From: Oscillospiraceae bacterium
GTDB lineage: Bacteria; Bacillota; Clostridia; Oscillospirales; Oscillospiraceae
Reading direction: 5' to 3'
Assembly (NCBI GenBank): GCA_021771265.1
Contig: JAETPK010000002.1
Coordinates: forward strand, 1-58,996
DNA length: 58,996 nt
Shown piece by piece: positions 1-58,996 of the stretch (position 1 is the first letter of the stretch; every line of letters starts with the position of its first letter). The notes below the pieces were generated by a model. It saw only the letters and a program-made list of their open reading frames with translations, was not told where the DNA came from and did no database searches. Both the position numbers and the translations under genes were made by a program.

Positions 1-546
1 GTGCTGGCCTCCGCGGGCGTCACCGTGGGCCTGGCGCTCCAGGGGGCGCTGTCCAATCTGGCCGGCGGCATCATGCTGCTGGTGTTCAAGCCCTTCCGGA
101 TGGGGGACTATGTGGACGCCGCCGGCGTCTCCGGCGTGGTGAAGGAGGTCACCCTTTTTTACACCGTCCTCATCACCACGGACAATAAGCACATCACCGT
201 CCCCAACGGCAGCCTCATGAACGCCAATGTGGTGAACTACTCCATGGAGGAGCTGCGCCGGGTGGACCTGGTCTTCTCCTGCGCCAAAAGTGAGTCTCCC
301 GCCCGTATCCAGGAGCTGATGCAGTCTGTCATGGCCGGCTGCGGCAAGGTGCTCCAGGAACCTGCCGCGCCCTTTGCCCGCCTGTCCGGCGGCACCGCCC
401 AGGCCATGGAATTCACCGTCCGGGCCTGGTGCAAAAACGAGGACTACTGGGATGTGTTCTTCGACCTGACCCAGGGCATCACCGAGGCCCTGGCCGCCGC
501 CGGCGTCCAGGCGCCCGCGTACCGGGTGGTGTCTGAGAGCAAGTGA
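1..546 (+). CDS. mscS: MscS-family mechanosensitive channel, C-terminal part (5' truncated by window)
   Basis: The frame is open from base 1 to a TGA at 544-546, so the gene starts upstream and only 181 residues are visible. The first 30 residues are the Gly/Ala-rich pore helix of MscS channels (ASAGVTVGLALQGALSNLAGG), followed by the family motif FKPFRMGDYVDAAG and the beta domain with TVPNGSLMNANVVNYS. MscS proteins are inner-membrane channels that release osmolytes when membrane tension rises after hypo-osmotic shock. The soluble C-terminal alpha/beta domain (about residues 80-175) looks complete. The missing part should hold TM1 and TM2. Family assignment is firm; the subfamily cannot be judged from a fragment. 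Confidence 0.9.
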   Translation: MLASAGVTVGLALQGALSNLAGGIMLLVFKPFRMGDYVDAAGVSGVVKEVTLFYTVLITTDNKHITVPNGSLMNANVVNYSMEELRRVDLVFSCAKSESPARIQELMQSVMAGCGKVLQEPAAPFARLSGGTAQAMEFTVRAWCKNEDYWDVFFDLTQGITEALAAAGVQAPAYRVVSESK

Positions 547-608
547 GCGTTGGCCGTCCCCTCCGCCAAAGCGGCGGAGGGGACGTTTTTGAAACAGGAG
601 GGATCAGC

Positions 609-1325
609 ATGCGTGAAGAAGCGTTTGCTCTGGGCGCCGTCCCAGCGGTGGTGTACGGTGCGGAAGCGGACAGGGCGTTTTTGTTTGTCCATGGCCGGTG
701 CGGCTGCAAGGAGGAGGGCCGGGACTTTGCCGCTCTGGCCGCGCCTCTTGGCTGGCAGGTGCTGGCGGTAGACCTGCCGGAGCACGGCGCCCGGCAGGGA
801 GGACCGGAGCCCCTGGACCCCTGGCACGCGGTGCCGGAGCTGCGCGCCGCCATGGTGTATGCCCGGCGGCGGTGGCGGCACGTGGCTCTGCGTGCCACCA
901 GCATCGGCGCCTGGTTTTCCATGCTGGCCTTCGCCGCCGCTCCGCCGGAGCGGAGCCTGCTGGTCTCCCCGGTGCTGGACATGGCGGGTCTCATTGAAAC
1001 CATGCTGGGGTGGGCCGGCGCCACGGTGGAGGACCTGCGCCGCCGGGAAAGCATTCCCACGGAGTTTGGGGAGACGCTGTCCTGGCGGTATTACCAGTAC
1101 GCGCTGGCCCACCCCACGGCGGACTGGCCGGGCAGGACGGAGATCCTGTACGCCGGAGGGGACAGCATGACGCCCCGGGCCACGGCGGAGACCTTTGCCG
1201 CCCGCCCCGGCCGGACGCTGACGGTCATGGAGGGAGGCGAACACTGGTTCCACACGCCGGAGCAGCTGGCGGTGCTGGAGCGGTGGACACTGCAAATGCT
1301 CACAGGGGAGGGGGGAGCGGTATGA
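609..1325 (+). CDS. alpha/beta-hydrolase family protein
   Basis: 238 residues when started at ATG 609, preceded by AGGAGG at good spacing; the longer ORF-track start at 543 overlaps mscS and lacks this site. The fold is suggested by HGRCG near residue 28 (oxyanion region), LPEHG near 56, the nucleophile elbow ATSIGAW with Ser98, Asp185 in GGDSMTP and His212 in GGEHW, which together give a plausible Ser-Asp-His triad. The substrate is unknown; small serine hydrolases of this type act as esterases or peptidases in the cytoplasm. Its stop overlaps the start of mutT (ATGA), so the two genes are probably translationally coupled. Confidence 0.75.
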   Translation: MREEAFALGAVPAVVYGAEADRAFLFVHGRCGCKEEGRDFAALAAPLGWQVLAVDLPEHGARQGGPEPLDPWHAVPELRAAMVYARRRWRHVALRATSIGAWFSMLAFAAAPPERSLLVSPVLDMAGLIETMLGWAGATVEDLRRRESIPTEFGETLSWRYYQYALAHPTADWPGRTEILYAGGDSMTPRATAETFAARPGRTLTVMEGGEHWFHTPEQLAVLERWTLQMLTGEGGAV

Positions 1326-1705
1326 TGGAGGTGGTGGCTGCCCTCATCCGCCGGGGAGACGCGTTCCTCGCCTGCCAGCGGCCGGCCCACAAGGCCCGGG
1401 GGCTCCAGTGGGAGTTCGCCGGCGGCAAAGTGGAGCCGGGGGAGACGAAGGCCCAGGCCCTGGCCCGGGAGCTGCGGGAGGAGCTGGGGGTGGAGGTGGC
1501 TGTGGGGGCGCCCGTCACAGAGGTGACGTACCGCTATCCGGACGTGACGGTCCGCCTGACGCTGCTCTCCGCCGCCGTCACGGCGGGGACGCCCCAAAAG
1601 CTGGAGCACGCGGACATCCGCTGGATGACCCTGACGGAGGCCAGGGACTATTCCTTCTGTCCGGCGGACAGGATCTTTTTGGAAAGGCTGGAAGCCCTGT
1701 GGTGA
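1322..1705 (+). CDS. mutT: MutT-type NUDIX hydrolase (8-oxo-dGTP diphosphatase)
   Basis: 127 residues. The NUDIX box is complete at about residues 35-57 (GKVEPGETKAQALARELREE followed by LGV), with the two catalytic glutamates of REEL. The short length, the N-terminal EVVAALI strand and the CQRP segment fit the MutT/8-oxo-dGTPase group, which removes oxidised guanine nucleotides from the pool before replication uses them. The start overlaps the hydrolase stop; a second in-frame ATG follows at 1325. The frame was hidden inside a longer shadow ORF beginning at 1010. Substrate preference within NUDIX proteins cannot be proven from the motif alone. Confidence 0.88.
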   Translation: MMEVVAALIRRGDAFLACQRPAHKARGLQWEFAGGKVEPGETKAQALARELREELGVEVAVGAPVTEVTYRYPDVTVRLTLLSAAVTAGTPQKLEHADIRWMTLTEARDYSFCPADRIFLERLEALW

Positions 1706-1740
1706 GACACCGCCGCCCTTTGCACGCGGGTCCACCGGAG

Positions 1741-1782
1741 GCGGAAAAAAGGCATGCCCGGAGCCAAAAGCTCCGGGCATGC
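1741..1782 (-). terminator. intrinsic terminator of the cotJ operon
   Basis: A 13-bp perfect stem (GCATGCCCGGAGC / GCTCCGGGCATGC) with a 5-nt loop. On the minus strand it is followed by a run of six T, so it ends leftward transcription from cotJC. It also lies downstream of mutT and may slow rightward transcription, though no T run follows on that side. Confidence 0.85.
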
Positions 1783-1789
1783 TGGCGTT

Positions 1790-2386
1790 TCATTTGTCGA
1801 AGGATGGGTTCATGAAGTACACGTTTTTCTCATCCAGCTTGTCGCGGGCCAGACGCAGCCCCTCGCCGAAGCGCTGGAAGTGGACGACCTCCCGGGCCCG
1901 CAGGAAGCGGATGACGTCGTTGACATCCGGGTCGTCGGACAGGCGGAGGATGTTGTCGTAGGTAACGCGGGCCTTTTGCTCTGCCGCCAGGTCCTCGGTC
2001 AAATCGGCGATCAGGTCGCCCTTTACCGCCATGCTGGCGGCATTCCAGGGGAAGCCGGAGGCGGCGGTGGGGTAGACGCTGGCAGTGTGGTCCACAAAGT
2101 AGGCGTCAAAGCCGGCGGATTTGATCTGATCCTCCGTCAGGTCCCGGGTCAGCTGGTGCACGATGGCGCCGATCATCTCCAGGTGTCCCAGCTCCTCGGT
2201 ACCGATGTCGGTCAGCAGTGCCTTCAGCTCCGGATAGGGCATGGAATACCGCTGGCTCAGATAGCGCAGGGAAGCGCCCAACTCACCGTCCGGCCCACCG
2301 TACTGACTGATGATGAGCGCTGCCAGCCTGGGGTTGGTGTTCTTGATCCTCACCGGGTATTGGAGCTTCTTCTCATACACGAACAT
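1790..2386 (-). CDS. cotJC: spore coat protein CotJC (manganese-catalase family)
   Basis: 198 residues, the usual length of CotJC. The protein belongs to the manganese catalase family: ferritin-like helices carry the metal ligands, seen as the GTEELGHLEM segment (residues about 66-75) and the later REVVHFQRFGE segment. CotJC is a coat component made in the mother cell under sigma-E in Bacillus; catalase activity in spores of some clostridia is known for the family. Its ATG overlaps the stop of the upstream cotJA-cotJB gene (TAATG), with GGAGG in front. The gene ends just before a strong terminator. Confidence 0.95.
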   Translation of the reverse strand: MFVYEKKLQYPVRIKNTNPRLAALIISQYGGPDGELGASLRYLSQRYSMPYPELKALLTDIGTEELGHLEMIGAIVHQLTRDLTEDQIKSAGFDAYFVDHTASVYPTAASGFPWNAASMAVKGDLIADLTEDLAAEQKARVTYDNILRLSDDPDVNDVIRFLRAREVVHFQRFGEGLRLARDKLDEKNVYFMNPSFDK

Positions 2387-2847
2387 TATGCGTTTCCTCC
2401 TTCCTCCCAGGGCCAGGGGTCCTTCAGCCAGACATAGCCCTCATCGGGAGTCAGGTCCGTCTGCAGCAGCGGACCGTACATCTTCTGATACTTTTCGCGG
2501 CCTTCCTTCGCCAGCTTGATATAGGACCAGTACAGCTGCAGTGCCTCCTGGTCCTCCGCGTGGGTGACAAGGTACAGTCCCAGCTCGTCGATGGCAAAGT
2601 CCAGGGCCATCAGCTCCACAAGAGCGGTGTTGGCCAGTTTGGTCTTTGCCTGGATGGCCTCTTTAAAGGGCAGATTCAGGCCGGGGAACAGGGTGCCGGT
2701 CTGCAAAGCCTCCATCCGGCTGAACCGGGTGGGGTTGGGCCCCTGCATGGGTACATAGGGGAATGCCAGCGGCGCGCAGCTGCCGGGCATCGTTCCCTGA
2801 TCCTCGCCGCAGGGCGCGGCGGGGCGATTCATTTCAGGTGTTTCCAT
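2386..2847 (-). CDS. cotJA-cotJB: CotJA-CotJB fusion spore coat protein
   Basis: A single 153-residue frame holds two proteins that are usually separate. Residues about 20-65 match CotJA, with PYVPMQGPNPTRFSRMEALQ and GTLFPGLNLPF. Residues about 70-153 match CotJB, with LVELMALDFAIDELGLYL, YGPLL and the end motif DPWPWEEGG. There is no stop or frameshift between the halves. I start it at ATG 2847 (METPEM), with GGAGG 12 nt upstream; the ORF-track start at 2901 has no such support. In Bacillus, CotJA and CotJC depend on each other for coat assembly. Co-transcribed with cotJC, which it overlaps by one base. Confidence 0.85.
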   Translation of the reverse strand: METPEMNRPAAPCGEDQGTMPGSCAPLAFPYVPMQGPNPTRFSRMEALQTGTLFPGLNLPFKEAIQAKTKLANTALVELMALDFAIDELGLYLVTHAEDQEALQLYWSYIKLAKEGREKYQKMYGPLLQTDLTPDEGYVWLKDPWPWEEGGNA

Positions 2848-2903
2848 TCGCGGTGGCTTCCTCCCTTGGCATAGTGGCGCGCGCCGGCGGCGCACGCTCA
2901 CCT

Positions 2904-2912
2904 TATACTATG
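2904..2912 (-). promoter_or_regulatory. possible sporulation-type -10 element of the cotJ operon
   Basis: On the minus strand the sequence CATAGTATA lies about 57 bp before the cotJA-cotJB start. It resembles the CATA-led -10 elements of mother-cell sigma factors E and K. I could not find a convincing -35 partner, so this is only a candidate. Confidence 0.3.
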
Positions 2913-2939
2913 CGGACGGGGAAGGGGGGGAGCCTGCCC

Positions 2940-2968
2940 TTGATTTTAAAGGGGACGGCGTCTATAAT
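2940..2968 (+). promoter_or_regulatory. sigma-A-type promoter of cwlD
   Basis: TTGATT, a 17-bp spacer and a perfect TATAAT stand about 50 bp before the cwlD start. This agrees with a vegetative-type promoter reading into cwlD-radA. Confidence 0.6.
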
Positions 2969-3020
2969 GGGAATGGAAGCACGGAGCCGCGCATAAGCTC
3001 CCGGCAGGGGGTGCTGTCTT

Positions 3021-3734
3021 GTGTTTTTGGTGCTGAAAAAACGGAACCTGCTGGCCTGCGGCCTGCTTTGCTGCTTTTTTGCCTCGTTTGCCGTGCTCTT
3101 GTGGACGGGACACCGTGTGACGGTCCCGGCTTTTGCCGCCCTGGGCGAGGAGAGGACCACACTGGTCATCGATCCGGGCCACGGCGGGGAGGACGGCGGC
3201 GCCGTCTCCACGGACGGGACCGTCAAGGAGAGCGGCCTGAATTTGGCCATCGCTCTGCGGGTGGAGGACCTGATGACCTTTTTGGGCCAGCCTGCCGTCA
3301 TGACCCGCAGGGAGGATGTGTCCATCCACTCCCAGGAGGCCGCCACCACCCGGCAGAAGAAGGTCTCCGACCTCCACAACCGGGCCGCGCTTGTAAACGG
3401 AACGGAAGGGGCCGTGCTGCTGAGCATCCACCAGAACAGCCTGCCGTCCTCTGTCGTGACCCACGGCGCCCAGGTGTTCTGGAACAGGGAACAGGGGGCG
3501 GATGCCCTGGCCCAGTCTGTGCAGGACGCGCTGAACGCCGCCGTCAACGCCGGGAATGAGAAGAAGACGAAGGCCATTCCGGCCACAGTCTATCTGATGA
3601 AAAATATCCATGCGCCGGGTATTCTGGTGGAATGCGGCTTTCTCTCCAACCGGGAGGAGACGGTCCTGCTCCAGCAGCCTGCCTACCAGACCCGCCTGGC
3701 CGCCGCCATCACCGCCGGCTGTCTGGCGTCGTAA
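3021..3734 (+). CDS. cwlD: N-acetylmuramoyl-L-alanine amidase CwlD (Amidase_3)
   Basis: 237 residues starting at GTG 3021; a second GTG lies three codons on. A single hydrophobic N-terminal segment (residues 8-30) anchors or exports it. The Amidase_3 domain shows the zinc ligands in DPGHGGEDGG, the glutamate of VKESGLN, the second histidine in LSIHQNS and the catalytic glutamate in VECGFLSN. CwlD-type enzymes remove peptides from cortex muramic acid so that muramic-delta-lactam can form, which marks the cortex for germination enzymes. Size and single-domain layout favour CwlD over larger cell-separation amidases. radA follows after 10 bp. Confidence 0.85.
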   Translation: MFLVLKKRNLLACGLLCCFFASFAVLLWTGHRVTVPAFAALGEERTTLVIDPGHGGEDGGAVSTDGTVKESGLNLAIALRVEDLMTFLGQPAVMTRREDVSIHSQEAATTRQKKVSDLHNRAALVNGTEGAVLLSIHQNSLPSSVVTHGAQVFWNREQGADALAQSVQDALNAAVNAGNEKKTKAIPATVYLMKNIHAPGILVECGFLSNREETVLLQQPAYQTRLAAAITAGCLAS

Positions 3735-3744
3735 GAGGGACGAT

Positions 3745-5121
3745 ATGAAACAAAAGACCATGTTTTACTGCACGGAGTGCGGAAATGAAACGCCGAAGTG
3801 GGCGGGAAAGTGCCCCGCCTGCGGCGCCTGGAACACCATTGTGGAGCAGCCGGAGGCGCCGAAAATCGCCTCCAGAGCCGGGGGCCGGACCGTCCGCGGT
3901 GTCTCTGTTCGCCGGGCCTGCCCGGTGACGGAGCTGCAGGCGGACGAGGAGATCCGCTTTCCCACGGGGATGGGGGAGCTGGACCGGGTGCTGGGCGGCG
4001 GCGCCGTCAAGGGCTCGCTGGTGCTGGTGGGCGGCGCCCCCGGCATCGGAAAGTCCACGCTGATGCTGCAAATTTGCAGCAAATTGTGCGAATTTTCCAA
4101 GGTTTTGTATGTATCCGGTGAGGAGTCGGAGCATCAGCTGAAGCTGCGGGCCCAGCGGCTGCACGTGGACAGCGGCAGTCTTTACGTCATCTCGGAAACC
4201 AGCCTGGGAGACCTGCTGGGCTCCGTGGAGGCGGAAAAGCCGGATGTGCTCATCGTGGACTCCATCCAGACGCTGTACAACGACGCCCTGGATTCTCCGG
4301 CTGGCAGTGTCAGCCAGGTGAAGGACTGCACCCTGGCTCTCATGCAGTTGGCGAAGGGCCAGGGCATCACAGTGTTCGTTATCGGCCATGTGAACAAGGA
4401 GGGCTCCATTGCCGGGCCCAAGGTGCTGGAGCACATGGTGGACTGCGTGCTGTATTTCGAGGGGGACCAGCACACGTCGTACCGTATCCTGCGGGCAGCC
4501 AAGAACCGCTTCGGCGCCACCAACGAGATCGGCGTGTTTGAGATGCGGGACGAGGGCCTGGCGGAGGTGGAGAACCCCTCGGAAATGCTGCTGTCCGGCC
4601 GGCCGGATGACGCGCCGGGCACCTGCGTCACCTGCGTCATGGAGGGGATGCGGCCCGTTCTGGCGGAGATTCAGGCTCTGGTGGTGACCTCTGCCAGCGG
4701 CAATCCCCGCCGCACCAGCAACGGCTTTGACTATAACCGGGCCGCCATGCTGCTGGCTGTCTTGGAAAAACGCGGCGGGCTGAAAGTGTCCGCTTGTGAC
4801 GCATACCTCAATATCATCGGCGGCCTGTGGCTGGACGAGCCCGCCGCAGACCTGGCCGCCGTGGTGGCGCTGGCTTCCAGCTATCTGGACCGGCCGGTGC
4901 CCCGGGACCTGGTGGCCATCGGGGAGGTGGGCCTTACCGGCGAGCTGCGGACGGTGAACCAGCTGGCCCAGCGCATCTCAGAGGTCCGCCGGCTGGGCTT
5001 CACGAAGTGCGTGGTCCCGGCGCACCGGGCGGACAGTCTTCGTCCGCCGGAGGGACTGCGGCTGATCCCGGTTCGAAATATCGGTGAGGCGATCCGAGCC
5101 GCTTTGCGGCAACCGGAATAA
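3745..5121 (+). CDS. radA: DNA repair protein RadA
   Basis: 458 residues, full length, starting at ATG 3745 rather than the track start at 3610, which lies inside cwlD. It shows a C4 zinc finger (Cys9, 12, 23, 26), a RecA-like ATPase with Walker A GGAPGIGKST at about residues 96-105, Walker B VLIVDSIQ, the RadA-specific KNRFG motif and a Lon-protease-like C-terminal domain. RadA is a hexameric branch-migration helicase that helps process recombination intermediates. It probably shares a transcript with cwlD. The 3' end is overlapped by a small antisense reading frame. Confidence 0.97.
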   Translation: MKQKTMFYCTECGNETPKWAGKCPACGAWNTIVEQPEAPKIASRAGGRTVRGVSVRRACPVTELQADEEIRFPTGMGELDRVLGGGAVKGSLVLVGGAPGIGKSTLMLQICSKLCEFSKVLYVSGEESEHQLKLRAQRLHVDSGSLYVISETSLGDLLGSVEAEKPDVLIVDSIQTLYNDALDSPAGSVSQVKDCTLALMQLAKGQGITVFVIGHVNKEGSIAGPKVLEHMVDCVLYFEGDQHTSYRILRAAKNRFGATNEIGVFEMRDEGLAEVENPSEMLLSGRPDDAPGTCVTCVMEGMRPVLAEIQALVVTSASGNPRRTSNGFDYNRAAMLLAVLEKRGGLKVSACDAYLNIIGGLWLDEPAADLAAVVALASSYLDRPVPRDLVAIGEVGLTGELRTVNQLAQRISEVRRLGFTKCVVPAHRADSLRPPEGLRLIPVRNIGEAIRAALRQPE

Positions 5122-5230
5122 AATGAACGCAGGCGCCGCCCAGGGACGGCGCGCCCGCCGCGGCGGCGCTGTCCAGCGTGCAGACGCCGTCCTGCTGATA
5201 AACGCATTTACTGGTGCACGGGATCAGGCT
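5000..5230 (-). CDS. small Cys-rich protein (DUF1540-like), overlapping the 3' end of radA
   Basis: The first 38 residues look designed: MSLIPCTSKCVYQQDGVCTL, then an Ala/Gly stretch and GGACVHFIP. The cysteine spacing and the LDSAAAAGAP segment resemble small DUF1540-type metal-binding proteins of clostridia. The frame continues 122 bases into radA on the other strand, where its content looks like mere antisense sequence. I prefer ATG 5230 over 5251, but no good Shine-Dalgarno site supports either, so the gene is likely, not certain. It is convergent with radA. Function unknown. Confidence 0.5.
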   Translation of the reverse strand, partial: SLIPCTSKCVYQQDGVCTLDSAAAAGAPSLGGACVHFIPVAAKRLGSPHRYFEPGSAAVPPADEDCPPGAPGPRTS

Positions 5231-5363
5231 CATAAGCATCATCCGTTTCATAGGTTGTTGCCATTAGCTTGACCCGAACCGGCGGATTTTATGAAGCGGA
5301 TATTGATGCATGGGCGCACAGAAATCAATACCCAAAGAGAGGGGGATTTGCGGGAATACGCAA

Positions 5364-5393
5364 AATTGAACAAAATAAAAATTTTGTTCAATT
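5364..5393. repeat. AT-rich perfect inverted repeat upstream of the recombinase gene
   Basis: AATTGAACAAAAT, four A, then ATTTTGTTCAATT: a 13-bp perfect dyad in a GC-rich genome. It lies 111 bp before the recombinase ATG. It could be a protein-binding operator or a weak hairpin in the leader; a terminator is less likely because the stem is AT-only outside two GC pairs. In the 250-bp gap around it I see a second short dyad (GAGAGG / CCTCTC) but no gene. Confidence 0.6.
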
Positions 5394-5504
5394 CAGGGGA
5401 GAGGAAAACGGCCTCTCTTCGGCAGTTGGCCACTTTCGGCGGCTTTTCCGGGCTTTGGACAGGCCTGAACCGCTGGCACTGTGTATTTCCGCAACAATCG
5501 ATTT

Positions 5505-6524
5505 ATGGTTGATTACCGTACCGAAGCGCCGGAGATCCTGCGGGATTTTCTGGCCTATCATGAGACCGTCAAGGCACACTCCAAACGAACGGTCGACGAA
5601 TACTTTCTGGACCTGCGGAATTTTTTCCGCTACATGAAACAGCTCCGGGACCCCGCGCTTGCGGACAAGCAGCTGGACGAGATCGACATCATGGACGTTG
5701 ACCTGGCGTTTGTGTCCGACATCACGCTGACGGATATCTATGGCTATATGGCCTATCTCAGCCGGGACCGCGTGCAGAACCAAAACAGCCGCCACCCGGA
5801 ATACGGCCTCAATTCCGCCACCAGAGCCAGGAAAATCGCCACCATCCGGTCCTTTTACAATTACCTGACCAATAAGATGCACCTACTTCGTGAAAATCCT
5901 GTCAAAGATATCGACTCTCCGAAGCTGAAGAAAAACCTGCCCAAATACCTGACTTTAGATGAAAGCATCCAGCTGCTGGATTCCGTGGACGGCAAAAACC
6001 AGGAGCGGGATTACTGCATTTTGACGCTGTTCCTCAACTGCGGCCTGCGGATCTCCGAGCTGGTGGGCCTGAACCTCAACGACATTCAGGGCGAGGCCCT
6101 GCGGGTCCTGGGCAAAGGCAACAAGGTCCGCATCATCTATTTGAACGACGCCTGTCAGAACGCCCTGCGCCAGTATCTGGCGGTCCGGCGGCCCATCCGC
6201 GGCAGAGATGAAAACGCCCTGTTTTTGTCCTCCCAGAACGAGCGCATCAGCCGCTCCACGGTCCACGCCATGGTGAAAAAGCGCCTGGCCGGGGCCAGCA
6301 TCGACGCCAGCCAGTATTCCTCCCACAAGCTGCGCCACACCGCTGCCACGCTGATGCTGCAAAACGGTGTGGATGTGCGGGCCGTGCAGGAGGTATTGGG
6401 CCACGATCATCTGAACACCACCGAGATCTACACCCACGTGGACAACGAATCCCTGCGGGTCGCTGCAAAGGCAAATCCCTTGTCACGTGTGAAAAAACCT
6501 GGAAAAAGCGAGAAAAAGGATTGA
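5505..6524 (+). CDS. tyrosine recombinase of the XerC/XerD type
   Basis: 339 residues from ATG 5505. All catalytic residues are visible: Arg182 in CGLRISELVGL, His274 and Arg277 in HKLRHTAATLM, His300 in LGHDHLNTTE and the nucleophile Tyr309 in IYTHV. A SAM-like N-terminal core-binding domain covers residues 8-130 and is a little longer than in standard XerC because of an insertion near residues 60-105. Xer enzymes resolve chromosome dimers at dif; whether this copy does so or acts at another site is open. No clear Shine-Dalgarno site precedes ATG 5505 or the GTG at 5481. A strong terminator follows. Confidence 0.88.
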   Translation: MVDYRTEAPEILRDFLAYHETVKAHSKRTVDEYFLDLRNFFRYMKQLRDPALADKQLDEIDIMDVDLAFVSDITLTDIYGYMAYLSRDRVQNQNSRHPEYGLNSATRARKIATIRSFYNYLTNKMHLLRENPVKDIDSPKLKKNLPKYLTLDESIQLLDSVDGKNQERDYCILTLFLNCGLRISELVGLNLNDIQGEALRVLGKGNKVRIIYLNDACQNALRQYLAVRRPIRGRDENALFLSSQNERISRSTVHAMVKKRLAGASIDASQYSSHKLRHTAATLMLQNGVDVRAVQEVLGHDHLNTTEIYTHVDNESLRVAAKANPLSRVKKPGKSEKKD

Positions 6525-6552
6525 AAAGCCGCCCCGTTTGGGGCGGCTTTTT
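6525..6552. terminator. bidirectional intrinsic terminator
   Basis: AAAAGCCGCCCC / GGGGCGGCTTTT with a GTTT loop begins one base after the recombinase stop. A/T runs on both sides let it serve both the recombinase and the convergent SLH-GH18 gene. Confidence 0.9.
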
Positions 6553-6595
6553 GCCGGGGTGTGCTGTTTTTTGAAGGGCCCCTTCCCTGCCCGCG

Positions 6596-8275
6596 TCAGC
6601 GGTTCAGCAGGTGCATCCAGTTCCAGCCGCTGTACATGGGCACGGAGCCCAGCCGCCATACGGACACGCCAGTGACGCCCAGCAGGCGGGCGGCGTCCAG
6701 AGCCGACTGGATACTGCGGTCATCCTGATACCACAGGAAGTAGCGTCCGCCGTCCTCGGCGCGGTAAACGGCGTAGGACTGCTGGTACGTCTGGGACCAG
6801 CCGAATTCCGTGCTTTCCTGGGCCAGACGCTTGGACACGGTGTCGTTGGAGGGATACACCGGCGTGCCGGAGAGCAGTCTTCCGTCCTCGTCAATCTTCC
6901 AGGCCACGTTCTTGCAGGAAAAGCCCAGAGCCACCTTTTCAGGGGCCACCTCGTTGGTCAGGGCCTTCAGACCCAGGTACACCTGGTCGATGGGGGCGGA
7001 GGCGGCAGTCTGATGATAGGTGGTGCCGATAAAGCCGCTCATGTCCCGGGGCTCGTAATCATAGGCCATGAGGATGACCTTGTCCGCCAAGGTGCCGATG
7101 GCGGCGTAGTCATAGCCGTCATACCAGCCGCCGCTGTCATAGCCGCCGCTCAGCACCGGAGACACGCAGACATACAGGGACCGGCCCAGCTGGTCCAGGG
7201 CTGTCCGCAGTTCCGTCAAAAAGGCGGTGAGATCACTTTTGCTGCCTTTGCGCAGCCCCTCAAAGTCGATGGTGACGCCGCTGTATGGATTTTTGCCGAT
7301 GGCGTTGTAGGAGACCGTCAGCTCGTTGATGATCTGCTCCACCGCCTGGGCGCGGCCGCTTTCCGAGGCCAGCAGCTCCGCCGCGCCGCCGGAGGCGTCC
7401 ATGAACACGTTCAGGTGCAGGGCGATGCCGTTGGCGTCCAGATAGCTTGTCACGCTGTTATAGCCGCTGGGAATGGCGAATTCGTTGCCGCCGGCGCTGG
7501 TGGTGGACAGCAGCGCCGTCTCCCCGTCCCAGGTCATGCGGCTCCAGCCGGCGCTGACGGTGTCCATGCTCCGGGCAAAGTCCAGCTGGCTGTAGGAGGA
7601 GATGGCGTAAAAGCCGTGGAGGAACTCCGTTTTCTGGCTCAGCTTTTCATAGATCCGCACCAGCATGGCTGCCGCTTGGGCCCGGGTGGCGGTCTGGTCG
7701 GGGCTGAAAGTGGTTTCGGAGGTGCCCTTGGTCATGCCGATGGTATAGGCCACGGTAATATAGCCCTCCTCCCCCTTCGGCAGGTCCGTGAAGGGCGTGG
7801 TGCCGTGGAGCATGGAATAGGACGTGGCGGAGGAATGCAGGTGCTCCGCCGCGGAGCGCAGCCCAAGGGCCCGCACCAGCAGCTCCGCCATCTCGCCCCG
7901 GGTGATGGGGTCGTTGGGACGGAAGGCCTCGCCGCTGTCCACCGTGTCGTTTTGGACGGCGGCGCCGATGGCGGCGCGGTAAGTGGCGGAAAGGCCCGCC
8001 GGCAAAGCCATGGCCTGGGTGATGCCGGCCTCGCTGCCGCTCCAGCCCATCATCCGCTGCAGCACGGTGACGAACTGGGCCCGGGTCATGGAGTCGCCGT
8101 AGCCGAAGGTGGTCTCGCTGTACCCCTGCATGAGACCGTAGTCCACCGCCTTGCGGACCTCTCCGGCCAGCGCGCCCGCCGCCGGAACATCCCGGTAGTC
8201 CGCGGCAGCCGCCGGGACCGCCAGGAGTGACACCGCCATCGCCGCCGCCAGCAGCCAGGAACTGAACCGTTTCAT
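6596..8275 (-). CDS. exported SLH-domain protein with GH18 (YaaH-like) domain
   Basis: 559 residues from ATG 8275 (AGAGAGG nine bases upstream; the ATG at 8284 sits directly on that site). A signal peptide (MKRFSSWLLAAAMAVSLLAV, cleaved near AAAADY) is followed by three S-layer-homology repeats (about residues 25-205, with TFGYGDSMTRAQFV, FRPNDPITRGEMA and TFSPDQTATRAQAA). The C-terminal half is a GH18 barrel with GVTIDFEGL carrying the acid glutamate, as in spore germination and cortex-lytic chitinase-like proteins. SLH repeats bind cell-wall polymers, so it should sit at the cell surface. Substrate unknown; peptidoglycan or another amino-sugar polymer is an inference. Confidence 0.88.
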   Translation of the reverse strand: MKRFSSWLLAAAMAVSLLAVPAAAADYRDVPAAGALAGEVRKAVDYGLMQGYSETTFGYGDSMTRAQFVTVLQRMMGWSGSEAGITQAMALPAGLSATYRAAIGAAVQNDTVDSGEAFRPNDPITRGEMAELLVRALGLRSAAEHLHSSATSYSMLHGTTPFTDLPKGEEGYITVAYTIGMTKGTSETTFSPDQTATRAQAAAMLVRIYEKLSQKTEFLHGFYAISSYSQLDFARSMDTVSAGWSRMTWDGETALLSTTSAGGNEFAIPSGYNSVTSYLDANGIALHLNVFMDASGGAAELLASESGRAQAVEQIINELTVSYNAIGKNPYSGVTIDFEGLRKGSKSDLTAFLTELRTALDQLGRSLYVCVSPVLSGGYDSGGWYDGYDYAAIGTLADKVILMAYDYEPRDMSGFIGTTYHQTAASAPIDQVYLGLKALTNEVAPEKVALGFSCKNVAWKIDEDGRLLSGTPVYPSNDTVSKRLAQESTEFGWSQTYQQSYAVYRAEDGGRYFLWYQDDRSIQSALDAARLLGVTGVSVWRLGSVPMYSGWNWMHLLNR

Positions 8276-8356
8276 GGGAAACATCCTCTCTTTTCCAGTA
8301 TTGTCCCTTTATCATAGCAGGAGGGCTGGAAAAGTTGTGAACAGAACTTTAAATTT

Positions 8357-8860
8357 TCAAGGCCGGATGGTTCCGGTGATATGCAGAAACCGGATATCCC
8401 GGAATTCATAGGTGGACAGGGGGCGGTTGTCGGCGTCGTAGCTGTGGGCCGCTATCAGCACGTTGTCCAGCGTCGGCCTTGCCCCCACCGACACCACCAC
8501 GGGGCTGTGCTGAAAGCTCCCGCTTTTGAAGCTCAGCTGCACGATGTCTCCGGGCCGCATGGCCTCCAGCGTGGAGGACTCTCCCACCGGCCCCACGGAA
8601 AAGCCCTTGCGGGTGAAAAAGTTCCAGAAATACTCCACACCCGTCCAGGCGGGTGCCTTTTGGTTGGCGTCGATGTAGTACCAGCCGAAGGTAGGCGTGA
8701 AATTCATGATGCGGCTGCCGGCAAATACGCACTGGGACGCGAAGTTGGTGCAGTCGCCGCCAAGGTCCTCGTAATCGTAATAGGCCGGATTCCGACCGTA
8801 GGCCCAGCGGTGGGCGTACTGGACGGCGGCCTGCCGGTCATAGTCCTGCAAAAAACGCAT
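8357..8860 (-). CDS. putative amidase (Amidase_6 family)
   Basis: 167 residues. The family signature is GGDCTNFASQC near residue 34, whose cysteine is the likely nucleophile, together with RWAYGRNPAYYDYEDLGG before it and FQHSPVVVSV carrying the likely histidine. Such domains are NlpC/CHAP-like cysteine amidohydrolases, often on cell-wall-active proteins of sporulating clostridia. There is no signal peptide, unlike many relatives, so it may act in the cytoplasm, the forespore or mother cell. AGGGGAGGGG stands just before the ATG. It is followed by the SLH-GH18 gene after 81 bp in the same direction. Confidence 0.75.
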   Translation of the reverse strand: MRFLQDYDRQAAVQYAHRWAYGRNPAYYDYEDLGGDCTNFASQCVFAGSRIMNFTPTFGWYYIDANQKAPAWTGVEYFWNFFTRKGFSVGPVGESSTLEAMRPGDIVQLSFKSGSFQHSPVVVSVGARPTLDNVLIAAHSYDADNRPLSTYEFRDIRFLHITGTIRP

Positions 8861-8912
8861 GGTATCCCCTCCCCTGCTATCAGCTTATGCGGCAAAAGGA
8901 GGCAGGTGAGAG

Positions 8913-8950
8913 AAAAGACCGGAGGCGCAAAGCGCTTCCGGTCTTTTTTT
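8913..8950 (-). terminator. terminator of fba
   Basis: AAAAGACCGGAGGCGC / GCGCTTCCGGTCTTTT with one G-T pair and an AAA loop. The minus-strand product ends in a T run, so it stops transcription from fba before the amidase gene. Confidence 0.85.
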
Positions 8951-8969
8951 GAATGGGGGATCGTCAGGC

Positions 8970-9938
8970 TCAGGCCTTGTGGTCGCAGCCCAGGACGTCC
9001 ACGATCTTGTGGGCGACCATGGCCTTGATGGCGGCGCGGGCGGGCTTCAGATACTGACGGGGGTCGAAGTCGCCGGGATGCTCATCGAAATACTGACGGA
9101 TGGTGGCGGTCATAGCCAGACGCAGGTCAGAGTCGATGTTGATCTTGCAGACGGACAGCTCGGCGGCGTGGCGCAGCTGCTCCTCGGGGATGCCGACGGC
9201 GTCGGGCATCTTGCCGCCGTGCTCGTTGATGGCCTTCACAAACTCCTGGGGCACGGAGGAAGAGCCGTGCAGCACGATGGGGAAGCCGGGCAGGCGCTTG
9301 GAGACCTCTTCCAGCACGTCGAAACGCAGGGGAGGCGGAACCAGGATGCCCTTCTCATTGCGGGTGCACTGGGCGGCGGTGAACTTGTAAGCACCGTGGC
9401 TGGTGCCGATGGCGATGGCCAGAGAGTCGCAGCCGGTCTTGGCGACGAACTCCTCCACCTCCTCGGGACGGGTGTAGGAGGCGGCGTGAGCGGCGACCTT
9501 CACATCGTCCTCGATGCCGGCCAGGGTGCCCAGCTCGGCCTCGACGACCACGCCGTGGTCATGGGCATACTCCACGACCTTCTTGGTGATCTCGATGTTC
9601 TCGGCAAAGGGCTTGGAGGAGGCGTCGATCATGACGGAGGTAAAGCCGCCGTCGATGCAGGACTTGCAGGTCTCGAAGTCGGGGCCGTGGTCCAGGTGCA
9701 GGGCGATGGGGATATCGGGGCACTCGATAACGGCAGCCTCCACCAGCTTCACCAGATAGGTGTGGTTGGCGTAGGCACGGGCGCCCTTGGAGACCTGGAG
9801 GATCAGGGGGGCCTTCAGCTCCTGAGCAGCCTCGGTGATGCCCTGAACGATCTCCATGTTGTTGACGTTGAAAGCGCCGATGGCATATCCGCCGTCGTAG
9901 GCCTTCTTGAACATTTCGGTAGTGGTGACCAATGCCAT
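8970..9938 (-). CDS. fba: class II fructose-1,6-bisphosphate aldolase
   Basis: 322 residues, full length for the short class II type. Zinc and active-site motifs are visible: LHLDHGPDFETC (residues about 79-90), the SVMIDASS loop, VEAELG with its glutamate, GTSHG and IVLHGSSSVP. It splits fructose 1,6-bisphosphate into glyceraldehyde 3-phosphate and dihydroxyacetone phosphate in the cytoplasm and works in reverse in gluconeogenesis. It is divergent from the phosphofructokinase gene, so the two consecutive glycolytic steps share one control region. AGGAG stands nine bases before the ATG. Confidence 0.96.
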   Translation of the reverse strand: MALVTTTEMFKKAYDGGYAIGAFNVNNMEIVQGITEAAQELKAPLILQVSKGARAYANHTYLVKLVEAAVIECPDIPIALHLDHGPDFETCKSCIDGGFTSVMIDASSKPFAENIEITKKVVEYAHDHGVVVEAELGTLAGIEDDVKVAAHAASYTRPEEVEEFVAKTGCDSLAIAIGTSHGAYKFTAAQCTRNEKGILVPPPLRFDVLEEVSKRLPGFPIVLHGSSSVPQEFVKAINEHGGKMPDAVGIPEEQLRHAAELSVCKINIDSDLRLAMTATIRQYFDEHPGDFDPRQYLKPARAAIKAMVAHKIVDVLGCDHKA

Positions 9939-10066
9939 AATGTTTCACTCCTGTTCTTATTTGTCCCGCCCGGTTTGAGGCCCCTTTGCCGCCCCGATGT
10001 AAGGGAGTTCGTTAAGGGATTGGCAAATTAGACGTTTCAAATGGACGAAAACGATTTTCCTCTATG

Positions 10067-10094
10067 ATAATATCACAGAAAAATTAAATTGCAA
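10067..10094 (-). promoter_or_regulatory. sigma-A-type promoter of fba
   Basis: Read on the minus strand: TTGCAA, 16-bp spacer, TATTAT. It lies back to back with the pfp promoter, with only three bases between the two -35 boxes. The predicted fba leader is about 120 nt. Confidence 0.6.
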
Positions 10095-10097
10095 GTA

Positions 10098-10126
10098 TTT
10101 ACAATTCTTTTTTTCAATGATATGAT
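10098..10126 (+). promoter_or_regulatory. sigma-A-type promoter of the PPi-phosphofructokinase gene
   Basis: TTTACA, 17-bp spacer, TATGAT. The start point should fall near 10133, immediately at the left arm of the long inverted repeat 10134-10217, so that the mRNA would begin with a hairpin. Confidence 0.65.
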
Positions 10127-10133
10127 AGCAATG

Positions 10134-10217
10134 CCCTCAGTTGACAAAAAATCATACGTTTTTCCGCCCGCGCCCCCGGCATGGGGCCTTCGCGTGTGGT
10201 TTTTTGTCACCTGAGGG
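10134..10217 (+). promoter_or_regulatory. long 5'-leader hairpin of the PPi-phosphofructokinase mRNA
   Basis: The arms CCCTCAGTTGACAAAAAA (10134-10151) and TTTTTTGTCACCTGAGGG (10200-10217) pair over 18 positions with one mismatch. As RNA the stem goes on through AUCAUACG / CGUGUGGU using two G-U pairs, giving about 25 bp. A GC-rich inner hairpin (GCCCC / GGGGC) closes the top. No T run follows, so it is not an intrinsic terminator. The ribosome site GAGGAGG follows after 14 bases and is free of the stem. Confidence 0.7.
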
Positions 10218-10247
10218 TCCAAACAAATTCTGAGGAGGCTTTTTCTC

Positions 10248-11486
10248 ATGAGTGAACTGAAAGGCGCATGCATCGTGGGCCAGTCCGGCGGCCCCACTTC
10301 CGTCATCAATGCCAGCGTGTACGGTGTCATCGACACCGCCCTGAAAAACCCAAACATCACCCGCGTTCTGGGCGCGGAGCACGGGATCAAGGGCGTTTTG
10401 AACGACCGCCTGTTCGATATGGCCGAGGAGGACCCCGCCGAGCTGGCGCTTTTGAAGTATACTCCTTCCTCCGCTCTGGGTTCCTGCCGCTATAAGATGG
10501 CCGACCCCGATGTGGACGATACCGATTACAAGCGCATCCTGGAGATCTTCAAGAAGTACGATGTCCGCTATTTCTTCTACAACGGCGGCAACGACTCCAT
10601 GGATACCTGCAACAAGATCTCCAAGTACATGCAGAAGGTGGGCTATGAGTGCCGCGTCATGGGCGTGCCCAAGACCATCGACAACGACCTGTACGGCACG
10701 GACCACTGCCCCGGCTTCGCCTCCGCCGCCAAGTATATCGCAACCAGCTGCATGGAGGTCTATCAGGATGCCCGGGTGTATGACACCGGCATGGTCTGCG
10801 TCATCGAGATCATGGGCCGCCACGCCGGCTGGCTGGCTGGCGCCGCCGCCTTGGCCACCGCTTACGGTGCCGGTCCCGACCTGGTGTACCTGCCCGAGGT
10901 GGACTTTGACATGGACGCCTTCCTGGCGGATGTGGAGCGTATCTACAAGGAGAAGGGCAACTGCATGGTGGCCGTGTCCGAGGGTATCCACTATGCTGAC
11001 GGCACTTTCGTTTCCGAAGCCAAGACCTCTGCCACCGACGGCTTCGGTCATGCCCAGTTGGGCGGCCTGGCCTCCCTGCTGGCCAACATCATCAAGGAGA
11101 AGACCGGCGCCAAGGTCCGCGGCATCGAGCTGAGCCTGCTGCAGCGCTGCGGCGCGCACCTGGCCTCCGAGACCGATATCGAGGAGTCCTATATGTCCGG
11201 CAAGGCCGCCGTGGAGAACGCCGTGGCCGGCATCACCGATAAGATGGTGGGCTTTGAGCGCGCCTATGAGGACGGCAAGTACGTCTGCAAGACGAAGCTG
11301 CTGGGCCTGACCGACGTGGCCAACACCGAGAAGAAGGTCCCCCTGGAGTGGATCAACGCCGCCCACAACAACGTGGAGCAGCCCTTCATTGATTACGTGC
11401 TGCCCCTGATCCAGGGCGAGCCCAAGCTGCCCAAGCAGGATTCCCTGCCCCGCTTTGCCAAGCTGAAGAAGGTTCTGGCGAAGTAA
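10248..11486 (+). CDS. pfp: 6-phosphofructokinase, PPi-dependent type by signature
   Basis: 412 residues of the phosphofructokinase family, with GQSGGPTSVINAS at the N-terminus, GGNDS at 113-117, PKTIDND at 141-147 and MGRHAGW at 189-195. ATP-dependent enzymes have Gly at the positions here filled by Asp116 and Lys142; Asp plus Lys is the known signature of PPi-dependent enzymes. The predicted reaction is the reversible phosphorylation of fructose 6-phosphate with pyrophosphate. The phosphate donor is inferred from these residues and not proven. A GAGGAGG ribosome site precedes the ATG, and a strong terminator follows. Confidence 0.93.
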   Translation: MSELKGACIVGQSGGPTSVINASVYGVIDTALKNPNITRVLGAEHGIKGVLNDRLFDMAEEDPAELALLKYTPSSALGSCRYKMADPDVDDTDYKRILEIFKKYDVRYFFYNGGNDSMDTCNKISKYMQKVGYECRVMGVPKTIDNDLYGTDHCPGFASAAKYIATSCMEVYQDARVYDTGMVCVIEIMGRHAGWLAGAAALATAYGAGPDLVYLPEVDFDMDAFLADVERIYKEKGNCMVAVSEGIHYADGTFVSEAKTSATDGFGHAQLGGLASLLANIIKEKTGAKVRGIELSLLQRCGAHLASETDIEESYMSGKAAVENAVAGITDKMVGFERAYEDGKYVCKTKLLGLTDVANTEKKVPLEWINAAHNNVEQPFIDYVLPLIQGEPKLPKQDSLPRFAKLKKVLAK

Positions 11487-11500
11487 GCGCCTCCCTACTG

Positions 11501-11539
11501 AAAAAGCAGCGTGTACCAAATCGGTACACGCTGCTTTTT
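11501..11539. terminator. bidirectional intrinsic terminator
   Basis: AAAAAGCAGCGTGTACC / GGTACACGCTGCTTTTT, a perfect 17-bp stem with a 5-nt loop, between the convergent pfp and pyruvate kinase genes. Confidence 0.93.
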
Positions 11540-11544
11540 ATGCT

Positions 11545-12540
11545 TCATGCGTGTTTCGCCAGATAGCGGCGGGCCTCCCGGGCCGTCTCCGTGAGATAGC
11601 GGATGGCCTCCGCCGGGTAACGGCCCACGGCGGTCTCCCCGGTGACCATGACGCCCCAGGCGCCGTCCGCCACGGCGTTGAAGATGTCGCTGACCTCCGC
11701 TCGGGTGGGCACGGGGGAATGCTCCATGGACGCCAGCATCTGGGTCACAACGATAAAGGGCTTCCCTGCCGCCCGGCAGGCGGCGGCAATGTCCTTTTGC
11801 ACGGCAGGCAGGTGCCACAGGGGCATGTCGTTGCCCAGGTCTCCCCGGGCGATGACGACCACATCCGCCTGAGGCAGAATGTCATCCAGATGGGCAGCCC
11901 CCTCCAACGTCTCGATCTTGGCGAACAGCTTCAAGTACCCGGCGCCGTGCTCCGCCAGGATGCGCCGCAGGCGGCACAGCTCCTCCCCGCTGTGGACAAA
12001 GGGCTGCAAAAGCCCTGTGACGCCGAAGTGCTCCGCCTGGCGGATGTTCTGGATATCCCGCTCCGTCAGCACCGGCAGGCGCAGGTCCTTTCCCGGCAGC
12101 TTGATGCTCTTGCGGCCGGTGAGGACGCCGCCCCGAAGGACCCGCGCCGCCGCGCCGCCGCCGGAAGCATCCATGACCTCCAGCGCCAGCTTTCCATCGT
12201 CCAGCAGCACCTGGCAGCCGGCCTCCAGCGCTGCCAGCACCACGGCCGGGACCGGAATGCCGCCTGCTCCCAACTGGACAGCGGCGCCGTTTTCCAGCGT
12301 CAAGGGAGCGTCCAGGTCCCCCAGGCGCAGCTCCGGCCCCTGGGTGTCGATGACCAGCTGGGGCGCTTCCACGCCGGCGGCGGACGCCGCCTCCCGGAAC
12401 GCCGCCAGCATCCCGGCGCTGTCCGCCAGGTCGCAGTGGGACAGGTTCAGCCGTATGCCGGTCATGCCGGCGCGGAACATGGCCTCCAGGGTCTCCCGGC
12501 TGCCGCAGGCGGGACCGAATGTCCCGTAGATCTGTGTCAT
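11545..12540 (-). CDS. pyk: compact pyruvate kinase lacking the C-terminal domain
   Basis: 331 residues, against about 470-590 for usual pyruvate kinases. The catalytic barrel is intact: RLNLSH, DTQGPELRLG, LLDDGKL, KLPGKDLRLP, the lysine and glutamate of FAKIET, ARGDLG, VTQML and TGETAVGRYP. The B lid domain is shorter than usual, and the C-terminal domain that normally binds allosteric effectors is absent; the frame ends right after the barrel. DTQGPE has Gln where DTKGPE is normal. The enzyme should make ATP and pyruvate from phosphoenolpyruvate without the usual effector control. ATG 12540 has GGAG at better spacing than 12546. coaX precedes it by 13 bp. Confidence 0.85.
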   Translation of the reverse strand: MTQIYGTFGPACGSRETLEAMFRAGMTGIRLNLSHCDLADSAGMLAAFREAASAAGVEAPQLVIDTQGPELRLGDLDAPLTLENGAAVQLGAGGIPVPAVVLAALEAGCQVLLDDGKLALEVMDASGGGAAARVLRGGVLTGRKSIKLPGKDLRLPVLTERDIQNIRQAEHFGVTGLLQPFVHSGEELCRLRRILAEHGAGYLKLFAKIETLEGAAHLDDILPQADVVVIARGDLGNDMPLWHLPAVQKDIAAACRAAGKPFIVVTQMLASMEHSPVPTRAEVSDIFNAVADGAWGVMVTGETAVGRYPAEAIRYLTETAREARRYLAKHA

Positions 12541-12553
12541 GTCCATTTCTCCA

Positions 12554-13324
12554 TCAATTGTTTTTCTGATAGATGGTCCAAAGCCCTTCCATCAGCAGAT
12601 ATTTGTCGTAGACGATCTTGTTGCGGCAGTAGCGGACGATGACCGGGGCGTTGCCGCCGGTGGCCACCACGCTGACCTCCCGGCCGGGGAACTGTTCCCG
12701 GATGCGGTCGATGATGCCGTCCAGCATCCCGGCGGTGCCGTACACGATGCCGGAGCGCATGCACTCCTCCGTGTTTTTGCCGATGAGGGCCTTGGGATGC
12801 TGCAGCGAGATGGCGGGCAGCTGGGCGGCCCGGCGGGAAAGGGCCTCCAGCGACACATTGACGCCCGGCAGCAGCAGGCCGCCCTCGTAATTGCGGCCCT
12901 CGGAAATGACGCCGATGGTGGTGGCGGTGCCCATGTCGATGGTGATGATGGGCGTTTGGAATTTCTCAAGCGCCGCCACGGCGTCCGCCACGATGTCCGC
13001 GCCCACCTGGGTCTGGACCGCCAGGCGGATGTTCAGGCCCGTCCGCACGCCGGGGCCCACCACCATGGGCGGCTTGCCCAAAAGCCGGGTCAGGGCCTTT
13101 TCCATCATGAAATTCAGCGGCGGCACCACGCTGCACAAAATGGCGCCGGTGACGTCCGTATAATGAAAATGATACAGGGTAAACAGGTTCATCAGGTCGA
13201 TGCTGATCTGGTCCGCTGTTTTGCGGCTGTCCGTATCCAGAGACGCCAAAAAACGCAGGCTCTTGTTTTTGTCAAACAGGCCCACGGAGGTATTGGAGTT
13301 GCCAACGTCGATGGCAAGCAGCAT
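12554..13324 (-). CDS. coaX: type III pantothenate kinase
   Basis: 256 residues, normal for CoaX. It shows the ASKHA-fold phosphate loop DVGNSNTSVGLF, the VGADIVADAVA motif that binds pantothenate, IDMGTATTIGVI and a C-terminal VVATGGNAPV. It phosphorylates pantothenate, the first step of coenzyme A synthesis, and type III enzymes are not inhibited by CoA. It is divergent from the alkA-like gene and probably co-transcribed with pyk. Confidence 0.96.
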   Translation of the reverse strand: MLLAIDVGNSNTSVGLFDKNKSLRFLASLDTDSRKTADQISIDLMNLFTLYHFHYTDVTGAILCSVVPPLNFMMEKALTRLLGKPPMVVGPGVRTGLNIRLAVQTQVGADIVADAVAALEKFQTPIITIDMGTATTIGVISEGRNYEGGLLLPGVNVSLEALSRRAAQLPAISLQHPKALIGKNTEECMRSGIVYGTAGMLDGIIDRIREQFPGREVSVVATGGNAPVIVRYCRNKIVYDKYLLMEGLWTIYQKNN

Positions 13325-13366
13325 AGGGTCTTCTCCCCCTTTCGTCTTCCGTGTGATCGTACTCTT

Positions 13367-13395
13367 ATGGTATCACGACTTGCCCCCCCTTGCAA
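13367..13395 (-). promoter_or_regulatory. possible sigma-A promoter of coaX
   Basis: On the minus strand TTGCAA, 17-bp spacer, TACCAT. The -10 box matches only four of six positions. Confidence 0.35.
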
Positions 13396-13433
13396 GTGCC
13401 GGCGGATCGAAGGTCACAAATCTTCTGCCATGG

Positions 13434-13462
13434 TTGACATCGTACATTTGTTCGTGTATAAT
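13434..13462 (+). promoter_or_regulatory. consensus sigma-A promoter of the alkylation-repair operon
   Basis: TTGACA, exactly 17 bp, TATAAT: both boxes match the consensus perfectly. The predicted start lies near 13469, about 30 bp before the alkA-like ATG. A LexA-like dyad fills most of the spacer. Confidence 0.85.
13441..13454. promoter_or_regulatory. LexA/DinR-like box inside the alkA-ogt promoter spacer
   Basis: CGTACATTTGTTCG compared with the Gram-positive SOS box CGAACRNRYGTTCG: the right half is perfect, the left half has one change, and one inner purine position differs. Lying between -35 and -10, a bound repressor would block this very strong promoter. lexA itself is not in the window. 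Confidence 0.55.
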
Positions 13463-13497
13463 GAATCCATATCGTGACAGCAAGAGAGGATGCCGCC

Positions 13498-14157
13498 ATG
13501 GAATTTTTGTATGGAGACCGGGAGCTCGACCATCTGCGTGCCCGGGACGCAAGGCTGGCCGCCGCCATTGACCGCATCGGCCATGTGAGCCGGGAGGTGG
13601 ACACGGACCTGTTTTCCTCCGTCATCCACCACATCATCGGCCAGCAGGTGTCCACCGCCGCCCAGCGGACGGTGTGGCGCCGCTTTTTGGAGCTGACGGA
13701 CGGGGATGTGACGGCGGAGCGTGTCTGCGCCCGGAGCCGGGAAGAGCTGCAGGCCCTGGGAATGACCTGGCGGAAGGCGGATTACATTCTGGACTTTGCC
13801 GGCAGGGTCCGGGACGGCGGCTTTGACATGGATGCGCTGAACGACCTACCGGACGATGCGGTGCGGGAGCGGCTTTCCTCCCTGCGGGGCATCGGTCCCT
13901 GGACGGCGGAGATGCTGATGATTTTCTGCATGCAGCGGCCGGATGTAGTCAGCTACGGCGATCTGGCCATCCTGCGGGGGATGCGGATGCTGTACCGAAA
14001 AAAGGCTATCGACCGCGGGACCTTTGACCGTTACCGGAAGCGGTACAGCCCCTACGGCACCACCGCCAGCCTGTATCTGTGGGCCATCGCCGGCGGCGCC
14101 CTGCCGGAGCTGACGGACCCCGCCGTCCCTAAAAAGAAAGGAGAGAAAGCGCCATGA
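13498..14157 (+). CDS. DNA-3-methyladenine glycosylase II-type (AlkA-like)
   Basis: 219 residues from ATG 13498, with GAGAGGA seven bases upstream. The helix-hairpin-helix motif LRGIGPWTAEMLMIF (about residues 130-145) and the catalytic aspartate in VSYGDLAILRGM mark the HhH-GPD superfamily; SSVIHHIIGQQVSTAAQ is the early helix of AlkA relatives. The N-terminal domain of E. coli AlkA is missing, as in many Gram-positive versions. It excises alkylated bases. The stop overlaps the ogt start, so base excision and direct reversal are coupled in one operon. Confidence 0.9.
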   Translation: MEFLYGDRELDHLRARDARLAAAIDRIGHVSREVDTDLFSSVIHHIIGQQVSTAAQRTVWRRFLELTDGDVTAERVCARSREELQALGMTWRKADYILDFAGRVRDGGFDMDALNDLPDDAVRERLSSLRGIGPWTAEMLMIFCMQRPDVVSYGDLAILRGMRMLYRKKAIDRGTFDRYRKRYSPYGTTASLYLWAIAGGALPELTDPAVPKKKGEKAP

Positions 14158-14681
14158 CCTACCTCATGCACATGGATTCCCCGGTGGGACCGCTGCACCT
14201 GGCCTCTGACGGCCAGGCCATCACGGGTCTCTGGCTGGAAGGACAGAAGTATTTTGCCGCTACACTGGAAAAGGATGCCCGGGAGGGCAGTCTGCCTGTT
14301 TTTGACCGTGCCGCGGCCTGGCTGGAGGCGTATTTCGCCAAAGAGCCCCTGCCTCCCCTGCCGCCGCTGGCCCCCAAGGGCAGCCCCTTCCGCCAGGAGG
14401 TCTGGAAGCGGCTGCTGGTGATCCCCTACGGCCAGACCACCACCTACGGCGCCATCGCCGGAGACCTGAGAGCCGCCGGTATCTCCGCCGCCGCCCAGGC
14501 GGTAGGCGGCGCCGTGGGCCATAATCCCATCTCCATCCTCATTCCCTGCCACCGGGTGGTGGGCAGCGGCGGCAGCCTGACGGGCTATGCCGGCGGCGTG
14601 GCGAAAAAGCAGCTTCTCTTGGAGCTGGAGGGTGTGGACATGACGGTGCTGTACGTGCCCAAGAAAGGCACGGCACTGTGA
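14154..14681 (+). CDS. ogt: methylated-DNA--protein-cysteine methyltransferase
   Basis: 175 residues. The active-site motif IPCHRVV carries the acceptor cysteine; the helix-turn-helix region with PYGQTTTYGAIAGDL and GHNPISILIPCH is complete, and the N-terminal RNase-H-like domain is present. It removes the alkyl group from O6-alkylguanine in one irreversible step. There is no Ada-type regulatory domain. The start ATGA overlaps the upstream glycosylase, and its own stop overlaps the GTG of the CPCC gene. Confidence 0.96.
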   Translation: MTYLMHMDSPVGPLHLASDGQAITGLWLEGQKYFAATLEKDAREGSLPVFDRAAAWLEAYFAKEPLPPLPPLAPKGSPFRQEVWKRLLVIPYGQTTTYGAIAGDLRAAGISAAAQAVGGAVGHNPISILIPCHRVVGSGGSLTGYAGGVAKKQLLLELEGVDMTVLYVPKKGTAL

Positions 14682-15022
14682 GCCATCAGAAGTCTTTGAA
14701 GAAGCCGATCCCTCCGGATGTCCGATGCGGCGGATCCTCTTCACCGCGCCGGGAGGCCGCCAAGGCCCCAACGCCCGGCAGATCTCCCTGCCCCTGCTGT
14801 GGCTGCAAGACCTTCCCCATGCCTGCCGCTGATGCACTGGCCTACATCTGTCCGGTCTGCATGTGGGAGAACGATCTGTTCACCACCTCTGATGACGAGC
14901 CCAGTGACGAGAATCACGGGATGACGCTGAACCAGGGCAGAGCCAATTATAGGGCGCTGGGCGTCTGCAATCCCCGCCTGGCACAGTATGCCAGAAAGCC
15001 GCTTCCGGAGGAACTTTCCTGA
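14678..15022 (+). CDS. CPCC-type cysteine-rich protein
   Basis: 114 residues from GTG 14678, overlapping the ogt stop. The core SPCPCCGCKTF, YICPVCMWENDL and GMTLNQGRANYRALGVC matches the small CPCC family, in which two CxxC pairs probably hold zinc. A Pro/Arg-rich N-terminal extension of about 35 residues may mean that translation starts later, but no better start is seen. The function of the family is unknown; being third in an alkylation-repair operon is the only clue. A terminator follows the stop by seven bases. Confidence 0.75.
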   Translation: MSHQKSLKKPIPPDVRCGGSSSPRREAAKAPTPGRSPCPCCGCKTFPMPAADALAYICPVCMWENDLFTTSDDEPSDENHGMTLNQGRANYRALGVCNPRLAQYARKPLPEELS

Positions 15023-15028
15023 CGATAA

Positions 15029-15060
15029 AAGCAGGCATTGGCTGTTGCCAGTGCCTGCTT
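15029..15060. terminator. intrinsic terminator between the CPCC gene and spoIVA
   Basis: AAGCAGGCATTGGC / GCCAGTGCCTGCTT with a TGTT loop; convergent genes on both sides. Confidence 0.88.
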
Positions 15061-15067
15061 CTCTTAT

Positions 15068-16543
15068 TTATAAGATGATGCAGATGAGACCTCCGCTGCC
15101 CTCGTTGATGATGCGGGTCAGGGTCTCCTGGAGCTTTTTCCGGGCGTCCTCCGGCATGCGCTTCAGCTTGGCCTGGAGGTCCTCGTTGACCAGCTCATGG
15201 AAGCTGCGGCCGAAGATGTTGGACTGCCAGATCTTGCTGGTGTCACCCTCAAACTCCTGGAGCAGGTAGTTCACCATGTCCTCGGACTGCTTTTCGTTGC
15301 CCACGATGGGCGAAACGGCGGTCTCAATGTCCGCCCGGATCATATGGATGCTGGGGGCGCTTGCTTTCAGGCGCACGCCGTAGCGGCCCCCCTGCTTCAT
15401 GATCTCCGGCTCCTCCAGCTTCAGCTCGTCGATGCCCGGCACCACGATGCCATAGCCGCTCTCCCGCACATCCCGCAGGGCCTGGGCCACCTTGTCGTAC
15501 TCCGTTTTCACCGCCGCCAGCCGGGTCAAAAGGCTCATGAGGTCTCCGTCATCCGCCACCTCAAAGCCGGACTGCTCCGACAGCGTCCGGTAAAACAGCT
15601 CCCTGGGCAGCCGCAGGGACGCGGCGGCCACGCCGGTGCCCAGATCGATGGCGGTGATCTTCGCCTCGCTGATGTCCGGACAGGCGCCCAGAGCGGCGAT
15701 GACGCCCTCCACCTCCCGGATGTGCCGCAGGTGTCCGGTGCTCTGACGGACGGCCTCGTACAGCTCCGCCTTGATGGGATGGTCATCCGGCAGGGCGTCC
15801 ACCCAGGGCGGCAGGAACAGATCCAGCTCCTGCATGGGGAATTCATACAGGACGGCCTTCAGAATATCCGCCACATCCTCCTCCCCCAGTTCCAGGCAGT
15901 TCACCGCCACGCAGTTGACGCCGTACCGGGAGGCGATGTCATTGGCAATGGCCTTTGACCGCTCGCTTTTGGGCTCCTGGGAATTCAGCAGCACGATGAA
16001 GGGCTTTCCCAGCTCCTGCAGCTCCCGGATGACCCGCTCCTCCGCCTCCAGATACTCTTCACGGGGAATGTCGGCCACGCTGCCGTCAGTGGTGATGACG
16101 ATGCCGATGGTGGAGTGCTCGGCGATGACCTTCCGGGTGCCGATCTCCGCCGCCTCCGTCATGGGGATCTCGTGGTCGTACCAGGGGGTGGTGACCATGC
16201 GGGGGGCGTCATCTTCGTACTGGCCGATGGCCCCCTTGACCATATAGCCCACGCAGTCGATAAGCCGCACGGAAAAGGCGGCGCCGTCCGGCAGCTGGAT
16301 CTGGGCGGCCTCCTCCGGCACGAATTTGGGTTCCGCCGTCATGATGGTCCGGCCGGAGCCGCTTTGCGGCAGCTCATCCCGGGCCCGCTCCTTGCGGTAC
16401 ACATTTTCAATGTTGGGGATGACCTGGGTCTCCATGAACCGCTTGATAAAGGTGGATTTTCCCGTGCGCACCGGCCCCACCACCCCGATGTAGATATCCC
16501 CGGCGGTGCGGGTGGCGATATTCTGATAGATACTGGTATTCAT
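15068..16543 (-). CDS. spoIVA: stage IV sporulation protein A (coat morphogenetic ATPase)
   Basis: 491 residues, the standard length. The N-terminal P-loop GPVRTGKSTF (residues about 23-32) belongs to a TRAFAC-like GTPase fold that in SpoIVA hydrolyses ATP to polymerise. The start NTSIYQNIATRTAGDIYIGV and the end GSGGLICIIL are near-invariant in the family. SpoIVA polymerises on the mother-cell face of the forespore membrane, anchored by SpoVM, and is the base on which the coat is built. A sigma-E promoter lies upstream. Its partners SipL and SpoVM are coded 3-5 kb away in this window. Confidence 0.98.
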   Translation of the reverse strand: MNTSIYQNIATRTAGDIYIGVVGPVRTGKSTFIKRFMETQVIPNIENVYRKERARDELPQSGSGRTIMTAEPKFVPEEAAQIQLPDGAAFSVRLIDCVGYMVKGAIGQYEDDAPRMVTTPWYDHEIPMTEAAEIGTRKVIAEHSTIGIVITTDGSVADIPREEYLEAEERVIRELQELGKPFIVLLNSQEPKSERSKAIANDIASRYGVNCVAVNCLELGEEDVADILKAVLYEFPMQELDLFLPPWVDALPDDHPIKAELYEAVRQSTGHLRHIREVEGVIAALGACPDISEAKITAIDLGTGVAAASLRLPRELFYRTLSEQSGFEVADDGDLMSLLTRLAAVKTEYDKVAQALRDVRESGYGIVVPGIDELKLEEPEIMKQGGRYGVRLKASAPSIHMIRADIETAVSPIVGNEKQSEDMVNYLLQEFEGDTSKIWQSNIFGRSFHELVNEDLQAKLKRMPEDARKKLQETLTRIINEGSGGLICIIL

Positions 16544-16580
16544 AGCATCCCGTCCTTTTTCCGCTCCATATGATGGTATA

Positions 16581-16607
16581 TGTCTATGTCCCGGCCTGAC
16601 AAAGTAT
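16581..16607 (-). promoter_or_regulatory. sigma-E-type promoter of spoIVA
   Basis: On the minus strand ATA, 16-bp spacer, CATAGACAT. This fits the sigma-E pattern ATA-N16-CATACAHT closely, and spoIVA is a classic sigma-E gene. The -10 box lies about 38 bp before the ATG. Confidence 0.65.
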
Positions 16608-16683
16608 GAACAGCCCGTCTTGCTTTGTGCAAATACGATAAAATCTATTGCGGAGATTCGCCGCTATTCGGCTGTTTATCCAC

Positions 16684-16712
16684 TTTACACAGAAAATTTA
16701 GTGTGGTAAACT
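16684..16712 (+). promoter_or_regulatory. sigma-A-type promoter of the amino-acid ABC operon
   Basis: TTTACA, 17-bp spacer, TAAACT, about 54 bp before the lipoprotein ATG. The ends TTTAC and GTAAA make a loose dyad around the core promoter, which could be an operator. Confidence 0.5.
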
Positions 16713-16765
16713 GCTAATGTATTAAACGAGCGGGATACCGCTCCGAGGTTTTGGAGGATCTGAAT

Positions 16766-17581
16766 ATGAAAAAGATGCTTGCGCTGCTGCTGGCGGCTGT
16801 GATGGTCCTGTCCCTGGCTGCCTGCGGCTCCAAGAAGGAAGAGGCCGCCGCGCCCGCGGAAGAGCCCGCCGCTGACAGTGATCTGGCCTACGTGCAGGGA
16901 AAGGGAACCCTGGTGGTGGGTATCACGGAGTTCGAGCCTATGGATTACCAGGACGCCAGCGGCAGCTGGATTGGCTTTGACGCCGATATGGCCGCCGCTT
17001 TCGCGGAGAGCCTGGGCGTGGACGTGGAGTTCCAGATTATCGACTGGGACAATAAGGTTTTTGAGCTGGACGGCAAGACCATCGACGTGGTGTGGAACGG
17101 CATGACCCTCACCGACGAGGTCACCAGCGCCATGGAGTGCTCCAACGCTTACTGCAACAACGCCCAGGTGGTCATCGTTCCTTCCGCCGTGGCGGACCAG
17201 TACCAGGATGTGGACAGCGTAAAGTCTCTGAACTTCGCCGTAGAGTCCGGCTCCGCCGGCAAGGCGGAGGTGGAGGCCCTGGGCGCCACATTCACTGAGG
17301 TCGCCGACCAGGCTACCGCCCTGCTGGAGGTCAGCTCCGGCACCGCCGACGCCGCCGTTATTGACTCTCTGATGGCCGCTGCCATGGTGGGTGAGGGCAC
17401 CAGCTATGTCGATTTGACTTATACCGTTGGCCTGAACAGCGAGGAGTACGGCGTCGGCTTCCGAAAGGGCTCCGACCTGGCTGCCGCGTTGAATGATTTC
17501 TTCAAGGCCAGCTATGAGGATGGCTCCATGATGGCGTGCGCCGAGACCTATGGCGTCCAGGCCGCCATCATCGCCCAGTGA
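16766..17581 (+). CDS. amino-acid ABC transporter substrate-binding lipoprotein
   Basis: 271 residues from ATG 16766 with GGAGG eight bases before it. A lipoprotein signal ends in LSLAAC (Cys20), followed by an acidic Ala/Glu linker. The rest is a type II periplasmic-binding fold: GTLVVGITEFEPMDYQD, WIGFDADMAAAFAESLGV, VWNGMTLTDE and an AAVIDSLMAA segment, typical of polar and charged amino-acid binders (family 3). It would capture the amino acid outside the membrane for the permease and ATPase coded next. The exact amino acid cannot be told from sequence. Confidence 0.9.
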   Translation: MKKMLALLLAAVMVLSLAACGSKKEEAAAPAEEPAADSDLAYVQGKGTLVVGITEFEPMDYQDASGSWIGFDADMAAAFAESLGVDVEFQIIDWDNKVFELDGKTIDVVWNGMTLTDEVTSAMECSNAYCNNAQVVIVPSAVADQYQDVDSVKSLNFAVESGSAGKAEVEALGATFTEVADQATALLEVSSGTADAAVIDSLMAAAMVGEGTSYVDLTYTVGLNSEEYGVGFRKGSDLAAALNDFFKASYEDGSMMACAETYGVQAAIIAQ

Positions 17582-17607
17582 TCCCTTTCCCCAAACGAAC
17601 ACGCTGC

Positions 17608-17637
17608 AAAAGCAGAGGGCGGCAGCCCTCTGCTTTT
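17608..17637 (+). terminator. hairpin between binding-protein and permease genes (partial terminator)
   Basis: AAAAGCAGAGGGC / GCCCTCTGCTTTT with a GGCA loop, followed by only four T. Such a leaky terminator would give more binding protein than membrane subunits. Confidence 0.65.
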
Positions 17638-17675
17638 GGCCGGTTTATCAACAGAAGTAAGGTGGTATTTCCAAT

Positions 17676-18347
17676 ATGTTTCTGACCGTCATCGGCGCTC
17701 TGAACGAGGGATTTTTGCAGACGCTGAAGCTCTTTGCCGTCACCCTGATCGGCGCTATCCCCTTGGGACTTGTGATCGCGTTCGGCTCAATGAGCCGCTT
17801 CTCCCCCCTGCGGTATCTGACCCGGCTGGTAGTCTGGATCATCCGCGGCACGCCGCTGATGCTCCAGCTGATCATCATTTTCTACATCCCCGGAAGAGTG
17901 CTTTCCAGCGGCAGTCCCTGGCCCTCCGGTGAGCCGGGCCGCTTTCTGGCCTCCTCCATCGCCTTTATCATCAACTACGCCTGCTACTTCTCCGAGATCT
18001 ACCGGGGCGGCATCCAGGGCGTGCCCGTGGGCCAGCAGGAGGCCGGCGAGGTGCTGGGCATGACCAAGCGGCAGATCTTCTTTAAGATCACGCTGCTGCA
18101 AATGATCAAGCGTATCGTGCCGCCCATGTCCAATGAGATCATCACCCTGGTGAAAGATACCTCTATCGCCCGCATCATCTCCCTCCAGGAGGTCATCTGG
18201 GCGGGCTACGCATTTTTAAAGGGCTCCCATGGCTATTCCGGCCTGGTGTGGCCCCTGTTCTTCACCGGCGTTTACTACCTGCTGTTCAACGGTGTTTTGA
18301 CCCTGTTTTTTAACTATGTCGAGCGGCGGCTCGATTATTTCCGCTGA
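17676..18347 (+). CDS. amino-acid ABC transporter permease
   Basis: 223 residues with five or so membrane segments, the size of the His/Glu/Gln/Arg permease family. The N-terminal NEGFLQTLKLFAVTLIGAIPLG and the ATPase-contacting EAA loop (RGGIQGVPVGQQEAGEVLGM) are clear. RGTPLMLQL, a family signature, is at about residues 58-66. It forms the membrane channel, probably as a homodimer since only one permease is coded. The ATPase gene follows after 11 bp. Confidence 0.93.
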   Translation: MFLTVIGALNEGFLQTLKLFAVTLIGAIPLGLVIAFGSMSRFSPLRYLTRLVVWIIRGTPLMLQLIIIFYIPGRVLSSGSPWPSGEPGRFLASSIAFIINYACYFSEIYRGGIQGVPVGQQEAGEVLGMTKRQIFFKITLLQMIKRIVPPMSNEIITLVKDTSIARIISLQEVIWAGYAFLKGSHGYSGLVWPLFFTGVYYLLFNGVLTLFFNYVERRLDYFR

Positions 18348-18358
18348 GGAGGTGCCCT

Positions 18359-19126
18359 ATGTCTATTCTGGAAGTCAACCACATTGAAAAGCATTTCGGC
18401 GCCACCAAGGTGCTCAGCGACATCAGCTTTTCCCTGGAAAAGGGACAGGCATTGTCCATCATCGGGTCCTCCGGCAGCGGCAAAACCACGCTGCTGCGCT
18501 GCCTGAATTTTCTGGAGACGCCGGACAGCGGCACCATTTCCGTGAACGACCATGTGATCTTCGACGCGGCGGACCCCGCCACCCAGCAGGAAAAGGAGAT
18601 CCGCGCCAAGCGGCTCCACTTCGGCCTGGTGTTTCAGAACTTCAACCTGTTCCCCCAGTACACGGCTTTGCAAAACGTCACCCTGGCCCGGGAGCTGCTG
18701 GCAAAGGAGCGGGGCGGCGAGAGCAAGGCGGATATCGAGGCCGCCGGACGGGAGCTGCTGGCCCAGATGGGCCTTGCCGACCGGGCCAGCCACTATCCCC
18801 ACCAGCTCTCCGGCGGCCAGCAGCAGCGGGTGGCCATCGCCCGGGCCCTGGCCCTGCATCCGGACATCCTGTGCTTTGACGAGCCCACCTCCGCTCTGGA
18901 CCCGGAGCTGACGGGAGAAGTGCTGCGGGTCATCCGCAACCTGGCGGAGCAAAAGACCACCATGATCATCGTCACCCATGAGATGGCCTTTGCCCGGGAC
19001 GTGGCGGACCAGGTCATCTTCATGGACGGCGGCCTCATCGTGGAGCAGGGCGATCCCCGGGAGGTCATCGACCATCCCAAGGAGGAGCGCACCCGCCAGT
19101 TCCTCTCTCGCTACGCGGAAAATTAA
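18359..19126 (+). CDS. amino-acid ABC transporter ATP-binding protein
   Basis: 255 residues. Walker A GSSGSGKTT, Q-loop FQNFNLFPQYTALQNV, signature LSGGQQQRVAIARAL, Walker B ILCFDEPTSALD and the switch histidine in IVTHEM are all present, as in GlnQ/HisP-type ATPases. The ISVNDHVIFDAADPATQQEKEIR stretch is slightly longer than in GlnQ. It powers uptake through the neighbouring permease. GAGG stands before the ATG, and a strong terminator closes the operon. Confidence 0.95.
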   Translation: MSILEVNHIEKHFGATKVLSDISFSLEKGQALSIIGSSGSGKTTLLRCLNFLETPDSGTISVNDHVIFDAADPATQQEKEIRAKRLHFGLVFQNFNLFPQYTALQNVTLARELLAKERGGESKADIEAAGRELLAQMGLADRASHYPHQLSGGQQQRVAIARALALHPDILCFDEPTSALDPELTGEVLRVIRNLAEQKTTMIIVTHEMAFARDVADQVIFMDGGLIVEQGDPREVIDHPKEERTRQFLSRYAEN

Positions 19127-19134
19127 AGCAATGG

Positions 19135-19171
19135 AACAGCACCCTGGAAACTTTGTTTCCAGGGTGCTGTT
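19135..19171. terminator. bidirectional terminator between the ABC operon and sipL
   Basis: AACAGCACCCTGGAAAC / GTTTCCAGGGTGCTGTT, a perfect 17-bp stem with a TTT loop. Confidence 0.92.
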
Positions 19172-19179
19172 TTGCGCAG

Positions 19180-20718
19180 TCAGGCCCGCTTTTTGGGGAT
19201 GAGCAGCAGCTGGTCCCGGGGCAGCTCCTCCTCTGCTTCCAGCTGGTTGGCGGCGAGGATGGCGGAGATGGTGGTGTTGTGGCGCTTGGCCAGGTCCCAG
19301 GGGGTCTCCTGCTTTCCCAGACACCGCAGCACCAGAGACGGCGCGCCACTCAGGTCCCGGGGCTTTTCCGTGTCCACCCTGGCGGCGGAAATGCAGACCT
19401 TTTTCACCTGGGAGGCTGCTTCCACCCGGAAATCCACCGGGAAGCGCACCTCGATGCCCCGGTCCCCCAGGCTCCCCTGGATCTCCTCCGGGCAGAAGGC
19501 CCGGGCCGTTACCCGGCAGTCCGGCGGCAGCTCCAGCTGGCAGGCGATCTCCACGCCCCGCTCCGCCACCAGCGGTACGCCGCCCTCGTCCACGTACAGC
19601 GCCCGGACAGTGGCCACCGTCCGCAGGGTGGCGGCGCTGCCCTCCCGGCTAACGGACACGGCGCCGCAGTCCGCCTGCAAGGCAAGGATGCTCTCCGCCA
19701 CCACGCCGATCTCCAGTACCTCCCGGACGGTCTGGCGGCGGTTCATGGTCTCGCAGAAGCTGGTGAGGGTCAGGGGCGCGGCCTCATAGGCCAGCTCGTA
19801 GGCGGTGGAGTACAGGTCCTGCAAAAGCGTCAGCTCCTGCTCCTGCCGCAGCAGGGCCATCGCGTGGAAATACAGCGTCACCGCCACCTGCCGGCCCTCC
19901 GGGTCTCCTCCGTCGATCTGAAGGTCCGCCCCGGTCAGCTGCATCCGCAGTGACGCGGCGGCGCCCTCCGCAGCGCCGTCCACCTCCATGATCTGGGAGA
20001 AGGGCAGCTCTCCGGAGAAGGCCCGGCACTCCCCCTCCTGGGTCCGGTACAGCAGCGACACGGTGAACACGCCCTTGAAGATCAGCTTGCTGCCCACCAG
20101 CTTCGTCTCCGTCACAGCGGAGGCCACCCGGCTGGTGAGGAGCTCCGCCGCCCCCTCCCGGCCCGGCGACAGGTCCAGCTCCTCGGAGAATGTGAAATCT
20201 TTTTCGGCAATGTGGGTCAGCAGCGTCACGTGCTGCAGCTCCTGGCGCTTTTCCACCCGCAGCTCCGGCGCCGCCTCCACATCCGGGCAGACGGAGAGGG
20301 ACACCCGGCGGTAGCCTGTCAGGCGGATCACCAGCTTGCAGTGGGTGAACACCTTCCGGGGATTCAGCATCCGGGTCTCCAGGGTCTCCGGCTCCACCTC
20401 TGCCATGAGACAGACGCACTCCGGCAGGGTGCGGCTGTCGCTTTCGGCGGTGAAGGGCATGGCGAATTCCAGGGTGCGGATGCCACCCTCCCCGTCCGGG
20501 GTGTACAGCACCGTCACCCGTACGGTGCCGGACACCTCGCCCTTCCCGTCCCGCAGCTCCCGGCTGTGGAGGTACACCTTCCCCTCCGTTTCGATAATGC
20601 GGGCAATATCCGGGCAGTAGTCCGGCACGATGGTCTCCGCCGTTTCCTCCTGGGTCAGCGTCACGTCTCCCCCCACCTCATATGTATCGAAGCAGGCTTT
20701 TTTCAAGTCCAGTTCCAT
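19180..20718 (-). CDS. sipL: SipL-like spore coat assembly protein (SPOCS/DUF3794 and LysM domains)
   Basis: 512 residues from ATG 20718 with AAGGATG upstream; the track start at 20745 is a TTG without such support. It has SPOCS (DUF3794) repeats, for instance around ETIVPDYCPDIARII (residues 28-42) and two later copies, and ends in a LysM domain (WDLAKRHNTTISAILAANQL). This domain order is that of Clostridioides SipL, which binds SpoIVA through its LysM end and is needed for coat attachment. A sigma-E promoter precedes it. SafA of Bacillus plays a comparable part but lacks SPOCS domains. Confidence 0.88.
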   Translation of the reverse strand: MELDLKKACFDTYEVGGDVTLTQEETAETIVPDYCPDIARIIETEGKVYLHSRELRDGKGEVSGTVRVTVLYTPDGEGGIRTLEFAMPFTAESDSRTLPECVCLMAEVEPETLETRMLNPRKVFTHCKLVIRLTGYRRVSLSVCPDVEAAPELRVEKRQELQHVTLLTHIAEKDFTFSEELDLSPGREGAAELLTSRVASAVTETKLVGSKLIFKGVFTVSLLYRTQEGECRAFSGELPFSQIMEVDGAAEGAAASLRMQLTGADLQIDGGDPEGRQVAVTLYFHAMALLRQEQELTLLQDLYSTAYELAYEAAPLTLTSFCETMNRRQTVREVLEIGVVAESILALQADCGAVSVSREGSAATLRTVATVRALYVDEGGVPLVAERGVEIACQLELPPDCRVTARAFCPEEIQGSLGDRGIEVRFPVDFRVEAASQVKKVCISAARVDTEKPRDLSGAPSLVLRCLGKQETPWDLAKRHNTTISAILAANQLEAEEELPRDQLLLIPKKRA

Positions 20719-20756
20719 ATCGGCCCATCCTTTCCAGGCGTTCAATATTCTTCTTC

Positions 20757-20783
20757 ACTGTATGAACGCCTGAGCGGGCTTAT
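20757..20783 (-). promoter_or_regulatory. sigma-E-type promoter of sipL, overlapping the spoVM stop codon
   Basis: On the minus strand ATA, exactly 16 bp, CATACAGT, which fits ATA-N16-CATACAHT with a single difference. The ATA of the -35 is formed by the last codon and stop of spoVM (GCATAA). The -10 box is about 39 bp before the sipL ATG. Confidence 0.65.
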
Positions 20784-20854
20784 GCATGGATGCCGAACAG
20801 CTTTCGCAGGATGCCCCGCAGCATTTTGGGGGATTTCCAAACCACGATATTCAT
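20780..20854 (-). CDS. spoVM: stage V sporulation protein M (SpoVM), 24-residue amphipathic peptide
   Basis: Too short for the ORF track. It reads MNIVVWKSPKMLRGILRKLFGIHA, with AAGGAG eight bases before the ATG. It aligns without gaps to Bacillus SpoVM (K-x-P-K-x-L-x-G-I-x-R pattern), including the key Pro9 that shapes the helix for sensing membrane curvature. SpoVM lies flat in the convex forespore membrane and anchors SpoIVA. Its place downstream of stp-prkC-rsgA matches the known home of spoVM in Bacillus and clostridia, and sipL follows it. Length is 24 against the usual 26. Confidence 0.85.
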   Translation of the reverse strand: MNIVVWKSPKMLRGILRKLFGIHA

Positions 20855-20870
20855 TCACAATGCTCCTTTC

Positions 20871-21023
20871 CTACCGCCGGCAGCAGGCACAGCCGCAGGC
20901 GATCAGCAAAAACGCCACCAAAAACAAAAGCGCTCCCACCGGAAAAATGGCGGCAATCAGAATCCCTGCCCCCAGTGCCACAGCGCAAATCCCCAAAAGG
21001 CAGCCGCCGCCTCTCCGAAACAT
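20871..21023 (-). CDS. small single-pass membrane protein with Cys-rich end
   Basis: 50 residues from ATG 21023, with a perfect AGGAGG nine bases upstream; the longer track frames (from 21125 and 21297) run antisense through the rsgA terminator or the rsgA end. MFRRGGG is followed by about 36 hydrophobic residues (CLLGICAVALGAGILIAAIF and on), then ACGCACCRR. The layout is one or two closely packed membrane helices with four cysteines near the C-terminus. It lies 16 bp before spoVM in the same direction, which hints at a sporulation membrane role, but I recognise no family. Confidence 0.65.
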   Translation of the reverse strand: MFRRGGGCLLGICAVALGAGILIAAIFPVGALLFLVAFLLIACGCACCRR

Positions 21024-21082
21024 ACCGATCCGCCTCCTTTCCCTGTTCCCAGTATAGCGGCGCCCCTTGTCCCAGGTGCGAA

Positions 21083-21111
21083 AAAATCCCGCCGGACCAT
21101 GGTCCGGCGGG
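21083..21111 (-). terminator. terminator at the end of the cdaA-to-rsgA gene run
   Basis: A 24-bp perfect palindrome (CCCGCCGGACC, AT, GGTCCGGCGGG) followed on the minus strand by ATTTTTT, 11 bp after the rsgA stop. Confidence 0.9.
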
Positions 21112-21121
21112 GGCGGGCGGG

Positions 21122-22009
21122 TCATTTCTTTTTTTCCTGCCAGTCCTGCAAGGGCTTGAGTTCCTCAAAAAGCCGCACATAGCTGGCGTGACGGCTGGGT
21201 TGGATCTTCCCTGCCCGCAGGGCCTCCAGCACGGCGCAGCCCTTTTCCTTCGTGTGGCTGCACCCCACAAAGCGGCACTCCCCAACGTACGGGGCAAACT
21301 CCCAGAAGGTCTCCGGCAGGCGGTGCTTCAGCTCCAGGTTCAGCTCGTCTGTTTCAAAGGAGGAAAAGCCCGGGGAATCCACAATGTCCCCGCCGCAGGA
21401 GAGGTGGTACAGCTCCACATGGCGGGTGGTATGGCGGCCCCGCCCCAGCGCGTCGCTGACCTCGCCCACCTGTAGGTGAAACGCCGGGTCCAGGGCGTTT
21501 AAGATGCTGGATTTTCCTACGCCGGAGTTCCCTGTAAAGGCAGAAAGCTTGCCAGCTATCAGAGGCTTCAGCGCCTCCAGTCCCTCCCCGGTCTCCGCGC
21601 TGACGCGGAGGGTGGGAAAGCCCGCGGCGGTGTAGATGCCGTACAGCTCCTCCGCCGTGTCCAGGTCACACTTGTTCAGCAGCACGATGACACCGCAGTC
21701 CTTCAAAGCGGCAATGGCCGCCACCCGGTCGATGAGAAAGGGGTCCGTCCTGGGAATGGCGCCGGAGGCGATGATGACCAGCTGGTCGATGTTGGCCACG
21801 GCGGGACGGGCAAAGGCGTTGCGCCGTGGGCGGATGGCTTCCACGAAGCCCTCTCCGCCGCCCAGCTCCCGGATCTCCACCCAGTCACCCACCAGGGGCG
21901 AGACGCCTTCCCTGCGGAATTTGCCCCGTGCCCGGCAGGTGAGTATCCCCGTTCCGGTATCCACGTAATAAAAGCCGCTGAGGGCTTTTTGAATGCGTCC
22001 CTCCGTCAT
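21122..22009 (-). CDS. rsgA: ribosome small subunit-dependent GTPase RsgA
   Basis: 295 residues from ATG 22009, one base after the prkC stop. An N-terminal OB fold is followed by a circularly permuted GTPase with the order G4 (LLNKCDL), G1 (TGNSGVGKSSILNAL), G3 (DSPGF), and a C-terminal zinc knuckle (ECRFVGCSHTKEKGCAV). RsgA checks maturation of the 30S decoding centre and leaves on GTP hydrolysis. In Bacillus the orthologue CpgA is a substrate of the PrkC kinase coded immediately upstream, which makes this coupling meaningful. Confidence 0.97.
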   Translation of the reverse strand: MTEGRIQKALSGFYYVDTGTGILTCRARGKFRREGVSPLVGDWVEIRELGGGEGFVEAIRPRRNAFARPAVANIDQLVIIASGAIPRTDPFLIDRVAAIAALKDCGVIVLLNKCDLDTAEELYGIYTAAGFPTLRVSAETGEGLEALKPLIAGKLSAFTGNSGVGKSSILNALDPAFHLQVGEVSDALGRGRHTTRHVELYHLSCGGDIVDSPGFSSFETDELNLELKHRLPETFWEFAPYVGECRFVGCSHTKEKGCAVLEALRAGKIQPSRHASYVRLFEELKPLQDWQEKKK

Positions 22010-22010
22010 A

Positions 22011-23996
22011 TCAGTCAAACTGCACATCCTGCGCCTGCTCCGGGTCCGCCTCGCCATCGATGTAGACCTCCACATGCTGGACGCCGTAGCCGGTGAGGGA
22101 GACGGAAATGGAGGGCTGGTTACAGGAAACGACCTGGTTGAACTGCTCCTCGCCGCCCACAGTCACCCAGACGTTGACGGACTCCCGGCCGTCCTGAGGC
22201 AGTAACACGGTGATGGTCCGGGACTGGCTGGGCGCCAGACCGGAGCTGACCTTGAATTTGATGGTGTCCCCCTCCGTGGCCTCCGTGGTGGCTTCAATGC
22301 TCTGCCAGAGAATGGTGCCAGCCTTCTCCTCGCTGTCCACCACCTCGATGTCACTGTCGGTACAGGTGAGCTTCCAGACCTCCTTCAGCTGTTCCCGCAC
22401 CTTGTCGATGGGCTGGTTTAAGAAATCCGGCACCGGGAAGGTCTTCAGCTCCGGTCCCTTGCTGACGTAGAGCTTGATGGAGTCGCCGTCCTTCAGGGTG
22501 GCGCCCGCCGCCGGCTCCGTGCGGATGACAAAGCCCTCCGTCACGTCGGAGAATTCCTGATAGCTGACATCCGCGTCCACGTTCAGCTCCAGATCCAGCT
22601 GCCGGCCCAGGGCCTGGATGCGTAGCTTGGCCTCCTGTAGCTCCGTGTTGGTCACATCGATCATCTCGCCGGTGTTCTCACCCAGGCTGATGACCACCTC
22701 GATCTTCAGATTTTCGCCCTTGCGGCTTTCGCCGGCGTCCGGTGTCTGGCGAATGATCTCATCCTTGGGATATTCGCTGCTGTACTCCTCCCCGGTCTTG
22801 ATGACCTGGAAGATATCCTGCACCTCCGGCATGGCGCCGGCCTCCTCCAGCGTCTTCCCCAACACGTTGGGAACGATATACTCCGTAGGAGCCTGGCTGC
22901 CGAAGGAGCCGAAAATATTCTTGAACAGCAGCGCCGCCAGCAGCAGCGCCGCCACGGTCACCGCCGCGATGAGAACAGTGCGTTTGCCGTTGAAGCGGGG
23001 ATGGTCTTCCTCCTCCGCGTATTCCCGGCGGTACTCCCGCTCCCGGCCGGTGGTGCGGTGGGCCTGCTCCGCCTCCAGGGCCGCGTGGACGCTGCCGGTG
23101 CGCAGTGGGCGGGTGGGCTCGTCCTCCTCGTCGGGGCGAAGGTCCTTCAGCTCAAAGTCCAGGCTGACGCCGGGATTCTTGCGGAAGGCCTCCAGATCGG
23201 CGATCATGGCGTCGGCGGAGGCGTAGCGCTTGTCCAGGTCAGCGGACATGGCCTTCATACAGATCAGCTCCAGCTGTTCCGGAATGTCCTGATTGATCTC
23301 CCGGGGGGCCAGGGGGATGGAGCTGAGGTGCTGGATGGCCACGGAAACGGCGGAATCTCCCTCAAAGGGCAGCCGCCCCGTAAGCATCTCGTACAGCACC
23401 ACACCGGCGGAGTACACGTCGCTGCGGGCGTCGGTGCGGTCGCCCCGGGCCTGCTCCGGCGAGATATAGTGGACGGAGCCCAAAGCCTCCTGGGTCAGCG
23501 TCTGGGCGGAGTTTTCCAGGCAGGCGATGCCAAAATCGGCCACCTTCACGCTGCCGTCCCGCAGGACCATGACGTTCTGGGGCTTGATGTCCCGGTGGAC
23601 GATGCCCCGGCTGTGGGCGTGGCTGAGGCCCCGCATGATCTGGGTGATAAAATGCAGGGACTCCCGCCAATTCAGCTGGCCCCGCTTTTCCATATACTGC
23701 TTCAGGGTGATGCCGTCGATGAGCTCCATGACGATATATTCGATATCGCCGCCCCGGGACACATCGTAGACAGAGACGATGTTGGGGTGAGAGAGCTGCG
23801 CGACTGCCTGGGATTCCGCGTTAAAGCGGCGGCGGAACTCCTCGTCCTGCGCCAGGTCGTTTTTCAGGATCTTCACCGCCACCAGGCGATTCAGCCGGTG
23901 GCATTTTGCCTTGTACACATTGGCCATACCGCCGGTGCCGATCTTTTCCAGGATCTCATAGCGGTTGTCCAGCATTTTTCCGATGTACTGGTCCAT
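22011..23996 (-). CDS. prkC: PASTA-domain Ser/Thr protein kinase
   Basis: 661 residues. The Hanks kinase domain covers about residues 12-275 with the glycine loop GTGGMANVYKA, catalytic HRDIKPQN, DFG and APE-like SPEQ. A membrane helix (TVLIAAVTVAALLLAALLF) near residue 350 leads to three extracellular PASTA repeats (YIVPNVLGKTLEEA; EMIDVTNTELQEAK; KTFPVPDFLNQPIDKV) and a C-terminal beta domain. PASTA kinases sense cell-wall fragments and lipid II and control growth, division and spore germination. The phosphatase stp precedes it by 18 bp, the standard pair. Confidence 0.97.
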   Translation of the reverse strand: MDQYIGKMLDNRYEILEKIGTGGMANVYKAKCHRLNRLVAVKILKNDLAQDEEFRRRFNAESQAVAQLSHPNIVSVYDVSRGGDIEYIVMELIDGITLKQYMEKRGQLNWRESLHFITQIMRGLSHAHSRGIVHRDIKPQNVMVLRDGSVKVADFGIACLENSAQTLTQEALGSVHYISPEQARGDRTDARSDVYSAGVVLYEMLTGRLPFEGDSAVSVAIQHLSSIPLAPREINQDIPEQLELICMKAMSADLDKRYASADAMIADLEAFRKNPGVSLDFELKDLRPDEEDEPTRPLRTGSVHAALEAEQAHRTTGREREYRREYAEEEDHPRFNGKRTVLIAAVTVAALLLAALLFKNIFGSFGSQAPTEYIVPNVLGKTLEEAGAMPEVQDIFQVIKTGEEYSSEYPKDEIIRQTPDAGESRKGENLKIEVVISLGENTGEMIDVTNTELQEAKLRIQALGRQLDLELNVDADVSYQEFSDVTEGFVIRTEPAAGATLKDGDSIKLYVSKGPELKTFPVPDFLNQPIDKVREQLKEVWKLTCTDSDIEVVDSEEKAGTILWQSIEATTEATEGDTIKFKVSSGLAPSQSRTITVLLPQDGRESVNVWVTVGGEEQFNQVVSCNQPSISVSLTGYGVQHVEVYIDGEADPEQAQDVQFD

Positions 23997-24014
23997 AAGG
24001 TCTCTCCCCTCCTT

Positions 24015-24755
24015 TCATCGCTGCTTCATGAGCACGGCGGTGACGTTGTCCGACGCGCCGCGGCTCTTGGAAATGGACAGCAGCCGGTCCAGGCAGGTGT
24101 TCAGGTCGTCGCCGTGGATGACCTCGAACAGCATCTCCTGGTCCGTCACCGTGTCCACCAGTCCGTCGGAGCACAAAAGCAGGAAGTCTCCCGGCTCCAG
24201 AGGGCATATGTACTCGTCGCTGAGGGCGGACATGTCCGGCCCCAGGGCACGGGTGATGAGGTTGCGGTTGGGATGGTGGCGGGCCTCCTCGGCGGTGATA
24301 TCCCCCCGGTCCACCATGCGCTCCACCAGGGAGTGGTCCTTGGTGACCCGGTGGATCCCGTCGGCGGTGATATGATAGGCCCTGCTGTCTCCCACATTGG
24401 AGAGGACCGCGCCGCCGTCATAGCTGACGGCGGACACCAGTGTGGTGCCCATGCCCCGGCAGTCCGCGGAGATCTCGGCGGCGTCCCGGATGGCCCGGTT
24501 GGCCAGCGTGACCGCGTAGGATGAGGCCTCCCGCAACTGCTCCGGTGTCATATCCCGCCGCAGCACCTTCCGCATCTCGGCCATAAAGGTGTCCACGGCG
24601 ATGCGGCTGGCCAGCTTTCCGCCGGCCGCGCCGCCCATGCCGTCGCAGACCACACAGAGGGTGCGGCCGCTCTCCTCATGCTGGCAGACGGCGCAGGCGT
24701 CCTGGTTCTCCTTGCGGACCAGGCCCACATCCGTGATGCTCCAAACTTCCATCAT
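24015..24755 (-). CDS. stp: PP2C-type Ser/Thr phosphatase (Stp/PrpC)
   Basis: 246 residues. Metal-binding aspartates are in ENQDA, VVCDGMGG, NVGDSRAY, LLCSDGLVD and GASDNVTAV, the standard PP2C set. It reverses phosphorylation by PrkC, coded directly downstream. The ATG overlaps the rlmN stop (ATGA); a second in-frame ATG follows at once. It is cytoplasmic and has no membrane segment. Confidence 0.97.
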   Translation of the reverse strand: MMEVWSITDVGLVRKENQDACAVCQHEESGRTLCVVCDGMGGAAGGKLASRIAVDTFMAEMRKVLRRDMTPEQLREASSYAVTLANRAIRDAAEISADCRGMGTTLVSAVSYDGGAVLSNVGDSRAYHITADGIHRVTKDHSLVERMVDRGDITAEEARHHPNRNLITRALGPDMSALSDEYICPLEPGDFLLLCSDGLVDTVTDQEMLFEVIHGDDLNTCLDRLLSISKSRGASDNVTAVLMKQR

Positions 24756-25795
24756 TGGGACATCTCCCCTTTCTTTGCTTCCTCCATGGCCTTGCGCCGC
24801 AGCTGGCCGCAGGAGGCGTCGATATCGCCGCCCAAACTCCGCCGCACCGTGGCGGTAAGGCCGTGGGATTCCAAACGCCGCTGAAAGGCGGCAATCCGCT
24901 TGGAGGGCTTAAAGGGGCTCTCCACCACGTCGTTCAGCGGGATCAGATTCACATGGCCCGGCATCCCCTTCAATCGCTTTGCGATCAGGTCCGCCTGCCA
25001 GTCGTTGTCGTTGACGCCGTCGATCATGGCGTACTCAAAGGAGATGCGCCGCCCCGTCCTGCGGAAATACGCGTGGCAGGCGTCAAACAGGTCATCCACA
25101 TGATAGGCCCGGTTCACCGGCATGATGCGGCTCCGGGTCTCGTCGTCCGGCGCGTGAAGGGACACGGACAGCGTCAGCTGCAAGTTGCTCTCCGCCAGAC
25201 GCCGGATGCCGGGGATGACGCCGCAGGTGGACAGGGAAATATGCCGCATGCCGATGTTCATGCCGTCTGGATGGTTCACCAGCTCCAAAAACTTCAGCAC
25301 CGTGTCCAAATTGTCCAGGGGCTCTCCAATGCCCATGAGGACGATGTTGGAGATCTCCAGCCCGGAATCCAGTTGGGTAAACAGCACCTGATCCAGCATT
25401 TCAGCGGGTGTCAAGTCCCGTACCTTGCCGGCAATGGTGGACGCGCAGAAGGCGCAGCCCATGCGGCAGCCCACCTGAGAGGAGATGCAGACCGTGTTGC
25501 CGTAGTGATAGCGCATGAGGACGGACTCAATGCAGTTGCCGTCTGAGAGCTCCCACAGGTATTTCATGGTGCCGTCCTGTTGGGAGACCTGCTTCCGCGC
25601 CACCTTGGGCACTGTCAGGAGGCACTCCGCCGCCAGCTGGTCCCGGAGGGCCTTGGGCAGGTTGGTCATTTCCTCAAAGGAGCGGGCCCCCTTGTGGAGC
25701 CAGGTGAACACCTGTTTGCCGCGGAAGGCCGGCTGTCCCATGGACTTGAGCACATCCGTCATCTCCTGCAGGCTCAGGGATTTCAAATCGATCAT
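24752..25795 (-). CDS. rlmN: 23S rRNA (adenine2503-C2)-methyltransferase
   Basis: 347 residues. The radical-SAM cluster motif CRMGCAFC, the conserved STCGVIPG cysteine and the C-terminal ASCGQLRR cysteine used in the ping-pong mechanism are present, as are GEPLDN and SLHAPDDETRSRIMPVN. It methylates C2 of A2503 in 23S rRNA, near the peptidyl transferase centre, and also certain tRNAs. It needs iron-sulfur clusters and low oxygen, fitting an anaerobe. Lies between rsmB and stp in the long run. Confidence 0.97.
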   Translation of the reverse strand: MIDLKSLSLQEMTDVLKSMGQPAFRGKQVFTWLHKGARSFEEMTNLPKALRDQLAAECLLTVPKVARKQVSQQDGTMKYLWELSDGNCIESVLMRYHYGNTVCISSQVGCRMGCAFCASTIAGKVRDLTPAEMLDQVLFTQLDSGLEISNIVLMGIGEPLDNLDTVLKFLELVNHPDGMNIGMRHISLSTCGVIPGIRRLAESNLQLTLSVSLHAPDDETRSRIMPVNRAYHVDDLFDACHAYFRRTGRRISFEYAMIDGVNDNDWQADLIAKRLKGMPGHVNLIPLNDVVESPFKPSKRIAAFQRRLESHGLTATVRRSLGGDIDASCGQLRRKAMEEAKKGEMSQ

Positions 25796-25808
25796 AAAAA
25801 AGTGCCTT

Positions 25809-27134
25809 TCAAGCTTGCCGCTTCATGCGGCAGATGTAAAAACCGTCTGTTTCATGGCGCTGCGGCCAGAAGGTCATCTGCCCCTCCGCCTTCCCCACAG
25901 GCAGGGGCAGCGACATGGCTTCCCGGGCAAAGTCCGGGTGCTCCGCCAAAAACACGTCCGTGATCTGCTGGTTCTCCTCCGGCAGAATGGTGCAGGTGGA
26001 GTACAGCAACACACCGCCGGGCTTCACATAGCGGGCGGCGTTATCCAGAATGGCGCTCTGGATCACCGGCAGGGCAAACAGATCGTCGGCTTTTTTATAG
26101 CGCACATCCGGCTTTTTTCGAATGATGCCAAGGCCGGAGCAGGGCGCGTCCACCAGGACGGTGTCAAAGGCGCCCTCCCACTCCGGACGGAAGCTCCGCC
26201 CGTCGGCGGCCGTGGTCTCCACGCAGGCAATGCCCAGCCGCTCCGCCCCCTGGCGGATGCGGACCAGCTTGTTTTCGTGGAGGTCGCAGGCCGTCACGCT
26301 GCCCCGGTCCCCCATGGCAAAGGCGGCGGAAAAGGATTTTCCGCCGGGAGCGGCACACACATCCAGCACCCGCTGGCCCGGGGCGATGCCCGCCGCCTGG
26401 GCCACCAGGCTGGCCGCCGGGTCCTGGACCAGGAGGCGGCCCTCCCGGAACGCGGGCAAAGCGGTCAGGTCGCCGGTGCCGGAGAGCTCCAGACAGCCGG
26501 GGACCCAGGCGTGGGGCCGGACGGTGATACCAGTCTCTGTCAAATCCGCGCACAGAGCTTCAACCGTGGTCTTCAGCGGGTTCACCTGGACGGTCAGCGG
26601 CGCCACGGAGTTGTTGGCGGCCAGGAACGTCTCTGTTTCCTCCCGGCCAAGGAGCGGCAGCAGCCGCTTCACCAGCCAGCGGGGGTGACTGTACCGGATG
26701 GAAAGGTAACGGATCTCATCCCGGTCCGGAATGGCCGGCAGGTCATGTTTGTTCTGGGCCAGCTTTCGCAGCACGGCGTTCACCAGTCCCGCCGCCTGGC
26801 CCCGCTTGAAGCGCTTGGCCAGCTCCACGGACTCGTTGACGGCGGCCCGGTCCGGTATCTTGTCCAGATATACGATCTGATAGGCCCCCAGCCGCAAAAT
26901 ATCCAGCAGCGGCGGCTGCAAATGGTCCGGACGCTGGGAGCAGAAGGCGCCGATATAATGGTCCAGCAGCAGCTGGTTTTGCAGCACGCCATAGACCAGG
27001 CGGCTGCAAAGGGCCGCGTCGGCGCCGGTGACGCCATCCCGCCGCAGCTGCGCCTGTAAGGCTGCGTCCGCCCAAGCGCCGTTGGTGCGGCAGCTGATGA
27101 GGACCCGCAGGGCCGTTTCACGGGCAGCGCTCAT
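25809..27134 (-). CDS. rsmB: 16S rRNA (cytosine967-C5)-methyltransferase RsmB
   Basis: 441 residues: an N-terminal NusB-like helical domain (about 1-140) and a C-terminal Rossmann methyltransferase. SAM-binding VLDVCAAPGGKSF, the cysteine of VDAPCSGLG and the nucleophile region LYSTCTILPEEN are intact. It makes m5C967 in 16S rRNA. Its ATG overlaps the stop of the upstream zinc peptidase (ATGA). Confidence 0.96.
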   Translation of the reverse strand: MSAARETALRVLISCRTNGAWADAALQAQLRRDGVTGADAALCSRLVYGVLQNQLLLDHYIGAFCSQRPDHLQPPLLDILRLGAYQIVYLDKIPDRAAVNESVELAKRFKRGQAAGLVNAVLRKLAQNKHDLPAIPDRDEIRYLSIRYSHPRWLVKRLLPLLGREETETFLAANNSVAPLTVQVNPLKTTVEALCADLTETGITVRPHAWVPGCLELSGTGDLTALPAFREGRLLVQDPAASLVAQAAGIAPGQRVLDVCAAPGGKSFSAAFAMGDRGSVTACDLHENKLVRIRQGAERLGIACVETTAADGRSFRPEWEGAFDTVLVDAPCSGLGIIRKKPDVRYKKADDLFALPVIQSAILDNAARYVKPGGVLLYSTCTILPEENQQITDVFLAEHPDFAREAMSLPLPVGKAEGQMTFWPQRHETDGFYICRMKRQA

Positions 27135-27862
27135 TCCCTGCCACCTCCCCGGCGTCCTCCGCCCCGGCCCAGGAAAATGAGCACGAAGCGCAAAAGCTGC
27201 AAGGCGGACATCAGCAGAGCCGCCACATAGGTCAATGCCGCGGCCCGCAGCACCCGTTTGGCGCCGGTGACCTCGTCCCCCTCCAGCAGGTATTCCGACC
27301 GAATGGTCTCCAAAGCCCGGGCGGAGGCATTGAACTCCACCGGCAGCGTCACCAGCTGAAACAGCGTGGTGAAGGAAAACAGCACGATGCCCGCCAGAAA
27401 CAGCGTCTGGCTGTACAGCAGCATCCCCACCAGCAGCAGCAAAAACGAAAGCTTGGAGCCCAGCTGGGTGGCGGGGATGATGGCCTGCCGCAGCCGGATG
27501 GGGCCGTACCCCTCCGCGTACTGGACGGCGTGGCCCGCCTCGTGGCAGGCGACGCCCACCGCCGCCACGGTGGCGGCGCTGTAAACGTCATCGGAGAGAT
27601 AGATCTGGTTGTCCCGGGGGTCATAGTGGTCCGTCAGGCTGCCCCGGACGCGGCGGATGCCCACATCGTAGACCCCGTGGGCCCGCAGCACCGCCTCCGC
27701 CGCCTGGGCGCCGGTGATATGCCTGCGGTTATAGACGCCGCTGTACCGCCGGAAGTTCCCGCTGACCTGGAGCTGGGCCCACAGGCTCAGCAGCAGCACC
27801 GGGATCAGCAGAACGCAGTAAATGTTATTGGCGAGAAAATCGCCATAGCTGTAATAAGGCAT
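27131..27862 (-). CDS. membrane zinc metallopeptidase (YugP family)
   Basis: 243 residues from ATG 27862; the longer track ORF to 28444 runs antisense in another frame through fmt. It shows an N-terminal helix (NNIYCVLLIPVLLLSLWAQL), the zinc-binding HEAGH motif in ACHEAGHAVQYAEGY near residue 105, several further membrane helices and FNASARALETI. This is the DUF/Zn_peptidase_2 family found in many Firmicutes between fmt and rsmB. The substrate is unknown; membrane protein quality control is a guess from the HEXXH architecture. Confidence 0.9.
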   Translation of the reverse strand: MPYYSYGDFLANNIYCVLLIPVLLLSLWAQLQVSGNFRRYSGVYNRRHITGAQAAEAVLRAHGVYDVGIRRVRGSLTDHYDPRDNQIYLSDDVYSAATVAAVGVACHEAGHAVQYAEGYGPIRLRQAIIPATQLGSKLSFLLLLVGMLLYSQTLFLAGIVLFSFTTLFQLVTLPVEFNASARALETIRSEYLLEGDEVTGAKRVLRAAALTYVAALLMSALQLLRFVLIFLGRGGGRRGGGRE

Positions 27863-27885
27863 AAACGACCTCTTGCATTCAAAAT

Positions 27886-28806
27886 TTAAAGAGAGATGGG
27901 GTGGCCCAGCAGATAGGCGGCAGCGGCCATGCGCTTGCCTCCCTGGGCCTGGAGCTCCGTGATCCGCAGCACCTTGCCGTCGCCGCAGGCAATATCGATG
28001 CCCGCTTTCCCCGCCGCCAGGATGGTGCCGGGCCGGGCGGAGGTATCCTCCCCGGTCTCCTGCACCTTGTATAGCTTCATCTGCTCGCCGGAGATGACAT
28101 CGGTGGTGGCGCAGGGCCAGGGGATGAGGCCCCGGACCTGGCAGGAGATCGCGTGGGCGGAACGGCTCCAGTCGATGGGCGACATTTCCCGGGAGAGCAT
28201 GGAGGCATAGGTCATGTTGCTCCCGTCCTGGGGCGTCCGGGCGGCGGTGCCGTTTCCAAGGGCCGTGACCGCTTCCGACAGGGCCTCCGCTCCCAGCTGG
28301 GCCAGGCGCATGGTCAGGGACAGGGCGTCCTCCTCCAGGCCGATGGGTGTGGCCGTTTGCAGGATCACATCGCCGGCGTCCAGCTCTTTTGCCATATACA
28401 TGATGGAGACGCCGGTCTCCGTCTCCCCGTTCAAAATGGCCCAATTGATGGGGGCGGCACCCCGGTACTTGGGCAGCAGAGACGAGTGAACATTGATGGA
28501 GCCATACTTGGGATAGTGCAAAATCTCCTCCGGCAATATCTTGCCGTAGGCCGCCACCACAATGATCTCCGGCGCCAGGGACTTCACGATATCCAGCGCC
28601 TCGCCGTCCCGCATTTTCAGCGGCTGGTACACGTCCAGCTGCTGTGACAAGGAATATTCCTTTACAGGAGAAAAGGCCATCTTATGGCCCCGGTTCTTGG
28701 GCTTGTCCGGCTGGGTGAACACGCCGCAGACGGTGTGTCCGTCCTCCACCAGGCGTTTCAGGGAGGCCACGGCGAAATCCGGCGTGCCCATAAACAGGAT
28801 GCGCAT
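27886..28806 (-). CDS. fmt: methionyl-tRNA formyltransferase
   Basis: 306 residues from ATG 28806, four bases after the def stop. The N-terminal domain has MRILFMGTPDFAV, the formyl-folate loop SSLLPKYRGAAPINWAI and MYMAKELDAGDVILQ; the C-terminal OB-like domain has TYASMLSREMSPIDW. It formylates initiator Met-tRNA for bacterial translation initiation. It pairs with def, which removes the formyl group later. Confidence 0.97.
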   Translation of the reverse strand: MRILFMGTPDFAVASLKRLVEDGHTVCGVFTQPDKPKNRGHKMAFSPVKEYSLSQQLDVYQPLKMRDGEALDIVKSLAPEIIVVAAYGKILPEEILHYPKYGSINVHSSLLPKYRGAAPINWAILNGETETGVSIMYMAKELDAGDVILQTATPIGLEEDALSLTMRLAQLGAEALSEAVTALGNGTAARTPQDGSNMTYASMLSREMSPIDWSRSAHAISCQVRGLIPWPCATTDVISGEQMKLYKVQETGEDTSARPGTILAAGKAGIDIACGDGKVLRITELQAQGGKRMAAAAYLLGHPISL

Positions 28807-28810
28807 GGGC

Positions 28811-29320
28811 TTACTCCCCTTCCTTCTCCGCCTCTTCCTGCTCCAGATAAGCCCGCAGCTCCTCGTCAGACAGGAAGTGGTCGATGTGCTCAGTGTACAG
28901 GTGGCCATCCAGGTGCTCGATCTCATGGCAGAAGCAGCGGGCGGTCATGTCATCTCCCTCCGCCTCAAACCAATTGCCGTCCCGGTCCTGGGCCCGGACC
29001 CGCACATGGGCGGGCCGGGTGACGATGCCCCATTTGCCGGGGACGCTGAGACAGCCCTCCAGGCCCGTCTGCTGGCCGCTCTGGGCCACGATCTCCGGAT
29101 TCACCAGCTCGATATATTCATTGGAATCCATGTCGATGACCACGCAGGCCCGGCGCAGCACGCCCACCTGCGGCGCCGCGAGACCGGCGCCGTTGGCGTC
29201 CTCCAGGGTCTCCAGCATATCGTCCAGCAGCTCATGGAGCCGTCTGTTGAACTCCGTCACGGGGCGGCAGACCTTGCCCAGGCAGGGGTCGCCCTGTTCC
29301 ACGATTTTACGCAGTGCCAT
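28811..29320 (-). CDS. def: peptide deformylase
   Basis: 169 residues from ATG 29320 with AAGGAG eight bases upstream. All three family motifs are seen: GAGLAAPQVG, EGCLSVPG and the metal-binding HEIEHLDG. It removes the N-formyl group from new proteins. The order priA-def-fmt is common in bacteria. A short acidic C-terminal tail (EQEEAEKEGE) is not unusual. Confidence 0.97.
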   Translation of the reverse strand: MALRKIVEQGDPCLGKVCRPVTEFNRRLHELLDDMLETLEDANGAGLAAPQVGVLRRACVVIDMDSNEYIELVNPEIVAQSGQQTGLEGCLSVPGKWGIVTRPAHVRVRAQDRDGNWFEAEGDDMTARCFCHEIEHLDGHLYTEHIDHFLSDEELRAYLEQEEAEKEGE

Positions 29321-29342
29321 ACTCTTTGCTCCTTCCGACTGC

Positions 29343-31787
29343 TCAGTCCATGGGATCGCAGTCCACAAAAATATTCGATCCGCGGTTGGCGCGGTCGTTT
29401 GCAAATTCTTTCAGGATCCAGCTGACGCGGTCCCGGGTGGCCTTGTCATTTTTTCCCACCAGCAGCAGCCGGTAGCGGAAACGGTTGTTCAGCTTCAGCA
29501 CCGGCGCCGGCGCCGGCCCCAGGACTTCTTCTCCGGGAAACGCCTGCCGCAGCCGCTCCCGGACGCCGACGGCAGCCCGGAGGACGCTTCCCTCCTCCCC
29601 GCCGGAGACGGTGAACACGAACAGGTCCGCGAAGGGCGGACATCGCCGCAGGCGGCGCATCCGCACCTCGCCTTCATAAAAGCTGTCGTAGTCCTGCTCC
29701 GCGGCGCAGCGGATGACGTCGTTGCCGGGGGTATAAGTCTGGATGATGGCCCGCCCCTGCTTGCCGCCCCGGCCCGCCCGGCCGATCACCTGGGTCAGCA
29801 GGTTGAAGGTCCGCTCCGCGGCCCGGTAATTGTCCACGTACAGGGAGAGGTCCGCGGACAGGACGCCCACCAGCGTCACATTTTCAAAATCCAGCCCCTT
29901 GGCCACCATCTGGGTGCCCAAAAGGATGGGGATACGTTCTTTTTCAAAGCGGGAGAGGACGGCATCGTGGCCGCCGGAGACGGTATCCGCATCCATGCGC
30001 AGGATGCCCGCTTCCGGGAACAGCTCCCGCAGCTCCTCCTCTACCTTCTGGGTGCCGGTGCCCACGTGCTTCATGATACCGCCGCACACCGGACAGGCCT
30101 CCGGGGCCCGCTCCGAATGGCCGCAATAGTGGCACATGAGCCGGCCGTTGGCGGAGTGGTAGGTCAGCGCCACGCTGCACCGGGGGCACTCCGGCACGTG
30201 GCCGCACTCCCCGCACAGCAGCATCCGGCTGCTGCCCCGCCGGTTCAAAAACAGGATGCTCTGTTCTCCGCGCCGGAGGTTTTCCTCCAGCTCCTGCCGC
30301 AGGGGAGCGCTGATGAGGCCGGGATTGCCGGCCCGGATCTCCTGCCGCAGGTCGGCGATGCGCACCTGGGGCAAGGGGCGCGTATTGTAGCGCTGCCGCA
30401 GCCGGAAGAGGTGGTAAGTCCCCTCCTCCGCCGCCCAGGCGCTCTCCACCGTGGGGGTGGCGGAGCCCAGCAGCAGCACGGCCTTTTCCCGGGCGCAGAG
30501 GAACTTTGCCACGTCCCGGGTGTGGTATCTGGGGGGATTTTCCGATTGGTAGCTCCCCTCCTGCTCCTCATCCAAAATCAGGAGTCCCAGGTTTTTCAGG
30601 GGGGAAAACACCGCCGACCGGGTGCCCAGCACCACCCGCACCTCTCCCCGGCGAATGCGCTTCCACTGGTCATAGCGCTCCGTCATGCGGAGAGAGCTGT
30701 GAAGCATGCAAACTTTACTGCCAAAGTACGAAGAGAATTTCCGCATCATCTGCGGCGTCAAAATGATCTCCGGTACCAACACCATGGCAGTCCTGCCCCG
30801 GTCCAGCGCCTCCTGGACCAGCCGCAGGTACACCTGGGTTTTTCCGCTGCCGGTGACGCCGTGGAGCAGCGCCGCTTCCGGCTTTCCGCTGTCCATCAGG
30901 GACAGGATGCCGTCATAGGCTGCCTGCTGCTCCCCGTTCAAAACGATGGGCGCTCCCGGCTCCGCCTCCGCGGCCTGGGGCACCCGCAGCTCTTCTTCCT
31001 CGGAAAGGACAAGAAGCCCCGCCTTTTCCATGGCTTTCAGCGTCCGGGCGGAGGCTCCGGTGAAATAGCACACATCCGCGGCGGATGCCCGGCCTGTGGC
31101 GGCCAGCAGCCGCACCACCTCGTACCGGGCAGGCGCGGAGCGGCGCTTGGGCTGCGTCATGGCCAGGGCGTCCTCGGCGCTGACGGCCAGAGACACCATG
31201 CGGCGCCTCTTGTCGCCAATCTTCCGGGCGGCTTCCGTCTCACACCGGACGGCGCCTGTCTTTTCCATCACCCGGAGGGTGGCTTCCACCTCCTGGCCGC
31301 AGGCGTCCCGCAGGGTCTCCAGTCCGGCGCTGCCGCCGGAGGCCCACAGCACATCCAAAACCGCTCCGGCGCGGCGGATGCTCCCGCAGAGGGACGCGGC
31401 CGCCTCCCGGTCCACGCCCTCCGCCAGATGCCAAACCTCCCGCAGCCGATACCAAAGGCCGGCGGGCAGGATGGTCTTCACCGCCTCGAACATGGTGCAG
31501 AAGTACCGCTGCCGCATCCACAGGGCCAGGGCGATGCCGTCGCCGTCCAGTACGGGTCCTCTGTCCAGCACAGAGTCCAGAGGCTTCAGCCCCTGGACCT
31601 TTTCGCCCTGCGCTCTTGCCAGGATGATGCCCTCGCTGGTCCGGTTTCCCCGGCCGAAGGGCACTGTGACCCGGACACCGGGCACCGCCGCGTCCAGCAG
31701 CGGTTCCGGCACCAGATAGTCATATGGCTTATCAATGGAATAGGGCGCGGCGCTGACCGCGACTTTTACGATCTCAGCGGTCTCCAT
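29343..31787 (-). CDS. priA: primosomal replication helicase PriA
   Basis: 814 residues from ATG 31787 with AGGAGGGG upstream; the track start at 31880 overlaps rpoZ. It shows the N-terminal DNA-binding domain (PYSIDKPYDYLVP), helicase Walker A GVTGSGKTQVYL, Walker B DEEQEGSY, a zinc-binding insert with paired cysteines (CGECGHVPECPRC, CHYCGHSERAPEACPVCGG) and motif VIGRAGRGGKQG. PriA reloads the replisome at stalled forks. Between rpoZ and priA, many Firmicutes carry coaBC, which is absent here. Confidence 0.97.
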   Translation of the reverse strand: METAEIVKVAVSAAPYSIDKPYDYLVPEPLLDAAVPGVRVTVPFGRGNRTSEGIILARAQGEKVQGLKPLDSVLDRGPVLDGDGIALALWMRQRYFCTMFEAVKTILPAGLWYRLREVWHLAEGVDREAAASLCGSIRRAGAVLDVLWASGGSAGLETLRDACGQEVEATLRVMEKTGAVRCETEAARKIGDKRRRMVSLAVSAEDALAMTQPKRRSAPARYEVVRLLAATGRASAADVCYFTGASARTLKAMEKAGLLVLSEEEELRVPQAAEAEPGAPIVLNGEQQAAYDGILSLMDSGKPEAALLHGVTGSGKTQVYLRLVQEALDRGRTAMVLVPEIILTPQMMRKFSSYFGSKVCMLHSSLRMTERYDQWKRIRRGEVRVVLGTRSAVFSPLKNLGLLILDEEQEGSYQSENPPRYHTRDVAKFLCAREKAVLLLGSATPTVESAWAAEEGTYHLFRLRQRYNTRPLPQVRIADLRQEIRAGNPGLISAPLRQELEENLRRGEQSILFLNRRGSSRMLLCGECGHVPECPRCSVALTYHSANGRLMCHYCGHSERAPEACPVCGGIMKHVGTGTQKVEEELRELFPEAGILRMDADTVSGGHDAVLSRFEKERIPILLGTQMVAKGLDFENVTLVGVLSADLSLYVDNYRAAERTFNLLTQVIGRAGRGGKQGRAIIQTYTPGNDVIRCAAEQDYDSFYEGEVRMRRLRRCPPFADLFVFTVSGGEEGSVLRAAVGVRERLRQAFPGEEVLGPAPAPVLKLNNRFRYRLLLVGKNDKATRDRVSWILKEFANDRANRGSNIFVDCDPMD

Positions 31788-31818
31788 GCCTCGCCCCTCC
31801 TTGCGTGCCGTTTCGTGC

Positions 31819-32034
31819 TCAGTTCTCCTCGATGGTAAGGTCCATGCGGCTGGCGTCCAGCTTGCCCTCGGCCACCTCATTGATGGCTATGGTCACGGGT
31901 TTTTCCGCCAGGTGCTCGCCGGTCTCGTCAGCGGCCTCGGCGATCTGGCGGGCCCGGCGGGCCACCACGTTCACCAGCATATAACGGTTGGGCACATAAC
32001 TGGTCAATTTGTTCATCGCGGGATACAGCATCAT
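31819..32034 (-). CDS. rpoZ: DNA-directed RNA polymerase omega subunit
   Basis: 71 residues. NRYMLVNVVARRARQIAE is the conserved helix of omega, followed by KPVTIAINEVAEGKL. It helps assemble and stabilise RNA polymerase. It is shorter than E. coli omega but normal for Firmicutes. It lies 67 bp after gmk, the usual gmk-rpoZ pair, and 31 bp before priA. Confidence 0.94.
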   Translation of the reverse strand: MMLYPAMNKLTSYVPNRYMLVNVVARRARQIAEAADETGEHLAEKPVTIAINEVAEGKLDASRMDLTIEEN

Positions 32035-32101
32035 AATGATCTACTTCCATTCTGCCTTCATTCGGCTGATTTTTTTGTCGGAATCGGAGGGATGCGGCAA
32101 A

Positions 32102-32698
32102 TTATTTGCCGCTGAGGATCTCCATCCGCTCCTTGGGCTTGCAGTGCTCGGCGGTCATGATGGCGTTCAGCTCCTCCACGGCCTCCTCCACGGTGTTGTT
32201 GATGACGAAATAATCATAGGTGTGGGCCGTCTGGAACTCCACCTTGGCCCGCAACAGACGCTTTTGGATCTTGTCCGGGCTGTCCGTGCCCCGGTCCGTC
32301 AGGCGGCGTTCCAGCTCTGCCCAGCTGGGGGGCGCGATGAAGATGCGGACGGCGTCCGGCCGCTTGCTGGTGACCTGGATGGCCCCCTGGACCTCGATGT
32401 CCAGGATGACATCCTCGCCCCGCTCCATGGCCTCGTCTACGAACCTCCTGGGCGTGCCGTAGAAATTGCCCACAAACTCCGCGTACTCCAAAAATTCGTC
32501 GTTGGCGATCCACTGGCGGAAGGTGTCCACATCCAAAAAGTGATAGTGAACGCCGTCTGCTTCACCGGGACGGGGGTCCCGGGTGGTGGCGGAAACAGAA
32601 AAATACACATGCTTGCGTTTCTCCATCAGGGCATGGAGCACGGTGCTCTTTCCGACCCCGGAGGGGCCGGAGATGATAAAACACTTGCCTTTTGTCAT
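32102..32698 (-). CDS. gmk: guanylate kinase
   Basis: 198 residues from ATG 32698. An in-frame TTG at 32707, overlapping the remA stop, has the better-spaced GAGGAG site, so translation may begin three codons earlier. P-loop SGPSGVGKSTVLHAL, SATTRDPRPGE, the NMP-binding YGTPRRFVDEAM and DIEVQGA are all typical. It converts GMP to GDP with ATP. remA is just upstream and rpoZ downstream, as in many Firmicutes. Confidence 0.96.
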   Translation of the reverse strand: MTKGKCFIISGPSGVGKSTVLHALMEKRKHVYFSVSATTRDPRPGEADGVHYHFLDVDTFRQWIANDEFLEYAEFVGNFYGTPRRFVDEAMERGEDVILDIEVQGAIQVTSKRPDAVRIFIAPPSWAELERRLTDRGTDSPDKIQKRLLRAKVEFQTAHTYDYFVINNTVEEAVEELNAIMTAEHCKPKERMEILSGK

Positions 32699-32703
32699 TT
32701 GCT

Positions 32704-32958
32704 TCAATCTCTCTCCTCTGTTTGCTGGTTCTGGGTCCTGCCGCCGAACTTCTCCGGCGGCAGCGCGGACAGGATCACGTGGTCGCTGTCCATAATAAAG
32801 ATGGATGCGGTCTTGCGGCCATAGGTGGCATCGATGAGCATCCCCCGCTCCCGGCTCTCTTGGACCATGCGCTTGATGGGCGCGGAATCAGGGCTGACGA
32901 TGGCCACCAGCCGCTCTTCGGAGACCATGCTGCCAAAGCCGATGTTGATGAGCTTCAT
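32704..32958 (-). CDS. remA: RemA/DUF370-family regulator
   Basis: 84 residues with [23 protein letters not shown], the near-invariant start of RemA, and [21 protein letters not shown]. In Bacillus subtilis RemA is a DNA-binding activator of extracellular matrix and osmoprotection genes that forms ring-like oligomers. The polar tail ([11 protein letters not shown]) is variable. In the conserved order yicC-remA-gmk-rpoZ. Its targets here are unknown. Confidence 0.94.
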
Positions 32959-32967
32959 AAGCGTTCC

Positions 32968-33849
32968 TCACTCGATGTTCTGGACCTGCTCCCGCATTTT
33001 CTCTACCTCGGCCTTTAGATTGACCACCACCTGGGCGATGGCCACGTCATTGCACTTGGAGCCGATGGTGTTGGACTCCCGGTTGACCTCCTGGATGAGG
33101 AAGTCCATCTTCCGGCCCATGGGCTCGTCGGAGGCCAGCATGGTCCGCAGCTGGGCCACATGGCTCCGCAGGCGGACTGTCTCCTCGTCCACGGCCACCT
33201 TGTCGGCGTAGATGGCGGCCTCTGTCAGGATGCGCTGGGCGTCGATGGTGGTGCTTTGCAGCACCTCCTGCATCCGTGCGGTGAGCTTGGCCCGGTATTC
33301 CGCCACGGTCTGGGGGGACCGTGCCTCCACCTGGCCGGTATAGGTCTCAATGGCGGTGAGGCGGCTGCCGATATCCTCCGCCAGTCTGGCGCCCTCCACG
33401 GCCCGCATGGCATTATAAGCGGCCAGGGCCTCTTCCAGTACGGCACACAGATCAGCGCTGACACTCTTCAGATCCTCGTCCGCCTTGGTGACGGTAAGCA
33501 CGTCCGGAAAGCGGGACAGCTGGTCCGGCGTCACCTTGTATGCCGTGGGGCCGCAGACCTCCGCCAGCTCATTCAGGGCGGCGGCATACTGGGCCGCCAG
33601 CTCCCGGTTGACCGTGACCTTTGCCACATCGGCGGCGGAAGCGTCCACGGTGATGAACACGTCCACCTTGCCCCGGGAAATGGCCTTTTGGACGCAGCCC
33701 TTGATGGCGTCCTCGGCGAAGGTGTACATCCGGGGCATCTTCACCGTGCAGTCCAGATATCGGTTATTGACGGAGCGGACCTCCACCGTGATGTCCCGCT
33801 TGTGCAGCATCTGGCGGGCCCGGCCATAGCCGGTCATACTTTTGATCAT
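32968..33849 (-). CDS. yicC: YicC-family endoribonuclease-like protein
   Basis: 293 residues with the family start MIKSMTGYGRA and VRSVNNRYLDCTVKMP, and the C-terminal DUF1732 segment MGRKMDFLIQEVNRESNTIGSKC. YicC proteins form hexameric clamps with endoribonuclease activity in the studied members. It begins the classic yicC-remA-gmk-rpoZ cluster and lies 27 bp after the J-protein gene. Confidence 0.94.
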   Translation of the reverse strand: MIKSMTGYGRARQMLHKRDITVEVRSVNNRYLDCTVKMPRMYTFAEDAIKGCVQKAISRGKVDVFITVDASAADVAKVTVNRELAAQYAAALNELAEVCGPTAYKVTPDQLSRFPDVLTVTKADEDLKSVSADLCAVLEEALAAYNAMRAVEGARLAEDIGSRLTAIETYTGQVEARSPQTVAEYRAKLTARMQEVLQSTTIDAQRILTEAAIYADKVAVDEETVRLRSHVAQLRTMLASDEPMGRKMDFLIQEVNRESNTIGSKCNDVAIAQVVVNLKAEVEKMREQVQNIE

Positions 33850-33876
33850 CTTGACTCTCCCTCTCTTGTTGACCTC

Positions 33877-34518
33877 TCAACAGCAGAAGAAATATCCGCC
33901 GCCGTTGCAGAGGGTATATAAGCAGCACAGGGTCAGGCAGGGATTGCCCCCGCAGAATTCCGTGCCGAAGGTGCCGCCATTGGGCCGGTAGGCCGTCTGG
34001 CCGGCGTTCTCCATGAAATCCAGGGCGGAGCGGTACTCCGCGTTGCCGGGGTCCAGCTGGCAGGCGGTCTGGTAATACCGCTTGGCCTCGTCCATCCAAC
34101 CCCGCCGGTAGCAGACGGCGCCCTTGAGGAAATTCCACTCGGCGTTGTGGTCGGCGTAATTGGCCAGCAGGGCCTCCGCCCGGCTGAGGTTGCCGCTGTT
34201 GATGGCCAGGCGCACCTGCTGGAGCACAGAGCTGCCGCTGGAGGACTGGCTGCTGTACTGCTGCCGCTGGTACGCGGTGCCGCCGGCGCCATAGGAGCCG
34301 CCGTAGGAGCCGTTTCCGCTGCCGCGGCCGCCGCGCTCCCGGGTGATCTGCTCGTAGGCGGCGTTGATGTCCTTCATCTTCTCCTGAGCCAGGTCGGCCA
34401 GGGGATTGTCGTGGTAATTATCCGGATGGTATTTCCGGGCCAGGTCCCGGTACGCCTTTTTGATTTCTTCGTCAGTGGCGGTCTCTGGCACGCCCAGGAC
34501 CTGATACGGGTCTTTCAT
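33877..34518 (-). CDS. J-domain protein with TPR-like middle and Cys-rich C-terminus
   Basis: 213 residues. A complete J domain (residues 3-62) has the HPD motif in ARKYHPDNY, so it should stimulate a DnaK-type chaperone. A Gly/Ser/Gln linker (65-100) leads to a helical repeat region of TPR type ([39 protein letters not shown]). The last 25 residues hold seven cysteines ([16 protein letters not shown] and FFCC). It lacks the zinc domain of DnaJ. The tail may bind metal or be lipid-modified; neither is shown. Its ATG overlaps the stop of the DUF5685 gene. Confidence 0.85.
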
Positions 34519-35417
34519 GTGGAATCCCTCAGTTCTTGTTTGTTTCTCTCTAAACTGCGGACGCGGGGGCGGAAGGTCCCGTCCAGCACCGCCTTACCCA
34601 CCTGGAACAGTCCGCTGTATATGGTCGCCTGCAAGATGGGAGACCAGCAGCCAAAATCCCACAGCTCATAGGCGGTGGCGATCATGCGGATGGAATGGTC
34701 CAGGGTCTCGGCAAATTCTCTCCGGCTCTCCGGCGTCCACTGGCCGTCCCACAGGTGGAACCGCAGGGCCACGGGGTTATAATTCCCGGTTTTGGCATCT
34801 TTTTGCAGGTCGTCCGCCGCGTCTGTCAGATACACCCACCGGCCCAAGTGATAGAGCATTTGTCCCAGCACCCGGCGCCGGACGGGGTCGTCCACCTCGT
34901 CGGCGCCCCGCTCCAGCAATACGGCAAAGGCGTCCGCCGCCCGATCCATGGAGGGGCACCGCTCCGTCTCCAGCCGGGCCAAAACGCCCAGCTGGCTCCG
35001 GACCGCCTCGTCATAGCCGGGGCGGGCCTGGGCGGCCTTTCGGTAAGCCGGCTCCAGGATCTGGGAGACGCCCCGGTATTTCAGTCCGTGGAGCCAGTCG
35101 TGGTCCGCCACGCCGTCCCGCAGCTGCCAGTAGGCCAGGATGACGCTTTCATCCGCCGCCAGGGCGGCGGCACCGTCTCCCTGGCGGTAGGAGCGCCCGC
35201 GGATGGGACTTGCCGGACACCGGCTCTCGCCGGTGGGGCCCTCCTCCCCCTCCGCCAGCAGGATGGCAAGATAGGTGAAATCATAGTTGAGGATGAAGCG
35301 GGCCGCCAGACCGTAGCGCCGGCCCAGCGTATGGCACAATCCGCAGTAGGCCCGCTGGAACCGGTCCCGTTCCTCCTGAGGCAATTCCCCCAGGGGCGGG
35401 CGCACATAGCCGTACAT
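34515..35417 (-). CDS. DUF5685-family protein
   Basis: 300 residues. The N-terminal [23 protein letters not shown] and [15 protein letters not shown], and the later [20 protein letters not shown] with an acidic pair, match the DUF5685 family of Firmicutes. The acidic helix [11 protein letters not shown] and the helical pattern recall enzymes of the isoprenoid-synthase fold, but this is a resemblance only. Function unknown. It overlaps rseC upstream and the J-protein downstream, so the three are probably translated together. Confidence 0.8.
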
Positions 35418-35827
35418 TAAAACAGCCGGACGATGCGGAAGGTCAGCCCTCCCTGCCGTTTCAGCCGACGGTCATAGGCGATGGCGCCTATGACGCCGGC
35501 AAAAAAGCCGATGGCGGCGGCGGTATACTGCACGGCCACGCTGTCGGTGAGAAACGCCGTCAGCAGGTAGCCGGCCATAAACAGCACCACGGGCGTGAGG
35601 TACACCAGCAGGATGATGTGCATCATTTTGCTGGTGCTGCTCTCCACCACCACCTTTTGGCCGGGCTTCGCGTCAATGAGGTTGGCGGCTTTGGCGCGGA
35701 CCGCCGCGCCGGAGACGCCGCAGCCGGCGCACTCCTCGCAGTCGTGTCCGCAGGCGGATTTCCGGGGAACGGAGATCTCCGCGTGGTTTTTGTCCAAAAT
35801 TCGTTCAACAGTTGCGATCTGCGTCAT
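35417..35827 (-). CDS. RseC/MucC-like SoxR-reducing system protein
   Basis: 136 residues. The N-terminal part has the cysteine cluster SACGHDCEECAGCG (residues about 24-37) as in RseC family proteins, then two membrane helices (MHIILLVYLTPVVLFMAGYLL and AAAIGFFAGVIGAIAY). RseC is associated with the RNF electron-transport complex in many anaerobes. No rnf genes are in the window, so the partner is unknown. It follows cdaR by 18 bp. Confidence 0.85.
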   Translation of the reverse strand: MTQIATVERILDKNHAEISVPRKSACGHDCEECAGCGVSGAAVRAKAANLIDAKPGQKVVVESSTSKMMHIILLVYLTPVVLFMAGYLLTAFLTDSVAVQYTAAAIGFFAGVIGAIAYDRRLKRQGGLTFRIVRLF

Positions 35828-35845
35828 GATAACTCTCCTGTGTGG

Positions 35846-37162
35846 TTATTCCGACGGTCCCTCCGTCGGCTCTTCCTCCGGTCCTTCCTCCGGTGGGGCG
35901 CTACCCTCCCGGATGTCCACCCGCACCTGATAATTCCCGGAAACGCCGATGTCTCCGGTGGTATCCACCAGGATCTTGGCCGGGACGGTATAGCTACCGG
36001 CGGCGTTGTTGAAGTCCGTCAGGTCTGCCACCACCAAAATATCATCCGCCTCCACCCGGGCCACGTCCGCGGAAGTGCCGAAGATGCGCACCGTCACCTC
36101 CAGGGTCAGCAGATCCACGTACTTGCCCTCCGTCTGTAGGTTCTCGTACTGGATGCGGTTGGTGGTGATCTCCGCCTCCGTCATATCCTTGAAGGACAGC
36201 TGCAAGGTGGCCTGACTGGTGCCGCTGAGGTTTTCGCAGCCCTCCGGCACGGGGATCACGTAATTATACAGCGCGGCGCTGTTCAGCTCCACCAGATTGA
36301 AGTCCGCCAGCACCAGGGAATCCACGCCCCGTAGCTGCTCCGCGTCGCCGGAGATGGTGATCTTCGCCGGGGTGATCTTGTATGTCACATTGGAAAGGCT
36401 GGCGCCGGGGGATTCCTTGAAATTCATGACCAGGTCCACTTCCTTGGTGACGTTCACCGGCAGCGTGACCTGGATGACATCCACGTTGGAATGGACATTC
36501 TCGCTGCTTACCAGCTGGCCGTTTTCATCGTAGTACTGGCAGCTCAGCTCTCTGGACACGGTGGCAATGGCATCCGTGCCGATGTCCAGCGTCACCTTGG
36601 CATATCTGATCTGATCCAGTATCTCCTTCTGACCGCGGATCTCGAAGCTGGTGGGAGAGACCTCCAGCTCACCGCCGGAGTAGCCCTCCGCCACATTGCC
36701 CACGATCTCATAGTGAACATCCACGGTTTTCTTATACAGCTCGCCGATATTGACGGTGGCGGTATAGGGGGTGATGTCCTCGTAGGAGACGATCTGACTG
36801 AGGGTGCGGTCCTTGAAGCCGGGCTTGTTGGACACCGTCTGGGTGCCGGTGGTGGTGATGTTGGACAGGTCCGCCTGGATGACCAGGTCCGACCGGTCCA
36901 CCTTGGCAAGGTCCCAGCGGGTGCCCTGGAGCTTCACATCCACCGTGGTGTCCGTCCCCTCCTCCAGCAGCATCAGTCCCCGCTGGGCAAGGGTGGAATC
37001 CTCGTCCAAATACTCGATGGGGATATCCTTGAATTCCTTGGATGCGATGCGGGGCGTGCCGTCGGGATTTCCGGTCAGGTCCGCGTAGATCCAAATGCTG
37101 ACGGCCACCAGCGCGGACAGGGCGATGTAAAAGACCTTGCGCCTGTTGAATTTATTATTCAT
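35846..37162 (-). CDS. cdaR: YbbR-domain regulator of diadenylate cyclase (CdaR)
   Basis: 438 residues: one N-terminal membrane helix (VFYIALSALVAVSIWIYADL) and four YbbR beta-repeats outside, ending in a Pro/Glu-rich tail. CdaR binds the cyclase CdaA through its membrane helix and tunes c-di-AMP output. The start overlaps the 3' end of cdaA by eight bases, the usual arrangement. glmM, which often completes this operon, is not here. Confidence 0.93.
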   Translation of the reverse strand: MNNKFNRRKVFYIALSALVAVSIWIYADLTGNPDGTPRIASKEFKDIPIEYLDEDSTLAQRGLMLLEEGTDTTVDVKLQGTRWDLAKVDRSDLVIQADLSNITTTGTQTVSNKPGFKDRTLSQIVSYEDITPYTATVNIGELYKKTVDVHYEIVGNVAEGYSGGELEVSPTSFEIRGQKEILDQIRYAKVTLDIGTDAIATVSRELSCQYYDENGQLVSSENVHSNVDVIQVTLPVNVTKEVDLVMNFKESPGASLSNVTYKITPAKITISGDAEQLRGVDSLVLADFNLVELNSAALYNYVIPVPEGCENLSGTSQATLQLSFKDMTEAEITTNRIQYENLQTEGKYVDLLTLEVTVRIFGTSADVARVEADDILVVADLTDFNNAAGSYTVPAKILVDTTGDIGVSGNYQVRVDIREGSAPPEEGPEEEPTEGPSE

Positions 37163-38045
37163 CGTCGCCGCCTCCGTTCTTCTTAGCCGCCAGAAGGTTC
37201 ACGAAGCCGGAAAGGCTGAACTTCTGCTTGTCCGTCTCCTCGCTCTCCTGGGGAAGCAGCTCATTGCGCAGCAGGTTCTCCAGAGTCTCCGGCTTCAGGT
37301 GGCGCTTGAGCATGCCGCCGATGGCCACGGAGATGGAGCCGGTCTCCTCCGACACGATGACCACCACGGCGTCGGAGTTCTCGCTCATGCCGATGCCGGC
37401 CCGGTGGCGCATACCCAGGTCCCGGCTGAGATTCACGTTTTTGCTGAGGGGCAGCATGCAGCCGGCGCCCAGCACACGGCCGTTCCGAATGATGACGGCG
37501 CCGTCGTGCATGGGAGCCTTCACAAAGAAAATATTTTTCAAAAGCTCACTGGAAACAGAGGCGTCCAGCACGGTGCCGCTGCGCACCAGATCGTCCAGCA
37601 GCAGCTCCCGCTCAAACACGATGAGCGCGCCGGTGCGGGACTGGGACATCTCCGTGCAGGCCAGCACCGTCTGGCCGATGGTCTGTTCCATCACGTTGGC
37701 CACTTCCTCGTGGGCGAAGAAGGCCACAAATCGCTTGCTGCCCATCTGCTCCAGAATGCGCCGGATCTCCGGCTGGAACAGGATGATGAGCGCCAAAACG
37801 CCCCATTCCACCATGCTGTTCATAATGAAATGGACGCCGTGGAGATGCAGCACGGAAGACAGCATCAAGGCCGCCAGAAACACCAGCAATCCCTTCAGCA
37901 AACTGGCGGCCTTGGTGCTCTGCACCAGCATGAACACCTTGTACAGGGCAAAGATCATGATGGCAATATCCAAAAGGTCTGTCGGCTGTATCAGTAGCAG
38001 GTAACGGCCGATCACCACGGGCAGTTCCACAAGTTTCACTTCCAT
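37155..38045 (-). CDS. cdaA: diadenylate cyclase CdaA
   Basis: 296 residues. Three N-terminal membrane helices (LDIAIMIFALYKVFMLV; LLKGLLVFLAALMLSSVLHL; GVLALIILFQPEIRRIL) precede the DAC domain with MHDGAVII (DGA motif) and LGMRHRAGIGMSE (RHR motif). It makes c-di-AMP from two ATP, an essential signal for potassium and osmolyte balance and wall integrity. It heads the 18-gene minus-strand run and has a good sigma-A promoter about 45 bp upstream. Confidence 0.97.
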   Translation of the reverse strand: MEVKLVELPVVIGRYLLLIQPTDLLDIAIMIFALYKVFMLVQSTKAASLLKGLLVFLAALMLSSVLHLHGVHFIMNSMVEWGVLALIILFQPEIRRILEQMGSKRFVAFFAHEEVANVMEQTIGQTVLACTEMSQSRTGALIVFERELLLDDLVRSGTVLDASVSSELLKNIFFVKAPMHDGAVIIRNGRVLGAGCMLPLSKNVNLSRDLGMRHRAGIGMSENSDAVVVIVSEETGSISVAIGGMLKRHLKPETLENLLRNELLPQESEETDKQKFSLSGFVNLLAAKKNGGGDDE

Positions 38046-38083
38046 TGAGAGTTCCTCATCCCCTTCAGGCCACGAATACCTTG

Positions 38084-38112
38084 ATTATATAAAATATAGC
38101 ATGGGATTGCAA
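38084..38112 (-). promoter_or_regulatory. sigma-A-type promoter of cdaA
   Basis: On the minus strand TTGCAA, 17-bp spacer, perfect TATAAT, about 39 bp before the cdaA ATG. Confidence 0.75.
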
Positions 38113-38149
38113 GGTAAACAGAAGGAAAATTCACGGTCTGTTCAGAAAA

Positions 38150-39274
38150 TCAGGGCAAGATCTCCCGCATGGCCTCCAAAAACCGCTCCACCTCTCCGGC
38201 GGTGTTCCAATGGGAAAAGCTGAGACGGACCGTGCCGGTGTCCAGGGTGCCGGCGGTACGGTGGGCCAGGGGCGCACAGTGGAGGCCGGAGCGGACGGCG
38301 ATCTCCCGCTGTCCCAGAGCGCCGCCGATGGTCTCCGCGTCGCGGCTCGCCGCCGTAAAGGACAGCACGCCCACCTGGGCGGTCATTCTCGGCTGGGCAA
38401 ACACGCGGGTGCCCGGCAGCTTCCGCAGCCCCTCCGCCGCCTGCCGGGCCAGCAGACGCTCCCGGTGGCAGATGGTCTCGATCCCTTGTTTTTTCAGGAA
38501 GCGGACGCCGGCCAGAAGTCCCGCGATGCCGGGGACGTTGTGGGTCCCGGCCTCCAGACGATCCGGCAGGAAGTCCGGCATCTCCTGACTGAGGGACAGA
38601 CTGCCGGTCCCGCCCTCCAGCAGTGTTTTGACCTGCTGCCCCTCCCGGCACAGCAGAACGCCGGTGCCCTGGGGGCCGTACAGCCCCTTGTGGCCGGGCA
38701 TGGCGATGAATGCCGCCCCCAGCGCCGCCATGTCCAGCCGCAGAAGTCCCGCGGACTGGGAGGCGTCGATGATGAAGGGCACTCCCCGCTGGCGGCAGAT
38801 GGCGGCGATGGCTTCCACCGGCTGCACAAAGCCGAATACATTGGAAACATGGTTGCAGATAACGGCGTCCGTCCCCGGCGTGATGAGTCTGTTGAAGGCC
38901 TCCAGCACCGCGTCCTGCCGGAACAGCGGGCCGGCGGCCACCACCGTCTTTGCGCCCAGAGCGCTCAGCGGCCGGGTGACGGCGTTGTGCTCATAGCCGG
39001 AGATGACCACCCGCCCGCCCGGTGGCACCAGGCTTTTGATCGCGATATTCAGCGCGTGGGTGGCGTTCAGTGTGAACACCACCTGCTCCGGATTGTCCAG
39101 GTGAAACAGCTCCGCCAGCTCACTGCGGCAGGCAAACGCCGTGTCCGCTGCCGCCATGGCAGCGCCGTAACCGCCGCGGCCCGGTGAGCTCATCGTGCGC
39201 ATGGCCTCCGCCACGGCCCGGGCCACCTCCGGCGGCTTTTGAAATGTGGTGGCCGCGCTGTCCAGATAGATCAT
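38150..39274 (-). CDS. cysteine desulfurase-like aminotransferase class V protein
   Basis: 374 residues from ATG 39274; the track ORF reaching 39700 extends without support into other sequence. The start MIYLDSAATTFQKPPEV, the PLP lysine in MPGHKGLYGPQGTG and the sulfur-accepting cysteine in RSGLHCAPLAHR are those of SufS/Csd-type enzymes. It removes sulfur or selenium from (seleno)cysteine as a bound persulfide. The ATG overlaps the stop of a Se/S-carrier gene, which suggests that the carrier receives the sulfur or selenium. Confidence 0.9.
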   Translation of the reverse strand: MIYLDSAATTFQKPPEVARAVAEAMRTMSSPGRGGYGAAMAAADTAFACRSELAELFHLDNPEQVVFTLNATHALNIAIKSLVPPGGRVVISGYEHNAVTRPLSALGAKTVVAAGPLFRQDAVLEAFNRLITPGTDAVICNHVSNVFGFVQPVEAIAAICRQRGVPFIIDASQSAGLLRLDMAALGAAFIAMPGHKGLYGPQGTGVLLCREGQQVKTLLEGGTGSLSLSQEMPDFLPDRLEAGTHNVPGIAGLLAGVRFLKKQGIETICHRERLLARQAAEGLRKLPGTRVFAQPRMTAQVGVLSFTAASRDAETIGGALGQREIAVRSGLHCAPLAHRTAGTLDTGTVRLSFSHWNTAGEVERFLEAMREILP

Positions 39275-39522
39275 GGTGTCACCTCCCGCATACCCCCGGC
39301 CTGGGGCAGAAATATTTGAACAGGGTCCAGGTGTTCCCTGTGAATGATCTGCAATGCCGCCGTCAGATCCGGCGGCGCCAGTTCCACGGCATAGGCGCAG
39401 CCCAAAGAAGTCAGGTCTCTGGGCGCCCGGAATATCCGGCAGCGGATACCCGCCTTGCCCAGTGCCCGCTGCATCCGCTGGGCGTAAGTGATGGAACGGG
39501 CGATGATCAAATAGTGCTCCAC
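39271..39522 (-). CDS. DUF3343 putative Se/S carrier protein
   Basis: 83 residues from GTG 39522 with GAGGAGG eight bases upstream. HYLIIARSITYAQRMQRALGKAG and the RIFRAPRDLTSLGCAYAVEL segment match the DUF3343 family, annotated as selenium or sulfur carriers because of their ties to selenium and persulfide genes. The one cysteine (in LGCAYAV) is the likely carrier residue. Overlaps the desulfurase-like gene by four bases. Confidence 0.8.
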   Translation of the reverse strand: MEHYLIIARSITYAQRMQRALGKAGIRCRIFRAPRDLTSLGCAYAVELAPPDLTAALQIIHREHLDPVQIFLPQAGGMREVTP

Positions 39523-39577
39523 GAACTCGCCTCCTCTTTGCCCATTTTATGTCCGGGCGGAAAAAGGGTGCGAAAAA

Positions 39578-39842
39578 AGACCTGCCAAAAGGCAGGTCCC
39601 AGCCTGTCAAAAAAATCCAAAGGACTTTTTTGGCAGGCTTTACAATGCCTCGCTTTGCGGACAGCTCCGCAGCCCGAAAAGCTGCCGCTTTGCGGCGCAA
39701 ACGCCTGTTATCACAGGCTTTTTGCAGGCATTCGATTCAACACGAAGGGACTCCCGTCCCCTCGTACTCCCCTTGCTTTTTGCCGCCGTCTTTCCAATCC
39801 ATCAGGTTTTTGACAAACTGAGACCTGCCAAAAGGCAGGTCT
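39578..39842. repeat. palindromic MITE-like element, about 265 bp, non-coding
   Basis: GACCTGCC-AAAA-GGCAGGTC occurs at both ends (39579-39598 and 39822-39841). Beyond it the ends are inverted copies: the left reads CCAGCCTGTCAAAAA, and the right, reverse-complemented, reads TCAGTTTGTCAAAAA. Inside lie an 18-bp hairpin with two G-U pairs (39601-39618 / 39622-39639) and smaller ones (GCCTG / CAGGC). The left end, preceded by AAAAAA, also forms a terminator for minus-strand transcripts coming from ispF. No plausible gene is found in this 325-bp gap; the 90-residue track ORF looks like chance. Confidence 0.55.
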
Positions 39843-39847
39843 CCCAT

Positions 39848-40339
39848 TCAGTCCTCGTTCAGTTTTTCCAGCAGTGCCACCGCGTGGGCGGCCATGCCGG
39901 AGCCGTCGCCGGTGAATCCCAGGCCCTCCTCCGTGGTGGCCTTCACATTCACCTGCTCCGCCTCGATGCCCAGGGCCTCGGCGATATTGGCCGCCATTTG
40001 AGGACGGTAGGGCCCCACTTTGGGCGCCTGGGCCAGCAGCACCGCGTCGATGTTCACCACCGCAAAGCCCTTCTCGCCCAGCAGCCGTTCCACTTCCGCC
40101 AGCAGCTTCAGGCTGGAGATGCCAGCGTACCGGGGGTCCGTGTCCGGGAACAGCTTGCCGATGTCTCCCAGGCGGGCGGCACCCGTCAGGGCGTCCATGA
40201 CCGCGTGGACCAGCACATCCGCGTCAGAATGGCCCAAAAGGCCCCGCTCCCAGGGAATATCCACGCCGCCCAGAATGAGCCTCCGCCCTTCCACCAGCCG
40301 GTGGACATCATATCCGTGTCCGATCCGCAGATTCGTCAT
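39848..40339 (-). CDS. ispF: 2-C-methyl-D-erythritol 2,4-cyclodiphosphate synthase
   Basis: 163 residues. [11 protein letters not shown] and [17 protein letters not shown] carry the zinc ligands, and the end [24 protein letters not shown] is typical. It forms the cyclic diphosphate in the MEP route to isoprenoids. Its ATG overlaps the ispD stop. It is the third gene of carD-ispD-ispF. Confidence 0.97.
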
Positions 40340-41067
40340 GTCCGTTCCTCCCGGTCCTTTAAAATGGCCTCCGCCAGCACCAGGTCTCCCGGCGTGGTGA
40401 TCTTCAGATTCGTCTCTTCGCCCTCTGTTAAGTAAACTGCCTTGCCAAGCAGCTCCACAGCGCCGCAGTCATCAGTGACCTCTCCGCCCTGCTCCAAAAC
40501 AGACTGAAGGGCCGCTTTCAGAAGGTCCGCCGTAAACACCTGGGGCGTCTGCACGGCCCGCAGGGCGCTTCGGTCCAGCGTTTGCTCCACGGCGCCGTCC
40601 TCGCGGACGCATTTGATGGTGTCCTTCACCGGTACGGCGGGTGCCGCGGCGCCGCAGCGGGCAGCGGCGGCGATGACGCTGTCGATGAGCGCCGGCGTCA
40701 CCAGAGGACGGGCGCCGTCCTGGACCGCCAGCAGCTCCATGCTCTTATCCGCCTCCAGCGCCGCCAGCATGACGGAATGGGTGCGGCTCTCACCGCCCCG
40801 AATGACTTTTTTGCATTTGGAAATGCCGTATGTATGGCACAGCTGGGCGATCTCCACCAGCTCCTCTTCCCGGGTGGCCACGATGATCTCGTCCACCCGC
40901 TCCGCCCGCTGCAAGGCCTCCAGTGTCCGCACCAGGACCGGGACGCCGTCCAGGGGCAGCAACAGCTTATTGACGCCGCCCATACGGGTGGATCTGCCGG
41001 CGGCAGCCACCAGGGCGGCGCAGCGGGGGCGGTGCCCATCCCGGTATTTTTTCAAAAATGGAAACAT
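40336..41067 (-). CDS. ispD: 2-C-methyl-D-erythritol 4-phosphate cytidylyltransferase
   Basis: 243 residues. The nucleotide loop [35 protein letters not shown] and RAVQTPQVF are the family motifs. It couples MEP to CTP in the isoprenoid pathway. An N-terminal extension of about 15 residues ([14 protein letters not shown]) is longer than in E. coli. Follows carD by 30 bp, a common Firmicutes pairing. Confidence 0.96.
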
Positions 41068-41097
41068 CCGCGTTTTCCTCTCCTTGTGATTCTCCGG

Positions 41098-41592
41098 TCA
41101 CTCAGCCAGCGGCAGCTGCATCATGGCGTGGTCCACCCGTGCCTCCAGCTCCCTGTATTCGCCCTGCTCCGCCATGACGATCTCGGAGATCAGGATCTGG
41201 CGGGCATTGTGCAGCATTTTCCGCTCGCCGGTGGACAGGCCCCGCTGGCGTTCCCGGTGCATGAGCGCCTTCACCACCCGGGCCACCTCGTACAGGTCCC
41301 CGCTTTTCAGCCGAGCCATATTTTCACGGTAACGCTTATTCCAATTGGAGGTGCTCTCCACCGCCATACCAGGGATGTCCTTCAGCAGGGCCTCCGCCTC
41401 CGGCTGTGTGATGATGGCGCGAATGCCGATGGCGTCACTGTTGGAAACCGGGATCTTCAGCAGCAGACCGCCCATAGGCATCTTGAATACATAGTAATCC
41501 TGCGCGATACCTGTGATCTTTTCCCGAACGATTCCATCGATGATCCCAGCTCCATGCATGGGATGCACCACCTGATCCCCAATGCTGAACAT
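41098..41592 (-). CDS. CarD-family transcription regulator
   Basis: 164 residues: the N-terminal RNA-polymerase-interacting Tudor-like domain (MFSIGDQVVHPMHGAGII, YYVFKMP) and a helical C-terminal DNA-binding domain (SNWNKRYRENMARLKSGDLYEVARVV). CarD/CdnL proteins bind the beta subunit of RNA polymerase and stabilise open promoter complexes, often at rRNA promoters. The promoter upstream is near consensus. Confidence 0.93.
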   Translation of the reverse strand: MFSIGDQVVHPMHGAGIIDGIVREKITGIAQDYYVFKMPMGGLLLKIPVSNSDAIGIRAIITQPEAEALLKDIPGMAVESTSNWNKRYRENMARLKSGDLYEVARVVKALMHRERQRGLSTGERKMLHNARQILISEIVMAEQGEYRELEARVDHAMMQLPLAE

Positions 41593-41676
41593 GAAAGACT
41601 TCCTTTCCCGTCCCTGCGGTACCAGGTCACCGCAATTGTTGCCGTTTCCGCAAAAACAAATATTTACTCAAGTATG

Positions 41677-41705
41677 ATTATAAACACTCAATTGTCAATT
41701 TTCAA
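41677..41705 (-). promoter_or_regulatory. sigma-A-type promoter of carD-ispD-ispF
   Basis: On the minus strand TTGAAA, 17-bp spacer, TATAAT, in an AT-rich patch about 85 bp before the carD-family ATG. Confidence 0.75.
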
Positions 41706-41737
41706 GCACTTTTTCAGATTTTTTGCGTGGAAAATCA

Positions 41738-41779
41738 AAAAAAATCGGCACTGGCGGAGTCTCTCCCCCGCCAGTGCCG
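41738..41779 (-). terminator. terminator of the CoA-transferase gene
   Basis: CGGCACTGGCGG / CCGCCAGTGCCG with a 10-nt loop; on the minus strand followed by eight T. Confidence 0.92.
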
Positions 41780-41793
41780 CAAACCGCAGTTTC

Positions 41794-43140
41794 TTACTTT
41801 TTGTTGGAACGGCGCCAGATGTGCATCTTCTCCGCCTCGGCGATCAGCTCCTCGCGGAACTGCGGATGGGCGATGCCGATCAAAGCCTCGGCCCGCTCCC
41901 AGGTGGACAGGCCCTTCACGTTCACCTTGCCGTACTCCGTGACCAGCCAGTGGAGGTTCGTGCGGGTGGCGGTGATGACGGTGCCCTCCGCCATGGTGGG
42001 GCGGATACGGGACTTCAGCTGGCCGGTCTTCTTGTCCATATAGGAGGAGGAGCAGCAGATAAAGCTCTTGCCGCCCTTGGCCAGATAGGCGCCCATGACG
42101 AAGTCCTGCTGACCGCCGGCGCCGGAGATGTGGCGGGTGCCGGAGGACTCAGAGGACACCTGGCCGTACAGGTCGATGTCCACGGCGCCGTTGATGGAAA
42201 TGAAATTGTCGATCTGGGAGACCCGGGCAATATCGTTGGCGTAGCTGACGGGCACGGCCATGCACTCGGGGTTGTGGTCCAGGTACTCATAGAGCTTCTT
42301 GGTGCCGGCGGCGAAGGCATAGGTCTGGCGGCCCTTGTCGAAGGGCTTGCAGGCACCGGAGATGCGGCCGGCCTTGGCCATGTCCACAAAGGCGTCCACG
42401 TACATCTCCGTGTGCACGCCCAGATCCTTCAGGTCGGACTCGGCGATCATCTTGCCGATGGCGCTGGGCATGGAGCCGATGCCCAGCTGGAGGCAGGCAC
42501 CGTTGGGGATCTCGGGCACCACCAGGTTGGCCACGGCCAGGTCCACCTCGGAAGCGGTGGTGGGACCGCCCATCTCGTCGATCTCGGGGTTGTCGCCTTC
42601 CACGATCATGTCCACATCGTCGATATGGATGTAGTTGTCAAAGCCGCCGAAGCACACGGGCATGTTTTTGTTGACTTCCACGATCACGACCTTGGCAGTC
42701 TCACACACGGCCTTCAGATGGGTACCGTTGGGACCGAAGTTGAACCAGCCGTGCTCATCCATGGGCGCCACCTGCAGCATGGCCACATCGGTCTGCTGGA
42801 TGCAGTTGCGGTAATAGCTGGGCAGCTCGGAATAGCGGATGGGAGCGTAGAAAGCAAAGCCCTCATTGATGGCCTTGCGCTCGATGCCGGACATATGCCA
42901 GGAGTTCCAGGTGAAATGCTCTGCCACATTGGGCACGTCGAAGATGGCGGGACGGCTGGTCAGAATGCCGCCGTGGATCTTCACATCGGTCAATTCCTCG
43001 CTGCGCTTGGCCAGGGCCTGATCCAGAGCCTTGGGAGTGCCGACGCACCATGCATAGTCCACCCAATCGCCGGATTTGACAACTTTGACAGCCTCGTCAG
43101 CCGTCTTGAGCTTCTGCTGATATTCCACTTCGTAGCTCAT
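41794..43140 (-). CDS. butyryl/4-hydroxybutyrate-type acetate CoA-transferase
   Basis: 448 residues, the length of butyryl-CoA:acetate and 4-hydroxybutyrate CoA-transferases. [16 protein letters not shown], the catalytic glutamate in [13 protein letters not shown], the [11 protein letters not shown] loop and [16 protein letters not shown] are typical of the acetyl-CoA hydrolase/transferase family. It moves CoA between acetate and an acyl-CoA; in gut anaerobes this is often the last step to butyrate. Which acyl-CoA it prefers cannot be read from sequence. Monocistronic, with its own promoter and terminator. Confidence 0.85.
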
Positions 43141-43195
43141 GTGATTTCCTCCTATTTCTCATTTCCCTTGGTCGATATTTCCGTAGTTTGTCAAG

Positions 43196-43224
43196 ATTAT
43201 AACATACCATTTTTCCCATTGCAA
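43196..43224 (-). promoter_or_regulatory. sigma-A-type promoter of the CoA-transferase gene
   Basis: On the minus strand TTGCAA, 17-bp spacer, perfect TATAAT; predicted leader about 50 nt, with GGAGG near the ATG. Confidence 0.75.
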
Positions 43225-43254
43225 TGGCAAACGTGAAAAAAATCACAAAAATTC

Positions 43255-43289
43255 AAAAAAAGAGACAGGCTCTGAGAGCCTGCCTCTTT
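43255..43289 (-). terminator. terminator of the ispH-rpsA operon
   Basis: AAAGAGACAGGCTC / GAGCCTGCCTCTTT with one mismatch and a TGA loop; on the minus strand followed by a run of T. Confidence 0.88.
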
Positions 43290-43299
43290 GCAGCTGCGT

Positions 43300-45255
43300 T
43301 TACTCAGCGTCCTCAACGGCCTCCGCGGCGGGGGTCAGCAGGGCGCGGACGGACAGGGAGATCTTCTTCTTCTCCTCGTCCACAGCGGTGATCTTGGCGT
43401 CGACGATCTGACCCTCGGACAAGACATCCTCGGGCTTGTCGATGCGGCGGTCAGCGATCTGGGAAATGTGGATCAGGCCATCCACACCGGGAACGACCTC
43501 AGCGAATGCGCCGAAGGTCATCAGCTTGACGATGCGGACAGAGGCCACGTCACCCACGCTGTACTTGTTCATGAACACATCCCAGGGATTCAGGGTGCGG
43601 TCCTTGACGCCCAGGGAGATCTTGTGCTTCTCGGGATCGAACGCGATGACGTACACATCCAGGGTGTCGCCCACCTTGCAGACCTCAGAGGGGGTCTTGA
43701 TACGGCTCCAGCTCAGCTCGGAGATATGTACCATACCATCCACGCCGCCGATGTCCACGAACACGCCGTAGGAAGTCATGGACTTCACGGTGCCGGTGTA
43801 GTGCTTGCCCACCTCGATGGAGGACCACACGGCCTCCTGGGCGGCCTTACGGGCTTCATCGGCCACAGAGCGGATGGAGCCGACCACACGGCGGCGGGCA
43901 CGGTTGACCTCAGTGATACGCAGCTGGACCTTCTGCTTGACCATGGCGCTCAGGTCCGCGCCGCGGGGCTGGCCGCTCTGGGAAGCGGGAACGAACACCC
44001 GCACGCCCTTGACGGAAACCACGATGCCGCCCTTGTTCTCCTCGGTGACAGTGCCTTCCAGGACGGTCTTGTCCTCGACAGCCTGCTCGATGTTCTCCCA
44101 GACCTTCACGGCATCCAGACGCTTCTTGCTCAGCTCCGCATAGCCCTCCACGTCATTGACGCGGACGATGTAGGTCTCGATCTCGTCACCCACGTGAACG
44201 ATATCCTCAGCCTTGGCGGTGGGGTCATCGGTCAGCTCGCTCAGCTTGATGTATGCGGCCTGCTTAGCACCCACATCCACCTGGACCTCAGTGGGGGTAA
44301 TAGCCGTAACGATGCCGGTTACCTTCTCTCCTGTATTTAAAGTTTTGAAAGACTGATTCAGTAATTCCTCGAAGGACTCATCCATGCCCTCGGCCGCTTT
44401 GATTTCTTCGCTCATGCTTGCATATACCTCCTTAATGATGCCCGCAGGCGTGGAGGCACCGGCCGTCAGTCCCGCAGCCCCGCAGTCTTGAAAAATCTCC
44501 CGGGAGAGCTCGTCCGCGCTTTCGATCTGAAACACGCGGGAACAGCTCTTTTGGCAGATCTCCGTCAGGTGCTTGGTGTTGGCACTTTTCCGGTCTCCCA
44601 CCACGACCATCACGTCCACCTTGCCGGCGATATCTGCCGCCTCCGTTTGACGCTTATGCGTAGCATTGCATATTGTATCAAATATTTTCACGTTTGTACA
44701 CTCTTTTTTTAGAATTTCCCAAGAACTTTCAAAAAGTTTTCGGATGCAGGTGGTCTGCGCCACTACGGTCACAGGGATTTTCCGATGAGAAGGATCTTCT
44801 GCCAGCCACATGTTTACTGCCTCCGGCCCGTCGAACACCAGGGCACTCCGGCACCAGCTGGCCACGCCTACCACCTCCGGATGATGGGGCTCGCCGATGA
44901 TGACAGGCTGACGTCCCTCCTGCTCCGCCTGAGCCACCAGCTTCTGGATGCGGCAGACGTTGGGACAGGTGGCGTTGACGCAGCGGACGCCCCGGGACTC
45001 CAGACCGTCCAGCACGCTTTTCACCTCGCCGTGAGAGCGGATGACCACCGTATCCCCGGCACCCAGGGCGCCGGGGTCCTCTGTTTTGCGGATGCCCCGG
45101 GCGGCCAGGTCCTCCACCACATGGGCATTGTGGATGAGGTCCCCCAGCATCCAGCAGCCGCCGGTCTCCTCCGCCGTCTTTTGGGCCAGCTCCACCGCCC
45201 GCTTCACGCCATAGCAAAAGCCGGCGCTTTCCGCCAGCAATACCGTTCCACTCAC
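43300..45255 (-). CDS. ispH-rpsA: IspH-ribosomal protein S1 fusion
   Basis: 651 residues. The N-terminal 280 or so are IspH (LytB): cysteines for the [4Fe-4S] cluster in SAGFCYGVKRA, NATCPNVCRIQ and DTICNATHKRQ, plus LTAGASTPAGIIKEV. IspH makes isopentenyl and dimethylallyl diphosphate, the last MEP step. The rest has four S1 RNA-binding domains (starting near GEKVTGIV, TVLEGTV, GKHYTGTV and GDVASVRI), as in S1-like proteins. The fusion is known in clostridia. An internal AAGGAGG site before an in-frame ATG at 44415 could give free S1. Start overlaps the plsC stop. Confidence 0.95.
   Translation of the reverse strand: MSGTVLLAESAGFCYGVKRAVELAQKTAEETGGCWMLGDLIHNAHVVEDLAARGIRKTEDPGALGAGDTVVIRSHGEVKSVLDGLESRGVRCVNATCPNVCRIQKLVAQAEQEGRQPVIIGEPHHPEVVGVASWCRSALVFDGPEAVNMWLAEDPSHRKIPVTVVAQTTCIRKLFESSWEILKKECTNVKIFDTICNATHKRQTEAADIAGKVDVMVVVGDRKSANTKHLTEICQKSCSRVFQIESADELSREIFQDCGAAGLTAGASTPAGIIKEVYASMSEEIKAAEGMDESFEELLNQSFKTLNTGEKVTGIVTAITPTEVQVDVGAKQAAYIKLSELTDDPTAKAEDIVHVGDEIETYIVRVNDVEGYAELSKKRLDAVKVWENIEQAVEDKTVLEGTVTEENKGGIVVSVKGVRVFVPASQSGQPRGADLSAMVKQKVQLRITEVNRARRRVVGSIRSVADEARKAAQEAVWSSIEVGKHYTGTVKSMTSYGVFVDIGGVDGMVHISELSWSRIKTPSEVCKVGDTLDVYVIAFDPEKHKISLGVKDRTLNPWDVFMNKYSVGDVASVRIVKLMTFGAFAEVVPGVDGLIHISQIADRRIDKPEDVLSEGQIVDAKITAVDEEKKKISLSVRALLTPAAEAVEDAE
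44413..44433 (-). promoter_or_regulatory. internal Shine-Dalgarno and ATG before the S1 part of ispH-rpsA
   Basis: On the minus strand AAGGAGG, 11 bases, then in-frame ATG 44415 (MSEEIKAAEG), exactly at the linker between the IspH domain and the first S1 domain. Translation from here would give a 371-residue S1-type protein. The AAGGAGG also encodes the ordinary IspH end KEV, so it may be chance. Confidence 0.45.
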
Positions 45256-45887
45256 AGCGGCATCCCTCCAACGGCCTGGCCGCCCAGGGCGTAGGCCTCG
45301 GCCAGAATGTCATCCGCGATCTTCTGCATCTCCTCCGATGTACCGTGGCGGCCGGTATAGACCGGCTCATAGGGATCTCCGAAGATGATGCGGGTCCGGC
45401 GGAACAGCTTCTTCTCCCCGTCCATGAACACCGGCACCAGCTTGGCGCCGGTGCGGACGCCGATCACGGCCACGCCGCTTTTGGCATGGGCCGGCAGTCC
45501 GTCATGATAGCCCACGCCGTTGCGGACCACCGTCCCCTCCGGGAAGATGAGCAGATTGTCCCCGGATCTCAGGACCTGGATGGCCGTCTTTACAGCCTGG
45601 ATATCGTTATTGCCGCGGCTGACGGGAAAAGCTCCCAGCTTCCGGATGATCCAGCCCAGGATGGGGTTTTTGAACAGCTCCTCCTTCGCCATGGCGTGGA
45701 GCCGGTAGTTCACCGGCAGCTTCAGACCCAGCAGCACAGGGTCCCAGTTGCTGGAGTGGTTGGGGCACAGCAGGACGCCGCTTCCGGGCAGCTTGTCCAG
45801 CCCCTCCACGGTGGTGGGGTGGAGGATGCTGACGATCAGGCCCAGCACGTAATATACAAAAACAAAAAATCGGTTGGTCGGTTTCAT
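45252..45887 (-). CDS. plsC: 1-acyl-sn-glycerol-3-phosphate acyltransferase (PlsC-like)
   Basis: 211 residues. The acyltransferase box NHSSNWDP (H-x4-D), FPVSRGNND and the IFPEGTVVRNG motif are present, with an N-terminal hydrophobic stretch (FFVFVYYVLGLIVSIL). It acylates lysophosphatidate to phosphatidate at the membrane. Overlaps cmk upstream and ispH-rpsA downstream by four bases each. Confidence 0.93.
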   Translation of the reverse strand: MKPTNRFFVFVYYVLGLIVSILHPTTVEGLDKLPGSGVLLCPNHSSNWDPVLLGLKLPVNYRLHAMAKEELFKNPILGWIIRKLGAFPVSRGNNDIQAVKTAIQVLRSGDNLLIFPEGTVVRNGVGYHDGLPAHAKSGVAVIGVRTGAKLVPVFMDGEKKLFRRTRIIFGDPYEPVYTGRHGTSEEMQKIADDILAEAYALGGQAVGGMPL

Positions 45888-46561
45888 AAGTGCGTCCTCT
45901 CCCGAATGATGTGCAGCAGAGCCGCCTCGCTCTCCTGGAAAGTCAGCTCCGTGGTATCCAGCAGCACGGCGTCCTCCGCCTGGCGGAGGGGCGCCGTATC
46001 CCGGTGGATGTCGTTCCAGTCCCGCTCCTGGATCTCCCGCAGGACCTTTTCAAAGGGCTCCGGAGTCCCCCGCTGCTCCAGCTCCGCGCAGCGGCGCCGG
46101 GCACGGGCCTGGGCGGAGGCGGTGAGATAGACCTTCACATCCGCGTCCGGCAGCACCACAGTGCCGATGTCCCGGCCGTCCATAATGACACTGTGGGTCC
46201 GGGCCAGCTGCCGCTGCATGTCCAGCAGAAAGTCCCGCACCGGTCGGTGGGCGGACACGGCGGAGGCGTACAGGGACACCTCCGGCAGCCGGATCTCCTT
46301 CGTCACATCTTGGCCGTTCAGCAGCATATGCTGCAGGCCGTCCTCCCCGTAGGTCAGCTCCACCTGAACGTCCGGAAGGCTTTTTGCGACGGCAGCGCCG
46401 TCCTTCGGGTCGATGCCGTGGGTCAGCGCGTAATAGCCGATGGTGCGGTAAATGGCGCCGGTGTCCACATATAAGCAGCCCACCTGCGCGGCGACGGCCC
46501 GGGCCAGCGTGCTCTTGCCGGCGCCGGAGGGGCCGTCAATGGCGATACTGATGTTTTTCAT
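45884..46561 (-). CDS. cmk: cytidylate kinase
   Basis: 225 residues from ATG 46561; the track start at 46783 lies inside the flavoprotein gene. P-loop IAIDGPSGAGKSTLAR, YVDTGAIYRTIGYYAL, MDGRDIGTVVLPDADVK and ARARRRCAELEQRG are the family motifs. It phosphorylates CMP and dCMP. The order cmk-plsC-ispH-rpsA is conserved in clostridia. Confidence 0.97.
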   Translation of the reverse strand: MKNISIAIDGPSGAGKSTLARAVAAQVGCLYVDTGAIYRTIGYYALTHGIDPKDGAAVAKSLPDVQVELTYGEDGLQHMLLNGQDVTKEIRLPEVSLYASAVSAHRPVRDFLLDMQRQLARTHSVIMDGRDIGTVVLPDADVKVYLTASAQARARRRCAELEQRGTPEPFEKVLREIQERDWNDIHRDTAPLRQAEDAVLLDTTELTFQESEAALLHIIRERTHL

Positions 46562-47811
46562 GAGAATTCCTCTCCTGTTGCTTCTTCTTTGGCGGCGGCT
46601 TCCCCGGCCGCCCGGCCGGTGGCCCAGGCGATCTGCAAATTGAAACCGCCGGTATAGGCGTCCACATCGATGAGTTCTCCTGCAAAGTACAATCCCTTTA
46701 CAAGTCTTGACTCCATTGTGGTCGGATTGATCTCTGATACTTTGACGCCGCCGGAGGTAATGATGGCGTCCGTCACGGGGCAAGGGCCTGCAATTGCTAC
46801 CGGGAAATGTTTCAGAAGCTGGAGCAGGCCTCTCCGCTGTTCCTTGGTCAGGTCATGGACCTTCTGGTGAGGCGGGATCTCCGTCCATTCAACGACCACA
46901 GGAATGAGTTTTTGCGGCAGCAGATCATCCAAAGCATTGCAGAAATCGCTATTGGCATATTTCGTGAAATCAGACAGCAGCCGCTTGTCAAGCTGCTGCT
47001 CATCCAGGGCGGGTTTCAGGTCGATCTCAATGCGGTATGCTTTTTTCTCAAAATGCCGCATGTGGGCAGACGCGGACAAAATCAAAGGTCCGCTGACACC
47101 GAAATGGGTAAACAGCATTTCGCCGAAGTCCGTGTAAATTTTCTGATTGTTTTCAAATACTGTTAGGCCCACGTTCCGCAGGCTCAACCCTTGAAGCTGT
47201 CTGCCCACGCCGAAATCCCGCAGAGGAACCAAAGACCCCTGCAAGGGAGTCACCGTATGCCCAGCCTCCGCGGCCATGCGGTGGCCCTCGCCGGTAGAGC
47301 CAGTGGCGGGGTAGCTGACGCCGCCGGTGGCCAGAATGACGGCCTGAGCCGGATAGGCGCCCTTCTCCCCCGTGACGCCGCGGATGACGCCGCCGGACAC
47401 ATCCAGGGACACGGCCCGGTCCCGGACCAGGTGGACCTTCAGCGCCCGCAGCCGGCGCTCCAGGGCGCCGCTGACGTCAAAAGAGCGGTCGGACACCGGG
47501 AACACCCGGTTGCCCCGCTCCGTTTTCAGCGGCACGCCCAGGCTCTCGAAAAAGGCCATGGCGTCCCGGCCGTCAAAGCGGGAAAAGACGCTGTACAGGA
47601 ATTTGCCGTTTTTCGGCACGTTGGCCAGCAGCGTTTGCAGATCCGCGTTATTGGTGACATTGCACCGGCCCTTGCCGGTGATATTCAGCTTTTTGCCCAA
47701 GCGCTCGTTGGGCTCCAGCAGGGTGACGGCCGCCCCCTGCTCCGCCGCCGCAATAGCGGCCATCATGCCGGCGGCTCCGCCGCCCACCACTGTGATCGTC
47801 CGTTTATTCAT
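46558..47811 (-). CDS. HI0933/BaiN-family NAD(P)/FAD-dependent oxidoreductase
   Basis: 417 residues from ATG 47811 (a second ATG lies at 47814). FAD-binding VVGGGAAGMMAAIAAAEQG, GKKLNITGKGRCNVTNN, the ATGG motif in VILATGGVSYPATGS and the C-terminal GLYFAGELIDVDAYTGGFNLQIAWATGR are the family hallmarks. Some relatives are called BaiN and reduce bile-acid intermediates, but most have no known substrate. Overlaps the regulator gene upstream and cmk downstream. Confidence 0.9.
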   Translation of the reverse strand: MNKRTITVVGGGAAGMMAAIAAAEQGAAVTLLEPNERLGKKLNITGKGRCNVTNNADLQTLLANVPKNGKFLYSVFSRFDGRDAMAFFESLGVPLKTERGNRVFPVSDRSFDVSGALERRLRALKVHLVRDRAVSLDVSGGVIRGVTGEKGAYPAQAVILATGGVSYPATGSTGEGHRMAAEAGHTVTPLQGSLVPLRDFGVGRQLQGLSLRNVGLTVFENNQKIYTDFGEMLFTHFGVSGPLILSASAHMRHFEKKAYRIEIDLKPALDEQQLDKRLLSDFTKYANSDFCNALDDLLPQKLIPVVVEWTEIPPHQKVHDLTKEQRRGLLQLLKHFPVAIAGPCPVTDAIITSGGVKVSEINPTTMESRLVKGLYFAGELIDVDAYTGGFNLQIAWATGRAAGEAAAKEEATGEEFS

Positions 47812-48670
47812 CATCCATCTTTCCAAACACGCCGTAGGCGTTCCAGATATCCTCCAATTCCGAGAAAGTCCGGGTGGCGTTCGTGCCCATGCGGGCGCCG
47901 ACGGCAATGAGCAGCGCGTTGATGAGCGACAGGGGCGCCACCATGGAATCCACAAAGGAGATCATCTCACAGGGGGCCAGCAGCGCCGCGTCCGCCATCT
48001 GATACACCGGCGACAGCTCGTTATCAGTGACGGCGATAACGCCGGCCCCCCGGTCCCGGGCGAATTTCACCGTGTTCATAGTGACGCTGGAATACCGGGG
48101 AAAGCTGATGGCAATGAGGACATCCTCCGGCCCGATGCGGAACAGCTGCTCGAAGATCTCTCCGGCGGCGTTGGACTGCACCAGTGTCACGTTTTCAATG
48201 AGCTGATGCATGTAAAAATTCAGGTATCCCGCCACAAAGGAGGAGGACCGGACCCCCAGGATATAAATGTGGCGGGCCTCCATGATCTTGTCCACCACCC
48301 GCCGGAACTCCCCGCGGTCCGCTTCATTGACCATGCTGCGGAGCTTTTCCATGTCTGACTGCACCACGGCGGCCAGCACATCCTGCCCGGAAAACATATC
48401 CCCGGCGGCCTGGATGCGCTGGGTGGAGGTCAGGCGGCTGCGGATCATCTCCTGCAAAGCCCGCTGCATGCTGGGGTATCCGTCATAACCCAGCTCCGAG
48501 GCGAAGCGCACCACGGTGGATTCGCTGACGCCCACCAGCTTGCCCAGCTTGCTGGCGGTCATGAACGCCGCCTTGTCGTAATTCTGCAAAATATATGCGG
48601 CGATGCGCTTTTGTCCCTTGGAAAAGCCGGACATATTGCTCTCGATGGTATGTAACACGCTCTTTGCCAC
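47804..48670 (-). CDS. MurR/RpiR-family transcription regulator
   Basis: 288 residues from GTG 48670, which has GGAGGG seven bases before it; the track start at 48793 lacks a site. The N-terminal helix-turn-helix (TASKLGKLVGVSESTVVRFASELGY) is followed by a SIS sugar-phosphate domain (IYILGVRSSSFVAGYL to VIAVTDNELSPVYQMAD). Such proteins respond to sugar phosphates. No sugar genes are adjacent; it overlaps the flavoprotein gene by eight bases, so its target may lie elsewhere or be its own operon. Confidence 0.9.
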   Translation of the reverse strand: MAKSVLHTIESNMSGFSKGQKRIAAYILQNYDKAAFMTASKLGKLVGVSESTVVRFASELGYDGYPSMQRALQEMIRSRLTSTQRIQAAGDMFSGQDVLAAVVQSDMEKLRSMVNEADRGEFRRVVDKIMEARHIYILGVRSSSFVAGYLNFYMHQLIENVTLVQSNAAGEIFEQLFRIGPEDVLIAISFPRYSSVTMNTVKFARDRGAGVIAVTDNELSPVYQMADAALLAPCEMISFVDSMVAPLSLINALLIAVGARMGTNATRTFSELEDIWNAYGVFGKMDDE

Positions 48671-48813
48671 GGATAATCCCTCCCATATACCGGCGGCGGT
48701 CCGCCGGTGAACGCTTTCGTGCTCCCGCCGTATTGTACCACAAAGTCCGCAGGATTCAAACGGATTTTGCAGGATTTTTGCCGCATCCTGCAAAAACGGC
48801 GGGAAAGCCGGAA

Positions 48814-48838
48814 AAATAGCCGCTTTCCGCGGCTATTT
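48814..48838 (-). terminator. terminator of the scpA-rluB gene group
   Basis: AAATAGCCGC / GCGGCTATTT with a 5-nt loop, 7 bp after the rluB stop. The T run on the minus strand is short. Confidence 0.75.
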
Positions 48839-48844
48839 CCTGGA

Positions 48845-49552
48845 TTATGGAGTTTTCAGCGCGGCGACCTCCGCCTCTGTCAGATAGCGCCACTTCCCCA
48901 CCGGCAGGTCTCCCAGCGCCAGGGTGTGTTCCTTCACCCGCCGCAGCCGCTTCACCTTCAGATCGCACCGGGCGCACATCCGCCGGATCTGGCGGTTTTT
49001 CCCCTCGTGGATGGTGATGGCGTACTCCGCCGTCTCCGCGCCCTGACGGAGCACCCGCACCTGGGCGGGGCGGATGGGCTCTCCCCGCAGGTCCCGGATG
49101 GCGGCCAGCTTTTCCGCCGCGCCGGCCACGGGGCCGTATACGGAGACGTGATAGGTCTTGGACACCTCATGGCTGGGATGCAACAGGCGCTGGGTCAGGG
49201 CACCGTCGTTGGTCATGAGCAGTAGTCCCTCGGAATCCAGGTCCAGCCGCCCCACGGGACACACCCGCGCTCCGGCGTCCGCCACCAGCTCCGCCACCGT
49301 GGGCCGGCCCTGCTCGTCAGAGAGGGTGGTCACATAGCCCCGGGGCTTGTTCAGCATGAGGTACACCGGCCTGGGCCGGTCCGCCAGGGGGCGCCCGTCC
49401 ACCCGGATGTCATCCCGGTCCGGGTCCGCCCGCTGGCCCAGCTGGGCGGGCAGGCCGTTGATGGTGACCCGTCCCGCCAGGATATATGCCTCCGACGCCC
49501 GGCGGGAGCACACGCCCGCCGCCGACAGGAGCTTTTGCAGTCGTTCTTCCAT
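48845..49552 (-). CDS. rluB: RluB/RsuA-family pseudouridine synthase
   Basis: 235 residues: an N-terminal S4 RNA-binding domain (ERLQKLLSAAGVCSRRASEA) and the catalytic domain with the aspartate in PVGRLDLDSEGLLL, LMLNKPRGYVTT and EGKNRQIRRM. In Firmicutes this type modifies U2633-like sites of 23S rRNA. It ends the scpA-scpB-...-dacF group, in agreement with Bacillus, where rluB lies near dacB and spm genes. Confidence 0.94.
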   Translation of the reverse strand: MEERLQKLLSAAGVCSRRASEAYILAGRVTINGLPAQLGQRADPDRDDIRVDGRPLADRPRPVYLMLNKPRGYVTTLSDEQGRPTVAELVADAGARVCPVGRLDLDSEGLLLMTNDGALTQRLLHPSHEVSKTYHVSVYGPVAGAAEKLAAIRDLRGEPIRPAQVRVLRQGAETAEYAITIHEGKNRQIRRMCARCDLKVKRLRRVKEHTLALGDLPVGKWRYLTEAEVAALKTP

Positions 49553-49565
49553 ATGTCATTGGTCC

Positions 49566-50666
49566 TTAATCCGGCAAGCCGGTTTTTAGCGCGGCCATGG
49601 CAGGCTCCACGCTGGGCATCACGTTGCCGCCCGCCAGCAGACGCACCCGTCCGACCTCCCTGCCGTTCAATGCGAATACAGCCTCCCCCACCGCCTCTCC
49701 GGCGGAAATGGGCGCCGTGAGGGGCCCGTCCAGCTGAATGTCGGTGGTGACCTCCTCCCCCGGCCCCACGGGCCAGGAAAAGCTGTCCGCCACCACCAGG
49801 GCGACGGAGGACGCGACGCCGCCGGTGACGGCGGCTCGCTCCACCGGCTGGCCCAGCTTGGCAAAATACGCGGCGGGATACGTGGAAAAGCCGTATTCAT
49901 ACAGTGCCTGGTGGTCCGCCCAGTCATTGCCGTCCTGAAGGGTCACGGCCACCAGCCGCTGGCCGTTTTGCTCCGCGCAGCTGACCAGCGTCCGGCCCGC
50001 TGCCTTGGTAAAGCCGGTCTTCAGGCCGGTGCAGCCGTCCATATACCGCAGGAGCTTATTGTGATTAGTCATGGTCCGCCCACCGATGCTCACCGTCTTC
50101 GTGGAGGCGATGCGCATGAGCGTCTCGTTATTGGCGGCGGCGCAGGCCAAAAGCGCCATGTCCCGGGCGGTGGAGTAATGATGTTCATCGTCCAGGCCGT
50201 TGGGATTTGCAAAGGAGGAATCGTCCATGCCCAGCTCCCCGGCCCGGCGGTTCATCCGGTCCACAAATCCCTCCAGACTGCCGCCCACGTGCTCGGCGAT
50301 GGCCACGGCGGCGTCATTGCCGGAGCACAGCAAAAGGCCGTACAGCAGGGTCTCCAGCGTCAGCTGCTCCCCCTCCTGCAAATACATGGCGGAGCCCTCC
50401 GTCAGCGCCGCCTGGCGGCTGACGGTGACAATGTCGGACAGGTCCCCCTCCTCGATGGCCACCAGGGCCGTCAGGATCTTGGTGGTGCTGGCAATGAGCA
50501 TCCGGGCGTCAGCGTTCTGCTCGTACAAAACCCGGCCGCTGTCCACGTCCACCAAAATCGCCGCGGAGGCGGAAGTGCCAACCGCCAGCGACTGACAAGG
50601 AAAAATACTATACAGAACAAGCAGTGCTGCCAACACCGCTGAAAACCGCTTGGCACGCGTTTGCAA
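49566..50666 (-). CDS. D-alanyl-D-alanine carboxypeptidase (DacF/DacB type)
   Basis: 366 residues from TTG 50666 with GAGGTGA upstream. A signal peptide (RFSAVLAALLVLYSIF, cleaved near SLAVG) is followed by the penicillin-binding fold: SxxK in IASTTKILTAL, SGN in LLCSGNDAAVAIA and KTG in GLKTGFTKAAG. The C-terminal PBP5-like beta domain is present but has no clear terminal membrane helix. It trims pentapeptides. Its neighbours ytfJ, scpAB and rluB suggest a sporulation-linked cortex role like DacF or DacB. Confidence 0.92.
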   Translation of the reverse strand: MQTRAKRFSAVLAALLVLYSIFPCQSLAVGTSASAAILVDVDSGRVLYEQNADARMLIASTTKILTALVAIEEGDLSDIVTVSRQAALTEGSAMYLQEGEQLTLETLLYGLLLCSGNDAAVAIAEHVGGSLEGFVDRMNRRAGELGMDDSSFANPNGLDDEHHYSTARDMALLACAAANNETLMRIASTKTVSIGGRTMTNHNKLLRYMDGCTGLKTGFTKAAGRTLVSCAEQNGQRLVAVTLQDGNDWADHQALYEYGFSTYPAAYFAKLGQPVERAAVTGGVASSVALVVADSFSWPVGPGEEVTTDIQLDGPLTAPISAGEAVGEAVFALNGREVGRVRLLAGGNVMPSVEPAMAALKTGLPD

Positions 50667-50708
50667 GGACCATCACCTCAAAGTCGGAATGATGGTAGTA
50701 TACCCCGT

Positions 50709-51110
50709 TCAGCAGGGTTCCTTGTCCTCTTTCTTGTCGAAACGTTTTTCCATTTTGTCCAGAATATCCGGGACCTTCTCCACGATGCGCTCCATAGTGG
50801 AGGTAGGCGGCACAGCCACCGGCAGCACCCGGGTGGCGCCGTCCTTGATGACCAGGAAGGCCACGGGGTCGATCTTCACGCCGGCGGCGCTGCCGCCGCC
50901 GAAGCCCTCCTTGGCGGAGGTCTTGCCATAGTCTCCGCCGCCGCTGCCAAAGCCGAAGCTGACCTTGGAAATGGGGATCAGCGTCACGCCGTCGGGCGTG
51001 GTGATAGGCTGGCCGACGATGGTGTTGGCGTCCACCATCTCATGGATCTTATCCATGGTGGTGCGCATCATATCGCTGAGGGGAGTTTTCTTTTCCATCG
51101 GAGTATCCAT
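50709..51110 (-). CDS. ytfJ: GerW-family sporulation protein YtfJ
   Basis: 133 residues. TIVGQPITTPDGVTLIPISKVSFGFGSGG and the glycine-rich GKTSAKEGFGGGSAAGVKIDPVAFLVI are diagnostic for YtfJ/GerW. In Bacillus it is a forespore protein needed for normal germination. The Glu/Lys-rich C-terminus is variable. It lies between DUF2953, its usual neighbour in clostridia, and the carboxypeptidase gene. Confidence 0.94.
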   Translation of the reverse strand: MDTPMEKKTPLSDMMRTTMDKIHEMVDANTIVGQPITTPDGVTLIPISKVSFGFGSGGGDYGKTSAKEGFGGGSAAGVKIDPVAFLVIKDGATRVLPVAVPPTSTMERIVEKVPDILDKMEKRFDKKEDKEPC

Positions 51111-51128
51111 AGTGTACCTTCCTTTCTC

Positions 51129-51791
51129 TTACGCGGCAGGGGCCGCCTGCTCCGGCTTTTTGACCGTCCGCGGCGGCTTGTGTTTTTTCTGAAAGCCCAG
51201 GAACCATTTCAGCGCCGGGATGCCAACGCCCAGGGCAACGGACACCAGCGTGCCCAGCCGCAGGGTGACGCCCACCCGGGCCCGGACTGCCGTCTCCGGC
51301 GCGTCAAAATCAATGCCGATGTGGATATGCGGGTCCGGGATGACCACCAGCTGCTCCAGAACGGGCATCCCCGTCCAGACCGCCATATGCGCGTAGCCGT
51401 ACAGCTCCGCCGTAGCCGCGGGGTCCGTCCCGCCGCCAAAGGTGACGGAGGCGTCCAGCGGCTTTACCCGAATGCTCCGGCGGGTGCGGCCAAGGGCCCG
51501 CTTCAGCGGCGGCAGCAGCGCGTCCAGCGCGGAGCGGATGTCCGCCAGCGTGGGCTTTGGCAGCGCTCTCTTTTTCTTTGGCGGCGCTTCATCCGCCTTC
51601 TTGGGAGGCGCCGCTTGTTCGGGCCGCTTCTTTTTCGGCTTTCCGGGCAGCACCCGAATGCGGAGGGGCCCCACAGCGGCGTCCACAGTCACAGCCTTCC
51701 CATCCACGGCGGCGTCAATGCCCAGCCGCAGGCGGGAAAGCAAAAACAGCAGCAGTATCAGACTGCCCAGGATCATCCAAAACAAACGCAC
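51129..51791 (-). CDS. DUF2953-domain membrane-anchored protein
   Basis: 220 residues: an N-terminal membrane helix (FWMILGSLILLLFLLSRL), a short beta region, a Lys/Pro/Ala-rich stretch (GKPKKKRPEQAAPPKKADEA), then a DUF2953 region with VTFGGGTDPAATAELYGYAHM and DPHIHIGIDFD. DUF2953 proteins stand next to ytfJ in many spore formers (Bacillus YtfI) and are thought to act in the forespore. Mechanism unknown. Confidence 0.85.
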   Translation of the reverse strand: MRLFWMILGSLILLLFLLSRLRLGIDAAVDGKAVTVDAAVGPLRIRVLPGKPKKKRPEQAAPPKKADEAPPKKKRALPKPTLADIRSALDALLPPLKRALGRTRRSIRVKPLDASVTFGGGTDPAATAELYGYAHMAVWTGMPVLEQLVVIPDPHIHIGIDFDAPETAVRARVGVTLRLGTLVSVALGVGIPALKWFLGFQKKHKPPRTVKKPEQAAPAA

Positions 51792-51827
51792 AGGCCCTCA
51801 CCTCCCCGCCGTTTTCGGCAGCCAGTT

Positions 51828-52463
51828 TTATTCTTCCGTCTCCCCCGCCATTGGAAGCTCCGGGGCCTCCGATGGGCCCTCCATGTCGCCGGTGGGGTCC
51901 ACGATCTCGCCGTTTTCATTCAGCCGCATCTGCCCCTCGCCGCCCAGGTCCGGCATCTCCGGCAGGTCCTCCAGAGAGGTCAGGTGAAAGGCCCGCAGGA
52001 ACTGCTTCGTGGTCCGGTACAGGTGGGGACGGCCCGGCACCTGCAGCCGGCCGCACTCCTCAATGAGCTTGCGCTCCTGCAAAAGTCCCATGGTATAGGC
52101 ACTGTCCACGCCCCGGATCTGGTCTACGAACGCCCGGGTGGTGGGCTGGTAATACGCGATGATGGTCAGCACCTCCAGGGCCGGCTGGCTGAGCTTGGCG
52201 GGTTTGCGGATCTCAAAGGCCCTGCGGATATACTCCGCGTAATCCGGCGCGGAGCAAAGCTGCCAGCTGTCCTCCATGTGCAGCAGACGGACGCCCCGGC
52301 GCTCATAGGCGTAATGGTCCATGAGCTTCTGGAGCACCTGCTCCGCCGTGGGGCGGTCCAGCTCCAGCGCCACACAGATGCGGTCCACGTGCACCGGCTC
52401 GCCGGAGGCAAACAAAATGCCCTCAATGGCGGATTCGATCTCTTTCATCTCCATGCTTTCCAA
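51828..52463 (-). CDS. scpB: segregation and condensation protein B
   Basis: 211 residues as listed, starting at TTG 52463 with AAGGAG nine bases upstream; ATG 52454 or 52448 (MKEIES) are alternatives. Two winged-helix domains: IEGILFASGEPVHVDRICVAL and LSQPALEVLTIIAYYQPTTRAFVDQIRGVDS. ScpB binds ScpA in the SMC condensin complex that keeps sister chromosomes apart. The acidic, Pro-rich tail is longer than usual. scpA lies 13 bp upstream. Confidence 0.94.
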   Translation of the reverse strand: MESMEMKEIESAIEGILFASGEPVHVDRICVALELDRPTAEQVLQKLMDHYAYERRGVRLLHMEDSWQLCSAPDYAEYIRRAFEIRKPAKLSQPALEVLTIIAYYQPTTRAFVDQIRGVDSAYTMGLLQERKLIEECGRLQVPGRPHLYRTTKQFLRAFHLTSLEDLPEMPDLGGEGQMRLNENGEIVDPTGDMEGPSEAPELPMAGETEE

Positions 52464-52476
52464 GGCGTGCTTCTCC

Positions 52477-53298
52477 TTACAGTTTCAAATTCTTCGGCAG
52501 CTCGCCCTCCTGGCGGACGGTGCAATCCGTCTCAGAGCCCGCCAGATGGATGACGCAGGCGCGGCACAGCTCCAGCACCGCCAGAAAGGTGGCCACCACC
52601 TCGCTGCGGCTGCGGTTGCCCTTGAACAGCAAGCGGAATCGGGTGATGCCGTGCTCCTTCAGCCGGCTCAGGATCTCCCGGGCCTTGTTCTCCACAGGAT
52701 AGGGCTCATGCTGGACGATATTTTCAAAGGCGGTCCGCGGAGGCGGCAGCGTCCGCTCCGCCCGGCTGCGGATCTCCGCCATGGCCAGGATCAGGTCGCT
52801 CTTACTCTGGTCGTATTCGTAGATCTTTCCCCGCTTCACAGGCTCCGGATCCCGGGTGACGATGCTGCGGCCGAATTCACCCATGGGTCCCAGGCGCGCC
52901 GCCAAGGTCTTGATACGGACGTAATTCTCGCTGCGCCGGCGCTCCTCCAGGGACTGGATAAGCGCGTTCATCTCGCTCTGGGCCTCCTCGTCCTCAATGG
53001 ACAGCAGCATCCGGGTCTTGATATACATCAGGTGGGAGGCCATGGTGATGAACTCACTGGCCACCTCCAGATCCATTCGCTGCCGGGCTTCCAGCCAAGC
53101 CAGATACTGGTCCAGGATCTGGGAGATGGAAATATCCTGTATCTCCATTTTATTCTTGCCCAGCAAAAACAAAATGAGGTCCAGCGGGCCCTCAAAGTCC
53201 TGCATTTCCTCCTCGGAGCGGGTGCGGACGACTTTTTCCAATTTGAATACAGGATTTTCCAACCGTGCCACCTCAAACAAGATTTGGGTCCTCTCCAT
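52477..53298 (-). CDS. scpA: segregation and condensation protein A (kleisin)
   Basis: 273 residues from ATG 53298. The track start at 53352 falls in the -35 box of a good promoter, which supports the inner start. DFEGPLDLILFLLGKNKMEIQDI is the kleisin N-terminus that binds SMC; MASHLMYIKTRMLLS follows, and the C-terminal winged helix ends the protein. The predicted 5' leader is only about 20 nt with no clear ribosome site, so translation may be close to leaderless. Confidence 0.95.
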   Translation of the reverse strand: MERTQILFEVARLENPVFKLEKVVRTRSEEEMQDFEGPLDLILFLLGKNKMEIQDISISQILDQYLAWLEARQRMDLEVASEFITMASHLMYIKTRMLLSIEDEEAQSEMNALIQSLEERRRSENYVRIKTLAARLGPMGEFGRSIVTRDPEPVKRGKIYEYDQSKSDLILAMAEIRSRAERTLPPPRTAFENIVQHEPYPVENKAREILSRLKEHGITRFRLLFKGNRSRSEVVATFLAVLELCRACVIHLAGSETDCTVRQEGELPKNLKL

Positions 53299-53323
53299 GG
53301 TCACAAAGACCCAATATACAAAA

Positions 53324-53352
53324 ATTATAACAGCTTTCTCCCGTGAATACAA
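53324..53352 (-). promoter_or_regulatory. sigma-A-type promoter of scpA
   Basis: On the minus strand TTGTAT, 17-bp spacer, TATAAT, only about 25 bp before the scpA ATG. Confidence 0.65.
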
Positions 53353-53385
53353 GAAAAACCGTGTTCCGGCGCCTTCAGCCGCGAA

Positions 53386-53417
53386 AAAAGGGCAGGTGCG
53401 TTGGCACCTGCCCTTTT
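53386..53417 (-). terminator. terminator of rpsB-tsf
   Basis: AAAAGGGCAGGTGC / GCACCTGCCCTTTT, a perfect 14-bp stem with a GTTG loop; a T run follows on the minus strand. Confidence 0.93.
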
Positions 53418-53436
53418 GGCATATGCAAGCTTTGGA

Positions 53437-54351
53437 TCAGCCCTTGACCATCTTGGCGATCTCGTCGGCGAAGTTCTCCTGCTTCTTCTCGATGCCCTCG
53501 CCCTTCTCGAAACGGACAGCGTTCTTGAAGGTGACGGTGCCGCCCAGAGCCTTGGCGGCGGAAGCGATATACTTCTCCACGGTCAAGCTGTTGTCCTTGA
53601 CGAACTCCTGCTGCAGCAGGCAGTTTTCGGCATAGAACTTGTTCATCTTGCCCATGACGATCTTCTCGCGTACCTGCTCGGGCTTGTTGGCCATCTTGGG
53701 ATCGTTGGCCATCTGGACCATCATGATCTTCTTCTCCTCGTCCAGAACATCCTGGGTCACCTGGCTCTTATCCCAGAAACGGGGATTCAGAGCGGCGATC
53801 TGCATGGCGACATCCTTGCCGATCTCGGTGGCGTCGATGCCCTCGGAGACCTCCAGGTTCACCAGCACGCCGATCTTGCCGCCGGCGTGGATGTAGGAAA
53901 CGGAAACGCCCTCAGTAAAGAAGGCAAAGCGGCGGACCTTGATGTTCTCGCCGATGACCAGGACCATCTCCTGCTGCTGCTCGGTGACGGTGTTATCGGT
54001 GCCAGCGTACTTGCAGGCCATCAGGGCGTCCAGGTCGGCGGGCTTGTTGGCCACCACGGTGGCAGCCACGCCCTTGACGAAGTCCACGAACTTCTCGTTC
54101 TTGCCCACGAAGTCGGTCTCGGCGTTGACCTCGACCACCACGCCCACACCGTCGATGACGGCGGCGTAAGCCATGCCCTCGGCGGCGATGCGGCCGGCCT
54201 TCTTGGCGGAAGCGGCCAGGCCCTTCTCGCGCAGGAACTCGATGGCCTTGTCCATGTCACCGTCGGAGGCAACCAGAGCCTTCTTGCAATCCATCATGCC
54301 CACGCCGGTCATTTCGCGCAGGTTCTTCACATCAGCTGCGGTAAAAGCCAT
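53437..54351 (-). CDS. tsf: translation elongation factor Ts
   Basis: 304 residues. The N-terminal UBA-like domain (AADVKNLREMTGVGMMDCKKAL) and the TDFVGKNEKFVDF motif that contacts EF-Tu are complete. It exchanges GDP for GTP on EF-Tu. It follows rpsB by about 57 bp, the universal pair, and is closed by a strong terminator. Confidence 0.98.
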   Translation of the reverse strand: MAFTAADVKNLREMTGVGMMDCKKALVASDGDMDKAIEFLREKGLAASAKKAGRIAAEGMAYAAVIDGVGVVVEVNAETDFVGKNEKFVDFVKGVAATVVANKPADLDALMACKYAGTDNTVTEQQQEMVLVIGENIKVRRFAFFTEGVSVSYIHAGGKIGVLVNLEVSEGIDATEIGKDVAMQIAALNPRFWDKSQVTQDVLDEEKKIMMVQMANDPKMANKPEQVREKIVMGKMNKFYAENCLLQQEFVKDNSLTVEKYIASAAKALGGTVTFKNAVRFEKGEGIEKKQENFADEIAKMVKG

Positions 54352-54408
54352 TTTTTATTTCCTCCAATATCTTGAATGAAAGCGCTGCTGCGCTTGCTGT
54401 TTTTATGA

Positions 54409-55146
54409 TTACTCGGCGTCCTCGGCCTTCTCGGCGGCAGCCTCGGCGGTCTGCTCGCCCTGCTTGCCCTCCAGCACGGCGTTGGCCATGATGGAAGAGA
54501 TCAGCTTGATGGCGCGGATGGCGTCGTCGTTGCCGGGGATGACGTAATCGATCTCATCGGGATCGCAGTTGGTATCGGCGATGGCCACCACGGGGATGCC
54601 CAGCTTGTGGGCCTCGGCGATGGCGTTGCGCTCCTTGCGGGTATCCACGATGAACAGGGCGCCGGGCAGCTTCTTCATTTCCTTCACGCCTCCCAGATAC
54701 TTCTCCAGCTTGGCGATCTCGCCCATGTGCTTCATGACTTCCTTCTTGGGCAGCATGTCGAAGGTGCCGTCCTCCTGCATGGTCTTCAGCTGGTTCAGAC
54801 GGTCCACGCGGGTGCGCATGGTCTTGAAGTTGGTCATCATGCCGCCCAGCCAACGGGCGTTGACATAATACTGGCCGCAGCGGGTAGCCTCCTCGCGGAT
54901 GGCCTCCTGAGCCTGCTTCTTGGTGCCCACGAACAGCAGAGTCTGGCCGTTCTCGGACAGCTGACGGACGAAGTTGTAAGCCTCCTCCAGCTTGCGGACG
55001 GTCTTCTGCAGGTCAACGATATAGATGCCGTTGCGCTCGGTGTAGATGTAGGGAGCCATCTTGGGGTTCCAGCGACGGGTCTGGTGACCGAAGTGGACGC
55101 CCGCCTCCAGCAGGGCCTTCATGGATACGACGTTAGAATTTGCCAT
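54409..55146 (-). CDS. rpsB: 30S ribosomal protein S2
   Basis: 245 residues from ATG 55146 with GGAGG 11 bases upstream; the TTG at 55164 overlaps that site and is not used. [31 protein letters not shown] and the [25 protein letters not shown] motif are near universal. An Ala/Glu-rich tail follows. It is a late-binding protein of the small subunit. Confidence 0.98.
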
Positions 55147-55268
55147 AGTGTTGAGTTCCTCCAAATCAATTTCGTTTTTACCTCCGGCGGCTTCATCCCC
55201 CCTGCTGACCCGCCTTTTTCAGGCCGGGCACGAACAGAGAGTCGACGCACCGTGCGGAATGCTGAAAT

Positions 55269-55297
55269 ATAATACCACAGACCTTTTGTCAATGCAA
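55269..55297 (-). promoter_or_regulatory. sigma-A-type promoter of rpsB-tsf
   Basis: On the minus strand TTGCAT, 17-bp spacer, TATTAT. The leader to the rpsB ATG is about 115 nt and GC-rich; it could hold an S2-binding control site, but I cannot identify one. Confidence 0.6.
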
Positions 55298-55343
55298 GTA
55301 TGATTTCCAAAAAATATGCAAATATTCCCCGGTTTTCCGGACT

Positions 55344-55625
55344 TCAGAACTTCCGGCGCCGCTTTCGCTCCGGCGGCTCCCGGCGCTGGAAGGGCTTGTC
55401 GATGAGGATGATGTCGTCCCCGATCCGCTGGATGCACTCCCAGGGGATGTAAAACTCCTCCCCTCTGCCGAACAGGCCGAAAAACCGGCAGGGGCCGTTG
55501 ACCACGATGGCGATCACCTGCCCCTCCGGGACCCGGATATCCACGTCCGACACGAAGCCCAGGCGGCACCCGTCCGAAATATTGATGACCTCCTTGCAGC
55601 GGAGATCCCGCATCCTGCACTGCAT
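55344..55625 (-). CDS. ymxH: YlmC/YmxH-family sporulation protein (PRC-barrel)
   Basis: 93 residues. RMRDLRCKEVINISDGCRLGFVSDVDI and YIPWECIQRIGDDIILI are typical of the YlmC/YmxH PRC-barrel family found next to sporulation genes. The tail PPERKRRRKF is very basic and may bind nucleic acid. It is divergent from sigG, which keeps the known sigG-ylmC neighbourhood of Firmicutes but in a head-to-head form. Role unknown. Confidence 0.88.
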   Translation of the reverse strand: MQCRMRDLRCKEVINISDGCRLGFVSDVDIRVPEGQVIAIVVNGPCRFFGLFGRGEEFYIPWECIQRIGDDIILIDKPFQRREPPERKRRRKF

Positions 55626-55700
55626 GGCACTCCCTCCTTGTCGGTATCAGCCTATGCGGCGCGGTGGCCGTCCCATGCCCACAAAGCGACAAAAGCTCCC

Positions 55701-55731
55701 AGTATAGGAAAACCGGACGGGGGCCATACTT
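55701..55731 (+). promoter_or_regulatory. sigma-G-type promoter of sigG
   Basis: AGTATA, 18-bp spacer, CATACTT, about 42 bp before the sigG ATG. The -10 box fits the sigma-G consensus CATACTA in six of seven positions and the -35 fits TGAATA in four of six, as expected for an autoregulated sigG. Confidence 0.6.
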
Positions 55732-55772
55732 TTTCCAGCAGCTTTTTGCGAACAAGGAGGGACGGCTCTCAT

Positions 55773-56543
55773 ATGCAGGGTAAAGTGGAGATCGCCGGCG
55801 TGAACACCGCCAAGCTGAAGGTCCTGAAAAACGAAGAGACCATGGCGCTGCTGCGGCGGACAAAGGAGGGCGACCAGGCGGCCCGGCAGGAGCTGATCGA
55901 GGGGAATCTGCGGCTGGTGCTGTCGGTGATCCAGCGGTTTTCCAGCCGGGGCGAGAATGCCGACGACCTGTTTCAGGTGGGCTGCGTGGGACTCATCAAG
56001 GCCATTGACAACTTTGACATCAACCAGCCCGTGCGCTTTTCCACCTACGGCGTGCCCATGATCATCGGCGAGATCCGCCGCTATCTGCGGGACAACAGCG
56101 CCATCCGGGTATCCCGCTCCATGCGGGACACCGCCTACCGGGTCTTGCAGGTCCGGGACCGGTATCTGGCGGAGCACCAGCGGGAGCCCACCGTGGAGCA
56201 GATTGCCCAGGAGCTGGAGATTCCCCGGGAGGAGGTGGTGTTCGCCATGGACGCCATCGTGGACCCGGTGTCCCTGTACGAGCCGGTGTACTCCGACGGC
56301 GGCGACGCCATCTGCGTCATGGACCAGGTGCGGGACACGAAAAACACCGACGAGGACTGGACGGACCGCATCGCCCTGAAGGAGGCCATGAAGCGGCTAG
56401 ACCCCCGGGAGCGGCGCATTTTGTCCCTGCGGTTCTACGAGGGAAAGACCCAGATGGAGGTCTCCGCCGAGGTGGGCATCTCCCAGGCCCAGGTCAGTCG
56501 GCTGGAAAAAGGCGCCATCAACACCATCAAAAAGAATATTTGA
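55773..56543 (+). CDS. sigG: RNA polymerase sporulation sigma factor G
   Basis: 256 residues from ATG 55773 (AAGGAGG 12 bases upstream). The short N-terminus MQGKVEIAGVNTAKLKVL is special to SigG. Region 2 (ELIEGNLRLVLSVIQRF, DDLFQVGCVGLIKAI, RFSTYGVPMIIGEIRRYLRD) and region 4 (SLRFYEGKTQMEVSAEVGIS, the helix-turn-helix) are complete. It drives late forespore genes after engulfment. The anti-sigma and spoIIG genes are not in the window. Confidence 0.97.
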   Translation: MQGKVEIAGVNTAKLKVLKNEETMALLRRTKEGDQAARQELIEGNLRLVLSVIQRFSSRGENADDLFQVGCVGLIKAIDNFDINQPVRFSTYGVPMIIGEIRRYLRDNSAIRVSRSMRDTAYRVLQVRDRYLAEHQREPTVEQIAQELEIPREEVVFAMDAIVDPVSLYEPVYSDGGDAICVMDQVRDTKNTDEDWTDRIALKEAMKRLDPRERRILSLRFYEGKTQMEVSAEVGISQAQVSRLEKGAINTIKKNI

Positions 56544-56546
56544 CGA

Positions 56547-56577
56547 AAAAGAGGCCCTTTGGGGCCTCTTTTCTTTT
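56547..56577 (+). terminator. terminator of sigG
   Basis: AAAAGAGGCCC / GGGCCTCTTTT with a 4-nt loop, then CTTTT. Confidence 0.9.
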
Positions 56578-56769
56578 AAAATAGGGACTTGCATTTCATG
56601 ATATGCCCTCGGAGGGCCGCCTTCCCGAGCCCGCGGCAAACATGGCCCTGGGGCGGATACCCGGCGGGTCTCGCGCCTGTTTCCAGAGCGCGCACACGCC
56701 CTCCGGCGTCCAGGCATTCAGCAGTAGCACCACGCGCAGGCAGCCGTTTCTGAAAATTTCCTGAAAAAT
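56578..56769. other. non-coding stretch between sigG and the thioesterase promoter
   Basis: About 190 bp, GC-rich, with short dyads (for example CCCTCGGAGGGC) but no credible reading frame with a ribosome site and no RNA family that I recognise. The minus-strand track ORFs here look like chance frames. Confidence 0.4.
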
Positions 56770-56798
56770 TTGACGGCCGGACCTTTTTCGGGTAAACT
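56770..56798 (+). promoter_or_regulatory. sigma-A-type promoter of the thioesterase gene
   Basis: TTGACG, 17-bp spacer, TAAACT, about 40 bp before the ATG. Confidence 0.65.
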
Positions 56799-56838
56799 GA
56801 ACAGACATATACTTCCTGTAAGGAAAGGACGGATCAGG

Positions 56839-57249
56839 ATGGATCTTCAAAAGCTGGTGGAATTCCGCAATACCCACAACCCCTACGCGAAAAAAGAGGG
56901 CATCGTGGTGGAGGAGATCCGCCCAGGCTACGCCCGGGTCACCAAGACGGTGCTGCCCGATGACATCAATCCGGCGGGCCTGGCCCACGGCGGCATCTAT
57001 TTTGCTCTGGCGGACACGGCCGCCGGCGCCGCCTCCGCCTCCCACGGCTACTATGCCGTGACGGTGAACGCCAACTACAACTATCTCCGGGCCGTCAAGC
57101 CGGGAGACACCCTCATTGCCGAGGGCACGGAGTGCAAGACCGGCAAGACCATCTGCGTATACGATGTGCGTGTCACCGATCAGGATGGCACCCTCATCGG
57201 CACCGGATCCCTCACCTATTACCTGCTGGACCGGAAAATCGAGCTTTAA
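56839..57249 (+). CDS. PaaI-type hotdog-fold thioesterase
   Basis: 136 residues from ATG 56839 with AAGGA upstream. The hotdog core shows the loop AGLAHGGIYFALADTAAG, with the acidic residue that activates water, and a central long helix. It resembles PaaI/YbgC-like acyl-CoA thioesterases, which hydrolyse aromatic or medium acyl-CoA; the substrate here is unknown. It is convergent with glnS and separated from it by a terminator. Confidence 0.88.
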   Translation: MDLQKLVEFRNTHNPYAKKEGIVVEEIRPGYARVTKTVLPDDINPAGLAHGGIYFALADTAAGAASASHGYYAVTVNANYNYLRAVKPGDTLIAEGTECKTGKTICVYDVRVTDQDGTLIGTGSLTYYLLDRKIEL

Positions 57250-57254
57250 GAGAA

Positions 57255-57281
57255 ACCGGGCCGCCAAACTGGCGGCCCGGT
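57255..57281. terminator. terminator between thioesterase and glnS
   Basis: ACCGGGCCGCC / GGCGGCCCGGT, 11-bp stem, 5-nt loop, between convergent genes. T runs on either side are weak. Confidence 0.75.
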
Positions 57282-57292
57282 CTTGCTTTACT

Positions 57293-58996
57293 TCACTTCT
57301 TAAAGCTGTCCTTCAGGCTGACGCTGCGATTGAACACCAGGTGCTCCGCTGAGGAGTCCCGGCTGTCCAGGCAGAAATAGCCCAGGCGCATAAACTGGAA
57401 GGACGGAGCGGTCTTGCCCTGTTTTTCCGTCTTATCGTAGCTCTCCGCCGCGGCCCGCAGGCTGGCCTCCACCTTGCAGCCGGTGAGGACCTCCAGGGAG
57501 TTGGGGTTCAGGCACTCGATGAAATCCTTATCGGCGCCGTCAGGGTCGGGGTCGGTGAACAGGTAGTCGTACAGCCGCACCTCGGCGTCCACGGCGGTGC
57601 CGGCGTCCACCCAGTGGATGGTGGCACCCTTCACCTTCCGGCCGTCGGCGGGGTCACCGCCCCGGCTCTCGGGGTCGTACTCGCACAGCACCTCAGTGAT
57701 ATTGCCGTCTTCATCCTTCACGCAGCCGGTGCAGGTGATGAGATAGGCGCCCTTCAGGCGGCACTCGGGACCACCGGGGAACAGGCGCTTGTACTTGGGC
57801 ACCGGGGTCTCCAGGAAATCATCCGCCTCGATCCAGAGATGCCGGGAAAAGCTGACCTCCCGGGTACCGGCATTGGGGTCCAGAGGATTGTTCTCCACGG
57901 TGACGGTCTCCGTCTTGCCCTCTGGATAGTTGGTGACGGTCAGCTTGATGGGCCGCAGAACACCCATGACACGCTCCGCCGTTTCATTGAGGTCTTCCCG
58001 CAGGCAGTGCTCCAGGAAGCCGTAGTCCACAGTGGAATCCGCTTTGGAAACGCCGATACGGTCGCAGAAGTTCCGGATGGACTTGGCGGTGTAGCCCCGG
58101 CGGCGCAGGCCGCACAGGGTGGGCATCCGGGGGTCATCCCAGCCGGAGACCCGTCCCTCCTCCACCAGGCGGCGGAGCTTGCGCTTGCTCATGACGGCAT
58201 AGTTGATGCCCAGCCGGGCGAACTCGATCTGCCGGGGCTTGCTGGGCACGTCCGTATGCTCGATGACCCAGTTGTACAGGGGCCGGTGGGCCTCATACTC
58301 CAGGGAGCACAGGGAGTGGGTGATGCCCTCCAGAGCGTCCTGGATGGGGTGGGCGAAATCGTACATGGGGAAGATGCACCACTTGGTGCCCTGGCGGTGG
58401 TGCTCAATGTAGCGGATGCGGTAGATGACGGGGTCCCGCATATTGAAGTTGCCGCTGGCCATGTCGATCTTGGCCCGCAGGGTATACTTGCCCTCGGGGA
58501 ATTCGCCGTTGCGCATCCGCTGGAACAGGTCCAGGCTCTCCTCAATGGGGCGGTCCCGCCAGGGGGACTTGCCGGGCACGCCGATGCTGCCTCGGTATTC
58601 CCTGAACTGCTCGGGCGTCAGCTCGCACACGTAGGCCAGACCCTTCTTGATGAGGCCCACTGCCAGCTCATACGTCTTTTCAAAATAGTCGGAGCCATAG
58701 AACATCCGGTCGCCCCAGTCAAAGCCCAGCCAGTGGATATCGTCCTGGATGGCGTCCACGAATTCCGTGTCCTCTTTCGCGGGGTTCGTATCGTCAAAGC
58801 GCAGGTTGCAAAGGCCCCCGAACTTTTCGGCGGTGCCGAAATCGATGGTCAGGGCCTTGCAGTGGCCGATGTGCAGATAACCGTTGGGCTCCGGGGGAAA
58901 ACGGGTATGGACCGTCATGCCCTCGTACTGTCCGCCGGGGGCGATGTCCTCCTCAATGAAAGCATGGATGAAGTTCCGGCTCTCCGGCGCTTCTCC
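57293..58996 (-). CDS. glnS: glutaminyl-tRNA synthetase (N-terminus beyond window)
   Basis: 567 residues are visible, and the frame stays open to the window edge: before the track start at 58918 it reads EAPESRNFIHAFIEEDIAPG, the known N-terminal helix, so the gene begins a little outside. HIGH-like motif PPEPNGYLHIGHCKAL, the VMSKRKLRRLV (KMSKS-like) loop, and the C-terminal anticodon-binding beta barrels are complete. It charges tRNA-Gln directly. Presence of GlnRS in a clostridium suggests that it does not rely only on the GatCAB route. Confidence 0.97.
   Translation of the reverse strand, partial: GEAPESRNFIHAFIEEDIAPGGQYEGMTVHTRFPPEPNGYLHIGHCKALTIDFGTAEKFGGLCNLRFDDTNPAKEDTEFVDAIQDDIHWLGFDWGDRMFYGSDYFEKTYELAVGLIKKGLAYVCELTPEQFREYRGSIGVPGKSPWRDRPIEESLDLFQRMRNGEFPEGKYTLRAKIDMASGNFNMRDPVIYRIRYIEHHRQGTKWCIFPMYDFAHPIQDALEGITHSLCSLEYEAHRPLYNWVIEHTDVPSKPRQIEFARLGINYAVMSKRKLRRLVEEGRVSGWDDPRMPTLCGLRRRGYTAKSIRNFCDRIGVSKADSTVDYGFLEHCLREDLNETAERVMGVLRPIKLTVTNYPEGKTETVTVENNPLDPNAGTREVSFSRHLWIEADDFLETPVPKYKRLFPGGPECRLKGAYLITCTGCVKDEDGNITEVLCEYDPESRGGDPADGRKVKGATIHWVDAGTAVDAEVRLYDYLFTDPDPDGADKDFIECLNPNSLEVLTGCKVEASLRAAAESYDKTEKQGKTAPSFQFMRLGYFCLDSRDSSAEHLVFNRSVSLKDSFKK

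Follow-up and report, generated by a model that had tools for sequence, protein, structure and literature searches.

The stretch that follows ispF in the window (the whole analysed DNA, 58,996 nucleotides) contains a member of a new family of IS1182-type MITEs, of a hairpin-duplicating variant; it is neither an RNA gene nor a pair of ordinary terminators. Very probably, this non-autonomous MITE inserted at the ispF terminator, the terminator hairpin was duplicated, and the element was mobilised in trans. This reading is based on a family of repeats, their shared ends, the duplication of a hairpin specific to each locus, orthologous sites free of the element, and an autonomous IS1182 element that shares both the ends and the duplication of a hairpin.

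Boundaries and layout of the element

The preliminary description of the window placed a palindrome-ended element of about 265 bp at 39578–39842, and read it as a MITE or a structured RNA. The palindromes and the inverted ends are real. The exact 21-bp word AGACCTGCCAAAAGGCAGGTC occurs twice in the window (39578–39598 and 39821–39841), and the arms 39578–39613 and 39807–39842, which include an imperfect inverted continuation inside the palindromes, are 81% complementary across 36 nt. The palindrome has the form GACCTGCC-AAAA-GGCAGGTC and is the terminator hairpin of ispF; a whole-genome search yielded no further exact copy of it. Between the palindromes lies a dispersed repeat: the genome contains 11 copies with matches of 137 bp or longer (87–100% identical), and relatives of it occur in 8 of 60 related genomes, all eight belonging to the same genus. 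Given that the palindrome has no other exact genomic copy while the interior is dispersed, the mobile unit is the 221-bp stretch 39600–39820, and the palindromes are the duplicated target. Hence the extent proposed earlier was corrected, and the true ends are not the palindromes but CAGCCTGTCAAAAA and CAGTTTGTCAAAAA. When copies were compared side by side with their flanks, the unit spanned from CAG to CTG. Most copies are bracketed by a locus-specific hairpin identical on both sides, e.g. AGAAGGAGACTGCCRCAGGCAGTCTCCTTCT, AGGCGCGTGYCAGCGGCACGCGCCT or AAAGCAGGTGGAACGTGGTTCCACCTGCTTT.

Like other MITEs, the unit is short and multicopy, has terminal inverted repeats and lacks a transposase gene. 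No plausible gene is present within 39600–39820. The region 39578–39842 folds far better than shuffled sequences on either strand (z-scores −8.4 and −8.2), and its characterization as hairpin-rich and gene-free stands. The proposal that one end doubles as the ispF terminator is roughly right: the distal copy of the hairpin (39598–39579, minus strand) retains the T6 tract, whereas the proximal copy (39841–39822) is without a T tract. Coordinates of all features are listed in Table 1. We read the 83-aa product of the next gene as a small DUF3343-like protein. Two further matches to the end motif in the window, at 47539–47553 (one mismatch) and 49854–49868 (two mismatches), are possibly decayed ends or chance occurrences.

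Table 1. Features of the element and its neighbourhood in window coordinates
Feature	Positions	Strand	Remarks
Mobile unit, 221-bp MITE, CAG...CTG	39600..39820	+	Repeat family boundaries
Left terminal inverted repeat CAGCCTGTCAAAAAA	39600..39614	+	Matches ends of autonomous IS1182 elements
Right terminal inverted repeat CAGTTTGTCAAAAAC	39806..39820	-	Matches ends of autonomous IS1182 elements
Target duplication distal to ispF, AGACCTGCCAAAAGGCAGGTC	39578..39598	.	Minus strand: hairpin, then T6
Target duplication adjoining ispF, same hairpin	39821..39841	.	Minus strand: T tract no longer follows
Left-end internal hairpin (left terminal repeat and its inverted copy)	39601..39639	.	Covarying helix 1; 8 of 15 pairs changed on both sides
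Central branched hairpin region	39644..39732	.	Covarying helices 2-6
Third internal hairpin ACGAAGGGACTCCCGTCCCCTCGT	39742..39765	.	Helix 7
ispF, its terminator being the target	39848..40339	-	Orthologues in 57 of 61 genus genomes
Next gene downstream of ispF, 83 aa	39271..39522	-	Adjacency in relatives; other anchor of the empty site

Duplication of the target hairpin

Twenty-three copies, selected solely for their similarity to the element and not filtered for hairpins, were assessed for duplication. The flank duplication score was at least 13 in 20 of them, and in three copies the duplication was absent. Mismatched flank pairs score 5.9 on average (n = 506); two of them reach at least 14, for which tandem copies in one terminator of one genome may account. 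Stems of at least 6 bp lie within 18 of the 20 duplicated stretches; a stem of 7 bp arises in 1% of shuffled stretches. A second set, filtered for hairpins, comprised 26 non-redundant hairpin pairs from all loci. Here the duplications are 15–37 bp long; the loop has the same orientation in 22 pairs, is inverted in two (loci L046 and L395), symmetric in one and undecidable in one. Neither the outer A tract nor the outer T tract of the terminator is included in the duplication, and therefore joints at both stem bases fit best. The insertion mode of IS1272, in which the hairpin is deleted and no duplication arises, is not seen: the whole hairpin is present on either side of the element.

We infer that the element is mobilised in trans, that the cut is staggered at the base of the stem, that structure guides the choice of the target, and that insertion costs little. 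A transposase supplied in trans would bind the CAGNYTGTCRAAAAA ends and pair the two ends of the element. The target would be a transcription-terminator hairpin, picked by its palindromic, perhaps extruded, structure rather than by its sequence. If one strand is joined at each stem base, the whole hairpin falls within the stagger, and gap filling or repair would copy it, leaving a duplicate on either side. With a hairpin retained for both neighbours and the outer A/T tracts outside, the insertion is expected to be nearly harmless. Along the ispF strand, a T tract follows the distal hairpin but no longer the proximal one, so some read-through into the element may be expected. The insertion at ispF is probably old, since the genomic copies differ by about 6–17% and the assembly yielded no transposase gene.

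The loop inversion in two duplicated hairpins is not predicted by simple gap filling and counts against this mechanism. The hairpins could have been duplicated otherwise, by insertion beside a hairpin or an IS1272-like replacement, followed by hairpin-primed replication or recombination. The loop-flipped pairs, together with compensated arm changes at one locus (L006), do suggest a folded single-stranded state. Nevertheless, 22 of the 26 pairs are plain direct copies, and most duplications end near the element boundaries, as staggered joining predicts; we thus consider such a route improbable.

Several loci deserve separate mention. At L046 and L395 the loop of one hairpin copy is the reverse complement of the loop of the other (TTAC/GTAA and GA/TC, respectively), as if the hairpin had been flipped. 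At L006 (G000:C11:24264-24487) one hairpin copy has C-G where the other has T-A, a compensated change in the arms. Tandem elements with three copies of one hairpin at L038/L042 (G012:C10:83709-84176) may reflect either repeated insertion into one terminator or tandem duplication. Long hairpin duplications at L353 and L288 were assigned to other repeats.

Internal helices

Covariation was analysed in 20 aligned copies drawn from several genera. The alignment supports 48 base pairs, 25 of which have changes on both sides, compared with 4–8 in slid controls; no shuffle reached the observed values, with the reservation that this control leaves relatedness among the copies in place and that related copies inflate the compensatory count. 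The internal helices are real. Covariation of this strength and the strong fold would suit a dispersed structured RNA (a small RNA or an mRNA 3' element) acting in transcripts, i.e. the second of the two initial readings. However, an RNA should favour one type of mispair, and the alignment contains similar numbers of G-T (14; wobble in a plus-strand RNA) and A-C (18; wobble in a minus-strand RNA) mispairs (p ~0.6). Further, in a small sample and by our own reading, copies lie in both orientations relative to adjacent genes, also at convergent sites. The element has no family match in Rfam and no promoter-like site was found for it; its terminal repeats are common to a transposase-coding element. 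The helices covary, therefore, but show no sign of RNA function, and an RNA role is very unlikely. Given the equal mispairs and the two orientations, we infer maintenance of the palindromes at the DNA level, through a need of transposition or through palindrome correction. The compensated arm changes in the target duplication at L006 are of the same kind as the covariation of the helices.

An autonomous IS1182 partner

A scan with the end motif turned up the complete genome AP018533.1 (Clostridiales bacterium CCNA10), which contains four elements of about 1.5 kb with the ends CAGCTTGTCAAAAAACC and CAGCTTGTCAAAGAACG; the autonomous form measures 1516 bp. Three of the four are bracketed by duplicated hairpins of 32–33 bp, one of these three being loop-flipped. 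The 476-aa protein of the element belongs to the IS1182 transposases (NCBIfam NF033551, 393.9 bits vs the cut-off of 270) and has the Pfam domains DUF772, DDE_Tnp_1 and DDE_Tnp_1_6. In the genus of the window, IS1182 fragments in two genomes (G024 and G033) carry CAGGCTGTCGAAAAAGTC about 95 bp ahead of the first matched residue; this 18-nt sequence is identical to the left end of a MITE in G024. Thus, ends are common to the MITE and to insertion sequences coding for an IS1182 transposase, both in CCNA10 and in the same-genus fragments. No IS1182 transposase was detected at E <1e-20 in the assembly containing the window (161 contigs, 95% completeness).

Mobilisation by an IS30-family element would have a parallel in IS1630 from Mycoplasma fermentans, which targets and duplicates inverted repeats (cited in PMC7648426 and PMC3317919), with duplications of 16–26 bp (PMC3317919). 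But IS1630 has an IS30 transposase, none of the IS30 (HTH_38) loci examined across the genus carries the MITE ends, and those ends are found instead on an element coding for an IS1182 transposase. We give this source hardly any credence.

Other candidate sources were discarded. The DDE_Tnp_1 transposases in five MITE-bearing genomes do not carry the ends, and one such locus (L115) is a different insertion sequence adjoining a MITE relic. Locus L241 (G000:C135:3611-5192) is 1.58 kb long but contains no transposase reading frame, only a broken gene resembling that of a secreted protein. It has the same ends, lies between near-identical 34-bp hairpins and is a possible cargo-carrying form.

Element-free orthologous sites

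Orthologues of ispF were found in 57 of the 61 genus genomes, and 30 loci were read. In 22 of these, all from same-genus genomes, the same downstream gene lies 80–167 bp after ispF, with no element between them; the corresponding spacing in the window is 325 bp. Single hairpins with stems of at least 7 bp are present at 11 of these 22 sites, and two hairpins at none. The flanks from the window, rejoined with one hairpin, align to the element-free sites. None of the 22 is an empty site of exactly the same sequence. Since terminators differ in sequence among species, these sites are orthologous element-free sites rather than exact ones.

The initial MITE reading is thus borne out by the copy number, by the duplicated target and by the orthologous sites that lack the element. 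Two ordinary unrelated terminators separated by spacer DNA agree with hairpins that are intergenic and in one case carry a T tract, but this reading is already refuted by the multicopy interior (11 copies), the absence of the insert in relatives and the same arrangement at about 26 loci.

Comparison with known systems

IS1272/TnSha1, members of the IS1182 family from staphylococci, target terminator hairpins (PMC4923244, PMC5678879). The likeness extends from the transposase family to the recognition of the hairpin by structure, with no sequence consensus, and to insertion at the hairpin base. The difference is that there the hairpin is deleted, partly or wholly, with no duplication, whereas here it is duplicated as a whole; moreover, IS1272 is autonomous and the element at 39600–39820 is a MITE. 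MITEPye1, an IS1182-type MITE of Paracoccus yeei, likewise has terminal repeats similar to those of IS1182 and folds strongly in its interior, but has 4-bp direct repeats and 1–3 copies per chromosome, and no hairpin duplication is reported for it (PMC11578231). The pneumococcal SPRITE, RUP and BOX repeats (PMC10969869, PMC3049150) are also small, structured and intergenic, some of them being terminator-like; however, the terminator-like hairpin of SPRITE is part of the repeat, and here the hairpin belongs to the host gene.

No IS1182-type MITE with duplication of the whole terminator was found in the literature searched, ISfinder lying outside that search. The direct-repeat lengths that ISfinder gives for IS1182 vary widely, and hence hairpin duplication may already be recorded there.

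This class of elements seems to recognise the shape of a terminator, not its sequence. There appears to be a transposon group that reads terminators by structure and copies them on insertion, which would explain scores of low-harm intergenic copies in gut Oscillospiraceae. Whether a DDE transposase recognises extruded hairpins becomes a testable question. Another is why this branch of IS1182 duplicates the hairpin, yet IS1272 reportedly deletes it.

Spread of the ends and related elements

Exact matches to the end motif number 87 in G012, 69 in G024 and 123 in Pseudoflavonifractor An184, vs 0–1 in controls (0 in the control for G012), and many further related copies occur in Oscillospiraceae. 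Plasmid-borne IS1182 elements with CAGACTGTAGACAAA-type ends from E. faecium, Listeria and Sutcliffiella (L457, L459, L460, L461) also lie between duplicated hairpins, of 21–46 bp; therefore whole-hairpin duplication is not peculiar to the MITE. The IS1182 copies of S. simulans and Exiguobacterium are not located between duplicated hairpins. A scan of viral contigs with the end motif produced mainly chance matches.

We tentatively suggest, while leaning somewhat against so wide a generalization, that a broad group of Bacillota IS1182 elements (in Oscillospiraceae and, judging by the plasmid copies, in Enterococcus, Listeria and Sutcliffiella) targets the extruded hairpin, joins its ends at the stem bases and duplicates the host terminator, the loop flips being footprints of the extruded intermediate. 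If so, DDE insertion of this kind would be directed by structure, independent of sequence and endowed with a built-in safe-harbour outcome, and MITEs with scores of copies in one genome would be exploiting it.

A second MITE family, about 162 bp long, has the same ends and another interior. It is represented by L240 (G000:C34:24531-24693), which has a perfect 32-bp hairpin duplication, AGAGGACCTGTCCCCATGGGAACAGGTCCTCT; related ends occur in L242, L243, L245 and L251. In annotation, such elements resemble RNA genes or pairs of terminators, and they are a frequent end point for the contigs of related MAGs. Many contigs of this kind, including those of G024 and G028 (L089-L101), start within an element, in many cases some 140 bp away from unique sequence, which indicates that the repeats break assemblies.
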